Notes under the pieces: model-generated
Told to the model about the DNA's origin: nothing
The model's database searches: none
Seen by the model: the letters and a program-made list of their open reading frames with translations, nothing else
Position numbers and translations under genes: made by a program
Part shown: in pieces, positions 1-64,000 of the stretch
Layout of the letters: the number at the start of each line of letters is the position of its first letter
How positions within the stretch are numbered: the first letter of the stretch is position 1
Source of the DNA: Trichostrongylus colubriformis
Lineage: Eukaryota; Nematoda; Chromadorea; Rhabditida; Trichostrongylidae
Direction: 5' to 3'
Length of the DNA stretch: 64,000 nt
Assembly: GCA_963978905.1 (NCBI GenBank)
Contig: OZ022260.1
Location: 47,265,551-47,329,550 of the forward strand

Positions 1-420
1 GTGGTATCGTATTGTAGAGCAAAGAAAGCTCTATCCAATGCGTATATGCACATCCTCTCCAATCTCGATGGTAGGCAAGGAAGAGAAAATAACGAAAGTG
101 CACACTTTTGTGAGTACTGCATTTGTGAGTCTTAAAAACAGCAAAATTTTGAGCGATTTGAATAAACAGTAGTACCATTTTGTAGGGCTGGTAAAACTCT
201 ATCGAAAACATATACACATACATTTTTTGATCTCGATGGCAGACGAGAAGATGAGGTGCGCCAGTGCCAATTTTTTGCCTTCAGCTTAATTCATTTCCAA
301 ACCTCATAAATATTAGGTAGTCGAAAGAATCGGAAAACAGATAGCATCATTTTGTAGAGCAGAAAAAGCTCTATCGAAAACATATATAAGTTTTGTCGAA
401 AGATGGAGGAAACATTGTGA
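1..420. repeat. Three diverged tandem copies of a ~171-bp repeat
   Basis: Three related blocks begin near positions 1, 171 and 344. Each contains the words TTGTAG, then a short purine stretch, then CTCTATC, then an AT-rich CATATA segment (about 12-55, 182-220 and 354-390); the first two continue into a shared ATCTCGATGG word. The copies are clearly diverged. No gene is visible here. This looks like an old satellite or the edge of a dispersed repeat; the assignment is by eye only. Confidence 0.5.
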
Positions 421-967
421 AAAACGGGGTTAGAAAAAACCGCGGGGACTTATTCCTCAACCCAATAGAAAAATAGCGAGTAGGTCACTGACTTAAGAAC
501 AGGGTCCGTTGTTAAGACACAAGCAGTGAAAGCCATTGGCTTTCCACGTTGGTTTCACAACAGTGGAATAAACAGTTATGAGGTGAAAAAGGAGGATTAT
601 AATGCAATTACATCGCACTTCATTAGAGTCAAACAATAAGGTCCTATTCAGACTTGCGCCAAATCGGCGAAAACTGAAGCGTGAATAAGTAATTCCACAA
701 TGGTTAAGATATCGAATTCTGCATACTCGGATAATCACAGCATCGCCCAGCTCGCAAAAAGCCATACACCTACGAAATGGAAAACCAAAACCCCTATCTC
801 ATTCGCCATTCCTGTGATGAATACTGAACCAAGTAATGTGAGATTTCTATTTCTTCAGCCTTTGCCCTATTTTTTGACTCATAGTTTCAAATAAGGCTTT
901 GAGCGGAGCCTAAAAGCACAAAGCGAATGATCCTACTGACTCGTACTTCCCATAAACTGGGGTGTAT

Positions 968-1111
968 GTCGTTTGGCGCGGCCCTTGCAGCTAATTTGCC
1001 AATGGGGCGCATGGGCCGTCTGGACTCTCAGATTTACCTAAGCCTCTTTAGGGAAGGAGCTTTGGCAGTGCCCCATTGGCAAATTAGCTCCAAGGGGCCG
1101 CGCCAAACGAC
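968..1111. mobile_element. Foldback / MITE-like inverted repeat
   Basis: Arms of about 41 bp (968-1008 and 1070-1111) are near-perfect reverse complements, each bounded by GTCGTTTGGCGCGG or its complement, and flank a 61-bp centre. The 12-bp word CCCATAAACTGG occurs on both sides (949-960 and 1118-1129), suggesting a duplication connected with insertion although it does not abut the arms exactly. There is no coding capacity. The structure fits a non-autonomous DNA transposon or a foldback element; the family is unknown. Confidence 0.65.
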
Positions 1112-1205
1112 CGTCTCCCCATAAACTGGAAGGTATTGAGTTAGCAACGGACATGATGATAAAGAGTACCTCACAGGAAACCGAAATGCGATGTAGCACA
1201 GATGG

Positions 1206-2460
1206 CCGAAATTATGTACCAGACGCGCTGCCGTGCATTTGCGTACTGTCGGCAGGTACCGTAACCTTACGCCTATAATCGTCTTAGTGCACAACATGAG
1301 ATGGCACCTTACCACTGCACATTAGTGTTCTATGTTGCCGCTTGTTGTGCGTCCTCTCATATCTTACCTGGAGCAAAAAACCTCTACTGCTGGAGTCTAC
1401 TAGATCAAAGTAGTTCTCACTATTCGAGGCTGCAACAGCGCCTCAAGTTTACGCTTTCAAGGTTAGTGCTGCGATCAACAAACACGTAGGTAACATGAAC
1501 TTCTTGCCACCTGCATGGCAGCGCAACTACTGAACGAACTTTCAGCGTGAAGTAAATTCTGCCAAGGTGCAGGATAGATGTGGATGTAAGTGCTACATAG
1601 GGTTTTAGGAGAAAATTAATCGAGGAGGCACTCATTTTTGCATTGTTCTTTTACTGTGCTATCCTACAAGCATCACTTTGCACACCCGAACAATTGTTTT
1701 TGGAGGAAGGAGAACGGAAGTAGGGATTCATTTCCTGCCAAAATCTGGGTAAAAATATCGTCGAACGCTAAGTGCAGAGAATCCCTCCCTCCGCAACGTT
1801 TTGTTTATTTCGAACTAACGTAGCTCTAACCGCCAACGAGCTAGATTGCAGTTTCCGAAGCGACATCTTGATCGAAACGTGCGTGAAACTGTATGAGACT
1901 TGAAAGAAATGACAGTCTCCTATAAAAGTATGGTTGGGGAAAGTGCGATCCATTGTGCTCTTCTTTGCTGACGCCACTATATGGGATAGAGTCCAACGAT
2001 GAATGAACCAACCGAGTTTGCTGGAATCGTGCAAAAAACCCGGTTCTGATGTAGTAGACAAATGTGGAAGAAATAGTTAATTTGTGCAGGTGAGGCATTC
2101 GTTTTCACGCTGTCGATCCTCACCTGATACCATCCTGTAACCATCTGCTTGTACACTAAAGTGTGTATTTTCGTCTAAACCTTATCCAGGGCAGATACGA
2201 GTTCCTCCTCAAGTAAGGCTTAGGCAAAAATAGCGCCGGCCGTCAAGAGCAGTATGTGGCCCCCAACTGCATTTAAATCATATAATTTTCACCTGATAAC
2301 GATTAGGAGGAAGAACATCGCATGTTATGCAGTGATGAAGGGACTACAAGAACCGCAACTCTGTTCTATGACGACTATAACTTGCGTTAGGTTACGGTTG
2401 CTGCCAACAGTACGCAAATGCACGGCAGCCGGCGTCTGGTACATAAATGCGGCCTAGCAC
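1206..2460. repeat. Inverted pair of ~85-bp diverged repeats
   Basis: The stretch at about 1206-1283 and the stretch at about 2371-2455 are reverse complements of each other with moderate divergence; both contain GCACGGCAG/CTGCCGTGC and GCAAATGCACGG or its complement. About 1.1 kb separates them. They could be terminal inverted repeats of a decayed DNA transposon, or two copies of one small repeat in opposite orientation. No transposase was seen between them. Confidence 0.45.
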
Positions 2461-3864
2461 AGATACCTTGAGCGGCCGCGTGTAATTGCGTACGGCTGCT
2501 GACTACCGTACCCTCATTCCCGACTGGTTGCGCTTCGACCTCGCTGGGTGTCTTCCTGCTTAGGTTGAGATGAGTTATGAATTACAGTTGGAACAGCGAA
2601 TGTGTGAAAAGAATGGGCACGGCGTTGTTCACCGACTAAAACAAGTGAGCCAGCGAAAAGGTTGAGTACTTGTGGACAGCTCTTTCCATCTATTCTTCGT
2701 CGAATCGACATGTATCTCAGCCAATCCGCTCGCTCACCTATTAGCCAGGAGTTCTTGAGAATGTCAAAGCTCTCAGATTCCGGGAATCCCACTGGCGATC
2801 GACCACGCCAACGTTCGTGGTGGTGGAATAAGAATTTTTGTAGGAATGTGGAATTAAAGGAAATTGCAAAGGCATACGTATGTATGCGTCGTTTGAGAGA
2901 ATCGCTGAATTTGTGCTGTTGTGGAAATGCGGATAAGGGTCAGATAAGGGCATTTATACAAAAAACGCAAATTGCACATTTCTCCCGATCGATGTCATCC
3001 TTTTCCGCACACCATAATTCCACGCAGATTACACCAGTATAAGGTAGCGTTCATAGTTCTGGAATTAGCGAAACTGCAGAACTGCGGAATTCGCGGAATT
3101 GTGGAAAGAAGAATAGATGCGTATCGATCGAGAGAATGTGAAAATTAGGAATTGTGGAACTTGCGGAAATGCAGACACTTCCCGCTTCTTAGATCTACTA
3201 ATCCTCTCGTCTTTTCGCAGCATGGAAATCAGTACCTAACTAACCCATCTCCACAAAGTCTATTATACTGCATTCTCTCAAAAACGCAAATTGCGCACTT
3301 CTCCCAAACGATACATGTCTTTGTCGTTTTAGGTATGTTCCACGGTTCTGCAATTCCGCAGATTCCGAAACTAGGAACGCTGCCCAAACGTTGCCTAAAC
3401 GCTGTCTCAAGACGAAGCTATGCAGTGGTAGCGGCAATTCGGTTGTTTCATTCATCCCAATCTTCGGTACAGACCGGTGAACGATTTTAGCACGGAAAGC
3501 GGTTTCAAGCCACGTCATTTTCATCGATACGGCATTGAAACAATCATCACTTTCATACTTACTACTCTACAGATCCATAGCTCGGCAAAGTCGACCAGAG
3601 GAAGTGGGCTCCGTTATCCAATGTCATCAGCTAATCACTACACCGCCTCTACAGTTTGTGGATGCGATTCTGGATTTCGCCACTGGTAGGCTTTAGACCC
3701 CTAGTTCCCGTACAAATTACTGCTTTATGGGATTTCTCAATAACCCCACTACCCATATCAATGTTTTTAAGCTCTCTTACTTCTAAATAAAATCAATTTA
3801 CTTCACGCTTTATGCGAATATATGCAAAATGCTGAGGGTAAGGAACCAGAGAAAGAGCACAATA

Positions 3865-3897
3865 GGCTCCGCCCTCTATACAAGAAAAGTATTTAAA
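3865..3897 (+). promoter_or_regulatory. Orphan histone-type promoter motif upstream of the array
   Basis: GGCTCCGCCC at 3865-3874, followed 16 bp later by the AT-rich TATTTAAA-like stretch near 3890-3897, matches the arrangement in the H3 promoters of the array (for example 9051-9060 followed by TATAAAA at 9077). No histone frame follows it; the nearest ATG opens only 12 codons. It may be a promoter remnant of a lost histone gene at the array edge, or chance. Confidence 0.35.
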
Positions 3898-4180
3898 CAG
3901 AGCGGTCGGTGTATTTGCTCGTATGAACCTAAGAACAAGCATATCTATACGTGACACTTGAAAATCTGCAACCCATGCAGGTATGTGTCGGTCGAGTTGG
4001 GGCAAGTCAGCTCACGCGGTAACGCTGAGCGTTGATTAACGTTCGTCTTGACGGTCCACCCATGAGATTGATAGCATATACTTTATAACGAAAAGCTTCT
4101 ATGGACAAATCATGGGGTGTGGAGGGTATGCATGATGTGTGGTCAAAAAGATAGTTTTTAGTAGATATTTGTGAAGATAG

Positions 4181-4624
<444 letters not shown>

Positions 4625-4877
4625 GCAGCTCTCGCCACGAGACACATATCTTCAATCTAACCCAACGGCCCTCTTTAGGGCCACAATTGAAAACACTGAC
4701 GAATACATTCATATAAATGAAAGTGCTTGATTGAATGAATAAATATATAAATGTTTTGTTTGATGTATAGCAATGTTTATGAGGTGAAGGTTGTGTTCAC
4801 GGATAGCGCGTCATAAAGCTAAGGTTAATAGGATTTTTTTTTTCAATACCAAATTGATGGAGTTGGATAATGTCTTT

Positions 4878-5132
4878 CAGTTCCAGTTATTCTCAGATTA
4901 CTGGGTTAGGGTAACGTTTGAGTATACGATTTTGGTTTCGAATCGATAATCGAGCAGACTTCCAAGTCGACGCCACGCCGTGACGTTGTTTCGTATCGCT
5001 GAGCGAGCGCGAAAATTCAAAGATGACCTTGCAATGGACGGCGTCATCTGTGACGGGAAATTCACCAGTGGAGGGACCAGGGGTAAGATAGCATTCGAAG
5101 AGCAATCAAGTGGGAACACCAGAGGAAATGCC
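4878..5132. other. Conserved non-coding block between H4 and H2A, candidate ncRNA
   Basis: This ~255-bp stretch is almost unchanged among the three array subtypes while the flanking sequence accumulates substitutions and indels. It recurs at 10427-10681, 15976-16230, 21382-21636 and in every later unit. It can fold: GATGAC and GTCATC (about 5021-5050) pair, GTGA and TCAC pair just after, and CCAGT...ACTGG closes a hairpin at 4883-4901. An ORF on the minus strand crosses it, but its N-terminal part breaks down between subtypes. It does not match U1, U4, U6, 5S or tRNA as I know them and lacks the snRNA upstream element. Function unknown. Confidence 0.45.
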
Positions 5133-5580
5133 ATCGATGAGCATAGTCCCCCCATGATTGTGGGAGTGGATGGGGTATGTAGGCTGAGGGAAACGAAAAA
5201 TCGTTGATTTTTTTTTGAACACGTACTTATTTCTTGAAAACTGACGGTAATGTAGTAATTAAAAAGATCGAAATTCGTATAAGTGCCTATGTATGCAGTC
5301 CAAACCCAACTACTCAATACTCATCGTGATCGGTTACCCAATATCGGACTCATCTGGAAGAATGGAACCAGTAGTAGAACCGTTGTATTTCCGTTTAATA
5401 TAAGCCATAGGATGGATATCGTGGTCACTACGATTTTTGACACGCCTGATAATTTATCCTTTTTGATAAGCTAGCATAATTTATTAGCATGATTGAAACT
5501 TTATTTTTCACATATATTCAACGAGATGATATCATTAAAAATCTGTACATCAGTTTTTGTATTCGTTAATGATCATATGT
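5133..5580. other. H4-H2A spacer remainder
   Basis: AT-rich spacer with homopolymer T tracts whose length varies between units. The AATAAA signal for H2A lies here on the minus strand (TTTATT at 5500-5505). Nothing else is recognisable; the same applies to the matching spacers of all later units. Confidence 0.6.
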
Positions 5581-5596
5581 GGCCCTAAAGAGGGCC
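5581..5596 (-). terminator. Histone mRNA 3' hairpin of H2A (array type example)
   Basis: Read on the minus strand this is GGCCCTCTTTAGGGCC: a 6-bp stem with a CUUU tetraloop, preceded by AACCCAAC. It lies 38 nt beyond the H2A stop. It is the binding site for stem-loop binding protein and replaces a poly(A) tail in replication-dependent histone mRNAs. The same 16 bases follow every histone gene of the array; coordinates are given with each gene. Confidence 0.95.
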
Positions 5597-5633
5597 GTTG
5601 GGTTAAATGAATACAGCCAGCACGAGTGGGCGC

Positions 5634-6017
5634 TTATTCCTTGTCACCGGCGGTCTTCTTAGGCAGGAGAACGGCCTGGATGTTTGGCAGAACACCTCCC
5701 TGAGCGATGGTCACACCGGAGAGGAGCTTGTTGAGCTCCTCGTCGTTGCGGACAGCGAGCTGGAGATGGCGAGGGTTGATTCTGGTCTTCTTGTTGTCAC
5801 GAGCAGCGTTACCGGCCAATTCGAGCACCTCAGCAGCGAGGTATTCGAGTACGGCAGCGAGGTAGACGGGTGCTCCACCACCGATACGTCCAGCATAGTT
5901 GCCCTTACGGAGCATACGATGAAGACGACCGACTGGGAACTGAAGTCCAGCACGCGATGAACGTGACTTCGACTTTCCTCCGGTCTTGGCTTTGCCTCCT
6001 TTTCCACGTCCAGACAT
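5634..6017 (-). CDS. H2A: Histone H2A (unit 1)
   Basis: Complete 127-residue canonical H2A, which dimerises with H2B. It starts [15 protein letters not shown], has the histone-fold core with [12 protein letters not shown], the acidic-patch [20 protein letters not shown] region and ends [11 protein letters not shown]. There is no SQ phosphorylation motif, so it is not H2A.X, and it lacks H2A.Z features. The frame opens 11 codons upstream, but the second methionine gives the family start. A TATAATC element lies on the minus strand at 6083-6089, 66-72 bp upstream. The gene is divergent from H2B and shares its promoter; hairpin at 5581-5596, AATAAA (minus) at 5500-5505. Confidence 0.99.
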
Positions 6018-6262
6018 GATGACGACGACTGAGAACTGCGAGATGAACACTCACGGGTAAATCATAGCGAGCTTCGTTTAGAGATTATACACGATGCCGT
6101 GACAATGCTCCGCCCTGCCTACGCCATGGGGTGGGACATGTCTTGCGAGAGTGACGCCGGTAGGCGGAGCATGGCCCGCTGATGTATGATGTAAACGCGT
6201 ACGATGAGCGTCACCTTACCCACTGACTCGCCAGTGATCACCTCGTGTATCAACGTTCAACG
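6018..6262. promoter_or_regulatory. Divergent H2A/H2B promoter
   Basis: The 245 bp between the two start codons hold a symmetrical pair of the same motif, GCTCCGCC at 6107-6114 and its complement GGCGGAGC at 6163-6170. GGCTCCGCCC also sits in each H3 promoter (9051-9060 here). The H2A side has TATAATC (minus, 6083-6089); the H2B side has no good TATA box. The paired motif is a plausible shared activator site for coordinated expression; the factor is unknown. The arrangement is kept in every unit except unit 7, where it is deleted. Confidence 0.7.
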
Positions 6263-6634
6263 ATGCCACCAAAGCCGTCCGCCAAGGGAGCCAAGAAAGC
6301 CGCGAAGAGCCAGAAGGCCAGCCGTACCGGAGACAAGAAGAAGAAGCATAAGCGCAAGGAGAGCTACTCCGTTTACATCTACCGTGTGCTCAAGCAAGTG
6401 CACCCCGACACTGGTGTTTCCTCGAAAGCCATGTCCATCATGAACTCGTTCGTCAACGATGTTTTTGAGCGCATCGCTGCTGAGGCATCTCGTCTGGCGC
6501 ACTACAACAAGCGTTCGACCATCTCGTCTCGCGAAATCCAGACTGCTGTCCGACTGATCCTTCCGGGAGAGCTCGCCAAGCACGCCGTCTCCGAGGGCAC
6601 CAAGGCCGTCACGAAGTACACCTCAAGCAAGTAA
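6263..6634 (+). CDS. H2B: Histone H2B (unit 1)
   Basis: Complete 123-residue H2B beginning [18 protein letters not shown], with a lysine-rich tail, the fold segment [20 protein letters not shown] and the C-terminal AVTKYTSSK carrying the ubiquitylatable lysine. The open frame reaches six codons further upstream but only through a GTG; the first ATG is the family start. It is transcribed away from H2A from the shared promoter. Hairpin at 6675-6690, 41 nt after the stop; AATAAA at 6767-6772. Identical to the copies of units 2 and 3. Confidence 0.99.
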
Positions 6635-7472
6635 ATCACTTACTTGCTCCTGGTGAATATTCATCTAACCCAACGGCCCTCTTTAGGGCCACAATTCCAT
6701 ACAGAGACGAATACATGTGTTCATAATCAAAAAATATGAAAATTACAAAATGAAAAAATTATATTGAATAAAACATATTTTAAAGCACGTATTTTGTATA
6801 AAACAAATGTTTAGTCTGAATTTGTCTGAGTGAAGATGAGGACAAAAGCTCGTACGGAAAATTTGAAAATGATTCGAATTACCCGTTTTAAAGGTGTGTT
6901 CGGCTGTCCTAAGTGTTCGAAGTGATTTATACAAGAATTCATGCTTTATGAAAGTGATTTCTCTCATTTTTAGATTAAATATGTGGATTTTCTTTGCAAA
7001 CGTAGTTGGGGGATAGATACTCGTCTGTGTGCTCAACGGCAAGCCTTATTTTCGCTTAGCCTTTTTTTTTTTTTTGCCTAAGCTTTAGTTAAAGGGAGGA
7101 GTCCTTTTTTCTAGTCATACATGACTTAGGTAAAATACTCATCTGAATGTAAAAACTGGTGATGGTAAGATGGTATCAGGTGTGAGATGGCGAGAATGCA
7201 AAAAAAAAAAAAAAAAAAAAACAATTCTCCCAACTAGATTAGCATAGAAATTTTATTCCACTCTCAGATCATTCAAGGAACATAGGTGTTAATTGAAACT
7301 AATGTTTAGAGAGGTTTCCATTGCTCACGCAACTGATGGAGTTTCCATAAATGGGGAATTAATATTTGAAACTTATTGTACTGCTTGCACACATGCAAGT
7401 GGATCCGGACTGGGCGCTATGATAGACGAATATCGAATGGATTTATCTTTAACCATTTCCGCATTTACATAT

Positions 7473-7590
7473 ATCCCGCTCTTTCGAGGGGATTCCAAAA
7501 ATTATTCAATTCTCATAATTGCACCTTTGCACGGAAATCTTTAGTAAAAGGCGAAAGATTTTCTCGATTAAATGCAAAGGAGCCAGAGAT
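7473..7590 (-). ncRNA. U5: U5 snRNA (unit 1)
   Basis: On the minus strand the sequence begins ATCTCTGGCTCC and contains CGCCTTTTACTAAAG, the invariant loop 1 of U5, which holds the two exons together in the spliceosome. The Sm-binding site AATTTTTGG follows (7495-7503 on the plus strand), then a terminal hairpin CCCCTCGAAAGAGCGGG. The length of about 118 nt suits U5. The 5' end is set by homology and by the 33-bp distance to the putative PSE at 7624-7649; the 3' end is approximate. The gene has the same orientation as the neighbouring U2. Confidence 0.93.
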
Positions 7591-7623
7591 ACCGAAAGTA
7601 GCCACGGTAATGACAGCAATATT

Positions 7624-7649
7624 TGTTGCGCCGTACATACGTCCGGTTT
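7624..7649 (-). promoter_or_regulatory. Putative snRNA proximal sequence element (U5)
   Basis: On the minus strand: AAACC, six variable bases, AT-N-T, then ACGGCGCAACA, ending 33 bp before the predicted U5 start. The same pattern with ACGCCGCAATA stands 33 bp before U2. Position and conservation fit the PSE of RNA polymerase II snRNA genes; the assignment is inferred from the shared motif and spacing. Confidence 0.75.
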
Positions 7650-8335
7650 GTATTCACACTTAACAGAGGAGCATTTCTTTGTGTAGTCAGATCATAGGCT
7701 TCTTCAAAATAGCACCATATTAGTCTGTACTGATTTTATAAACCTTGTATTTTTACACTATACAACTAATTTAGTTTATTGTGTGTTGAAGGAGAAATGG
7801 CTCACATTTCATGACATAAAGATAGTATATAGTGCACAAGTGCGCACTGCAGACATGCACGTAATTCCCGTGTTTTTTTTTTTAGGGTTTCTTTTCATCT
7901 TTGTCAAGCTACAGAAAGCCATTTAAACTAGGGAAATGTGAATTTTGGCTTACTCCTTGAGAGGAGAAACAAGTTTCGGGGTATGTGAACCACCTCTCCT
8001 TGATGATTCCTCTTCTTGCTCACGTAAATTGTTTCCCTACCCTAAAGCTCTTTCCTCCTCCCAAGGATTAGGCTAAAACTTTCACCTCCATCCTTCTACA
8101 TAAAAAAAGCCTTTCATGAGAAAACGTGGTAAGGAATGAAGTCGTTGTAATATCCTTTCCGGTCTTGTGGGATGGGTGTGTGTTTGGCATTCACGCACTA
8201 CACGCTTTCTGATGCACTAGTTTTTTTTTTCTTCTGTACTCGGTTAACTCCTTTTTATTTGCCTCGTCATTTTCTCCTTCAACCACAAATGTAGCTTTCG
8301 TTTTTTTTTCTGATTTTTGCATGTTTATTCCCCCG

Positions 8336-8525
8336 GAGGGGTGGGCCGATCCCAACAGCAGTGCAACGCTGGGCCGACCCGTGACGAGGCGCGAGCAAGC
8401 CCACGACCTCGTCCGGTTTCAAAAATCAAATAACCTTAACGAGATTCATTCGAATCTCTATCGAAGGTTAATTCGATAAGAACAGAAACTAAACTTTGAT
8501 CTTAGCCAAAAGGCCGAGAAGCGAT
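8336..8525 (-). ncRNA. U2: U2 snRNA with altered branch-site recognition sequence (unit 1)
   Basis: On the minus strand it starts ATCGCTTCTCGGCCTTTTGG, the classical U2 5' stem-loop, followed by CTGTTCTTATC and an Sm site GATTTTTGA (plus 8419-8427); the last segment contains GTTGCACTGCTG as in worm U2. U2 pairs with intron branch sites through GUAGUA. Here that hexamer reads UUAGUU (nt 34-39 from the start, 8487-8492), a change at both ends. The same change is in all eight copies. The RNA is about 190 nt; the 3' end is approximate. It may be a functional variant or a pseudogene family maintained by array homogenisation. Confidence 0.9.
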
Positions 8526-8558
8526 ACTGCACCGGCTGGCAGTCCTCCAGTCATCAGG

Positions 8559-8584
8559 TATTGCGGCGTATATCTCGAAGGTTT
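8559..8584 (-). promoter_or_regulatory. Putative snRNA proximal sequence element (U2)
   Basis: Minus-strand AAACC, six variable bases, AT-N-T, then ACGCCGCAATA, ending 33 bp before the U2 start. It matches the U5 element in sequence, length (26 bp) and distance. Confidence 0.75.
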
Positions 8585-9081
8585 AGTGACTACCTTAAGT
8601 ACACCATAACCGTGCCCTTTCCATACCATTAGTTAGTAATTCAAAAACAAAGCGTCCTTTTTGAGATGTGGATAGATTTCATGATTTTCGATGATTCAAT
8701 GTTGATCGAAAGAACTCTACATGATAGAATAGAGAAATAATTTGAATTTCCAAAATATCACTAACAAGTGGTTATGTTGAAATTGGGAGTGTTTTTTTTT
8801 CTAAGAAAAAATTTATCATTGCTTTACTAGTGATTGTCCTCATTTTAAATTCATAAAATTTTTGCCAGCTATTTTTTTATGGTGTTCCCATGAATTTATA
8901 TCACAGCCGCGTTACGAAAATTTGATTTCACTTTGAACTTTCGATTAGTTATACTAAAATCGTGGTAGTACGTGACGTACAGAATTCTTGAGTAAAACAC
9001 ACAAATTTCTGTCCAATGATGGAGGAGACCACTAGGGTCAGCGATGATTAGGCTCCGCCCTTTGTCGCGCAGTGCGTATAA

Positions 9082-9549
<468 letters not shown>

Positions 9550-9729
9550 GTTCGAGCGCCCAATTTAACCCAACGGCCCTCTTTAGGGCCACAAATGTTG
9601 CTCAGAAAAACGAATACAGAATATCAATAAGTGATATAAAAATAAATGTGTGATAAAGAATTGCTTTTTCGTGTATGTCATAAGATTAGTTGGAATCGAA
9701 AAGTAGTTAGTGGATATTTGTGAAGATAG

Positions 9730-10173
<444 letters not shown>

Positions 10174-11182
10174 GCAGCTCTCGCCACGAGACACATATCT
10201 TCAATCTAACCCAACGGCCCTCTTTAGGGCCACAATTGAAAACACTGACGAATACATTCATATAAATGAAAGTGCTTGATTGAATGAATAAATATATAAA
10301 TGTTTTGTTTGATGTATAGCAATGTTTATGAGGTGAAGGTTGTGTTCACGGATAGCGCGTCATAAAGCTAAGGTTAATAGGATTTTTTTTTTCAATACCA
10401 AATTGATGGAGTTGGATAATGTCTTTCAGTTCCAGTTATTCTCAGATTACTGGGTTAGGGTAACGTTTGAGTATACGATTTTGGTTTCGAATCGATAATC
10501 GAGCAGACTTCCAAGTCGACGCCACGCCGTGACGTTGTTTCGTATCGCTGAGCGAGCGCGAAAATTCAAAGATGACCTTGCAATGGACGGCGTCATCTGT
10601 GACGGGAAATTCACCAGTGGAGGGACCAGGGGTAAGATAGCATTCGAAGAGCAATCAAGTGGGAACACCAGAGGAAATGCCATCGATGAGCATAGTCCCC
10701 CCATGATTGTGGGAGTGGATGGGGTATGTAGGCTGAGGGAAACGAAAAATCGTTGATTTTTTTTTGAACACGTACTTATTTCTTGAAAACTGACGGTAAT
10801 GTAGTAATTAAAAAGATCGAAATTCGTATAAGTGCCTATGTATGCAGTCCAAACCCAACTACTCAATACTCATCGTGATCGGTTACCCAATATCGGACTC
10901 ATCTGGAAGAATGGAACCAGTAGTAGAACCGTTGTATTTCCGTTTAATATAAGCCATAGGATGGATATCGTGGTCACTACGATTTTTGACACGCCTGATA
11001 ATTTATCCTTTTTGATAAGCTAGCATAATTTATTAGCATGATTGAAACTTTATTTTTCACATATATTCAACGAGATGATATCATTAAAAATCTGTACATC
11101 AGTTTTTGTATTCGTTAATGATCATATGTGGCCCTAAAGAGGGCCGTTGGGTTAAATGAATACAGCCAGCACGAGTGGGCGC

Positions 11183-11566
11183 TTATTCCTTGTCACCGGC
11201 GGTCTTCTTAGGCAGGAGAACGGCCTGGATGTTTGGCAGAACACCTCCCTGAGCGATGGTCACACCGGAGAGGAGCTTGTTGAGCTCCTCGTCGTTGCGG
11301 ACAGCGAGCTGGAGATGGCGAGGGTTGATTCTGGTCTTCTTGTTGTCACGAGCAGCGTTACCGGCCAATTCGAGCACCTCAGCAGCGAGGTATTCGAGTA
11401 CGGCAGCGAGGTAGACGGGTGCTCCACCACCGATACGTCCAGCATAGTTGCCCTTACGGAGCATACGATGAAGACGACCGACTGGGAACTGAAGTCCAGC
11501 ACGCGATGAACGTGACTTCGACTTTCCTCCGGTCTTGGCTTTGCCTCCTTTTCCACGTCCAGACAT
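11183..11566 (-). CDS. H2A: Histone H2A (unit 2)
   Basis: 127 residues, identical to the unit 1 copy; divergent from H2B at 11812. Hairpin on the minus strand at 11130-11145. The start is the MSGRGK methionine, 11 codons inside a longer open frame. Confidence 0.99.
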
Positions 11567-11811
11567 GATGACGACGACTGAGAACTGCGAGATGAACACT
11601 CACGGGTAAATCATAGCGAGCTTCGTTTAGAGATTATACACGATGCCGTGACAATGCTCCGCCCTGCCTACGCCATGGGGTGGGACATGTCTTGCGAGAG
11701 TGACGCCGGTAGGCGGAGCATGGCCCGCTGATGTATGATGTAAACGCGTACGATGAGCGTCACCTTACCCACTGACTCGCCAGTGATCACCTCGTGTATC
11801 AACGTTCAACG

Positions 11812-12183
11812 ATGCCACCAAAGCCGTCCGCCAAGGGAGCCAAGAAAGCCGCGAAGAGCCAGAAGGCCAGCCGTACCGGAGACAAGAAGAAGAAGCATAA
11901 GCGCAAGGAGAGCTACTCCGTTTACATCTACCGTGTGCTCAAGCAAGTGCACCCCGACACTGGTGTTTCCTCGAAAGCCATGTCCATCATGAACTCGTTC
12001 GTCAACGATGTTTTTGAGCGCATCGCTGCTGAGGCATCTCGTCTGGCGCACTACAACAAGCGTTCGACCATCTCGTCTCGCGAAATCCAGACTGCTGTCC
12101 GACTGATCCTTCCGGGAGAGCTCGCCAAGCACGCCGTCTCCGAGGGCACCAAGGCCGTCACGAAGTACACCTCAAGCAAGTAA
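11812..12183 (+). CDS. H2B: Histone H2B (unit 2)
   Basis: 123 residues, identical to the unit 1 copy. The shared divergent promoter, with its paired GCTCCGCC/GGCGGAGC motif, lies between 11567 and 11811. Hairpin at 12224-12239. Confidence 0.99.
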
Positions 12184-13021
12184 ATCACTTACTTGCTCCT
12201 GGTGAATATTCATCTAACCCAACGGCCCTCTTTAGGGCCACAATTCCATACAGAGACGAATACATGTGTTCATAATCAAAAAATATGAAAATTACAAAAT
12301 GAAAAAATTATATTGAATAAAACATATTTTAAAGCACGTATTTTGTATAAAACAAATGTTTAGTCTGAATTTGTCTGAGTGAAGATGAGGACAAAAGCTC
12401 GTACGGAAAATTTGAAAATGATTCGAATTACCCGTTTTAAAGGTGTGTTCGGCTGTCCTAAGTGTTCGAAGTGATTTATACAAGAATTCATGCTTTATGA
12501 AAGTGATTTCTCTCATTTTTAGATTAAATATGTGGATTTTCTTTGCAAACGTAGTTGGGGGATAGATACTCGTCTGTGTGCTCAACGGCAAGCCTTATTT
12601 TCGCTTAGCCTTTTTTTTTTTTTTGCCTAAGCTTTAGTTAAAGGGAGGAGTCCTTTTTTCTAGTCATACATGACTTAGGTAAAATACTCATCTGAATGTA
12701 AAAACTGGTGATGGTAAGATGGTATCAGGTGTGAGATGGCGAGAATGCAAAAAAAAAAAAAAAAAAAAAACAATTCTCCCAACTAGATTAGCATAGAAAT
12801 TTTATTCCACTCTCAGATCATTCAAGGAACATAGGTGTTAATTGAAACTAATGTTTAGAGAGGTTTCCATTGCTCACGCAACTGATGGAGTTTCCATAAA
12901 TGGGGAATTAATATTTGAAACTTATTGTACTGCTTGCACACATGCAAGTGGATCCGGACTGGGCGCTATGATAGACGAATATCGAATGGATTTATCTTTA
13001 ACCATTTCCGCATTTACATAT

Positions 13022-13139
13022 ATCCCGCTCTTTCGAGGGGATTCCAAAAATTATTCAATTCTCATAATTGCACCTTTGCACGGAAATCTTTAGTAAAAGG
13101 CGAAAGATTTTCTCGATTAAATGCAAAGGAGCCAGAGAT
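13022..13139 (-). ncRNA. U5: U5 snRNA (unit 2)
   Basis: Same sequence as unit 1: loop 1 CGCCTTTTACTAAAG, Sm site AATTTTTGG, terminal hairpin. Putative PSE at 13173-13198 on the minus strand. Confidence 0.93.
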
Positions 13140-13884
13140 ACCGAAAGTAGCCACGGTAATGACAGCAATATTTGTTGCGCCGTACATACGTCCGGTTTGT
13201 ATTCACACTTAACAGAGGAGCATTTCTTTGTGTAGTCAGATCATAGGCTTCTTCAAAATAGCACCATATTAGTCTGTACTGATTTTATAAACCTTGTATT
13301 TTTACACTATACAACTAATTTAGTTTATTGTGTGTTGAAGGAGAAATGGCTCACATTTCATGACATAAAGATAGTATATAGTGCACAAGTGCGCACTGCA
13401 GACATGCACGTAATTCCCGTGTTTTTTTTTTTAGGGTTTCTTTTCATCTTTGTCAAGCTACAGAAAGCCATTTAAACTAGGGAAATGTGAATTTTGGCTT
13501 ACTCCTTGAGAGGAGAAACAAGTTTCGGGGTATGTGAACCACCTCTCCTTGATGATTCCTCTTCTTGCTCACGTAAATTGTTTCCCTACCCTAAAGCTCT
13601 TTCCTCCTCCCAAGGATTAGGCTAAAACTTTCACCTCCATCCTTCTACATAAAAAAAGCCTTTCATGAGAAAACGTGGTAAGGAATGAAGTCGTTGTAAT
13701 ATCCTTTCCGGTCTTGTGGGATGGGTGTGTGTTTGGCATTCACGCACTACACGCTTTCTGATGCACTAGTTTTTTTTTTCTTCTGTACTCGGTTAACTCC
13801 TTTTTATTTGCCTCGTCATTTTCTCCTTCAACCACAAATGTAGCTTTCGTTTTTTTTTCTGATTTTTGCATGTTTATTCCCCCG

Positions 13885-14074
13885 GAGGGGTGGGCCGATC
13901 CCAACAGCAGTGCAACGCTGGGCCGACCCGTGACGAGGCGCGAGCAAGCCCACGACCTCGTCCGGTTTCAAAAATCAAATAACCTTAACGAGATTCATTC
14001 GAATCTCTATCGAAGGTTAATTCGATAAGAACAGAAACTAAACTTTGATCTTAGCCAAAAGGCCGAGAAGCGAT
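13885..14074 (-). ncRNA. U2: U2 snRNA, UUAGUU variant (unit 2)
   Basis: Same sequence as unit 1, including UUAGUU in place of GUAGUA. Putative PSE at 14108-14133 on the minus strand. The 3' end is approximate. Confidence 0.9.
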
Positions 14075-14630
14075 ACTGCACCGGCTGGCAGTCCTCCAGT
14101 CATCAGGTATTGCGGCGTATATCTCGAAGGTTTAGTGACTACCTTAAGTACACCATAACCGTGCCCTTTCCATACCATTAGTTAGTAATTCAAAAACAAA
14201 GCGTCCTTTTTGAGATGTGGATAGATTTCATGATTTTCGATGATTCAATGTTGATCGAAAGAACTCTACATGATAGAATAGAGAAATAATTTGAATTTCC
14301 AAAATATCACTAACAAGTGGTTATGTTGAAATTGGGAGTGTTTTTTTTTCTAAGAAAAAATTTATCATTGCTTTACTAGTGATTGTCCTCATTTTAAATT
14401 CATAAAATTTTTGCCAGCTATTTTTTTATGGTGTTCCCATGAATTTATATCACAGCCGCGTTACGAAAATTTGATTTCACTTTGAACTTTCGATTAGTTA
14501 TACTAAAATCGTGGTAGTACGTGACGTACAGAATTCTTGAGTAAAACACACAAATTTCTGTCCAATGATGGAGGAGACCACTAGGGTCAGCGATGATTAG
14601 GCTCCGCCCTTTGTCGCGCAGTGCGTATAA

Positions 14631-15098
<468 letters not shown>

Positions 15099-15278
15099 GT
15101 TCGAGCGCCCAATTTAACCCAACGGCCCTCTTTAGGGCCACAAATGTTGCTCAGAAAAACGAATACAGAATATCAATAAGTGATATAAAAATAAATGTGT
15201 GATAAAGAATTGCTTTTTCGTGTATGTCATAAGATTAGTTGGAATCGAAAAGTAGTTAGTGGATATTTGTGAAGATAG

Positions 15279-15722
<444 letters not shown>

Positions 15723-16731
15723 GCAGCTCTCGCCACGAGACACATATCTTCAATCTAACCCAACGGCCCTCTTTAGGGCCACAATTGAAAACACTGACGA
15801 ATACATTCATATAAATGAAAGTGCTTGATTGAATGAATAAATATATAAATGTTTTGTTTGATGTATAGCAATGTTTATGAGGTGAAGGTTGTGTTCACGG
15901 ATAGCGCGTCATAAAGCTAAGGTTAATAGGATTTTTTTTTTCAATACCAAATTGATGGAGTTGGATAATGTCTTTCAGTTCCAGTTATTCTCAGATTACT
16001 GGGTTAGGGTAACGTTTGAGTATACGATTTTGGTTTCGAATCGATAATCGAGCAGACTTCCAAGTCGACGCCACGCCGTGACGTTGTTTCGTATCGCTGA
16101 GCGAGCGCGAAAATTCAAAGATGACCTTGCAATGGACGGCGTCATCTGTGACGGGAAATTCACCAGTGGAGGGACCAGGGGTAAGATAGCATTCGAAGAG
16201 CAATCAAGTGGGAACACCAGAGGAAATGCCATCGATGAGCATAGTCCCCCCATGATTGTGGGAGTGGATGGGGTATGTAGGCTGAGGGAAACGAAAAATC
16301 GTTGATTTTTTTTTGAACACGTACTTATTTCTTGAAAACTGACGGTAATGTAGTAATTAAAAAGATCGAAATTCGTATAAGTGCCTATGTATGCAGTCCA
16401 AACCCAACTACTCAATACTCATCGTGATCGGTTACCCAATATCGGACTCATCTGGAAGAATGGAACCAGTAGTAGAACCGTTGTATTTCCGTTTAATATA
16501 AGCCATAGGATGGATATCGTGGTCACTACGATTTTTGACACGCCTGATAATTTATCCTTTTTGATAAGCTAGCATAATTTATTAGCATGATTGAAACTTT
16601 ATTTTTCACATATATTCAACGAGATGATATCATTAAAAATCTGTACATCAGTTTTTGTATTCGTTAATGATCATATGTGGCCCTAAAGAGGGCCGTTGGG
16701 TTAAATGAATACAGCCAGCACGAGTGGGCGC

Positions 16732-17115
16732 TTATTCCTTGTCACCGGCGGTCTTCTTAGGCAGGAGAACGGCCTGGATGTTTGGCAGAACACCTCCCTG
16801 AGCGATGGTCACACCGGAGAGGAGCTTGTTGAGCTCCTCGTCGTTGCGGACAGCGAGCTGGAGATGGCGAGGGTTGATTCTGGTCTTCTTGTTGTCACGA
16901 GCAGCGTTACCGGCCAATTCGAGCACCTCAGCAGCGAGGTATTCGAGTACGGCAGCGAGGTAGACGGGTGCTCCACCACCGATACGTCCAGCATAGTTGC
17001 CCTTACGGAGCATACGATGAAGACGACCGACTGGGAACTGAAGTCCAGCACGCGATGAACGTGACTTCGACTTTCCTCCGGTCTTGGCTTTGCCTCCTTT
17101 TCCACGTCCAGACAT
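16732..17115 (-). CDS. H2A: Histone H2A (unit 3)
   Basis: 127 residues, subtype A sequence; divergent from H2B at 17361. Hairpin on the minus strand at 16679-16694. Confidence 0.99.
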
Positions 17116-17360
17116 GATGACGACGACTGAGAACTGCGAGATGAACACTCACGGGTAAATCATAGCGAGCTTCGTTTAGAGATTATACACGATGCCGTGA
17201 CAATGCTCCGCCCTGCCTACGCCATGGGGTGGGACATGTCTTGCGAGAGTGACGCCGGTAGGCGGAGCATGGCCCGCTGATGTATGATGTAAACGCGTAC
17301 GATGAGCGTCACCTTACCCACTGACTCGCCAGTGATCACCTCGTGTATCAACGTTCAACG

Positions 17361-17732
17361 ATGCCACCAAAGCCGTCCGCCAAGGGAGCCAAGAAAGCCG
17401 CGAAGAGCCAGAAGGCCAGCCGTACCGGAGACAAGAAGAAGAAGCATAAGCGCAAGGAGAGCTACTCCGTTTACATCTACCGTGTGCTCAAGCAAGTGCA
17501 CCCCGACACTGGTGTTTCCTCGAAAGCCATGTCCATCATGAACTCGTTCGTCAACGATGTTTTTGAGCGCATCGCTGCTGAGGCATCTCGTCTGGCGCAC
17601 TACAACAAGCGTTCGACCATCTCGTCTCGCGAAATCCAGACTGCTGTCCGACTGATCCTTCCGGGAGAGCTCGCCAAGCACGCCGTCTCCGAGGGCACCA
17701 AGGCCGTCACGAAGTACACCTCAAGCAAGTAA
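17361..17732 (+). CDS. H2B: Histone H2B (unit 3)
   Basis: 123 residues; the last gene of the subtype A stretch. Hairpin at 17773-17788. The subtype switch lies about 90 bp after the stop codon. Confidence 0.99.
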
Positions 17733-18464
17733 ATCACTTACTTGCTCCTGGTGAATATTCATCTAACCCAACGGCCCTCTTTAGGGCCACAATTCCATAC
17801 AGAGACGAATACATGTGTTCATGATTAAATATCATATTGAATAAAGCATATTTTAAAGCACGTATTTTGTATAAAACTTCCGAATTTACCTGAGTGAAAA
17901 CAAAGACAAAAGCTCGTACGGAAAATTTAAAAATGATTTAAATTACCTCTTTTTAAAGGTTAGCTCAGCTGCTCAAGTGTCGAAGTGATGTATACAAGAA
18001 TTCATGCTTTATGGAAGTGATTTCTCACATTTTTAGTTTAAATATGTGGAATCCTTATTTTCATTTGGCCTTTTTTTTTTTGCCTAAGCTTGAGGTAAAG
18101 GGAGGAGTCCTTTCTTTTAGTCATAAATGGCTTGGGTTAAAATATACGTCTGAAGTAAAAACTGGTGATCGTAAGATGGTATCAGGTAGAAGATGGCAAG
18201 AGCGCAAAAAAAAAACCATTCCTCCCAACTAGATAAGCATAGAAATTTTATTCCACTCTCAAATCATTCAAGGAACATCGGTGTTATTTGAAACTAATGT
18301 TTAGAGAGGTTCCCATAGTTCATGCAACTGATGGACTTTCCATAAATGGGGAATTAGTATTTGAAAGTTATTGTACCGCTTGCACACATGCAATTGGATC
18401 CGGACTGGGTGCTATGATAGACGAATTTCAAATGGATTTATCTTTCATTTCCGCGTTTTCATAT

Positions 18465-18582
18465 ATCCCGCTCTTTCGAGGGGATTCCAAAAATTATTCA
18501 ATTCTCATAATTGCACCTTTGCACGGAAATCTTTAGTAAAAGGCGAAAGATTTTCTCGATTAAATGCAAAGGAGCCAGAGAT
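18465..18582 (-). ncRNA. U5: U5 snRNA (unit 3)
   Basis: The RNA region matches subtype A, whereas the 33-bp gap to the PSE differs at several positions; the PSE itself (18616-18641, minus) is conserved. This contrast supports both the gene limits and the PSE. Confidence 0.93.
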
Positions 18583-19290
18583 ACCGTAAATATCCACAGT
18601 AATGACAGCACTATTTGTTGCGCCGTACATACGTCCGGTTTGTATTCACACTTAACAGAGGAGCATTTCTTTGTGTAGTCAGATCATAGGCTTCTTCAAA
18701 ATAGCACCATATTAGTCTGTACTGATATTAATAAACCTTGTATTTTCACTGTACACAACATAATTTGGTTTACTGTGTGTTGAAGGAAAAATTGCTCACA
18801 TTCTATAACGTAAGGAAGCATATCGTGCATAAGTGCACCACAGACACATAATTTCCATGTTTTTTTTTTTTTTAAAGGATACTATTTCATCTTTGTCAAG
18901 CTAGAGAAAGCCATTTAAACCAGGGGATGTGAATTTTGACTTACTCCTTGAGAGGAGGAACAAGTTTCGGGGTATGTGAACCACCTTTCCTTGATGATTC
19001 CTCTTCCTGCTTGCGTAAATTGTTTCACCTACCCTGAAGCTCTTTCCTCCTCCCAAGGATTAGGCTAAAACTTACACCTCCATCCCTCTACATAAAAAAG
19101 CCTTTCATGAGAAAACGTGATGAGAAATGAAGTCGTTGCAATACACTATTCGATATTTTGGGATGGGTGTTCCGATGCTCTGATTTTTCCCACTGTACTC
19201 GGCTAACTCCTTTTTTTATTTCGTCATTTTCTCCTTCAACCACAAATGTAGCTTTCTTGTTTTTCTGATTTTTGCATGTTTATTCCCCCG

Positions 19291-19480
19291 GAGGGGTGGG
19301 CCGATCCCAACAGCAGTGCAACGCTGGGCCGACCCGTGACGAGGCGCGAGCAAGCCCACGACCTCGTCCGGTCTCAAAAATCAAATAACCTTAACGAGAT
19401 TCATTCGAATCTCTATCGAAGGTTAATTCGATAAGAACAGAAACTAAACTTTGATCTTAGCCAAAAGGCCGAGAAGCGAT
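19291..19480 (-). ncRNA. U2: U2 snRNA, UUAGUU variant (unit 3)
   Basis: Same variant recognition sequence as elsewhere. One base near the 3' half differs from subtype A (GAGACCGG rather than GAAACCGG, beside the Sm site). Putative PSE at 19514-19539. Confidence 0.9.
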
Positions 19481-20035
19481 ACTGCACCGTCTGGCAGTCC
19501 TCCAGTCATCGGGTATTGCGGCGTATATCTCGAAGGTTTAGTGACTACCTTAAGTACACCATAACCGTGCCCTTTCCATACCATTAGTTAGTAATTTAAA
19601 AACGAAGCGTCCTTTTTGAGATGTGGATAGATTTCATGATTTTCGATGATTCAATGTTGATCAAAAGAACTCTACATGATAGAATAGAGAAATAATTTGA
19701 ATTTCCAAATATCACTAACAAGTGGTTATGTTGAAATTGGGAGTGTTTTTTTTTTCTAAAAAAAAATTTATCATTGCTTTACTAGTGATTGTCCTCATTT
19801 TAAATTCATAAAATTTTTGCCAGCTATTTTTTATGGTGTTCCCATGAATTTATATCACAGCCGCGTTACGAAAATTTGATTTCACTTTGAACTTTCGATT
19901 AGTTATACTAAAATCGTGGTAGTACGTGACATACAGAATTCTTGAGTAAAACACACAAATTTCTGTCCAATGATGAAGGAGACCACTAGGGTCAGCGATG
20001 ATTAGGCTCCGCCCTCTGTCGCGCAGTGCGTATAA

Positions 20036-20503
<468 letters not shown>

Positions 20504-20761
20504 GTTCGAGCGCCCAATTTAACCCAACGGCCCTCTTTAGGGCCACAAATGTTGCTCAGAAAAACGAATACAGGATATCAATAAGTGATATAAAAATAAA
20601 TGTGTGATAAAGAATTACTTTTTCGTGTATGTCATAAGATTAGTTGGAATCGAAAAGTAGTTAGTAGATATTTGTGAAGAAAATAGCAGGAAAAGGGGTT
20701 GTACTTCGCGTAGGGTCAATTTTGGGGGCCTCGCGTGGAGACCCGAGTGAAGCGTATATAA

Positions 20762-21130
<369 letters not shown>

Positions 21131-22166
21131 GCAGCTCTCGCCACGAGACACATATCTTCAATCTAACCCAACGGCCCTCTTTAGGGCCACAATTGAAACC
21201 ATTGACGAATACATTCATATTAATGAAAGTGCTTGATTGAATGAATAAATATATAAATGTTTTGCTTGATGTATAGTAATGTTTATGGTATGAAGGATGT
21301 GTTCACGGATAGTTCGTCATAAAGCTAAGTTTGATAGGTTTTTTTTTTTTTAGTGCCAAAGTGGTTGACTGTATAATGCCCCAGTTCCAGTTATTCTCAG
21401 ATTACTGGGTTAGGGTAACGTTTGAGTATACGATTTTGGTTTCGAATCGATAATCGAGCAGACTTCCAAGTCGACGCCACGCCGTGACGTTGTTTTGTAT
21501 CGCTGAGCGAGCGCGAAAATTCAAAGATGACCTTGCAATGGACGGCGTCATCTGTGACGGGAAATTCGCCAGTGGAGGGACCAGGGGTAAGATAGCATTC
21601 GAAGAGCAATCAAGTGGGAACACCAGAGGAAATGCCACCGATGAGCATAGTAGTCCCCCCATGATTGAGAGAGCGGATGGGGTATGTAGGCGGAGGGAAA
21701 CGAAAAATCGTTGATTTTTTTTTTTTTGAACACGTACTGATTTCTTGAAAACTGAGGGGAATGTAGTAAAAATTGGTGGAACCATTAAGTATATGTTAGA
21801 AAGACCGAAATTCATATCAGTGCCCATGCAGTCCAAACCCAACTACTCAACACTCATCGTGATCGGTTACCCAAAATCGGACTCATTTGGAAGAATTTAA
21901 CCAGTGGTAGAATCGTTTTATTTCCGTTTAATATAAGTCATAGGATGGATATCGTGGTCACTACGATTTTTGACACGCCTGATAATTTATCTTTTTTGAT
22001 AAGCTAGCATAATTTATTAGCATGAATGAAACTTTATTTTTCACATATATTCAACGAGATGATATCATTAAAAATCTGTACATCAGTTTTTGTATTCGTT
22101 AATGATCATATGTGGCCCTAAAGAGGGCCGTTGGGTTAAATGAATGCAGCCAGCACGAGTGGGCGC

Positions 22167-22550
22167 TTATTCCTTGTCACCAGCGGTCTTCTTGGGCAGG
22201 AGAACGGCTTGGATGTTTGGCAGAACACCTCCTTGTGCGATGGTCACACCGGAGAGGAGCTTGTTGAGCTCCTCGTCGTTGCGGACAGCGAGCTGGAGAT
22301 GGCGAGGGTTGATTCTGGTCTTCTTGTTGTCACGAGCAGCGTTACCGGCCAATTCGAGTACCTCAGCAGCGAGGTATTCGAGTACGGCAGCAAGGTAGAC
22401 GGGTGCTCCACCACCGATACGTCCAGCATAGTTGCCCTTACGGAGCATACGATGAAGACGACCGACTGGGAACTGAAGTCCAGCACGCGATGAACGTGAC
22501 TTCGACTTTCCTCCGGTCTTGGCTTTGCCTCCTTTTCCACGTCCAGACAT
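22167..22550 (-). CDS. H2A: Histone H2A (unit 4)
   Basis: 127 residues, identical protein; the copy has private synonymous changes in its 3' part (for example in the IAQGG and IQAVLL codons). Hairpin on the minus strand at 22114-22129. Confidence 0.99.
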
Positions 22551-22795
22551 GATGACGACGACTGAGAACTGCGAGATGAACACTCACGGGTAAATCATAG
22601 CGAGCTTCGTTAAGAGATTATACACGATGCCGTGACAATGCTCCGCCTTGCCTACGCCATGGGGCGGGACATGTCTTGCGAGAGTGACGCCGGTGGGCGG
22701 AGCATGACCCGCTGATGTATGATGTAAACGCGTACGATGAGCGTCACCTAACCCACTGACTTGCCAGTGATCACCTCGTGTATCAACGTTCAACG

Positions 22796-23167
22796 ATGCC
22801 ACCAAAGCCGTCCGCCAAGGGAGCCAAGAAAGCCGCGAAGAGCCAGAAGGCCAGCCGTACCGGAGACAAGAAGAAGAAGCATAAGCGCAAGGAGAGCTAC
22901 TCCGTGTACATCTACCGTGTGCTTAAGCAAGTGCACCCCGACACTGGTGTCTCCTCAAAAGCCATGTCCATCATGAACTCGTTCGTCAACGATGTTTTTG
23001 AGCGCATCGCTGCTGAGGCATCTCGTCTGGCGCACTACAACAAGCGTTCGACCATCTCGTCTCGCGAAATCCAGACTGCTGTCCGACTGATCCTTCCGGG
23101 AGAGCTCGCCAAGCACGCCGTCTCCGAGGGCACCAAGGCCGTCACGAAGTACACCTCAAGCAAGTAA
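22796..23167 (+). CDS. H2B: Histone H2B (unit 4)
   Basis: 123 residues, same protein; synonymous GTG-TAC and CTT-AAG codons distinguish it from subtype A. Divergent promoter 22551-22795. Hairpin at 23208-23223. Confidence 0.99.
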
Positions 23168-23899
23168 ATCATTTACTTGCTCTTGGTGAATATTCATCTA
23201 ACCCAACGGCCCTCTTTAGGGCCACAATTCCATACAGAGACGAATACATGTGTTCATGATTAAATATCATATTGAATAAAGCATATTTTAAAGCACGTAT
23301 TTTGTATAAAACTTCCGAATTTACCTGAGTGAAAACAAAGACAAAAGCTCGTACGGAAAATTTAAAAATGATTTAAATTACCTCTTTTTAAAGGTTAGCT
23401 CAGCTGCTCAAGTGTCGAAGTGATGTATACAAGAATTCATGCTTTATGGAAGTGATTTCTCACATTTTTAGTTTAAATATGTGGAATCCTTATTTTCATT
23501 TGGCCTTTTTTTTTTTGCCTAAGCTTGAGGTAAAGGGAGGAGTCCTTTCTTTTAGTCATAAATGGCTTGGGTTAAAATATACGTCTGAAGTAAAAACTGG
23601 TGATCGTAAGATGGTATCAGGTAGAAGATGGCAAGAGCGCAAAAAAAAAACCATTCCTCCCAACTAGATAAGCATAGAAATTTTATTCCACTCTCAAATC
23701 ATTCAAGGAACATCGGTGTTATTTGAAACTAATGTTTAGAGAGGTTCCCATAGTTCATGCAACTGATGGACTTTCCATAAATGGGGAATTAGTATTTGAA
23801 AGTTATTGTACCGCTTGCACACATGCAATTGGATCCGGACTGGGTGCTATGATAGACGAATTTCAAATGGATTTATCTTTCATTTCCGCGTTTTCATAT

Positions 23900-24017
23900 A
23901 TCCCGCTCTTTCGAGGGGATTCCAAAAATTATTCAATTCTCATAATTGCACCTTTGCACGGAAATCTTTAGTAAAAGGCGAAAGATTTTCTCGATTAAAT
24001 GCAAAGGAGCCAGAGAT
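23900..24017 (-). ncRNA. U5: U5 snRNA (unit 4)
   Basis: Loop 1, Sm site and terminal hairpin intact; identical to the unit 3 copy. Putative PSE at 24051-24076. Confidence 0.93.
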
Positions 24018-24728
24018 ACCGTAAATATCCACAGTAATGACAGCACTATTTGTTGCGCCGTACATACGTCCGGTTTGTATTCACACTTAACAGAGGAGCA
24101 TTTCTTTGTGTAGTCAGATCATAGGCTTCTTCAAAATAGCACCATATTAGTCTGTACTGATATTAATAAACCTTGTATTTTCACTGTACACAACATAATT
24201 TGGTTTACTGTGTGTTGAAGGAAAAATTGCTCACATTCTATAACGTAAGGAAGCATATCGTGCATAAGTGCACCACAGACACATAATTTCCATGTTTTTT
24301 TTTTTTTTTAAAGGATACTATTTCATCTTTGTCAAGCTAGAGAAAGCCATTTAAACCAGGGGATGTGAATTTTGACTTACTCCTTGAGAGGAGGAACAAG
24401 TTTCGGGGTATGTGAACCACCTTTCCTTGATGATTCCTCTTCCTGCTTGCGTAAATTGTTTCACCTACACTGAAGCTCTTTCCTTCTCCCAAGGATTAGG
24501 ATAAAACTTACACCTCCATCCCTCTACATAAAAAAGCCTTTCATGAGAAAACGTGATGTGAAATGAAGTCGTTGCAATATACTATTCGATACTTTGGGAT
24601 GGGTGTTCCGATGCTCTGATTTTTCCCTCTGTACTCGGCTAACTCCTTTTTTTTTAATTTCGTCATTTTCTCCTTCAACCACAAATGTAGCTTCCTTTTT
24701 TTCTGATTTTTGCATGTTTATTCCCCCG

Positions 24729-24918
24729 GAGGGGTGGGCCGATCCCAACAGCAGTGCAACGCTGGGCCGACCCGTGACGAGGCGCGAGCAAGCCCACGAC
24801 CTCGTCCGGTCTCAAAAATCAAATAACCTTAACGAGATTCATTCGAATCTCTATCGAAGGTTAATTCGATAAGAACAGAAACTAAACTTTGATCTTAGCC
24901 AAAAGGCCGAGAAGCGAT
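24729..24918 (-). ncRNA. U2: U2 snRNA, UUAGUU variant (unit 4)
   Basis: First U2 copy in subtype C context, downstream of the B-to-C switch. Same altered recognition hexamer. Putative PSE at 24952-24977. Confidence 0.9.
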
Positions 24919-25478
24919 ACTGCACCGGCTGGCAGTGCTCCAGTCATCAGGTATTGCGGCGTATATCTCGAAGGTTTAGTGACTACCTTAAGTACACCAT
25001 AACCGTGCCCTTTCCATACCATTAGTTAGTAATTTAAAAACGAAGCGTCCTTTTTGAGATGTGGATAGATTACATGATTTTCGATGATTCAATGTTGATC
25101 GAAAGAACTCTACATGATAGAATAGAGAAATAATTTGAATTTCCAAATATCATTAACAAGTGGTTATGTTGAAATTGGGAGTGTTTTTTTTTTTTTTTCT
25201 AAGAAAAAATTTATCATTGCTTTACTAGTGATTGTACTCATTTTAAATTCATAAAATTTTTGCCAGCTATTTTTTATGGTGTTCCCATGAATTTATATCA
25301 CAGCCGCGTTACGAAAATTTGATTTCACTTTGGACTTTCGATTAGTTGTACTAAAATCGTGGTAGTACGTGACGCACAGAATTCTTGAGTAAAACACACA
25401 ATTTTCTGCCCAATGATGGAGGAGACCACTAGGGTCAGCGATGATTAGGCTCCGCCCTCTGTCGCGCAGTGCGTATAA

Positions 25479-25946
<468 letters not shown>

Positions 25947-26110
25947 GTTCGAGCGCCCAATTTAACCCAACGGCCCTCTTTAGGGCCACAAATGTTGCTC
26001 AGAAAAACGAATACAGGATATCAATAAGTGATATAAAAATAAATGTGTGATAAAGAATTGCTTTTTCGTGTATGTCATAAGATTAATTGGAATCGAAAAG
26101 TAGTTAGTAG

Positions 26111-26569
<459 letters not shown>

Positions 26570-27550
26570 GCAGCTCTCGCCACGAGACACATATCTTCAA
26601 TCTAACCCAACGGCCCTCTTTAGGGCCACAATTGAAAGCATTGACGAATACATTCATATTAATGAAAGTGCTTGATTGAATGAATAAATATATAAATGTT
26701 TTGTTTGATGTATAGCAATGTTTATGGGGTGAAGGATGTGTTCACGGATAGCGCGTCATAAAGCTAAGGTTAATAGGATTTTTTTTTTTTCAGTAACAAA
26801 TTGATGGAGTTGAATAATGTCTTTCAGTTCCAGTTATTCTCAGATTACTGGGTTAGGGTAACGTTTGAGTATACGATTTTGGTTTCGAATCGATAATCGA
26901 GCAGACTTCCAAGTCGACGCCACGCCGTGACGTTGTTTCGTATCGCTGAGCGAGCGCGAAAATTCAAAGATGACCTTGCAATGGACGGCGTCATCTGTGA
27001 CGGGAAATTCGCCAGTGGAGGGACCAGTGGTAAGATAACATTGGAAGAGCAATCAAGTAGGAACACCAGAGGAAATGCCATCGATGAGTAATGTTCCTCC
27101 ATGATTGCGGGAGTGGATGGGGTATGTAGGTGGACAGAAATGAAAATTTGTTGAATTTTTCTCTGAACACGTACTAATTCCTTGAAAACTGAGGGTCAAG
27201 ACCAAAATTCGTATCAGTGCCTATGCAGTCCAAATCCAACTACTCAACACTCATCGTGATCGGTTATCTAAAATCGGACTCATTTGGAAGAATGGATTCA
27301 GTGGTAGCATCGTTTTAATTCCGTTTAATATAAGTCATAGGATGGATATCGTGTTCAGATGTCACTACGATTTTGACAAGCCTGATAATTTATCCTTTTC
27401 AATGAACTAGCATAATTTATTAGCATAAAACTTTATTTTTATTCATATATATTCAACGAGATGATATCATTTTATGTATTCGTTAATGATCATATGTGGC
27501 CCTAAAGAGGGCCGTTGGGTTAAATGAATGCAGCCAGCACGAGTGGGCGC

Positions 27551-27934
27551 TTATTCCTTGTCACCGGCGGTCTTCTTGGGCAGGAGAACGGCCTGGATGT
27601 TTGGCAGAACACCTCCCTGAGCGATGGTCACACCGGAGAGAAGCTTGTTGAGCTCCTCGTCGTTGCGGACAGCGAGCTGGAGATGGCGAGGGTTGATTCT
27701 GGTCTTCTTGTTGTCACGAGCAGCGTTACCGGCCAATTCGAGCACCTCAGCAGCAAGGTATTCGAGTACGGCAGCGAGGTAGACGGGTGCTCCACCACCG
27801 ATACGTCCAGCATAGTTGCCCTTACGGAGCATACGATGAAGACGACCGACTGGGAACTGAAGTCCAGCACGCGATGAACGTGACTTCGACTTTCCTCCGG
27901 TCTTGGCTTTGCCTCCTTTTCCACGTCCAGACAT
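27551..27934 (-). CDS. H2A: Histone H2A (unit 5)
   Basis: 127 residues, same protein; subtype C synonymous markers. Hairpin on the minus strand at 27498-27513. Confidence 0.99.
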
Positions 27935-28179
27935 GATGACGACGACTGAGAACTGCGAGATGAACACTCACGGGTAAATCATAGCGAGCTTCGTTTAGAG
28001 ATTATACACGATGCCGTGACAATGCTCCGCCCAGCGTACGCCATGGGGCGGGACATGCCTCGCAAGAGTGACGCCGATAGGCGGAGCATGGCCCGCTGAT
28101 GTATGATGTAAACGCGTACGATGAGCGTCACCTTACCCACTGACTCGCCAGTGATCACCTCGTGTATCAACGATCAACG

Positions 28180-28551
28180 ATGCCACCAAAGCCGTCCGCC
28201 AAGGGAGCCAAGAAAGCCGCGAAGAGCCAGAAGGCCAGCCGTACCGGAGACAAGAAGAAGAAGCATAAGCGCAAGGAGAGCTACTCCGTGTACATCTACC
28301 GTGTGCTTAAGCAAGTGCACCCCGACACTGGTGTCTCCTCAAAAGCCATGTCGATCATGAACTCGTTCGTCAACGATGTTTTTGAGCGCATCGCTGCTGA
28401 GGCATCTCGTCTGGCGCACTACAACAAGCGTTCGACCATCTCGTCTCGCGAAATCCAGACTGCTGTCCGACTGATCCTTCCGGGAGAGCTCGCCAAGCAC
28501 GCCGTCTCCGAGGGCACCAAGGCCGTCACGAAGTACACCTCAAGCAAGTAA
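28180..28551 (+). CDS. H2B: Histone H2B (unit 5)
   Basis: 123 residues; TCG for the serine of KAMSIMNS marks subtype C. Divergent promoter 27935-28179 keeps the paired GCTCCGCC/GGCGGAGC motif. Hairpin at 28592-28607. Confidence 0.99.
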
Positions 28552-29282
28552 ATCACTTACTTGCTCCTGGTGAATATTCATCTAACCCAACGGCCCTCTT
28601 TAGGGCCACAGTTCCATACAGAGACGAATACATGTGTTCATGATTAAATATCATATTGAATAAAGCATATTTTAAAGCACGTATTTTGTATAAAACGTCC
28701 GAATTTACCTGAGTGAAAACAAAGACAAAAGCTCGTACGGAAAATTTAAAAATGATTTAAATTACCTCATTTTAAAGGTTAGCTCAGCTGCTCAAGTGTC
28801 GAAGTGATGTATACAAGAATTCATGCTTTATGGAAGTGATTTCTCACATTTTTAATTTAAATATGTGGATTCCTTATTTTCATTTGGCCTTTTTTTTGCC
28901 TAAGCTTGAGGTAAAGGGAGGAGTCCTTTCTTTTAGTCATAAATGGCTTGGGTTCAAATATACGTCTGAAGTAAAAACTGGTGATCGTAAGATGGTATCA
29001 GGTAGAAGATGGTAAGAGCGCAAAAAAAAAAAACCATTCCTCCCAACTAGATAAGCATAGAAATTTTATTCCACTCTCAAATCATTCAAGGAACATCGGT
29101 GTTATTTGAAACTAATGTTTAGAGAAGTTCCCATAGTTCATGCAACTGATGGACTTTCCATAAATGGGGAATTAGTATTTAAAAGTTATTGTACCGCTTG
29201 CACACATGCAATTGGATCCGGACTGGGTGCTATGATAGACGAATTTCACATGGATTTATCTTTCATTTCCGCGTTTTCATAT

Positions 29283-29400
29283 ATCCCGCTCTTTCGAGGG
29301 GATTCCAAAAATTATTCAATTCTCATAATTGCACCTTTGCACGGAAATCTTTAGTAAAAGGCGAAAGATTTTCTCGATTAAATGCAAAGGAGCCAGAGAT
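29283..29400 (-). ncRNA. U5: U5 snRNA (unit 5)
   Basis: Intact loop 1, Sm site and 3' hairpin. Putative PSE at 29434-29459. Confidence 0.93.
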
Positions 29401-30104
29401 ACCGTAAGTATCCACAGTAATGACAGCACTATTTGTTGCGCCGTACATACGTCCGGTTTGTATTCACACTTAACAGAGGAGCATTTCTTTGTGTAGTCAG
29501 ATCATAGGCTTCTTCAAAATAGCACCATATTAGTCTGTACTGATATTAATAAACCTTGTATTTTCACTGTACACAACATAATTTGGTTTACTGTGTGTTG
29601 AAGGAAAATTGCTCACATTCTATAACGTAAGGATAGCATATCGTGCATAAGTGCACCACAGACACATAATTTCCATGTTTTTTTTAAGGATACTATTTCA
29701 TCTTTGTCAAACTACAGAATGCCATTTAAACTAGGGGAATGTGAATTTTGACTTACTCCTTGAGAGGAGGAACAAGTTTCGGGGTATGTGAACCACCTTT
29801 CCTTGATGATTCCTCTTCCTGCTTGCGTAAATTGTTTCACCTACCCTGAAGCTCTTTCCTTCTCCCAAGGATTAGGATAAAACTTACACCTCCATCCCTC
29901 TACATAAAAAAGCCTTTCATGAGAAAACGTGATGTGAAATGAAGTCGTTGCAATATACTATTCGATACTTTGGGATGGGTGTTCCGATGCTCTGATTTTT
30001 CCCTCTGTACTCGGCTAACTCCTTTTTTTTTAATTTCGTCATTTTCTCCTTCAACCACAAATGTAGCTTCCTTTTTTTCTGATTTTTGCATGTTTATTCC
30101 CCCG

Positions 30105-30294
30105 GAGGGGTGGGCCGATCCCAACAGCAGTGCAACGCTGGGCCGACCCGTGACGAGGCGCGAGCAAGCCCACGACCTCGTCCGGTCTCAAAAATCAAAT
30201 AACCTTAACGAGATTCATTCGAATCTCTATCGAAGGTTAATTCGATAAGAACAGAAACTAAACTTTGATCTTAGCCAAAAGGCCGAGAAGCGAT
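30105..30294 (-). ncRNA. U2: U2 snRNA, UUAGUU variant (unit 5)
   Basis: Same sequence as the unit 4 copy; altered recognition hexamer. Putative PSE at 30328-30353. Confidence 0.9.
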
Positions 30295-30852
30295 ACTGCA
30301 CCGGCTGGCAGTGCTCCAGTCATCAGGTATTGCGGCGTATATCTCGAAGGTTTAGTGACTACCTTAAGTACACCATAACCGTGCCCTTTCCATACCATTA
30401 GTTAGTAATTTAAAAACGAAGCGTCCTTTTTGAGATGTGGATAGATTACATGATTTTCGATGATTCAATGTTGATCGAAAGAACTCTACATGATAGAATA
30501 GAGAAATAATTTGAATTTCCAAATATCATTAACAAGTGGTTATGTTGAAATTGGGAGTGTTTTTTTTTTTTTCTAAGAAAAAATTTATCATTGCTTTACT
30601 AGTGATTGTACTCATTTTAAATTCATAAAATTTTTGCCAGCTATTTTTTATGGTGTTCCCATGAATTTATATCACAGCCGCGTTACGAAAATTTGATTTC
30701 ACTTTGGACTTTCGATTAGTTGTACTAAAATCGTGGTAGTACGTGACGCACAGAATTCTTGAGTAAAACACACAATTTTCTGCCCAATGATGGAGGAGAC
30801 CACTAGGGTCAGCGATGATTAGGCTCCGCCCTCTGTCGCGCAGTGCGTATAA

Positions 30853-31320
<468 letters not shown>

Positions 31321-31484
31321 GTTCGAGCGCCCAATTTAACCCAACGGCCCTCTTTAGGGCCACAAATGTTGCTCAGAAAAACGAATACAGGATATCAATA
31401 AGTGATATAAAAATAAATGTGTGATAAAGAATTGCTTTTTCGTGTATGTCATAAGATTAATTGGAATCGAAAAGTAGTTAGTAG

Positions 31485-31943
<459 letters not shown>

Positions 31944-32926
31944 GCAGCTCTCGCCACGAGACACATATCTTCAATCTAACCCAACGGCCCTCTTTAGGGC
32001 CACAATTGAAAGCATTGACGAATACATTCATATTAATGAAAGTGCTTGATTGAATGAATAAATATATAAATGTTTTGTTTGATGTATAGCAATGTTTATG
32101 GGGTGAAGGATGTGTTCACGGATAGCGCGTCATAAAGCTAAGGTTAATAGGATTTTTTTTTTTCAGTAACAAATTGATGGAGTTGAATAATGTCTTTCAG
32201 TTCCAGTTATTCTCAGATTACTGGGTTAGGGTAACGTTTGAGTATACGATTTTGGTTTCGAATCGATAATCGAGCAGACTTCCAAGTCGACGCCACGCCG
32301 TGACGCTGTTGTTTCGTATCGCTGAGCGAGCGCGAAAATTCAAAGATGACCTTGCAATGGACGGCGTCATCTGTGACGGGAAATTCGCCAGTGGAGGGAC
32401 CAGTGGTAAGATAACATTGGAAGAGCAATCAAGTAGGAACACCAGAGGAAATGCCATCGATGAGTAATGTTCCTCCATGATTGCGGGAGTGGATGGGGTA
32501 TGTAGGTGGACAGAAATGAAAATTTGTTGAATTTTTCTCTGAACACGTACTAATTCCTTGAAAACTGAGGGTCAAGACCAAAATTCGTATCAGTGCCTAT
32601 GCAGTCCAAATCCAACTACTCAACACTCATCGTGATCGGTTATCTAAAATCGGACTCATTTGGAAGAATGGATTCAGTGGTAGCATCGTTTTAATTCCGT
32701 TTAATATAAGTCATAGGATGGATATCGTGTTCAGATGTCACTACGATTTTGACAAGCCTGATAATTTATCCTTTTCAATGAACTAGCATAATTTATTAGC
32801 ATAAAACTTTATTTTTATTCATATATATTCAACGAGATGATATCATTTTATGTATTCGTTAATGATCATATGTGGCCCTAAAGAGGGCCGTTGGGTTAAA
32901 TGAATGCAGCCAGCACGAGTGGGCGC

Positions 32927-33310
32927 TTATTCCTTGTCACCGGCGGTCTTCTTGGGCAGGAGAACGGCCTGGATGTTTGGCAGAACACCTCCCTGAGCGA
33001 TGGTCACACCGGAGAGAAGCTTGTTGAGCTCCTCGTCGTTGCGGACAGCGAGCTGGAGATGGCGAGGGTTGATTCTGGTCTTCTTGTTGTCACGAGCAGC
33101 GTTACCGGCCAATTCGAGCACCTCAGCAGCAAGGTATTCGAGTACGGCAGCGAGGTAGACGGGTGCTCCACCACCGATACGTCCAGCATAGTTGCCCTTA
33201 CGGAGCATACGATGAAGACGACCGACTGGGAACTGAAGTCCAGCACGCGATGAACGTGACTTCGACTTTCCTCCGGTCTTGGCTTTGCCTCCTTTTCCAC
33301 GTCCAGACAT
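32927..33310 (-). CDS. H2A: Histone H2A (unit 6)
   Basis: 127 residues, identical to the unit 5 copy. Hairpin on the minus strand at 32874-32889. Nucleotides 33035-33310 correspond to the part lost from the unit 7 copy. Confidence 0.99.
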
Positions 33311-33555
33311 GATGACGACGACTGAGAACTGCGAGATGAACACTCACGGGTAAATCATAGCGAGCTTCGTTTAGAGATTATACACGATGCCGTGACAATG
33401 CTCCGCCCAGCGTACGCCATGGGGCGGGACATGCCTCGCAAGAGTGACGCCGATAGGCGGAGCATGGCCCGCTGATGTATGATGTAAACGCGTACGATGA
33501 GCGTCACCTTACCCACTGACTCGCCAGTGATCACCTCGTGTATCAACGATCAACG

Positions 33556-33927
33556 ATGCCACCAAAGCCGTCCGCCAAGGGAGCCAAGAAAGCCGCGAAG
33601 AGCCAGAAGGCCAGCCGTACCGGAGACAAGAAGAAGAAGCATAAGCGCAAGGAGAGCTACTCCGTGTACATCTACCGTGTGCTTAAGCAAGTGCACCCCG
33701 ACACTGGTGTCTCCTCAAAAGCCATGTCGATCATGAACTCGTTCGTCAACGATGTTTTTGAGCGCATCGCTGCTGAGGCATCTCGTCTGGCGCACTACAA
33801 CAAGCGTTCGACCATCTCGTCTCGCGAAATCCAGACTGCTGTCCGACTGATCCTTCCGGGAGAGCTCGCCAAGCACGCCGTCTCCGAGGGCACCAAGGCC
33901 GTCACGAAGTACACCTCAAGCAAGTAA
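33556..33927 (+). CDS. H2B: Histone H2B (unit 6)
   Basis: 123 residues, same as unit 5. Its upstream region to 33500 is what survives in front of the H2B behind the 3' LTR. Hairpin at 33968-33983. Confidence 0.99.
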
Positions 33928-34659
33928 ATCACTTACTTGCTCCTGGTGAATATTCATCTAACCCAACGGCCCTCTTTAGGGCCACAGTTCCATACAGAGA
34001 CGAATACATGTGTTCATGATTAAATATCATATTGAATAAAGCATATTTTAAAGCACGTATTTTGTATAAAACGTCCGAATTTACCTGAGTGAAAACAAAG
34101 ACAAAAGCTCGTACGGAAAATTTAAAAATGATTTAAATTACCTCATTTTAAAGGTTAGCTCAGCTGCTCAAGTGTCGAAGTGATGTATACAAGAATTCAT
34201 GCTTTATGGAAGTGATTTCTCACATTTTTAGTTTAAATATGTGGATTCCTTATTTTCATTTGGCCTTTTTTTTGCCTAAGCTTGAGGTAAAGGGAGGAGT
34301 CCTTTCTTTTAGTCATAAATGGCTTGGGTTCAAATATACGTCTGAAGTAAAAACTGGTGATCGTAAGATGGTATCAGGTAGAAGATGGTAAGAGCGCAAA
34401 AAAAAAAAAACCATTCCTCCCAACTAGATAAGCATAGAAATTTTATTCCACTCTCAAATCATTCAAGGAACATCGGTGTTATTTGAAACTAATGTTTAGA
34501 GAAGTTCCCATAGTTCATGCAACTGATGGACTTTCCATAAATGGGGAATTAGTATTTAAAAGTTATTGTACCGCTTGCACACATGCAATTGGATCCGGAC
34601 TGGGTGCTATGATAGACGAATTTCACATGGATTTATCTTTCATTTCCGCGTTTTCATAT

Positions 34660-34777
34660 ATCCCGCTCTTTCGAGGGGATTCCAAAAATTATTCAATTCT
34701 CATAATTGCACCTTTGCACGGAAATCTTTAGTAAAAGGCGAAAGATTTTCTCGATTAAATGCAAAGGAGCCAGAGAT
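34660..34777 (-). ncRNA. U5: U5 snRNA (unit 6)
   Basis: Intact; same as unit 5. Putative PSE at 34811-34836. Confidence 0.93.
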
Positions 34778-35481
34778 ACCGTAAGTATCCACAGTAATGA
34801 CAGCACTATTTGTTGCGCCGTACATACGTCCGGTTTGTATTCACACTTAACAGAGGAGCATTTCTTTGTGTAGTCAGATCATAGGCTTCTTCAAAATAGC
34901 ACCATATTAGTCTGTACTGATATTAATAAACCTTGTATTTTCACTGTACACAACATAATTTGGTTTACTGTGTGTTGAAGGAAAATTGCTCACATTCTAT
35001 AACGTAAGGATAGCATATCGTGCATAAGTGCACCACAGACACATAATTTCCATGTTTTTTTTAAGGATACTATTTCATCTTTGTCAAACTACAGAATGCC
35101 ATTTAAACTAGGGGAATGTGAATTTTGACTTACTCCTTGAGAGGAGGAACAAGTTTCGGGGTATGTGAACCACCTTTCCTTGATGATTCCTCTTCCTGCT
35201 TGCGTAAATTGTTTCACCTACCCTGAAGCTCTTTCCTTCTCCCAAGGATTAGGATAAAACTTACACCTCCATCCCTCTACATAAAAAAGCCTTTCATGAG
35301 AAAACGTGATGTGAAATGAAGTCGTTGCAATATACTATTCGATACTTTGGGATGGGTGTTCCGATGCTCTGATTTTTCCCTCTGTACTCGGCTAACTCCT
35401 TTTTTTTTAATTTCGTCATTTTCTCCTTCAACCACAAATGTAGCTTCCTTTTTTTCTGATTTTTGCATGTTTATTCCCCCG

Positions 35482-35671
35482 GAGGGGTGGGCCGATCCCA
35501 ACAGCAGTGCAACGCTGGGCCGACCCGTGACGAGGCGCGAGCAAGCCCACGACCTCGTCCGGTCTCAAAAATCAAATAACCTTAACGAGATTCATTCGAA
35601 TCTCTATCGAAGGTTAATTCGATAAGAACAGAAACTAAACTTTGATCTTAGCCAAAAGGCCGAGAAGCGAT
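35482..35671 (-). ncRNA. U2: U2 snRNA, UUAGUU variant (unit 6)
   Basis: Same as unit 5, with the altered hexamer. Putative PSE at 35705-35730. Confidence 0.9.
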
Positions 35672-36227
35672 ACTGCACCGGCTGGCAGTGCTCCAGTCAT
35701 CAGGTATTGCGGCGTATATCTCGAAGGTTTAGTGACTACCTTAAGTACACCATAACCGTGCCCTTTCCATACCATTAGTTAGTAATTTAAAAACGAAGCG
35801 TCCTTTTTGAGATGTGGATAGATTACATGATTTTCGATGATTCAATGTTGATCGAAAGAACTCTACATGATAGAATAGAGAAATAATTTGAATTTCCAAA
35901 TATCATTAACAAGTGGTTATGTTGAAATTGGGAGTGTTTTTTTTTTTCTAAGAAAAAATTTATCATTGCTTTACTAGTGATTGTACTCATTTTAAATTCA
36001 TAAAATTTTTGCCAGCTATTTTTTATGGTGTTCCCATGAATTTATATCACAGCCGCGTTACGAAAATTTGATTTCACTTTGGACTTTCGATTAGTTGTAC
36101 TAAAATCGTGGTAGTACGTGACGCACAGAATTCTTGAGTAAAACACACAATTTTCTGCCCAATGATGGAGGAGACCACTAGGGTCAGCGATGATTAGGCT
36201 CCGCCCTCTGTCGCGCAGTGCGTATAA

Positions 36228-36695
<468 letters not shown>

Positions 36696-36859
36696 GTTCG
36701 AGCGCCCAATTTAACCCAACGGCCCTCTTTAGGGCCACAAATGTTGCTCAGAAAAACGAATACAGGATATCAATAAGTGATATAAAAATAAATGTGTGAT
36801 AAAGAATTGCTTTTTCGTGTATGTCATAAGATTAATTGGAATCGAAAAGTAGTTAGTAG

Positions 36860-37318
<459 letters not shown>

Positions 37319-38300
37319 GCAGCTCTCGCCACGAGACACATATCTTCAATCTAACCCAACGGCCCTCTTTAGGGCCACAATTGAAAGCATTGACGAATAC
37401 ATTCATATTAATGAAAGTGCTTGATTGAATGAATAAATATATAAATGTTTTGTTTGATGTATAGCAATGTTTATGGGGTGAAGGATGTGTTCACGGATAG
37501 CGCGTCATAAAGCTAAGGTTAATAGGATTTTTTTTTTCAGTAACAAATTGATGGAGTTGAATAATGTCTTTCAGTTCCAGTTATTCTCAGATTACTGGGT
37601 TAGGGTAACGTTTGAGTATACGATTTTGGTTTCGAATCGATAATCGAGCAGACTTCCAAGTCGACGCCACGCCGTGACGCTGTTGTTTCGTATCGCTGAG
37701 CGAGCGCGAAAATTCAAAGATGACCTTGCAATGGACGGCGTCATCTGTGACGGGAAATTCGCCAGTGGAGGGACCAGTGGTAAGATAACATTGGAAGAGC
37801 AATCAAGTAGGAACACCAGAGGAAATGCCATCGATGAGTAATGTTCCTCCATGATTGCGGGAGTGGATGGGGTATGTAGGTGGACAGAAATGAAAATTTG
37901 TTGAATTTTTCTCTGAACACGTACTAATTCCTTGAAAACTGAGGGTCAAGACCAAAATTCGTATCAGTGCCTATGCAGTCCAAATCCAACTACTCAACAC
38001 TCATCGTGATCGGTTATCTAAAATCGGACTCATTTGGAAGAATGGATTCAGTGGTAGCATCGTTTTAATTCCGTTTAATATAAGTCATAGGATGGATATC
38101 GTGTTCAGATGTCACTACGATTTTGACAAGCCTGATAATTTATCCTTTTCAATGAACTAGCATAATTTATTAGCATAAAACTTTATTTTTATTCATATAT
38201 ATTCAACGAGATGATATCATTTTATGTATTCGTTAATGATCATATGTGGCCCTAAAGAGGGCCGTTGGGTTAAATGAATGCAGCCAGCACGAGTGGGCGC

Positions 38301-38408
38301 TTATTCCTTGTCACCGGCGGTCTTCTTGGGCAGGAGAACGGCCTGGATGTTTGGCAGAACACCTCCCTGAGCGATGGTCACACCGGAGAGAAGCTTGTTG
38401 AGCTCCTC
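38301..38408 (-). pseudogene. H2A: H2A remnant (C-terminal 35 codons), truncated by retrotransposon
   Basis: Only the last 35 codons and stop of H2A remain, from the EELNKLLSG segment to TAGDKE. The 3' hairpin (38248-38263) is intact. At 38409 the sequence leaves H2A after GAGCTCCTC, passes three bases (TCC) and enters the 5' LTR. The N-terminal two thirds and the promoter are deleted, so no H2A protein can come from this copy. Confidence 0.97.
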
Positions 38409-38411
38409 TCC

Positions 38412-39078
38412 ATCGGTTCCTATTTTTCATGCCATAAGAAGCTCGAGGACGAGCTCATTTCTCGAGGGAGTGAGTGCACTGGTATTCTCACTTCACCAGT
38501 TGTACCTCTATGTCCATTGTGCCTTTTTATCTACCGTGTACTGCTTCTCCATCAGCCTTCAGTGGTTAGTATCCGTCATGTGTGTCCAATTAGAATACTT
38601 CCATGGCGAAATGAGTAATCAAGAGGTCATGAGAATAGACGTAGCCTTGTAGCGGCTCTCTAAACTGTGACGTTTTTTTCCGTATGTCATCATTCATAAT
38701 TACTCACCAATGCTCCCCAGTCGTTGTATGAATACATGGAGCGTTCGCATAATGGAATGGTATCCTAAGCTCGAGGACGAGCTTACTGAAGGAATGGAGA
38801 TGTCGGGTCCGAGCCGTGAGTAGCGAGGCCACCCAAGTGCCCCGCACCTGTCGCCCACGGCGCAGCAGCTGGCAGAGGTCAACGGAGGTGAACGGACGGC
38901 AGTCGCAATGGTCGCCTGACCATGGCCCGTCGTGTCCTCTCCCTCGTCTTCCCCCTTCCTATCCCATATCTTAATATTATGTATTTTATATAATAAATAT
39001 GTATAGCCATCTCTTGTAATTATTTACATACCGCTACACACCCTTCAGGTTTAGGTTAGGCCAGCCTATAATCTGATA
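38412..39078 (+). repeat. 5' LTR (probably truncated at its left end)
   Basis: 667 bp that match 51835-52501 base for base by eye. AATAAA stands at 38992-38997, about 80 bp before the end. Two perfect inverted repeats AGCTCG-AGGA-CGAGCT occur at 38440-38455 and 38768-38783. The usual TG...CA ends are not visible; the right end is set by the adjoining TGG of the primer-binding site. The left end is probably a deletion breakpoint rather than the natural LTR start. Confidence 0.92.
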
Positions 39079-39089
39079 TGGAGGTCCCA
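39079..39089 (+). other. Primer-binding site, probably tRNA-Gln
   Basis: TGGAGGTCCCA directly follows the 5' LTR. It is complementary to a tRNA 3' end UGGGACCUCCA. Metazoan tRNA-Gln(UUG) ends this way as I remember it; eleven bases match, after which the match stops. Moderate confidence in the site, lower for the tRNA identity. Confidence 0.65.
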
Positions 39090-39971
39090 GGGAGATAATT
39101 TTTTCCTCTCTTCAGTCGTAAATCATAACTCTTATTCAAAGGTACCAAATAGTTTTTTTTTTGGAAAAGGGTTAAAAAAAAAATCACCCGCTCACCCACA
39201 GTTTGCATCTCTTCATAGAATCCCTTTTCCCCACCTTCCCTTCGTCAGAACGTATCCCTGTCGACAGATGCTGTTCACGACAACGAAAACTACCGACGGA
39301 TGCAGATGAACGACTCTCATGTGAGTAATAAATTAACATATTGCTCCATGAATAACCAAAAACAGTTTAGATACGTCTAAACTCTCTCCAAAAAAAAAAA
39401 AAAAAAATTTTTCTTTCATTATCAAGTGCCGATTTTCCGGAAAAGAGCGTGGTGATGTACACACTACGCCTCGTAGGTGCTACATTACTACGGATAGCAA
39501 TGCATACTAGGGCATTGAATATTTAAATTTTACAGTCCTGGCGTCGAGATCCATTTGTAACGGCCATTCATGCCATTAGTTTATGTTAGGCAGTTTCGCC
39601 TATCTCAAATGAGCCTCATAAAGCATAGTAGGCCCCTTTCAAATAAGCCTTATAGTTGGTAGTAGGCTCGTTCAAACCCTCTCGGAGGATCCTTATATAA
39701 TAGTTTATAATAGGCCACTTCCCTATTTACATTTTTTTTTCTCTTCCCTTACGTAGTGTCGTTCAAGTGAATTTTGGGATAATTGTTTCTACTGTGACGA
39801 CAGTGAATCGCTCCCATAGTAACCTTTTGAACTTCAATTAGTACCTGTTAAATGAGGGTATAATTGTTCTTACTGTAACTCAGTGAAACTTTTACGATGT
39901 TTACTCTCCGAAATAGTTCTGTAGTGTTTTAATCTTTTTTTCTCAGTTTAGCAGAGTACCCAAGTATTTAC
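39090..39971. other. Retrotransposon leader, 5' part
   Basis: AT-rich, many T and A homopolymers, no convincing frame. A perfect hairpin AGTTTAGA-TACG-TCTAAACT is at 39364-39383. A good splice donor, CAT|GTGAGT, lies at 39320/39321 on the plus strand and could serve a spliced sense transcript. Confidence 0.5.
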
Positions 39972-40233
39972 TCACATATAGGTTTCCTGTTTCTGAAATA
40001 TTGCCGCACAAATTACAAAGGACTCGCCGCCATATAGTCGACTTACCCTACGGCTGCCATCAATCTGTGGAGCCGCGCGCGCTAGCATTGAGACGTAGCT
40101 AATCTCACCCTCTCCCTGACCCGTCTGGAAAGGCTTGATTGAAGAAGCCATAAACCTTTCAGACTCCAACGAAAGCGATAGACGGTCGTAAATCGTTTTC
40201 AGATGATCGCAGTGACCTCGAACAGCCTCGTAC
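39972..40233 (-). CDS. Antisense gene C (3' exons only), unknown function
   Basis: Two exons on the minus strand: 40233-40047 (acceptor TTTACAG before 40233, donor AGG|GTAAGT at 40047/40046) and 39992-39972 (acceptor ATATTTCAG, ends in TGA). The joined frame stays open: about 62 codons starting YEAVRGHCDHLKTIYDRL, then KQETYM and stop. The 54-nt intron is typical for worms. The first base of the larger exon completes a codon from an upstream exon that I could not place, so the 5' end is missing. The helical, charged middle resembles the middle exons of antisense genes A and B in size, but similarity is weak. Function unknown. Confidence 0.5.
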
Positions 40234-40350
40234 CTGTAAATCTTTAGTGTAAAAACATAAGGTTAGCAGCGCATCCTGCCCTGCGAATAAGATTTACAGC
40301 CGGGCACGCGTGGCGCCGTAAGCTGCAGGATTACGGCCCATGTGCATATA

Positions 40351-40430
40351 GCAAAACAAAAATATAGGCCGAAAAAGTAAGCCGAGGAACGCAAAACAAA
40401 AATATAGGCCGAAAAAGTAAGCCGAAGAAC
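40351..40430. repeat. Two tandem copies of a 40-bp repeat
   Basis: GCAAAACAAAAATATAGGCC and the following 20 bases, ending in GAAC, occur at 40351-40390 and again at 40391-40430 with a single difference (GAGGAAC against GAAGAAC). It lies between antisense genes B and C. No function is evident. Confidence 0.9.
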
Positions 40431-40547
40431 ACCCGTGTATTTTGTTTCCTTTTCAAAGAAAAATGTGTACACAACACAGTTTGAAATCATTTTTTTATTC
40501 GATTAAGAACGAAGGGCATAACGGGTTGATTGATTCTTTCTTCCTCT

Positions 40548-41067
40548 TCACGGTTCTCTTCTCCTTGGTGTTGGAGGCTGCGGCGAATGCACAGGAATGT
40601 ATACCGGCGCATCAAGGTGTGCCGTCCTAGCCCATAGAGCTTGACGGAAAAGATAATTTTCCTGGAAAGAATAAATGAAAAAAATAAGAAATCTTATTAT
40701 TATTCTTACTTATAGAACAACTTTCTATGTAATAAATAAACATACATGAGCGATGGAATTACTGAGATTCAGCATCTCGTCAATTTGGCGCTCGAGTTGC
40801 GCCTTGGCGTAGTCATGCCAGGACGATCTTTGCAAGCTCATCCTCATTGCATCTCTTTGCTCCGTAAGGGTGCGAAGTCGCTGGATTTCTCGCTGCAGAT
40901 CTAGCGCGGCCTTACCACAGCCGGCACATCTTGCAGGCTGAAAATAAAATACTCATTCTATTTTTTTTTCCCTTTCTCTTCCTTTTTTTCATCATTTATG
41001 AAAAAAAAACCCTTACCGTCAAGAGTTGCGCCATTTCTTGTTTGAAAGTGGCGTCATCCATATTCAT
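40548..41067 (-). CDS. Antisense gene B: 118-residue CxxC/coiled-coil protein, unknown function
   Basis: Three minus-strand exons: 41067-41017 (17 codons, starts MNMDDATFKQEMAQLLT), 40937-40746 (64 codons) and 40661-40548 (37 codons plus TGA). All introns are GT-AG, phase 0 and AT-rich (donors GTAAGG and GTATGT; acceptors TTTTCAG and TTTCCAG). Exon 2 begins PARCAGCGKAALDL, a CxxC pair, then a charged stretch with heptad-like spacing (LQREIQRLRTLTEQRD) suggesting a coiled coil. Exon 3 starts EN and ends proline/arginine-rich (PQPPTPRRREP). A TTTTTTTTAAG stretch 5 bases before the ATG could accept a spliced leader. Same exon pattern as gene A, so probably a paralogue. Not recognised as any known family. 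Confidence 0.68.
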
Positions 41068-41265
41068 ATTTATACTTAAAAAAAAGGATTTTGATTAGTA
41101 AAGAAACCGAAAAAGAAGCAGTATGAGAGAATGAGAGGAACGCAAGTATTAGGTAGGTTATTAACCTTTCCTATTTTTCACTAGAACCATAACGTGATTG
41201 TTTATTAACAATTGTTAACAAAGGACAATGAACAAAGGAGTTTCCGAGCTTAGTCGGAGTTCTTG

Positions 41266-41939
41266 TCAGTCCATTTCTGGAGGTGGAGCCGTCGTGGCGT
41301 TGCCCTCGGCCGCCCTTTCCTCTTCTCGACTGGAGGCTATGAACGGAGGGTATCCCTGGTACATCCCCAATCCGAGCCTGTCGAATTGTTGATGAACCGT
41401 CAGGTTTTCCTAAAACAAGCAATTTTTTTTCTCTCCCATAGTTATTTCGGGAATAATACCAGTAAAAATAATAATTAAAAGTAACGCTGAAAAAAAAATG
41501 ATGATAGTACCTCGAATTCCCCGTGCATTGTTTCCGCGGTTTTTTTCAGCTGCTTCATTAGCCTCCGAGTCTCCTGTTTTTTTGATTCCTGTTTGGCGGC
41601 GATCAGGGTTGCCAATTCCAGGCATTCCGCCTGCATACTACCGCAGCGGCTCTGTAGATTTTCTAACCACCTTCTTTCTTCGCGACAGCATCCGCAAGTT
41701 ACCTGCAATATAATAATTTTTTTTCTCTTCATCTCTTTTTTAGTTACTAAGAAATATAAATTATAACCGAAAAAAAAAGAAGAAAAAAAACCCACCGGGG
41801 GAGCGGTGTTTTCATCGTCTGTATAAACCCCTTCCTCAAAGTCGGGCCACGAATCATCGGAATCGGGCGTGGGTGGCGTTGCTGGACAGAACGGATAGTT
41901 CTCTGGATAGGCATTGGCTCCTCCTTCCATATTTTCCAT
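41266..41939 (-). CDS. Antisense gene A: 159-residue CxxC/coiled-coil protein, unknown function
   Basis: Three minus-strand exons: 41939-41796 (48 codons), 41702-41511 (64 codons) and 41409-41266 (47 codons plus TGA). Introns are GT-AG, phase 0, 93 and 101 nt (acceptors ATTGCAG and GTTTTAG). Exon 1 is acidic and proline-rich (PATPPTPDSDDSWPDFEEG). Exon 2 opens VTCGCCREERRWLENL, again CxxC followed by a long charged helix (KQETRRLMKQLKKTAE). Exon 3 starts EN, as in gene B, and ends APPPEMD. The consensus TTTTTCAG two bases before the ATG suggests spliced-leader addition or a 5' UTR intron; TATATATTATA lies about 20 bp further upstream. The introns are spliceable only in antisense RNA, so they would survive retrotransposition. 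Function unknown. Confidence 0.72.
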
Positions 41940-41944
41940 ATTCT

Positions 41945-43063
41945 GAAAAAGAAGTGTATAATATATAGTGGAGAGAAACGAGCACAGCAAGAATTTTTTT
42001 ACTACATGATCACTGCACAGCTTTATGAAAAAAAATTTTTTTAAGAGGAGAACAAGGTAGTGAGAAGACTACACGAAGATAACATGGGAGGAGGGCAACC
42101 TCCCAGGTAAGGAGAAGCAGGGCGAATGAGTTCAGGTATGACCTCACGCCCATCACAATACTTTCCAAGGGTCGTAAACGGCCTTACCACAACAACAGAA
42201 GGCAACGACATGGAGAATAGGACCACCCATAAATTACCTCAAGACCCCACAAGCAATAGTCCAGCATGACTCTAACTAACAAAGGAAAAATAAACCGCTC
42301 AATAATAAATGACTAACAAAGAAAAAAAAAACCGCTCAATAATAAATCTTAGTAGCAGGAAAATTCGAATACATGGCGTATACTGGGGCTAGCAAACAGA
42401 AAATTGACTAATTTTCATGAATTAGTTCGATTTGTTCCAGTGTTAGTAGAAACATTACATGTAGATAGAAATCCCTACCTTCCAATTGATACGTCGATAT
42501 ACCTCAACGTAGAGTACATGGCGCAATCCCTTTTTTTGAATTAGGAGGCTTACAAACAACTTGGCATAGTTCTCTCATCGAAAATGACAACCCAGGGTAG
42601 TTCGATCATCTTATATTGATAAATATTAGATATAGTTTAAGAAAATAAGATTTTCTGATTTTTATTCATAATTTTCTATATTTCCTTTCTTTTCTTCACT
42701 TTATTCACTAAAATGACTAATTATATAAACGATAATGTTCCTTACAAACAATTTAACCTTCTACTGCTTCAACCCAGCAAATTAATAAGTTTTATGTTTC
42801 ATTCGACCATTAAGTTAATCTTTCGTGCACCTTGCCTCTCAAAGGCGCACAGGAGCTCACGTATATGATTTTTTTTCAATACTAAACTTACCAAAAACGT
42901 TAAATTTTCCTTTTTCTTTTCTCTTTTCTTTTCTGAACCATTCTATTTAGCAAAATATCTTTAAAAATGAACAAATAACCGTTCCGTGGCGAATTAATTC
43001 GGGAGAATAAGTTTTATATGCCCAAACCTCTATTCAAATTGTCGGAAAGGTACGGTAATCTTA
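41945..43063. other. Retrotransposon leader, AT-rich stretch upstream of gene A and gag
   Basis: About 1.1 kb of AT-rich sequence with A and T homopolymers and no frame I can support. The part next to 41945 probably contains the antisense promoter; TATA-like sequence on the minus strand lies at 41952-41969. Confidence 0.45.
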
Positions 43064-43116
43064 ACAGCTGCGTGTGGGAGGTACCACCCAGGGACAGCCG
43101 CGTGTGGGAGGTGCCA
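43064..43116. repeat. Direct repeat of 23 bp with 30-bp period
   Basis: ACAGCTGCGTGTGGGAGGTA (43064 on) and ACAGCCGCGTGTGGGAGGTG (43094 on) are two near-identical copies followed by CCA in both. It lies in the leader just before the hairpin at 43141-43155. Function unknown; possibly part of an RNA packaging or regulatory region. Confidence 0.7.
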
Positions 43117-43140
43117 AAAGCTTTCTCTTAGATAGATATA

Positions 43141-43482
43141 AGCTCGAAAACGAGCATTATCAACATTTGCTCTCGTCTGGAGCAGTCGGTCCGGTCCACC
43201 ATCAGCTCAAGCCTCTAACAGCTCGTCCAGTTGTCCACGTTTGCCGGATATTGCCACCCAAAATAAGTGAGTCTTTTGAACATTTCGTTTAACATACTAA
43301 CAACTTCTTTACTTTATTAGTTTTTTTTCTTGCCTGACAATCTATACAAATACCAATTCAAAAAAAAAACCCCTTTTGTTTCCTCAAAGTGTTTCTACAT
43401 AACATACTAACAACTAGAATATAATTCAAAAATCCATAAACATTTTTTTTTATATCAACCAACTTAGTACTCTCGTACTAGG
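43141..43482 (+). promoter_or_regulatory. Leader hairpins and possible intron before gag
   Basis: AGCTCG-AAAA-CGAGC at 43141-43155 repeats the LTR hairpin with the loop changed but the stem kept. A second hairpin, CTTAGTAC-TCTC-GTACTAGG, is at 43463-43482, ending 9 bases before the gag ATG. A donor (ATAA|GTGAGT, 43266/43267) and an acceptor (CAACTTAG, 43467) could define a 201-nt intron in the leader; joining does not extend the gag frame, because a stop follows at once. Confidence 0.5.
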
Positions 43483-43491
43483 TGTTAATAT

Positions 43492-46400
43492 ATGAGCAGT
43501 TCCGACTCCGAACTATTAAATAGTCCGGACGAAAGGCCATATTTTTTCTGTATCCCTGGTAGAAGGACAACTAAGCGTCGTTCAAGATCGCGTCTAGTCC
43601 CAGTCCCTGATAAAAAGAAACTTAGGGAGAGAGGCGAATTTCGAGCATCTTCTGAAACTCCTTCTTGTTGTGTCATCCCCAATCGTCAGGTATTACAACG
43701 TATTAGAGCACAGTCAGTACCACCACAAGTAGAACCTTGTGCACCCCTTCCTGACTACGAAGACTCTCTATCAAGCACCCCAACACCGCTTGATAGTCCA
43801 CACTCACCACAACCACAACCAATCGCCAACCCTCCAGCTCCAAGTCCACAACCACAACCAATTGCCAACCCTCCAGCTCCAAGTCCACAACCGCAACAAA
43901 TCGACGACCCCACAACTCCAAGTCCACAACCAAACGACGATTCTATAGCTGACCCACAATATCCTGTTATCGAAGCACCCATAGAAATACAGATCAACTG
44001 TATCCAAGCTCAGGCAGGAAATAATATACACGCTAACCCATTCTTAGCTATGGAAAACGCCGCAGCAGACCGTTTAGAAGCAGCTTTTGATAAGCTATGC
44101 CTAGCCCCATATGCTAGTAAATTACCTACATTCTACGGAGATAAGTCGGGAGCTGGTTTCATGGATTTCATTGCACAATTCAATGAAATAGGTAATATCA
44201 TGGGTCTCAACGAAACACAAATGGTTCGCCTTCTTCCAGTTCATCTTAAGGGAGAGGCTAAAGCAGTTTTTGAAAACTTTTCCGATGAGGAAAAGCAAAA
44301 CTGGCGAGTGGCAGTAACTTTACTAAAGAATCACTTTTCGTCTGAGCATTTCTTAGACGTAGCGCGGGAACGAATCATGACTATGCGAATGGAACCGGGA
44401 GAATCTCCTATTCTCTTCTCCAATAGACTCCGTAAGGAAATAATGGATGCATACCCAAGTGTCAACTTAGCTGAACAGCGTAAATTTCTCCAAAATATGG
44501 TATTTACAAACGCACTACCTAATTCAATTAAGCAAAAATTGAAAATTCTTGGTCCTTTACCCACTGACCATGACAAATTAGTAAGGGAGGCTGAACGGAT
44601 GTTTGACATAGAAAAGACGGATAGTCAACATCAGGGAGAACATAGACTGATCGCGAAAATTGATAAAGTTATAGATACGCTAGTTTCCAAAAGAAACTAT
44701 GAATTTTCTCCCAACTTTAATCGCAATTCACCACGTAATCACAACCCCAACTTTCAGTATAAAAAACGGTATAACAAAAGCTCTTTCAAAAATAGTAATC
44801 GTCCTCCTTCACGTTCTAGAACCCCAACGCGTAATTCTGTAAGGTTTGCACCCAACAGCCAAAATAGCTATAATAGAGATAGAAAACCCTATTTCAATAG
44901 GAGCCGTTCATCAAATCGATCGCAGAATCGATTTAATAACCAATCAAACCGCCCTAATTTCAATAGAAATCAACAAAGACCAAGATCACCATTTCGTCGT
45001 CAAGCACAAACCCCTCCACGTTACCAGGTTAATTCCATACATCGTGTTCCATCCGTAGTATCTCTACAGCCAACTACTTCTCTATTTCTTGTTGCAATAT
45101 TTAGTATCTTTATCATCCCTACGGATGCCATGTCTCTTAAATATCAACTTTGTGCAGCTGGGAAATCAGGATGGCCTATTGCCTTTCCAGATCCCATTAA
45201 ATGCACTAGTTCCCCTAATGCGTCAGAACTTCTCATTACAGAAGCTGAACTTTACGTAGAGCAAACAGAGCCACTTTTGATAACAGCGTTTCACTGTTTC
45301 AATAAGACTAGGAAAATTTGTGCTTCTTCCTATCTACATGTAACTTTTTCGGTAGATAGTGATGAGGAATTCATGACTCCTGTTGATCCTGCTCTATGCA
45401 AATTACTGACGGAAACAAGGAAGTTCATGGGAGTTCCTCTCGAACAATTCTCGCCAAATACATATGGTTCAGAAAATCAAATCCACTACTCTTACCCATG
45501 GTTTTTCGGAGAGAAATGCACAGTCACTACGAATGTGTATTTCGAAAAAGGTGTCATAGCAACTTTTGACGGCGATCACGTAATAGGACAATTTGGCGAT
45601 ATGGCACATTGCACCATGGGAAGAACCCAATGTATTCTAACACATGGCACTGTCATTTGGACAAGACCGCAATTGTTAAGTCGGCTGTGTCGTTACGTAA
45701 AAGCAGCTAATGGCGTAGCATATGTAACACCAACTCACATAGTACTTAGCAATATCCAATCCGCCTTTACATATAAGAATGTAACATTCGCACCTTCCAA
45801 GTTGTACTCATGGTGTCTTAGTCAGCACGCTATCCCAATGGACAATGGAGTTTTCATTGTCCTTCCGGAAATAGCGGGATACAACCCTCGTACTTTATTT
45901 TCTGCACATTCTGATGTGGTAGAATCTATCAATCAAAAGCATTTTTACAATTCACAATTTGTACATTTTGCAAAAACAGTAAGCCAATCTAGTCGCATGT
46001 ATCGTGCTACGCCTAACGCTACTCACAATGCAACCTCAACCGATCCAACTCCACCAGAAGCGTTACCTTTTAATCTGGGTATACTTCATAAATTTATCCA
46101 TTCATTGCAGAAAAAGTCATTAGATTCTAAAAGATTCACTTTCGGAGTTCGCTCGCGCGCGAGAAGAGTCCGTGACATAAGTCTAAATAATCATAATATT
46201 TTGGATACTTTGTTACGTGCCACCAAAAGCCCGGAAATCTTTATTCCTATAGAAACTACTACGCAAGCTCCAGTGAATATCTCGGCCCAGATAGCTCATC
46301 ATATAGCTCTTAATAGTGAACCAGACTTTGAGTCTATGATTGACGATAGTTCAATTAGTCACGAAGAACGGCAAGATAGTAGACAGGCGGAACTTAATAC

Positions 46401-49400
46401 AAAGTTGCAATTTTTGAAATTCAAGATGGACGAAGTTGTCAAACAAGATTATAACTATTTACTAGATCGTATCTGCTCTCTTATGAATTTTAAAATACAA
46501 TCAATCAAAAGCATAGCTCAAATAAATCCGACTAGCGCAGCACGTATGTTGCTGAATCGAGAAGATATATTTGCCTTATCTGCAGGAGACGTTCTCATGG
46601 TTTCCAAATGCAGAGAAATTATAATAGAAGAAATCATTCTTGACCACAATATCAAAGGAACTTGTTATGTGTTTACACCTGTTAGATCAGGAAAAACACA
46701 CTATTTCATCCAACCCGGCACACGAGACCTTGTTAAAGATAGTCCCGAAGCTGACTGTGGACATCTTCCATTTGGAATTTATAACGATGGTTATAACCAT
46801 TATAAGTCGCCATCTGGTTATGCCCAAGTGACAAATATTCACTTGAATCTACCCAACGGTGTAACTAATGAAAACTTCGTTTTCAATGCACCACCCATAT
46901 TTCATTCGGATTTAGCCAAGATTTCGACTGACATCTATCTCATCAAGAGTCATATCAATTCAATGACCAATTTATACACAGTCAAATCGAAGTCATCGAC
47001 AAGCAAGTTAGGATCCATCTCGGATAAGCTTGAAAATGAAGTTGCTGACTCTGCCGGATATCTGGAATCAAACGCTGCAAATTTTATTCAGTCTCAAAAG
47101 AAGAGAATTTTAGAATCCTTCAGTTTGCACACTCTGGTGCAAACAATTGTGATAGTGTCCATCGTCGTCACCTTCTTGATCATACTAACAGTGTTATACT
47201 GTAATTTCGCCATAATTCGGATTCCACTTAGCTACTGCTTCAAAGCCATAGGTATCGCGTTCTCATTCTGTCTCGCAACAATCTGCAATAAACGCTCTTC
47301 TCCACCAAGGGAAGACTCTCGTGTCACGTTTTTGACAAATACCAATCGTGGACACATTAATCAACCGTCAACTACTCAAGCACCAGTCAATGTCTCAATA
47401 CAACTACCCTCAACGATCAACATACCGGAGCAAGAACGTACACGGACGCCCACAGTTCCCCGAGAATCATCTTCATCTAGATCCAAGTCTCCCAAGTCGA
47501 AACCGTTCCTGTCATTCGTTCCAAACGTCGCTTGTATTCACCGCACGGACGCCGCCTCCATGATCTACATTCCAGCAGTACTTGACAGTTCATCCATAGT
47601 AGCTCTCCTCGATACAGGTTCCGCTCTCACGATAGTCTCCGCTACGGTCGCTCGGAAATTGAATGCGCACCTTTTCCGATCAACGATCGCACAGGGTATC
47701 ACAGCCAACGGAACACCGATGAAGCTTCTTGGTCAATTCACTCCCTATCTTACATTAGGAGATAAAACCGTCAAGATCACTTGCTACGTCGCTTCTGATG
47801 CAAATTGCCCTTCTCCGTTTATTCTTGGTAACGACGTTATACCACAATTTGCTCAAACAATGTCTATCAACTATCACAATAACACTATTTTCTTCGATAA
47901 TACTACAGTCCCGTTTACAACATCTGCATACAACACTTACAACTTTCCAGAATACCCAGTTTATCTTGCTTCCGATACATATCTGCAACCATGCTCAGAT
48001 AGCGTGGTTATGGGCACCACTAAAACATCTTTCCCGGAAAAATGGGAACTTTTCACTTCTGATAGCATGGAATACCCCATGCCTGATGGAGTCCAAATTG
48101 GGAAAACCCTTTCTTGCCCAAACGTAGATGGTGAAGTAGTCTTACGTATTTTTAATTCTAATGCTGTACCCATATTTCTACCAAAAAATACTAAAATAGG
48201 CAAAGCTACCATAACAGGAGTAGATATGTTATGGCAGCCCGTATTCTCAGTATACGTAAATAACGACTTTGATCAGGAAAATTCTTTGCCTGTCAAAGCA
48301 TCCGAATATATCCCTCCAGAATCGGATTTCGCCAAGGAATTGCCCCATTTTCCCAGCACCCAACGTTCAAAAACCCATAACCTCGTTCAAATCAACCACT
48401 CCACATTAAATAATTCACAACTTCAAGAATTTAATAAGCTACTGCACAAATATAAAGATTGTTTCGTCGGAAACGATGGAAATCTTGGTCGTTACATAGG
48501 TCCCATTACTCATAGCATAAATTTTATTCCACATTCAAAGACCCCAAAACAACGTCCGTACCGGGTACCGCTAGAAAAACGGAAAGAAATAGAAAGGCAA
48601 ATCAAAGAAATGCTAAGAACGCGTATCATAGAGCCTAGCACAAGCAAGTTTGCCTCCCCCATAGTGCTTGTTAAAAAAGGCCCAAACAAGGATCAGTGGA
48701 GATTCACAGTAGACTATCGTCAAATTAATGCAATAACGGAAACTGAAACATATTGTATTCCTCATATGCAAGATATCTTAGATCTTGTTAGTGGTAAGGA
48801 AATCTATTCAGTACTCGATTTTAAAAGTGGTTTCTTCCAAATACCTTTAGCGAAGGAACATAAAGAACGTACAGCGTTCACTTCGTCTCTTGGATTATAC
48901 CAGTTTACAGTAATGGCTCAAGGGCTAAAGGGTGCCCCAGCTACATTTCAGAGGGTAGCGAACAGCCTTATTCGTGAACTAAAATCGTGCTGTTTTGCTT
49001 ACATTGACGATATTATTATTGCAAGTCAGTCGGTAAGTCAGCACTTGATTGATTTGGAGGAAATCTTTCAACGTATAAGAAAGTTTGGCATGAAATTGAC
49101 ACCAGAAAAGTGCTCATTCTTCCAAACGGAAGTACAGTATCTTGGTGTACTCATCAGCAGAAATGGCACTCGTCCTAACCCGAAAAAGGTGGCGAGCATT
49201 GCTGAAATCCCACGTCCTGCAGACGTTAAAGCCATAAAATCATTTCTAGGAGCAGCTTCATATTTCCGTAGGTATATACCACGCTTCTCTATCATTGCTA
49301 CTCCCCTTAACAATCTTTTAGCCAAAAATGCACCGTTCGTTTGGACAGAATCCCACGAACAAGCATTCGTAGCAATTAAGCAAGCTCTTATGCAAGCTCC

Positions 49401-49521
49401 GCTTCTAGTCTCACCAACTTTCGGACAACCGTATATTATACATACGGATGCGTCCACAACAGGACTAGGCGCTTGCTTACTGCAGTACAACCAAAAAAAA
49501 CCAAAGGAGAACATCCCATAG
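43492..49521 (+). CDS. Retrotransposon polyprotein: gag, envelope-like glycoprotein, protease, RT, start of RNase H
   Basis: 2009 codons. The ATG is the first after an in-frame TAA at 43486. Residues 1-185 are serine/proline-rich with three 39-bp repeats (43807-43923). About 188-377 is a Ty3/gypsy-type gag capsid region; 400-518 is basic (R/N/S-rich) with no CCHC knuckle. A signal-like hydrophobic run (about 531-543) opens a long ectodomain-like stretch with cysteines and six N-X-S/T sites, a furin-type RARR site (889-892) and a membrane segment at about 1215-1242 followed by a second hydrophobic run. Protease follows (DTGS at 1374-1377), then RT with YIDD (1837-1840), then RNase H (HTDAS), which is cut by the frame break at A8 (49493-49500). 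The glycoprotein-like part lies between gag and pol, not after pol as in errantiviruses. Confidence 0.93.
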   Translation: MSSSDSELLNSPDERPYFFCIPGRRTTKRRSRSRLVPVPDKKKLRERGEFRASSETPSCCVIPNRQVLQRIRAQSVPPQVEPCAPLPDYEDSLSSTPTPLDSPHSPQPQPIANPPAPSPQPQPIANPPAPSPQPQQIDDPTTPSPQPNDDSIADPQYPVIEAPIEIQINCIQAQAGNNIHANPFLAMENAAADRLEAAFDKLCLAPYASKLPTFYGDKSGAGFMDFIAQFNEIGNIMGLNETQMVRLLPVHLKGEAKAVFENFSDEEKQNWRVAVTLLKNHFSSEHFLDVARERIMTMRMEPGESPILFSNRLRKEIMDAYPSVNLAEQRKFLQNMVFTNALPNSIKQKLKILGPLPTDHDKLVREAERMFDIEKTDSQHQGEHRLIAKIDKVIDTLVSKRNYEFSPNFNRNSPRNHNPNFQYKKRYNKSSFKNSNRPPSRSRTPTRNSVRFAPNSQNSYNRDRKPYFNRSRSSNRSQNRFNNQSNRPNFNRNQQRPRSPFRRQAQTPPRYQVNSIHRVPSVVSLQPTTSLFLVAIFSIFIIPTDAMSLKYQLCAAGKSGWPIAFPDPIKCTSSPNASELLITEAELYVEQTEPLLITAFHCFNKTRKICASSYLHVTFSVDSDEEFMTPVDPALCKLLTETRKFMGVPLEQFSPNTYGSENQIHYSYPWFFGEKCTVTTNVYFEKGVIATFDGDHVIGQFGDMAHCTMGRTQCILTHGTVIWTRPQLLSRLCRYVKAANGVAYVTPTHIVLSNIQSAFTYKNVTFAPSKLYSWCLSQHAIPMDNGVFIVLPEIAGYNPRTLFSAHSDVVESINQKHFYNSQFVHFAKTVSQSSRMYRATPNATHNATSTDPTPPEALPFNLGILHKFIHSLQKKSLDSKRFTFGVRSRARRVRDISLNNHNILDTLLRATKSPEIFIPIETTTQAPVNISAQIAHHIALNSEPDFESMIDDSSISHEERQDSRQAELNTKLQFLKFKMDEVVKQDYNYLLDRICSLMNFKIQSIKSIAQINPTSAARMLLNREDIFALSAGDVLMVSKCREIIIEEIILDHNIKGTCYVFTPVRSGKTHYFIQPGTRDLVKDSPEADCGHLPFGIYNDGYNHYKSPSGYAQVTNIHLNLPNGVTNENFVFNAPPIFHSDLAKISTDIYLIKSHINSMTNLYTVKSKSSTSKLGSISDKLENEVADSAGYLESNAANFIQSQKKRILESFSLHTLVQTIVIVSIVVTFLIILTVLYCNFAIIRIPLSYCFKAIGIAFSFCLATICNKRSSPPREDSRVTFLTNTNRGHINQPSTTQAPVNVSIQLPSTINIPEQERTRTPTVPRESSSSRSKSPKSKPFLSFVPNVACIHRTDAASMIYIPAVLDSSSIVALLDTGSALTIVSATVARKLNAHLFRSTIAQGITANGTPMKLLGQFTPYLTLGDKTVKITCYVASDANCPSPFILGNDVIPQFAQTMSINYHNNTIFFDNTTVPFTTSAYNTYNFPEYPVYLASDTYLQPCSDSVVMGTTKTSFPEKWELFTSDSMEYPMPDGVQIGKTLSCPNVDGEVVLRIFNSNAVPIFLPKNTKIGKATITGVDMLWQPVFSVYVNNDFDQENSLPVKASEYIPPESDFAKELPHFPSTQRSKTHNLVQINHSTLNNSQLQEFNKLLHKYKDCFVGNDGNLGRYIGPITHSINFIPHSKTPKQRPYRVPLEKRKEIERQIKEMLRTRIIEPSTSKFASPIVLVKKGPNKDQWRFTVDYRQINAITETETYCIPHMQDILDLVSGKEIYSVLDFKSGFFQIPLAKEHKERTAFTSSLGLYQFTVMAQGLKGAPATFQRVANSLIRELKSCCFAYIDDIIIASQSVSQHLIDLEEIFQRIRKFGMKLTPEKCSFFQTEVQYLGVLISRNGTRPNPKKVASIAEIPRPADVKAIKSFLGAASYFRRYIPRFSIIATPLNNLLAKNAPFVWTESHEQAFVAIKQALMQAPLLVSPTFGQPYIIHTDASTTGLGACLLQYNQKKPKENIP

Positions 49522-51239
49522 CGTACTGTAGTCGTTCATTGAACAAGCATGAGAAAAATTATGCTGTCATTGAATTAGAAGCGTTAGCCATAGTCTTCGC
49601 GCTGAAACATTTCTACCCCTATGTAGCAAATGCGCGCATAACGCTGGTCACAGACCATGCACCCCTCAAGTCACTTATGCATAGATCAGATCTAGTTGGT
49701 CGTCTAGCTAAGTACCAAATTAGTATTCAAGCCTACGATATTACAATAGAATATCGTGCAGGCAAACATAATACTTTCTGTGACTTCCTTAGTCGTTATC
49801 CACTCCCTAGTATTAACGCTATAGTCACGCAAACACTGCCCTCTCTTGAAGAAATTCAAGAGAGCCAAAAACGTTCTAAATATGGCCAACTTTTGAAATT
49901 CCTCCAAGGAGAACTTGAGGACCCTCCTCAAGAATTCGACAATACATTGCACAACTATTCTATTCACAACAATGCACTTTATTACAATCTGCATAACAAA
50001 ATTAGTCTAATCATTCCAGATGCAGATATGCAAACGAAAATTATTTCGATATTTCATGATAATCCTCTTTTAGGTTTACATTTAGGTATTAACAAAACAT
50101 ACAAATCAATAAAAGCTAAATACTATTGGCCAAATTTATATCAGGACGTATCCACGTATATTAATACGTGCCCCGTGTGTCAAAAGGTGAAAACACCTTC
50201 ACCACACATAATTCGCGAAGAATTAGGAAATTTCCCGATTCCACAGCGACCCTTTGAACGCGTCCACACGGACATCGTAGGTCCACTACCACAATGCCCG
50301 GATGGTAGTAAATTTATTTCGATCACAGTTTGTGCCTTTAGCAAATTCATGGTTTGCACTCCGCTGATAGATCAAACTATAGAATCAGTTATCAAAGTTT
50401 TGATTAATGATGTCATTTCCAAACATGGCATCCCACAAGAAATAGTGTCTGATCGTGGTTCGAACTATACCAGCGAAGTATTCTCAAAAATCAATAAAGC
50501 TTTAGGCATAACCAATAAATTTACTACCAGCTATAACCATAAAGCGAACGGTCAAGCGGAAAGACTTGTGAAAGTCATAATTGACTCCCTCACAGCTTAC
50601 TGCTCGGAAGCCAGAGACCTTTGGTCTGACTTCCTCCAACCCATTGTTTTCGCCTACAACTGTAGTATCAACGCTACTACAGGTTATAGCCCATTCTTCA
50701 TTGTATATGGTAGATGTCCGATCACGTGGAGTGATATCTTGCACGAACTTCCAACAAGACATGTGTTCACGTCGGACGATTTTGCTGATCAATTCGCCGC
50801 TGGTCTGAAACACACAATTATGGAAGTAGGAAACGAGATCGCCAACAAGTCAGCACAGTACAAAACAGGATATGATCTACAACATAAGGTATACCCTAAG
50901 GACATTTCCATTGGTGACTTAGTTCTATTACACGACGACACAGTGCGTCCCAAGCTCACAAATCAATGGAAAGGCCCTTTTCCTGTTGAGGAAGTTAATC
51001 GTCCCAACATTTCCATTACTAATATTGTAGGTCGTGCTACACGACAAGTTGTGCACATAAATCGTCTGAAGTTGTATTGCCCACGTTCATTGTCAGCTAG
51101 CGTTTCCAACTCTAACCAACAACCAATTCCACCAATCAATGAGAAAACACCAGCTGCCAATCAACAACCTATAATAAGACGTTCGCGTCGCCTTCAGGAA
51201 AAGCAGTCAGTTGCAATAGATCAGCTTTCGGATGATTAA
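49473..51239 (+). CDS. Retrotransposon RNase H (rest) and integrase, in the -1 frame
   Basis: This frame overlaps the end of the preceding one by 49 bases and is offset by -1; homology resumes at AYCSRSLNKHEKNYAV, so the N-terminal codons before the A8 run are not a separate start. It carries the RNase H remainder (TDHAPLKSL), the integrase zinc-binding HHCC domain (ending CPVCQKV) and the integrase core with D (50271), D (50451) and E (50559), i.e. DD35E spacing. A GPF/Y-type C-terminal module (WKGPFPVEEV) follows, and a basic tail ends in DQLSDD. There is no chromodomain. It is expressed either by -1 slippage at A_AAA_AAA or not at all if the break is a mutation. Confidence 0.93.
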   Translation: MLTAVQPKKTKGEHPIAYCSRSLNKHEKNYAVIELEALAIVFALKHFYPYVANARITLVTDHAPLKSLMHRSDLVGRLAKYQISIQAYDITIEYRAGKHNTFCDFLSRYPLPSINAIVTQTLPSLEEIQESQKRSKYGQLLKFLQGELEDPPQEFDNTLHNYSIHNNALYYNLHNKISLIIPDADMQTKIISIFHDNPLLGLHLGINKTYKSIKAKYYWPNLYQDVSTYINTCPVCQKVKTPSPHIIREELGNFPIPQRPFERVHTDIVGPLPQCPDGSKFISITVCAFSKFMVCTPLIDQTIESVIKVLINDVISKHGIPQEIVSDRGSNYTSEVFSKINKALGITNKFTTSYNHKANGQAERLVKVIIDSLTAYCSEARDLWSDFLQPIVFAYNCSINATTGYSPFFIVYGRCPITWSDILHELPTRHVFTSDDFADQFAAGLKHTIMEVGNEIANKSAQYKTGYDLQHKVYPKDISIGDLVLLHDDTVRPKLTNQWKGPFPVEEVNRPNISITNIVGRATRQVVHINRLKLYCPRSLSASVSNSNQQPIPPINEKTPAANQQPIIRRSRRLQEKQSVAIDQLSDD

Positions 51240-51593
51240 AAGGGTTTCTAACTGTTCACTCCAAACAGTTCGCCCTTAGGTCAGTTTGTTTTCCTTCATT
51301 TCTCGCCGCACTGCCGCAATATAAAAGAACATTCTTTGAATAGGCGGTTCAAAGAATCTAAAAAGCGTTCAAAACAAACACTATTTGCAATAATCTTACG
51401 CCCTTGTACTAATCGAAATGTGTGTCCACACAGATTAGTACTTGTATCGTTTTATTTCTGTTACATTAGTTAGTCGCCGATCCACAGATCTTAAAGACTA
51501 ACTTTTGTCTCGTTATACTATTTTTTTCTTGCAAAATTAGCTCCAAATGTGCCTTATAACTAGTTTATTACCACCATTTTTTTTGGTTCAAAC
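51240..51593 (+). other. Post-pol region with four successive inverted repeats
   Basis: Directly after the pol stop, four stems follow: AACTGTT/AACAGTT (51250-51270, 7-nt loop); TTCTTTGAA/TTCAAAGAA (51332-51356, 7-nt loop); GTACTAATC/GATTAGTAC with inner TGTGTG/CACACA (51406-51441); AGTTAGTC/GACTAACT (51468-51503). All are perfect or nearly so. There is no coding frame. They could act in RNA stability, export or packaging. Confidence 0.75.
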
Positions 51594-51606
51594 GAAAAAA
51601 AAAGGG
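51594..51606 (+). other. Candidate polypurine tract
   Basis: G followed by nine A and GGG is the only clean purine run near the 3' LTR and has the usual A-then-G form for plus-strand priming. It ends 228 bp before the part matched by the 5' LTR, which suggests the real 3' LTR starts near 51607 and is about 895 bp long. Confidence 0.6.
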
Positions 51607-51834
51607 CTATACATCAAAATTATACCTTATTTTTGCCTTTTCACAAATTGTTTTAACTCGTAAAGATCCATTCTTTTCAATGTACTGCTACAGTAGAAAT
51701 TCTTGCGTTAAAACTAACAAAATGTATGAGGATAACTCGTAGAATAGGATTTCATTCAAATTGTATTTCTTGTAATTGCTTTACCCCACCATCGTCATTT
51801 TTCGATCCTGAACCGATTCATTCTGCCACTCAGT

Positions 51835-52501
51835 ATCGGTTCCTATTTTTCATGCCATAAGAAGCTCGAGGACGAGCTCATTTCTCGAGGGAGTGAGTGC
51901 ACTGGTATTCTCACTTCACCAGTTGTACCTCTATGTCCATTGTGCCTTTTTATCTACCGTGTACTGCTTCTCCATCAGCCTTCAGTGGTTAGTATCCGTC
52001 ATGTGTGTCCAATTAGAATACTTCCATGGCGAAATGAGTAATCAAGAGGTCATGAGAATAGACGTAGCCTTGTAGCGGCTCTCTAAACTGTGACGTTTTT
52101 TTCCGTATGTCATCATTCATAATTACTCACCAATGCTCCCCAGTCGTTGTATGAATACATGGAGCGTTCGCATAATGGAATGGTATCCTAAGCTCGAGGA
52201 CGAGCTTACTGAAGGAATGGAGATGTCGGGTCCGAGCCGTGAGTAGCGAGGCCACCCAAGTGCCCCGCACCTGTCGCCCACGGCGCAGCAGCTGGCAGAG
52301 GTCAACGGAGGTGAACGGACGGCAGTCGCAATGGTCGCCTGACCATGGCCCGTCGTGTCCTCTCCCTCGTCTTCCCCCTTCCTATCCCATATCTTAATAT
52401 TATGTATTTTATATAATAAATATGTATAGCCATCTCTTGTAATTATTTACATACCGCTACACACCCTTCAGGTTTAGGTTAGGCCAGCCTATAATCTGAT
52501 A
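51835..52501 (+). repeat. 3' LTR (matched part)
   Basis: 667 bp matching the 5' LTR. AATAAA at 52415-52420; hairpins AGCTCG-AGGA-CGAGCT at 51863-51878 and 52191-52206. The full LTR probably extends left to about 51607. The right end abuts AGCGTCACC of the H2B leader at 52502. Confidence 0.92.
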
Positions 52502-52557
52502 AGCGTCACCTTACCCACTGACTCGCCAGTGATCACCTCGTGTATCAACGATCAACG

Positions 52558-52929
52558 ATGCCACCAAAGCCGTCCGCCAAGGGAGCCAAGAAAGCCGCGA
52601 AGAGCCAGAAGGCCAGCCGTACCGGAGACAAGAAGAAGAAGCATAAGCGCAAGGAGAGCTACTCCGTGTACATCTACCGTGTGCTTAAGCAAGTGCACCC
52701 CGACACTGGTGTCTCCTCAAAAGCCATGTCGATCATGAACTCGTTCGTCAACGATGTTTTTGAGCGCATCGCTGCTGAGGCATCTCGTCTGGCGCACTAC
52801 AACAAGCGTTCGACCATCTCGTCTCGCGAAATCCAGACTGCTGTCCGACTGATCCTTCCGGGAGAGCTCGCCAAGCACGCCGTCTCCGAGGGCACCAAGG
52901 CCGTCACGAAGTACACCTCAAGCAAGTAA
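52558..52929 (+). CDS. H2B: Histone H2B (unit 7, directly behind the 3' LTR)
   Basis: 123 residues, intact and identical to other copies. Only 56 bp of its own upstream sequence remain (52502-52557), so the GGCGGAGC motif and the shared promoter are gone and the 3' LTR takes their place. Transcription, if any, would have to start in the LTR or in the short leader. Hairpin at 52970-52985 is intact, so such a transcript could still be processed as a histone mRNA. Confidence 0.97.
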
Positions 52930-53660
52930 ATCACTTACTTGCTCCTGGTGAATATTCATCTAACCCAACGGCCCTCTTTAGGGCCACAGTTCCATACAGA
53001 GACGAATACATGTGTTCATGATTAAATATCATATTGAATAAAGCATATTTTAAAGCACGTATTTTGTATAAAACGTCCGAATTTACCTGAGTGAAAACAA
53101 AGACAAAAGCTCGTACGGAAAATTTAAAAATGATTTAAATTACCTCATTTTAAAGGTTAGCTCAGCTGCTCAAGTGTCGAAGTGATGTATACAAGAATTC
53201 ATGCTTTATGGAAGTGATTTCTCACATTTTTAGTTTAAATATGTGGATTCCTTATTTTCATTTGGCCTTTTTTTTGCCTAAGCTTGAGGTAAAGGGAGGA
53301 GTCCTTTCTTTTAGTCATAAATGGCTTGGGTTCAAATATACGTCTGAAGTAAAAACTGGTGATCGTAAGATGGTATCAGGTAGAAGATGGTAAGAGCGCA
53401 AAAAAAAAAAACCATTCCTCCCAACTAGATAAGCATAGAAATTTTATTCCACTCTCAAATCATTCAAGGAACATCGGTGTTATTTGAAACTAATGTTTAG
53501 AGAAGTTCCCATAGTTCATGCAACTGATGGACTTTCCATAAATGGGGAATTAGTATTTAAAAGTTATTGTACCGCTTGCACACATGCAATTGGATCCGGA
53601 CTGGGTGCTATGATAGACGAATTTCACATGGATTTATCTTTCATTTCCGCGTTTTCATAT

Positions 53661-53778
53661 ATCCCGCTCTTTCGAGGGGATTCCAAAAATTATTCAATTC
53701 TCATAATTGCACCTTTGCACGGAAATCTTTAGTAAAAGGCGAAAGATTTTCTCGATTAAATGCAAAGGAGCCAGAGAT
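53661..53778 (-). ncRNA. U5: U5 snRNA (unit 7)
   Basis: Intact, subtype C; unaffected by the insertion 1.2 kb away. Putative PSE at 53812-53837. Confidence 0.93.
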
Positions 53779-54482
53779 ACCGTAAGTATCCACAGTAATG
53801 ACAGCACTATTTGTTGCGCCGTACATACGTCCGGTTTGTATTCACACTTAACAGAGGAGCATTTCTTTGTGTAGTCAGATCATAGGCTTCTTCAAAATAG
53901 CACCATATTAGTCTGTACTGATATTAATAAACCTTGTATTTTCACTGTACACAACATAATTTGGTTTACTGTGTGTTGAAGGAAAATTGCTCACATTCTA
54001 TAACGTAAGGATAGCATATCGTGCATAAGTGCACCACAGACACATAATTTCCATGTTTTTTTTAAGGATACTATTTCATCTTTGTCAAACTACAGAATGC
54101 CATTTAAACTAGGGGAATGTGAATTTTGACTTACTCCTTGAGAGGAGGAACAAGTTTCGGGGTATGTGAACCACCTTTCCTTGATGATTCCTCTTCCTGC
54201 TTGCGTAAATTGTTTCACCTACCCTGAAGCTCTTTCCTTCTCCCAAGGATTAGGATAAAACTTACACCTCCATCCCTCTACATAAAAAAGCCTTTCATGA
54301 GAAAACGTGATGTGAAATGAAGTCGTTGCAATATACTATTCGATACTTTGGGATGGGTGTTCCGATGCTCTGATTTTTCCCTCTGTACTCGGCTAACTCC
54401 TTTTTTTTTAATTTCGTCATTTTCTCCTTCAACCACAAATGTAGCTTCCTTTTTTTCTGATTTTTGCATGTTTATTCCCCCG

Positions 54483-54672
54483 GAGGGGTGGGCCGATCCC
54501 AACAGCAGTGCAACGCTGGGCCGACCCGTGACGAGGCGCGAGCAAGCCCACGACCTCGTCCGGTCTCAAAAATCAAATAACCTTAACGAGATTCATTCGA
54601 ATCTCTATCGAAGGTTAATTCGATAAGAACAGAAACTAAACTTTGATCTTAGCCAAAAGGCCGAGAAGCGAT
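54483..54672 (-). ncRNA. U2: U2 snRNA, UUAGUU variant (unit 7)
   Basis: Same as units 4-6. Putative PSE at 54706-54731. Confidence 0.9.
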
Positions 54673-55229
54673 ACTGCACCGGCTGGCAGTGCTCCAGTCA
54701 TCAGGTATTGCGGCGTATATCTCGAAGGTTTAGTGACTACCTTAAGTACACCATAACCGTGCCCTTTCCATACCATTAGTTAGTAATTTAAAAACGAAGC
54801 GTCCTTTTTGAGATGTGGATAGATTACATGATTTTCGATGATTCAATGTTGATCGAAAGAACTCTACATGATAGAATAGAGAAATAATTTGAATTTCCAA
54901 ATATCATTAACAAGTGGTTATGTTGAAATTGGGAGTGTTTTTTTTTTTTCTAAGAAAAAATTTATCATTGCTTTACTAGTGATTGTACTCATTTTAAATT
55001 CATAAAATTTTTGCCAGCTATTTTTTATGGTGTTCCCATGAATTTATATCACAGCCGCGTTACGAAAATTTGATTTCACTTTGGACTTTCGATTAGTTGT
55101 ACTAAAATCGTGGTAGTACGTGACGCACAGAATTCTTGAGTAAAACACACAATTTTCTGCCCAATGATGGAGGAGACCACTAGGGTCAGCGATGATTAGG
55201 CTCCGCCCTCTGTCGCGCAGTGCGTATAA

Positions 55230-55697
<468 letters not shown>

Positions 55698-55861
55698 GTT
55701 CGAGCGCCCAATTTAACCCAACGGCCCTCTTTAGGGCCACAAATGTTGCTCAGAAAAACGAATACAGGATATCAATAAGTGATATAAAAATAAATGTGTG
55801 ATAAAGAATTGCTTTTTCGTGTATGTCATAAGATTAATTGGAATCGAAAAGTAGTTAGTAG

Positions 55862-56320
<459 letters not shown>

Positions 56321-57303
56321 GCAGCTCTCGCCACGAGACACATATCTTCAATCTAACCCAACGGCCCTCTTTAGGGCCACAATTGAAAGCATTGACGAAT
56401 ACATTCATATTAATGAAAGTGCTTGATTGAATGAATAAATATATAAATGTTTTGTTTGATGTATAGCAATGTTTATGGGGTGAAGGATGTGTTCACGGAT
56501 AGCGCGTCATAAAGCTAAGGTTAATAGGATTTTTTTTTTTCAGTAACAAATTGATGGAGTTGAATAATGTCTTTCAGTTCCAGTTATTCTCAGATTACTG
56601 GGTTAGGGTAACGTTTGAGTATACGATTTTGGTTTCGAATCGATAATCGAGCAGACTTCCAAGTCGACGCCACGCCGTGACGCTGTTGTTTCGTATCGCT
56701 GAGCGAGCGCGAAAATTCAAAGATGACCTTGCAATGGACGGCGTCATCTGTGACGGGAAATTCGCCAGTGGAGGGACCAGTGGTAAGATAACATTGGAAG
56801 AGCAATCAAGTAGGAACACCAGAGGAAATGCCATCGATGAGTAATGTTCCTCCATGATTGCGGGAGTGGATGGGGTATGTAGGTGGACAGAAATGAAAAT
56901 TTGTTGAATTTTTCTCTGAACACGTACTAATTCCTTGAAAACTGAGGGTCAAGACCAAAATTCGTATCAGTGCCTATGCAGTCCAAATCCAACTACTCAA
57001 CACTCATCGTGATCGGTTATCTAAAATCGGACTCATTTGGAAGAATGGATTCAGTGGTAGCATCGTTTTAATTCCGTTTAATATAAGTCATAGGATGGAT
57101 ATCGTGTTCAGATGTCACTACGATTTTGACAAGCCTGATAATTTATCCTTTTCAATGAACTAGCATAATTTATTAGCATAAAACTTTATTTTTATTCATA
57201 TATATTCAACGAGATGATATCATTTTATGTATTCGTTAATGATCATATGTGGCCCTAAAGAGGGCCGTTGGGTTAAATGAATGCAGCCAGCACGAGTGGG
57301 CGC

Positions 57304-57687
57304 TTATTCCTTGTCACCGGCGGTCTTCTTGGGCAGGAGAACGGCCTGGATGTTTGGCAGAACACCTCCCTGAGCGATGGTCACACCGGAGAGAAGCTTG
57401 TTGAGCTCCTCGTCGTTGCGGACAGCGAGCTGGAGATGGCGAGGGTTGATTCTGGTCTTCTTGTTGTCACGAGCAGCGTTACCGGCCAATTCGAGCACCT
57501 CAGCAGCAAGGTATTCGAGTACGGCAGCGAGGTAGACGGGTGCTCCACCACCGATACGTCCAGCATAGTTGCCCTTACGGAGCATACGATGAAGACGACC
57601 GACTGGGAACTGAAGTCCAGCACGCGATGAACGTGACTTCGACTTTCCTCCGGTCTTGGCTTTGCCTCCTTTTCCACGTCCAGACAT
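57304..57687 (-). CDS. H2A: Histone H2A (unit 8)
   Basis: 127 residues, same protein. Hairpin on the minus strand at 57251-57266. Confidence 0.99.
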
Positions 57688-57932
57688 GATGACGACGACT
57701 GAGAACTGCGAGATGAACACTCACGGGTAAATCATAGCGAGCTTCGTTTAGAGATTATACACGATGCCGTGACAATGCTCCGCCCAGCGTACGCCATGGG
57801 GCGGGATATGCCTCGCAAGAGTGACGCCGATAGGCGGAGCATGGCCCGCTGATGTATGATGTAAACGCGTACGATGAGCGTCACCTTACCCACTGACTCG
57901 CCAGTGATCACCTCGTGTATCAACGATCAACG

Positions 57933-58304
57933 ATGCCACCAAAGCCGTCCGCCAAGGGAGCCAAGAAAGCCGCGAAGAGCCAGAAGGCCAGCCGTACCGG
58001 AGACAAGAAGAAGAAGCATAAGCGCAAGGAGAGCTACTCCGTGTACATCTACCGTGTGCTTAAGCAAGTGCACCCCGACACTGGTGTCTCCTCAAAAGCC
58101 ATGTCGATCATGAACTCGTTCGTCAACGATGTTTTTGAGCGCATCGCTGCTGAGGCATCTCGTCTGGCGCACTACAACAAGCGTTCGACCATCTCGTCTC
58201 GCGAAATCCAGACTGCTGTCCGACTGATCCTTCCGGGAGAGCTCGCCAAGCACGCCGTCTCCGAGGGCACCAAGGCCGTCACGAAGTACACCTCAAGCAA
58301 GTAA
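57933..58304 (+). CDS. H2B: Histone H2B (unit 8)
   Basis: 123 residues, same protein; divergent promoter 57688-57932 intact. Hairpin at 58345-58360. Confidence 0.99.
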
Positions 58305-59036
58305 ATCACTTACTTGCTCCTGGTGAATATTCATCTAACCCAACGGCCCTCTTTAGGGCCACAGTTCCATACAGAGACGAATACATGTGTTCATGATTAA
58401 ATATCATATTGAATAAAGCATATTTTAAAGCACGTATTTTGTATAAAACGTCCGAATTTACCTGAGTGAAAACAAAGACAAAAGCTCGTACGGAAAATTT
58501 AAAAATGATTTAAATTACCTCATTTTAAAGGTTAGCTCAGCTGCTCAAGTGTCGAAGTGATGTATACAAGAATTCATGCTTTATGGAAGTGATTTCTCAC
58601 ATTTTTAGTTTAAATATGTGGATTCCTTATTTTCATTTGGCCTTTTTTTTGCCTAAGCTTGAGGTAAAGGGAGGAGTCCTTTCTTTTAGTCATAAATGGC
58701 TTGGGTTCAAATATACGTCTGAAGTAAAAACTGGTGATCGTAAGATGGTATCAGGTAGAAGATGGTAAGAGCGCAAAAAAAAAAAAACCATTCCTCCCAA
58801 CTAGATAAGCATAGAAATTTTATTCCACTCTCAAATCATTCAAGGAACATCGGTGTTATTTGAAACTAATGTTTAGAGAAGTTCCCATAGTTCATGCAAC
58901 TGATGGACTTTCCATAAATGGGGAATTAGTATTTAAAAGTTATTGTACCGCTTGCACACATGCAATTGGATCCGGACTGGGTGCTATGATAGACGAATTT
59001 CACATGGATTTATCTTTCATTTCCGCGTTTTCATAT

Positions 59037-59154
59037 ATCCCGCTCTTTCGAGGGGATTCCAAAAATTATTCAATTCTCATAATTGCACCTTTGCACGGAA
59101 ATCTTTAGTAAAAGGCGAAAGATTTTCTCGATTAAATGCAAAGGAGCCAGAGAT
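59037..59154 (-). ncRNA. U5: U5 snRNA (unit 8)
   Basis: Intact, subtype C. Putative PSE at 59188-59213. Confidence 0.93.
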
Positions 59155-59858
59155 ACCGTAAGTATCCACAGTAATGACAGCACTATTTGTTGCGCCGTAC
59201 ATACGTCCGGTTTGTATTCACACTTAACAGAGGAGCATTTCTTTGTGTAGTCAGATCATAGGCTTCTTCAAAATAGCACCATATTAGTCTGTACTGATAT
59301 TAATAAACCTTGTATTTTCACTGTACACAACATAATTTGGTTTACTGTGTGTTGAAGGAAAATTGCTCACATTCTATAACGTAAGGATAGCATATCGTGC
59401 ATAAGTGCACCACAGACACATAATTTCCATGTTTTTTTTAAGGATACTATTTCATCTTTGTCAAACTACAGAATGCCATTTAAACTAGGGGAATGTGAAT
59501 TTTGACTTACTCCTTGAGAGGAGGAACAAGTTTCGGGGTATGTGAACCACCTTTCCTTGATGATTCCTCTTCCTGCTTGCGTAAATTGTTTCACCTACCC
59601 TGAAGCTCTTTCCTTCTCCCAAGGATTAGGATAAAACTTACACCTCCATCCCTCTACATAAAAAAGCCTTTCATGAGAAAACGTGATGTGAAATGAAGTC
59701 GTTGCAATATACTATTCGATACTTTGGGATGGGTGTTCCGATGCTCTGATTTTTCCCTCTGTACTCGGCTAACTCCTTTTTTTTTAATTTCGTCATTTTC
59801 TCCTTCAACCACAAATGTAGCTTCCTTTTTTTCTGATTTTTGCATGTTTATTCCCCCG

Positions 59859-60048
59859 GAGGGGTGGGCCGATCCCAACAGCAGTGCAACGCTGGGCCGA
59901 CCCGTGACGAGGCGCGAGCAAGCCCACGACCTCGTCCGGTCTCAAAAATCAAATAACCTTAACGAGATTCATTCGAATCTCTATCGAAGGTTAATTCGAT
60001 AAGAACAGAAACTAAACTTTGATCTTAGCCAAAAGGCCGAGAAGCGAT
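59859..60048 (-). ncRNA. U2: U2 snRNA, UUAGUU variant (unit 8)
   Basis: Same as other subtype C copies, altered hexamer included. Putative PSE at 60082-60107. Confidence 0.9.
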
Positions 60049-60605
60049 ACTGCACCGGCTGGCAGTGCTCCAGTCATCAGGTATTGCGGCGTATATCTCG
60101 AAGGTTTAGTGACTACCTTAAGTACACCATAACCGTGCCCTTTCCATACCATTAGTTAGTAATTTAAAAACGAAGCGTCCTTTTTGAGATGTGGATAGAT
60201 TACATGATTTTCGATGATTCAATGTTGATCGAAAGAACTCTACATGATAGAATAGAGAAATAATTTGAATTTCCAAATATCATTAACAAGTGGTTATGTT
60301 GAAATTGGGAGTGTTTTTTTTTTTTCTAAGAAAAAATTTATCATTGCTTTACTAGTGATTGTACTCATTTTAAATTCATAAAATTTTTGCCAGCTATTTT
60401 TTATGGTGTTCCCATGAATTTATATCACAGCCGCGTTACGAAAATTTGATTTCACTTTGGACTTTCGATTAGTTGTACTAAAATCGTGGTAGTACGTGAC
60501 GCACAGAATTCTTGAGTAAAACACACAATTTTCTGCCCAATGATGGAGGAGACCACTAGGGTCAGCGATGATTAGGCTCCGCCCTCTGTCGCGCAGTGCG
60601 TATAA

Positions 60606-61073
<468 letters not shown>

Positions 61074-61237
61074 GTTCGAGCGCCCAATTTAACCCAACGG
61101 CCCTCTTTAGGGCCACAAATGTTGCTCAGAAAAACGAATACAGGATATCAATAAGTGATATAAAAATAAATGTGTGATAAAGAATTGCTTTTTCGTGTAT
61201 GTCATAAGATTAATTGGAATCGAAAAGTAGTTAGTAG

Positions 61238-61696
<459 letters not shown>

Positions 61697-62679
61697 GCAG
61701 CTCTCGCCACGAGACACATATCTTCAATCTAACCCAACGGCCCTCTTTAGGGCCACAATTGAAAGCATTGACGAATACATTCATATTAATGAAAGTGCTT
61801 GATTGAATGAATAAATATATAAATGTTTTGTTTGATGTATAGCAATGTTTATGGGGTGAAGGATGTGTTCACGGATAGCGCGTCATAAAGCTAAGGTTAA
61901 TAGGATTTTTTTTTTTCAGTAACAAATTGATGGAGTTGAATAATGTCTTTCAGTTCCAGTTATTCTCAGATTACTGGGTTAGGGTAACGTTTGAGTATAC
62001 GATTTTGGTTTCGAATCGATAATCGAGCAGACTTCCAAGTCGACGCCACGCCGTGACGCTGTTGTTTCGTATCGCTGAGCGAGCGCGAAAATTCAAAGAT
62101 GACCTTGCAATGGACGGCGTCATCTGTGACGGGAAATTCGCCAGTGGAGGGACCAGTGGTAAGATAACATTGGAAGAGCAATCAAGTAGGAACACCAGAG
62201 GAAATGCCATCGATGAGTAATGTTCCTCCATGATTGCGGGAGTGGATGGGGTATGTAGGTGGACAGAAATGAAAATTTGTTGAATTTTTCTCTGAACACG
62301 TACTAATTCCTTGAAAACTGAGGGTCAAGACCAAAATTCGTATCAGTGCCTATGCAGTCCAAATCCAACTACTCAACACTCATCGTGATCGGTTATCTAA
62401 AATCGGACTCATTTGGAAGAATGGATTCAGTGGTAGCATCGTTTTAATTCCGTTTAATATAAGTCATAGGATGGATATCGTGTTCAGATGTCACTACGAT
62501 TTTGACAAGCCTGATAATTTATCCTTTTCAATGAACTAGCATAATTTATTAGCATAAAACTTTATTTTTATTCATATATATTCAACGAGATGATATCATT
62601 TTATGTATTCGTTAATGATCATATGTGGCCCTAAAGAGGGCCGTTGGGTTAAATGAATGCAGCCAGCACGAGTGGGCGC

Positions 62680-63063
62680 TTATTCCTTGTCACCGGCGGT
62701 CTTCTTGGGCAGGAGAACGGCCTGGATGTTTGGCAGAACACCTCCCTGAGCGATGGTCACACCGGAGAGAAGCTTGTTGAGCTCCTCGTCGTTGCGGACA
62801 GCGAGCTGGAGATGGCGAGGGTTGATTCTGGTCTTCTTGTTGTCACGAGCAGCGTTACCGGCCAATTCGAGCACCTCAGCAGCAAGGTATTCGAGTACGG
62901 CAGCGAGGTAGACGGGTGCTCCACCACCGATACGTCCAGCATAGTTGCCCTTACGGAGCATACGATGAAGACGACCGACTGGGAACTGAAGTCCAGCACG
63001 CGATGAACGTGACTTCGACTTTCCTCCGGTCTTGGCTTTGCCTCCTTTTCCACGTCCAGACAT
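62680..63063 (-). CDS. H2A: Histone H2A (unit 9)
   Basis: 127 residues, same protein. Hairpin on the minus strand at 62627-62642. Confidence 0.99.
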
Positions 63064-63308
63064 GATGACGACGACTGAGAACTGCGAGATGAACACTCAC
63101 GGGTAAATCATAGCGAGCTTCGTTTAGAGATTATACACGATGCCGTGACAATGCTCCGCCCAGCGTACGCCATGGGGCGGGACATGCCTCGCAAGAGTGA
63201 CGCCGATAGGCGGAGCATGGCCCGCTGATGTATGATGTAAACGCGTACGATGAGCGTCACCTTACCCACTGACTCGCCAGTGATCACCTCGTGTATCAAC
63301 GATCAACG

Positions 63309-63680
63309 ATGCCACCAAAGCCGTCCGCCAAGGGAGCCAAGAAAGCCGCGAAGAGCCAGAAGGCCAGCCGTACCGGAGACAAGAAGAAGAAGCATAAGCG
63401 CAAGGAGAGCTACTCCGTGTACATCTACCGTGTGCTTAAGCAAGTGCACCCCGACACTGGTGTCTCCTCAAAAGCCATGTCGATCATGAACTCGTTCGTC
63501 AACGATGTTTTTGAGCGCATCGCTGCTGAGGCATCTCGTCTGGCGCACTACAACAAGCGTTCGACCATCTCGTCTCGCGAAATCCAGACTGCTGTCCGAC
63601 TGATCCTTCCGGGAGAGCTCGCCAAGCACGCCGTCTCCGAGGGCACCAAGGCCGTCACGAAGTACACCTCAAGCAAGTAA
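63309..63680 (+). CDS. H2B: Histone H2B (unit 9)
   Basis: 123 residues, same protein; divergent promoter 63064-63308. Hairpin at 63721-63736. Last gene of the window. Confidence 0.99.
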
Positions 63681-64000
63681 ATCACTTACTTGCTCCTGGT
63701 GAATATTCATCTAACCCAACGGCCCTCTTTAGGGCCACAGTTCCATACAGAGACGAATACATGTGTTCATGATTAAATATCATATTGAATAAAGCATATT
63801 TTAAAGCACGTATTTTGTATAAAACGTCCGAATTTACCTGAGTGAAAACAAAGACAAAAGCTCGTACGGAAAATTTAAAAATGATTTAAATTACCTCATT
63901 TTAAAGGTTAGCTCAGCTGCTCAAGTGTCGAAGTGATGTATACAAGAATTCATGCTTTATGGAAGTGATTTCTCACATTTTTAGTTTAAATATGTGGATT

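What the first reader, a model, noticed from the sequence alone, without database searches (positions are those of the whole stretch)
40548..41939. Two paralogous, intron-containing antisense genes inside an LTR retrotransposon leader
On the minus strand, between the 5' LTR and gag, two genes share one design: three exons, both introns phase 0 and GT-AG, a middle exon of exactly 64 codons starting with a CxxC pair and continuing as a charged helix, and a third exon starting EN. Their introns can be spliced only from antisense RNA, so they would persist through the sense genomic RNA. Antisense ORFs are known in some plant Ty3/gypsy elements; I know of no spliced pair in a nematode element. They may be accessory regulators, for example host-defence antagonists or copy-number control proteins (inference).
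Basis: partly seen in the sequence, partly recalled or inferred. Interest (0 to 1): 0.9.

Follow-up and report, generated by a model that had tools for sequence, protein, structure and literature searches.

The report
Swappable antisense gene pair in worm retroelement
A family of virus-like jumping elements in a genome that is most likely a parasitic roundworm's carries, on the strand opposite to its main genes, a pair of genes with predicted introns that bear the mark of purifying selection and sit in a block that appears to have been swapped between elements; the two small proteins likely regulate the element itself.

Summary
Minus-strand genes A (159 aa) and B (118 aa) lie between the 5' LTR and gag of a recent Ty3-like element with an env-like domain. 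NCBI holds Trichostrongylus colubriformis gene models with the same exon joints. In two comparisons with diverged relatives, exon gaps are multiples of three, changes pile up at codon position 3, and synonymous far exceeds nonsynonymous change (pS 0.78, pN 0.35, Fisher 4e-23). Two further, deeply diverged antisense pairs sit in leaders of related elements.

The surprise is mosaicism. The C5 element resembles the window closely in gag and env-like DNA (dS 0.08-0.10), yet its antisense genes are near saturation at synonymous sites. The C7 copy joins a window-type antisense block to a left leader of the other type. The block behaves like an exchanged module.

Both proteins are predicted as CxxC plus one long helix. 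I propose a self-specific regulator pair. There are no RNA or functional data; A-B paralogy is plausible, not proven.

The parts
38412..39078 (+). 5' LTR (667 bp)
   Evidence: 100% identical to 51835-52501 over 667 bp; exact 5' boundary and target-site duplication unresolved
41796..41939 (-). gene A exon 1 (48 codons, acidic and proline-rich)
41703..41795 (-). gene A intron 1 (predicted, phase 0, GT-AG)
41511..41702 (-). gene A exon 2 (64 codons, CxxC then long helix)
41410..41510 (-). gene A intron 2 (predicted, phase 0, GT-AG)
41266..41409 (-). gene A exon 3 (47 codons and stop)
41201..41206 (-). AATAAA after gene A, 133 nt before the gene B start codon
41943..41950 (-). TTTTTCAG just upstream of the gene A start; possible trans-splice acceptor (inference)
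41017..41067 (-). gene B exon 1 (17 codons)
40938..41016 (-). gene B intron 1 (predicted, phase 0, GT-AG)
40746..40937 (-). gene B exon 2 (64 codons, CxxC then long helix)
40662..40745 (-). gene B intron 2 (predicted, phase 0, GT-AG)
40548..40661 (-). gene B exon 3 (37 codons and stop)
40494..40499 (-). AATAAA after gene B
40260..43117 (.). block that behaves as an exchanged module; approximate breakpoints near 40.26 kb (window versus C7 copy) and near 43.12 kb (window versus C5 element)
43492..49521 (+). first sense frame: gag, env-like domain, protease, reverse transcriptase
   Evidence: Pfam: Retrotrans_gag weak (0.0021, below cut-off), Monjiviricetes_fusion 4e-15, RVT_1 1.3e-34; protease only a weak match (0.043)
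46393..46806 (+). class III fusion-glycoprotein-like domain between gag and reverse transcriptase
   Evidence: PF24664 E 4e-15, above its cut-off
49380..51239 (+). second sense frame: RNase H and integrase
   Evidence: PF17917 2.3e-24, PF17921 3.2e-20, PF00665 1.5e-11
51835..52501 (+). 3' LTR

Best explanation
The minus strand between the 5' LTR and gag holds two protein-coding genes with predicted introns, under purifying selection, that likely form one operon-like unit and would encode two CxxC coiled-coil proteins acting as trans regulators of the element's own expression. Shown: frames, exon layout, selection, linkage of A and B, presence in several element lineages, and a mosaic pattern in which deeply diverged antisense blocks sit on closely similar gag-env backbones. 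Inferred: the block is exchanged by template switching between co-packaged genomes; antisense transcription starts upstream of A within the block; B is released by trans-splicing about 135 nt after the A poly(A) signal; the CxxC sites bind zinc and pair the helices, A with B or each with itself; the proteins act on RNA or chromatin of elements carrying the matching block, in the manner of Rev or CERV (RNA export) or HBZ (transcription). Because the introns run antisense, sense genomic RNA would not lose them by splicing, so the genes can pass through reverse transcription.
For: Annotated proteins with the same joints and a diverged annotated B, P0009, 58% identical. Selection: window versus C5:16.15M, six exons pooled, pS 0.78 and pN 0.35, Fisher 4e-23; window versus the B gene at C6:3.38M, pS 0.68 and pN 0.24, Fisher 4e-13. 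Exon gaps are 12, 6, 6, 3 and 3 nt; intron and spacer gaps include 34, 7, 37, 26, 2, 1 and 10. A and B travel together: 9 of 13 B exon-2 places have an A exon-2 match within 1 kb, same strand and order. Diverged pairs at C3:18.55M and C6:20.08M, and at C6:14.96M and C5:37.4M. Mosaicism. AATAAA of A to ATG of B: 133, 137, 146 nt in three types. Models: B one helix 25-97 (mean pLDDT 84), A disordered acidic start then helix 52-123 (mean pLDDT 70).
Against: No RNA evidence of any kind. No known domain above cut-off in the five exons scanned and no homologue outside T. colubriformis in word-limited searches. No motif points to a regulator role. Some copies integrated without the full pair: C6:122.8k (97% gag) runs from the LTR end straight to 42096, without the pair or the left leader; C6:30.74M keeps only A. 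In C3:18.55M B intron 2 lies several codons further on, A exon 3 is short and exon 1 of B is disturbed, so the layout is not rigid. Antisense transcripts could pair with genomic RNA and invite RNA interference. The left leader (39.1-40.26 kb) is not obligately inherited with the block, so any matched cis target must lie inside the block or elsewhere. Zinc binding and A-B pairing are not tested.
Confidence: 0.4

Rival explanations
1. The pair antagonises host silencing, for example worm Argonaute small-RNA pathways, and the block diversifies because host factors change.
For: Antisense LTR-derived small RNAs show the highest density among exWAGO guides across Strongylida (PMC13195028, passages). 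Strongly diverged proteins with several block types fit an arms race.
Against: Substitution is dominated by purifying selection (pN far below pS). No match to any known family above cut-off. A host arms race does not by itself explain why closely similar backbones in one genome carry two old alleles.
Confidence: 0.25
2. Self-restriction: A and B limit copies of the same block type (copy-number control or exclusion), and block exchange lets an element escape resident restriction.
For: The mosaic block on similar backbones resembles the gag exchange tied to Ty1 copy-number control (PMC7055915, abstract). Few gag-bearing copies per block type were seen, and one 97% copy has lost the pair.
Against: Ty1 p22 is a sense product of gag; A and B lie on the other strand and matched no gag family. 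Copy numbers per type are too small to test.
Confidence: 0.18
3. The sequence acts mainly as antisense RNA or as leader RNA structure, and the frames are secondary.
For: Introns are more alike than exons in the comparison with C6:3.38M (81-85% versus 64-78%), which hints at non-coding constraint.
Against: Codon-position bias, gap lengths and pS versus pN need protein-level selection.
Confidence: 0.05
4. A and B form a toxin-antidote-like pair that favours retention of the element.
For: Two small co-inherited, strongly diverged genes.
Against: A without B (C6:30.74M) and B without a recognised A (C6:3.38M, all three B exons open) both exist; no toxin-like features were seen.
Confidence: 0.04
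5. The deep divergence is an assembly chimera or a nested unrelated element, not block exchange.
For: Assemblies can misjoin repeats; no reads were available.
Against: The pattern recurs at independent loci: C5:16.15M, C7:21.09M, and C6:16.03M, where type-2 genes adjoin env-like and protease sequence 82-95% identical to the window.
Confidence: 0.04

Closest known systems
HBZ and APH antisense genes of deltaretroviruses (HTLV-1 to HTLV-4)
   Same: Minus-strand protein genes of a retroelement with spliced transcripts; mostly nuclear regulators of viral expression (PMC10186651, passages).
   Different: Those are driven by an antisense promoter in the 3' LTR, and HBZ is a bZIP protein. Here two tandem genes lie in the 5' leader, each with two predicted introns and CxxC, with no bZIP match, in a Ty3-like element of what is most likely a nematode.
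Antisense additional ORFs of plant LTR elements (Grande gene23, RIRE2, Retand TRP28)
   Same: Antisense protein-coding extra genes fixed in an LTR element family, suspected regulators (PMC7264820 and PMC11963269, passages).
   Different: The plant cases are mostly between pol and the 3' LTR (the review says upstream ones exist too); the word intron does not occur in either main text; TRP28 was not matched here. Tandem pair, exon design and module exchange differ.
CERV of Cer1 (C. elegans)
   Same: Nematode Ty3-like element regulator with a cysteine-rich region and a possible leucine zipper, needed for export of unspliced genomic RNA (PMC10309623, abstract, sections 6 and 9 and passages).
   Different: CERV is a sense product of 517 aa that shares exons with gag; A and B are antisense, 159 and 118 aa.
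Ty1 copy-number control (p22) and Ty1/Ty1' gag exchange
   Same: A self-specific control module that moved between subfamilies by recombination (PMC7055915, abstract).
   Different: p22 is a sense product of gag; no antisense protein pair.
Atlas virus and other env-bearing nematode elements
   Same: Retrovirus-like nematode element with a viral glycoprotein (PMC9094657, search listing only).
   Different: The Atlas env is phlebovirus-like; here the env-like domain matches the Monjiviricetes fusion family and lies between gag and reverse transcriptase.

Membership tests
Ty3-like LTR element (Metaviridae) | flanking LTRs | tested here: met
   667 bp, 100%; target-site duplication and TG..CA ends not recognised
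Ty3-like LTR element (Metaviridae) | RT then RNase H then integrase order | tested here: met
   Pfam order in two overlapping frames
HBZ/APH-type retroviral antisense gene | minus-strand protein gene in the provirus | tested here: met
HBZ/APH-type retroviral antisense gene | driven from the 3' LTR, at the 3' end of the provirus | tested here: not met
   genes lie at 40.5-41.9 kb next to the 5' LTR; the promoter itself is not testable here
HBZ/APH-type retroviral antisense gene | bZIP domain (HBZ) | tested here: not met
   Pfam scan of five exons apart gave no bZIP match; B exon 1 (17 aa) was not scanned
Plant antisense aORF (Retand type) | TRP28 domain PF04195 | tested here: not met
   five exons scanned apart
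Plant antisense aORF (Retand type) | position between pol and 3' LTR | tested here: not met
   5' leader position
CERV | sense spliced product sharing gag exons | tested here: not met
   minus-strand genes upstream of gag
CERV | export of unspliced genomic RNA | not testable with these tools
   needs experiment
Ty1 p22 copy-number control | restriction factor derived from gag | tested here: not met
   genes are on the strand opposite to gag and matched no gag family
Ty1 p22 copy-number control | dose-dependent self-restriction | not testable with these tools
   needs experiment
Nematode operon | short gap between poly(A) signal and next gene | tested here: met
   133, 137, 146 nt in three types; the usual gap size is recalled
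Nematode operon | SL2-type trans-splicing of the downstream gene | not testable with these tools
   no RNA data

The most novel reading that the evidence does not exclude
Animal retroelements possess an exchangeable antisense specificity cassette: an operon-like pair of CxxC coiled-coil genes hidden from splicing on the sense strand, existing in several ancient types that recombine between otherwise closely similar elements, working like the immunity region of lambdoid phages to define which elements regulate or exclude one another.
Probability: 0.2. Interest if true: 0.92.

Novelty: new variant of a known kind. Interest (0 to 1): 0.76.

Why it matters
A 2023 review states that there is no evidence so far that endogenous retroviruses encode minus-strand proteins in the way of primate T-lymphotropic viruses and HIV-1 group M (PMC10186651, passage). 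Here an element with an env-like domain, most likely from a nematode, carries two such genes with clear selection on the protein. The antisense placing of introns would solve, by geometry, the problem of keeping introns through reverse transcription. The contrast between near-saturated antisense divergence and 8-10% synonymous divergence in gag and env-like sequence on the same two elements gives a directly testable case of modular, perhaps type-specific control among coexisting animal retroelements. It also bears on how RNAi-competent worms tolerate antisense transcription from young elements.

Tried and rejected
Tried without result: Pfam on five of the six exons (no match for four; efb-c at 0.019 for B exon 2, below its cut-off; B exon 1 not scanned). 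PDB sequence search (none for A, two weak matches at 0.15 and 0.4 for B). Searches of 5.8 billion proteins gave only T. colubriformis entries; they are word-limited, so absence elsewhere is not shown. Fold searches were not run, because single long helices match too much.

Rejected: a third antisense gene in the window left leader (frame 39972-40262); relatives have in-frame stops and gaps of 10 and 2 nt. Not taken as proof of paralogy: hhalign of exon 2 alone was reached by 0 of 100 shuffles but aligned out of register, and of exon 3 alone by 2 of 100. With exon 2 plus part of exon 3 the local score is not significant (11 of 100); the global in-register score is reached by 0 of 100.

Against my reading, told in full. 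The strict exon scan took six sequences: window, C3:18.55M and C6:20.08M gave two antisense hits each; C7:28.97M, C5:37.4M and piece L024 gave none. In one search it gave 0 of 13 further leaders on the antisense strand and one sense-strand hit (L048), so real DNA does yield a stray hit. The pair at C6:14.96M (L046) was then seen in a listing of long antisense frames and confirmed by pieces 60-86% identical at C5:37.4M; the scan had not found it, and the A start codon there was not identified. In 10 leaders of distant gag lineages (24-30% gag identity) neither the scan nor tblastn showed the pair. Of 11 leaders examined beside gag matches of 43% or more, 7 have the pair; further fragmentary matches in that range were not examined. 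In one search low values for L013 below 39.65 kb arise because that locus ends there, and L003 stops matching above about 43.2 kb.

Full report
What was checked. The window (C7:47265551-47329550 of an unnamed 331 Mb genome) holds an LTR element at about 38412-52501 with 667-bp LTRs that are 100% identical, so the insertion is recent. It lies between what I read as histone H4 and H2B genes (histone names recalled). Its sense frames encode gag, an env-like segment matching the Pfam family Monjiviricetes_fusion (4e-15), a weakly matched protease, reverse transcriptase, RNase H and integrase. B is identical to, and A two residues different from, T. colubriformis entries, so the host is most likely that species or a close one (inference).

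The two genes. Gene A and gene B are on the minus strand in the 4.4-kb leader. Coordinates are in the parts list; translations are. All four predicted introns are GT-AG, phase 0. NCBI proteins GCK32_015303 (159 aa) and GCK32_015302 (118 aa) are the same spliced products. I cannot say whether RNA supported that annotation.

Are they real genes? In the same genome a DNA search found seven matches, the window included, among them a second copy of both genes at C7:21.09M and an A-only copy at C6:30.74M, both 98%. Protein searches found 13 B exon-2 and 15 A exon-2 places at E up to 1, the window included. Nine of the 13 B places have A within 1 kb, same strand and order. Nine places form a second set ('type 2': L011 and L013-L020). 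In three of them (L013 = C5:16.15M, L019, L020) all six exons can be recognised in the order A1-A2-A3-B1-B2-B3; the others are partial. Between the window and C5:16.15M, gaps in the six exons are 12, 6 and 6 nt; in introns and spacer they are 34, 7, 37, 26, 2, 3, 2, 10 and 2. Differences by codon position are 117, 94 and 164 of 291 each (Fisher 1e-8). Nei-Gojobori counts pooled over six exons give pS 0.78 and pN 0.35 (Fisher 4e-23); single exons range over pS 0.55-0.92 and pN 0.21-0.40. For the B gene at C6:3.38M, pS is 0.68 and pN 0.24 (4e-13). Close pairs of type-2 copies (L011 and L013 in B exon 2; L019 and L020 in A exon 2) have ratios of 1.03 and 0.81, as expected for copies decaying after insertion. 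At C5:16.15M the B intron-2 acceptor is altered, and several type-2 copies carry stops or frameshifts, so not every copy is intact.

The module. In 150-bp tiles the C5:16.15M element has gag and env-like DNA 86-99% identical to the window (one tile unmatched), LTR 86-92% where covered, leader 74-92%, but the antisense genes match only in pieces at 61-76% or not at all. At protein level gag pieces are 94%, env-like pieces 95-96% apart from two short ones at 73% and 81%, and A and B exons 33-51%. Synonymous divergence is 0.098 in gag and 0.080 in the env-like part covered, against near saturation in A and B. The change is sharp near 43.12 kb: 18 differences in the 361 bases after it, 44 in the 214 before it. 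Conversely the C7:21.09M copy is mostly 95-100% like the window from 40.26 kb into env (one gag tile 91%), but from 39.2 to 40.25 kb its 100-base rows are 95-100% like type-2 elements L013 and L011 where these are covered (one row with only 30 comparable sites against L011 is 70%), and 78-95% like the window. So C7:21.09M joins a type-2 left leader to a type-1 antisense block. In addition C6:14.25M (L006), whose gag is only 58% identical over residues 14-82, has A and B exon 2 closer to the window (45% and 62%) than those of C5:16.15M (33% and 44%) with its 94% gag. The antisense block and the backbone therefore have different histories. Template switching between co-packaged genomes is the ordinary mechanism (established knowledge of retroviruses; inference here).

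Wider distribution. Leaders of sister elements were read. C3:18.55M and C6:20.08M (gag 65% and 58%; 99% alike to each other) carry an antisense pair with exon 2 of 64 and 65 codons starting VGCSAC and PKNCEEC, found by a blind exon scan. Exon 1 of B is disturbed there, A exon 3 is short, and the ENYL..RQ motif that opens B exon 3 elsewhere lies inside exon 2. C6:14.96M carries a pair with open exons at phase-0 sites (A exon 2 67 codons with CSC, B exon 2 69 codons with CPEC), matched at C5:37.4M at 60-86% in pieces, plus a third antisense frame of similar design in both, frameshifted in C6:14.96M. Of 11 examined leaders beside gag matches of at least 43%, 7 have the pair: window, C7:21.09M, C5:16.15M, C3:18.55M, C6:20.08M, C5:37.4M, C6:14.96M. 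Four do not: C6:122.8k (a 97% copy that runs from the LTR end to 42096), C7:28.97M, C7:5.67M, C5:16.77M. Of 10 distant lineages, none showed it. So the pair looks ancestral to this clade of elements (inference).

What the proteins look like. B is predicted to be one helix from residue 25 to 97 right after CxxC (mean pLDDT 84). A has a disordered acidic, proline-rich start, CxxC, then a helix at 52-123 (mean pLDDT 70). Motifs largely kept between types 1 and 2 include PATPP and GVYTDD in A and PRRRE near the end of B. Zinc binding and coiled-coil pairing are inferred.

Mechanism. I favour self-specific trans regulation: antisense transcription from within the block, operon-like processing (AATAAA to next ATG 133, 137, 146 nt in three types), and two CxxC helical proteins acting on elements with the matching block. 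Rivals are silencing antagonists and self-restriction; the calls cannot separate them.

Unexplained. In the comparison with C6:3.38M, introns are more alike (81-85%) than exons (64-78%) although synonymous sites are near saturation. Leader DNA around the genes is also less diverged than synonymous sites. Constraint on leader RNA, a higher substitution rate in the exons, or recombination in the flanks of a long-kept polymorphism could each do this.

Literature. Seen as passages: PMC10186651, PMC7264820, PMC11963269, PMC5408684, PMC13195028. Abstract, two named sections and passages: PMC10309623. Abstract and outline: PMC7055915. Search listing only: PMC9094657. No report of an antisense, intron-bearing gene pair in an animal LTR element appeared in the listings.

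Noticed in passing
window 46393-46806: A class III fusion-glycoprotein-like domain (Monjiviricetes_fusion, 4e-15; weaker herpes gB and bornavirus G matches below their cut-offs) lies between gag and reverse transcriptase inside the same long frame, an unusual place for an env-like gene.
   Followed up: partly
window 49380-49521: The sense coding region is split into two overlapping frames here (2010 and 619 aa), while the copy at C7:21.09M has one open frame of 2584 aa.
   Followed up: no
window 36228-37318 and 52522-52929: The element sits inside what reads as a histone gene cluster, between H4 and H2B. No target-site duplication or TG..CA LTR ends were recognised.
   Followed up: partly
L018, L019, L011: Copies where the antisense genes run into LTR sequence near LTR position 65 without gag-pol; L018 and L019 share nearly the same leader-to-LTR junction, suggesting a non-autonomous derivative.
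   Followed up: partly
L046:4868-5074 and L030 (C5:37.4M): A third antisense frame with a CxC start and a long helix-like stretch lies on the LTR side of gene B in the type-4 leaders; frameshifted in L046.
   Followed up: partly
L026 (C6:117500-122800): A copy with 97% identical gag runs from the LTR end (39076) straight to 42096, so the antisense genes and left leader are missing.
   Followed up: yes
L022:161-1182: Tandem array with 146-bp period beside the C5:16.15M element.
   Followed up: no
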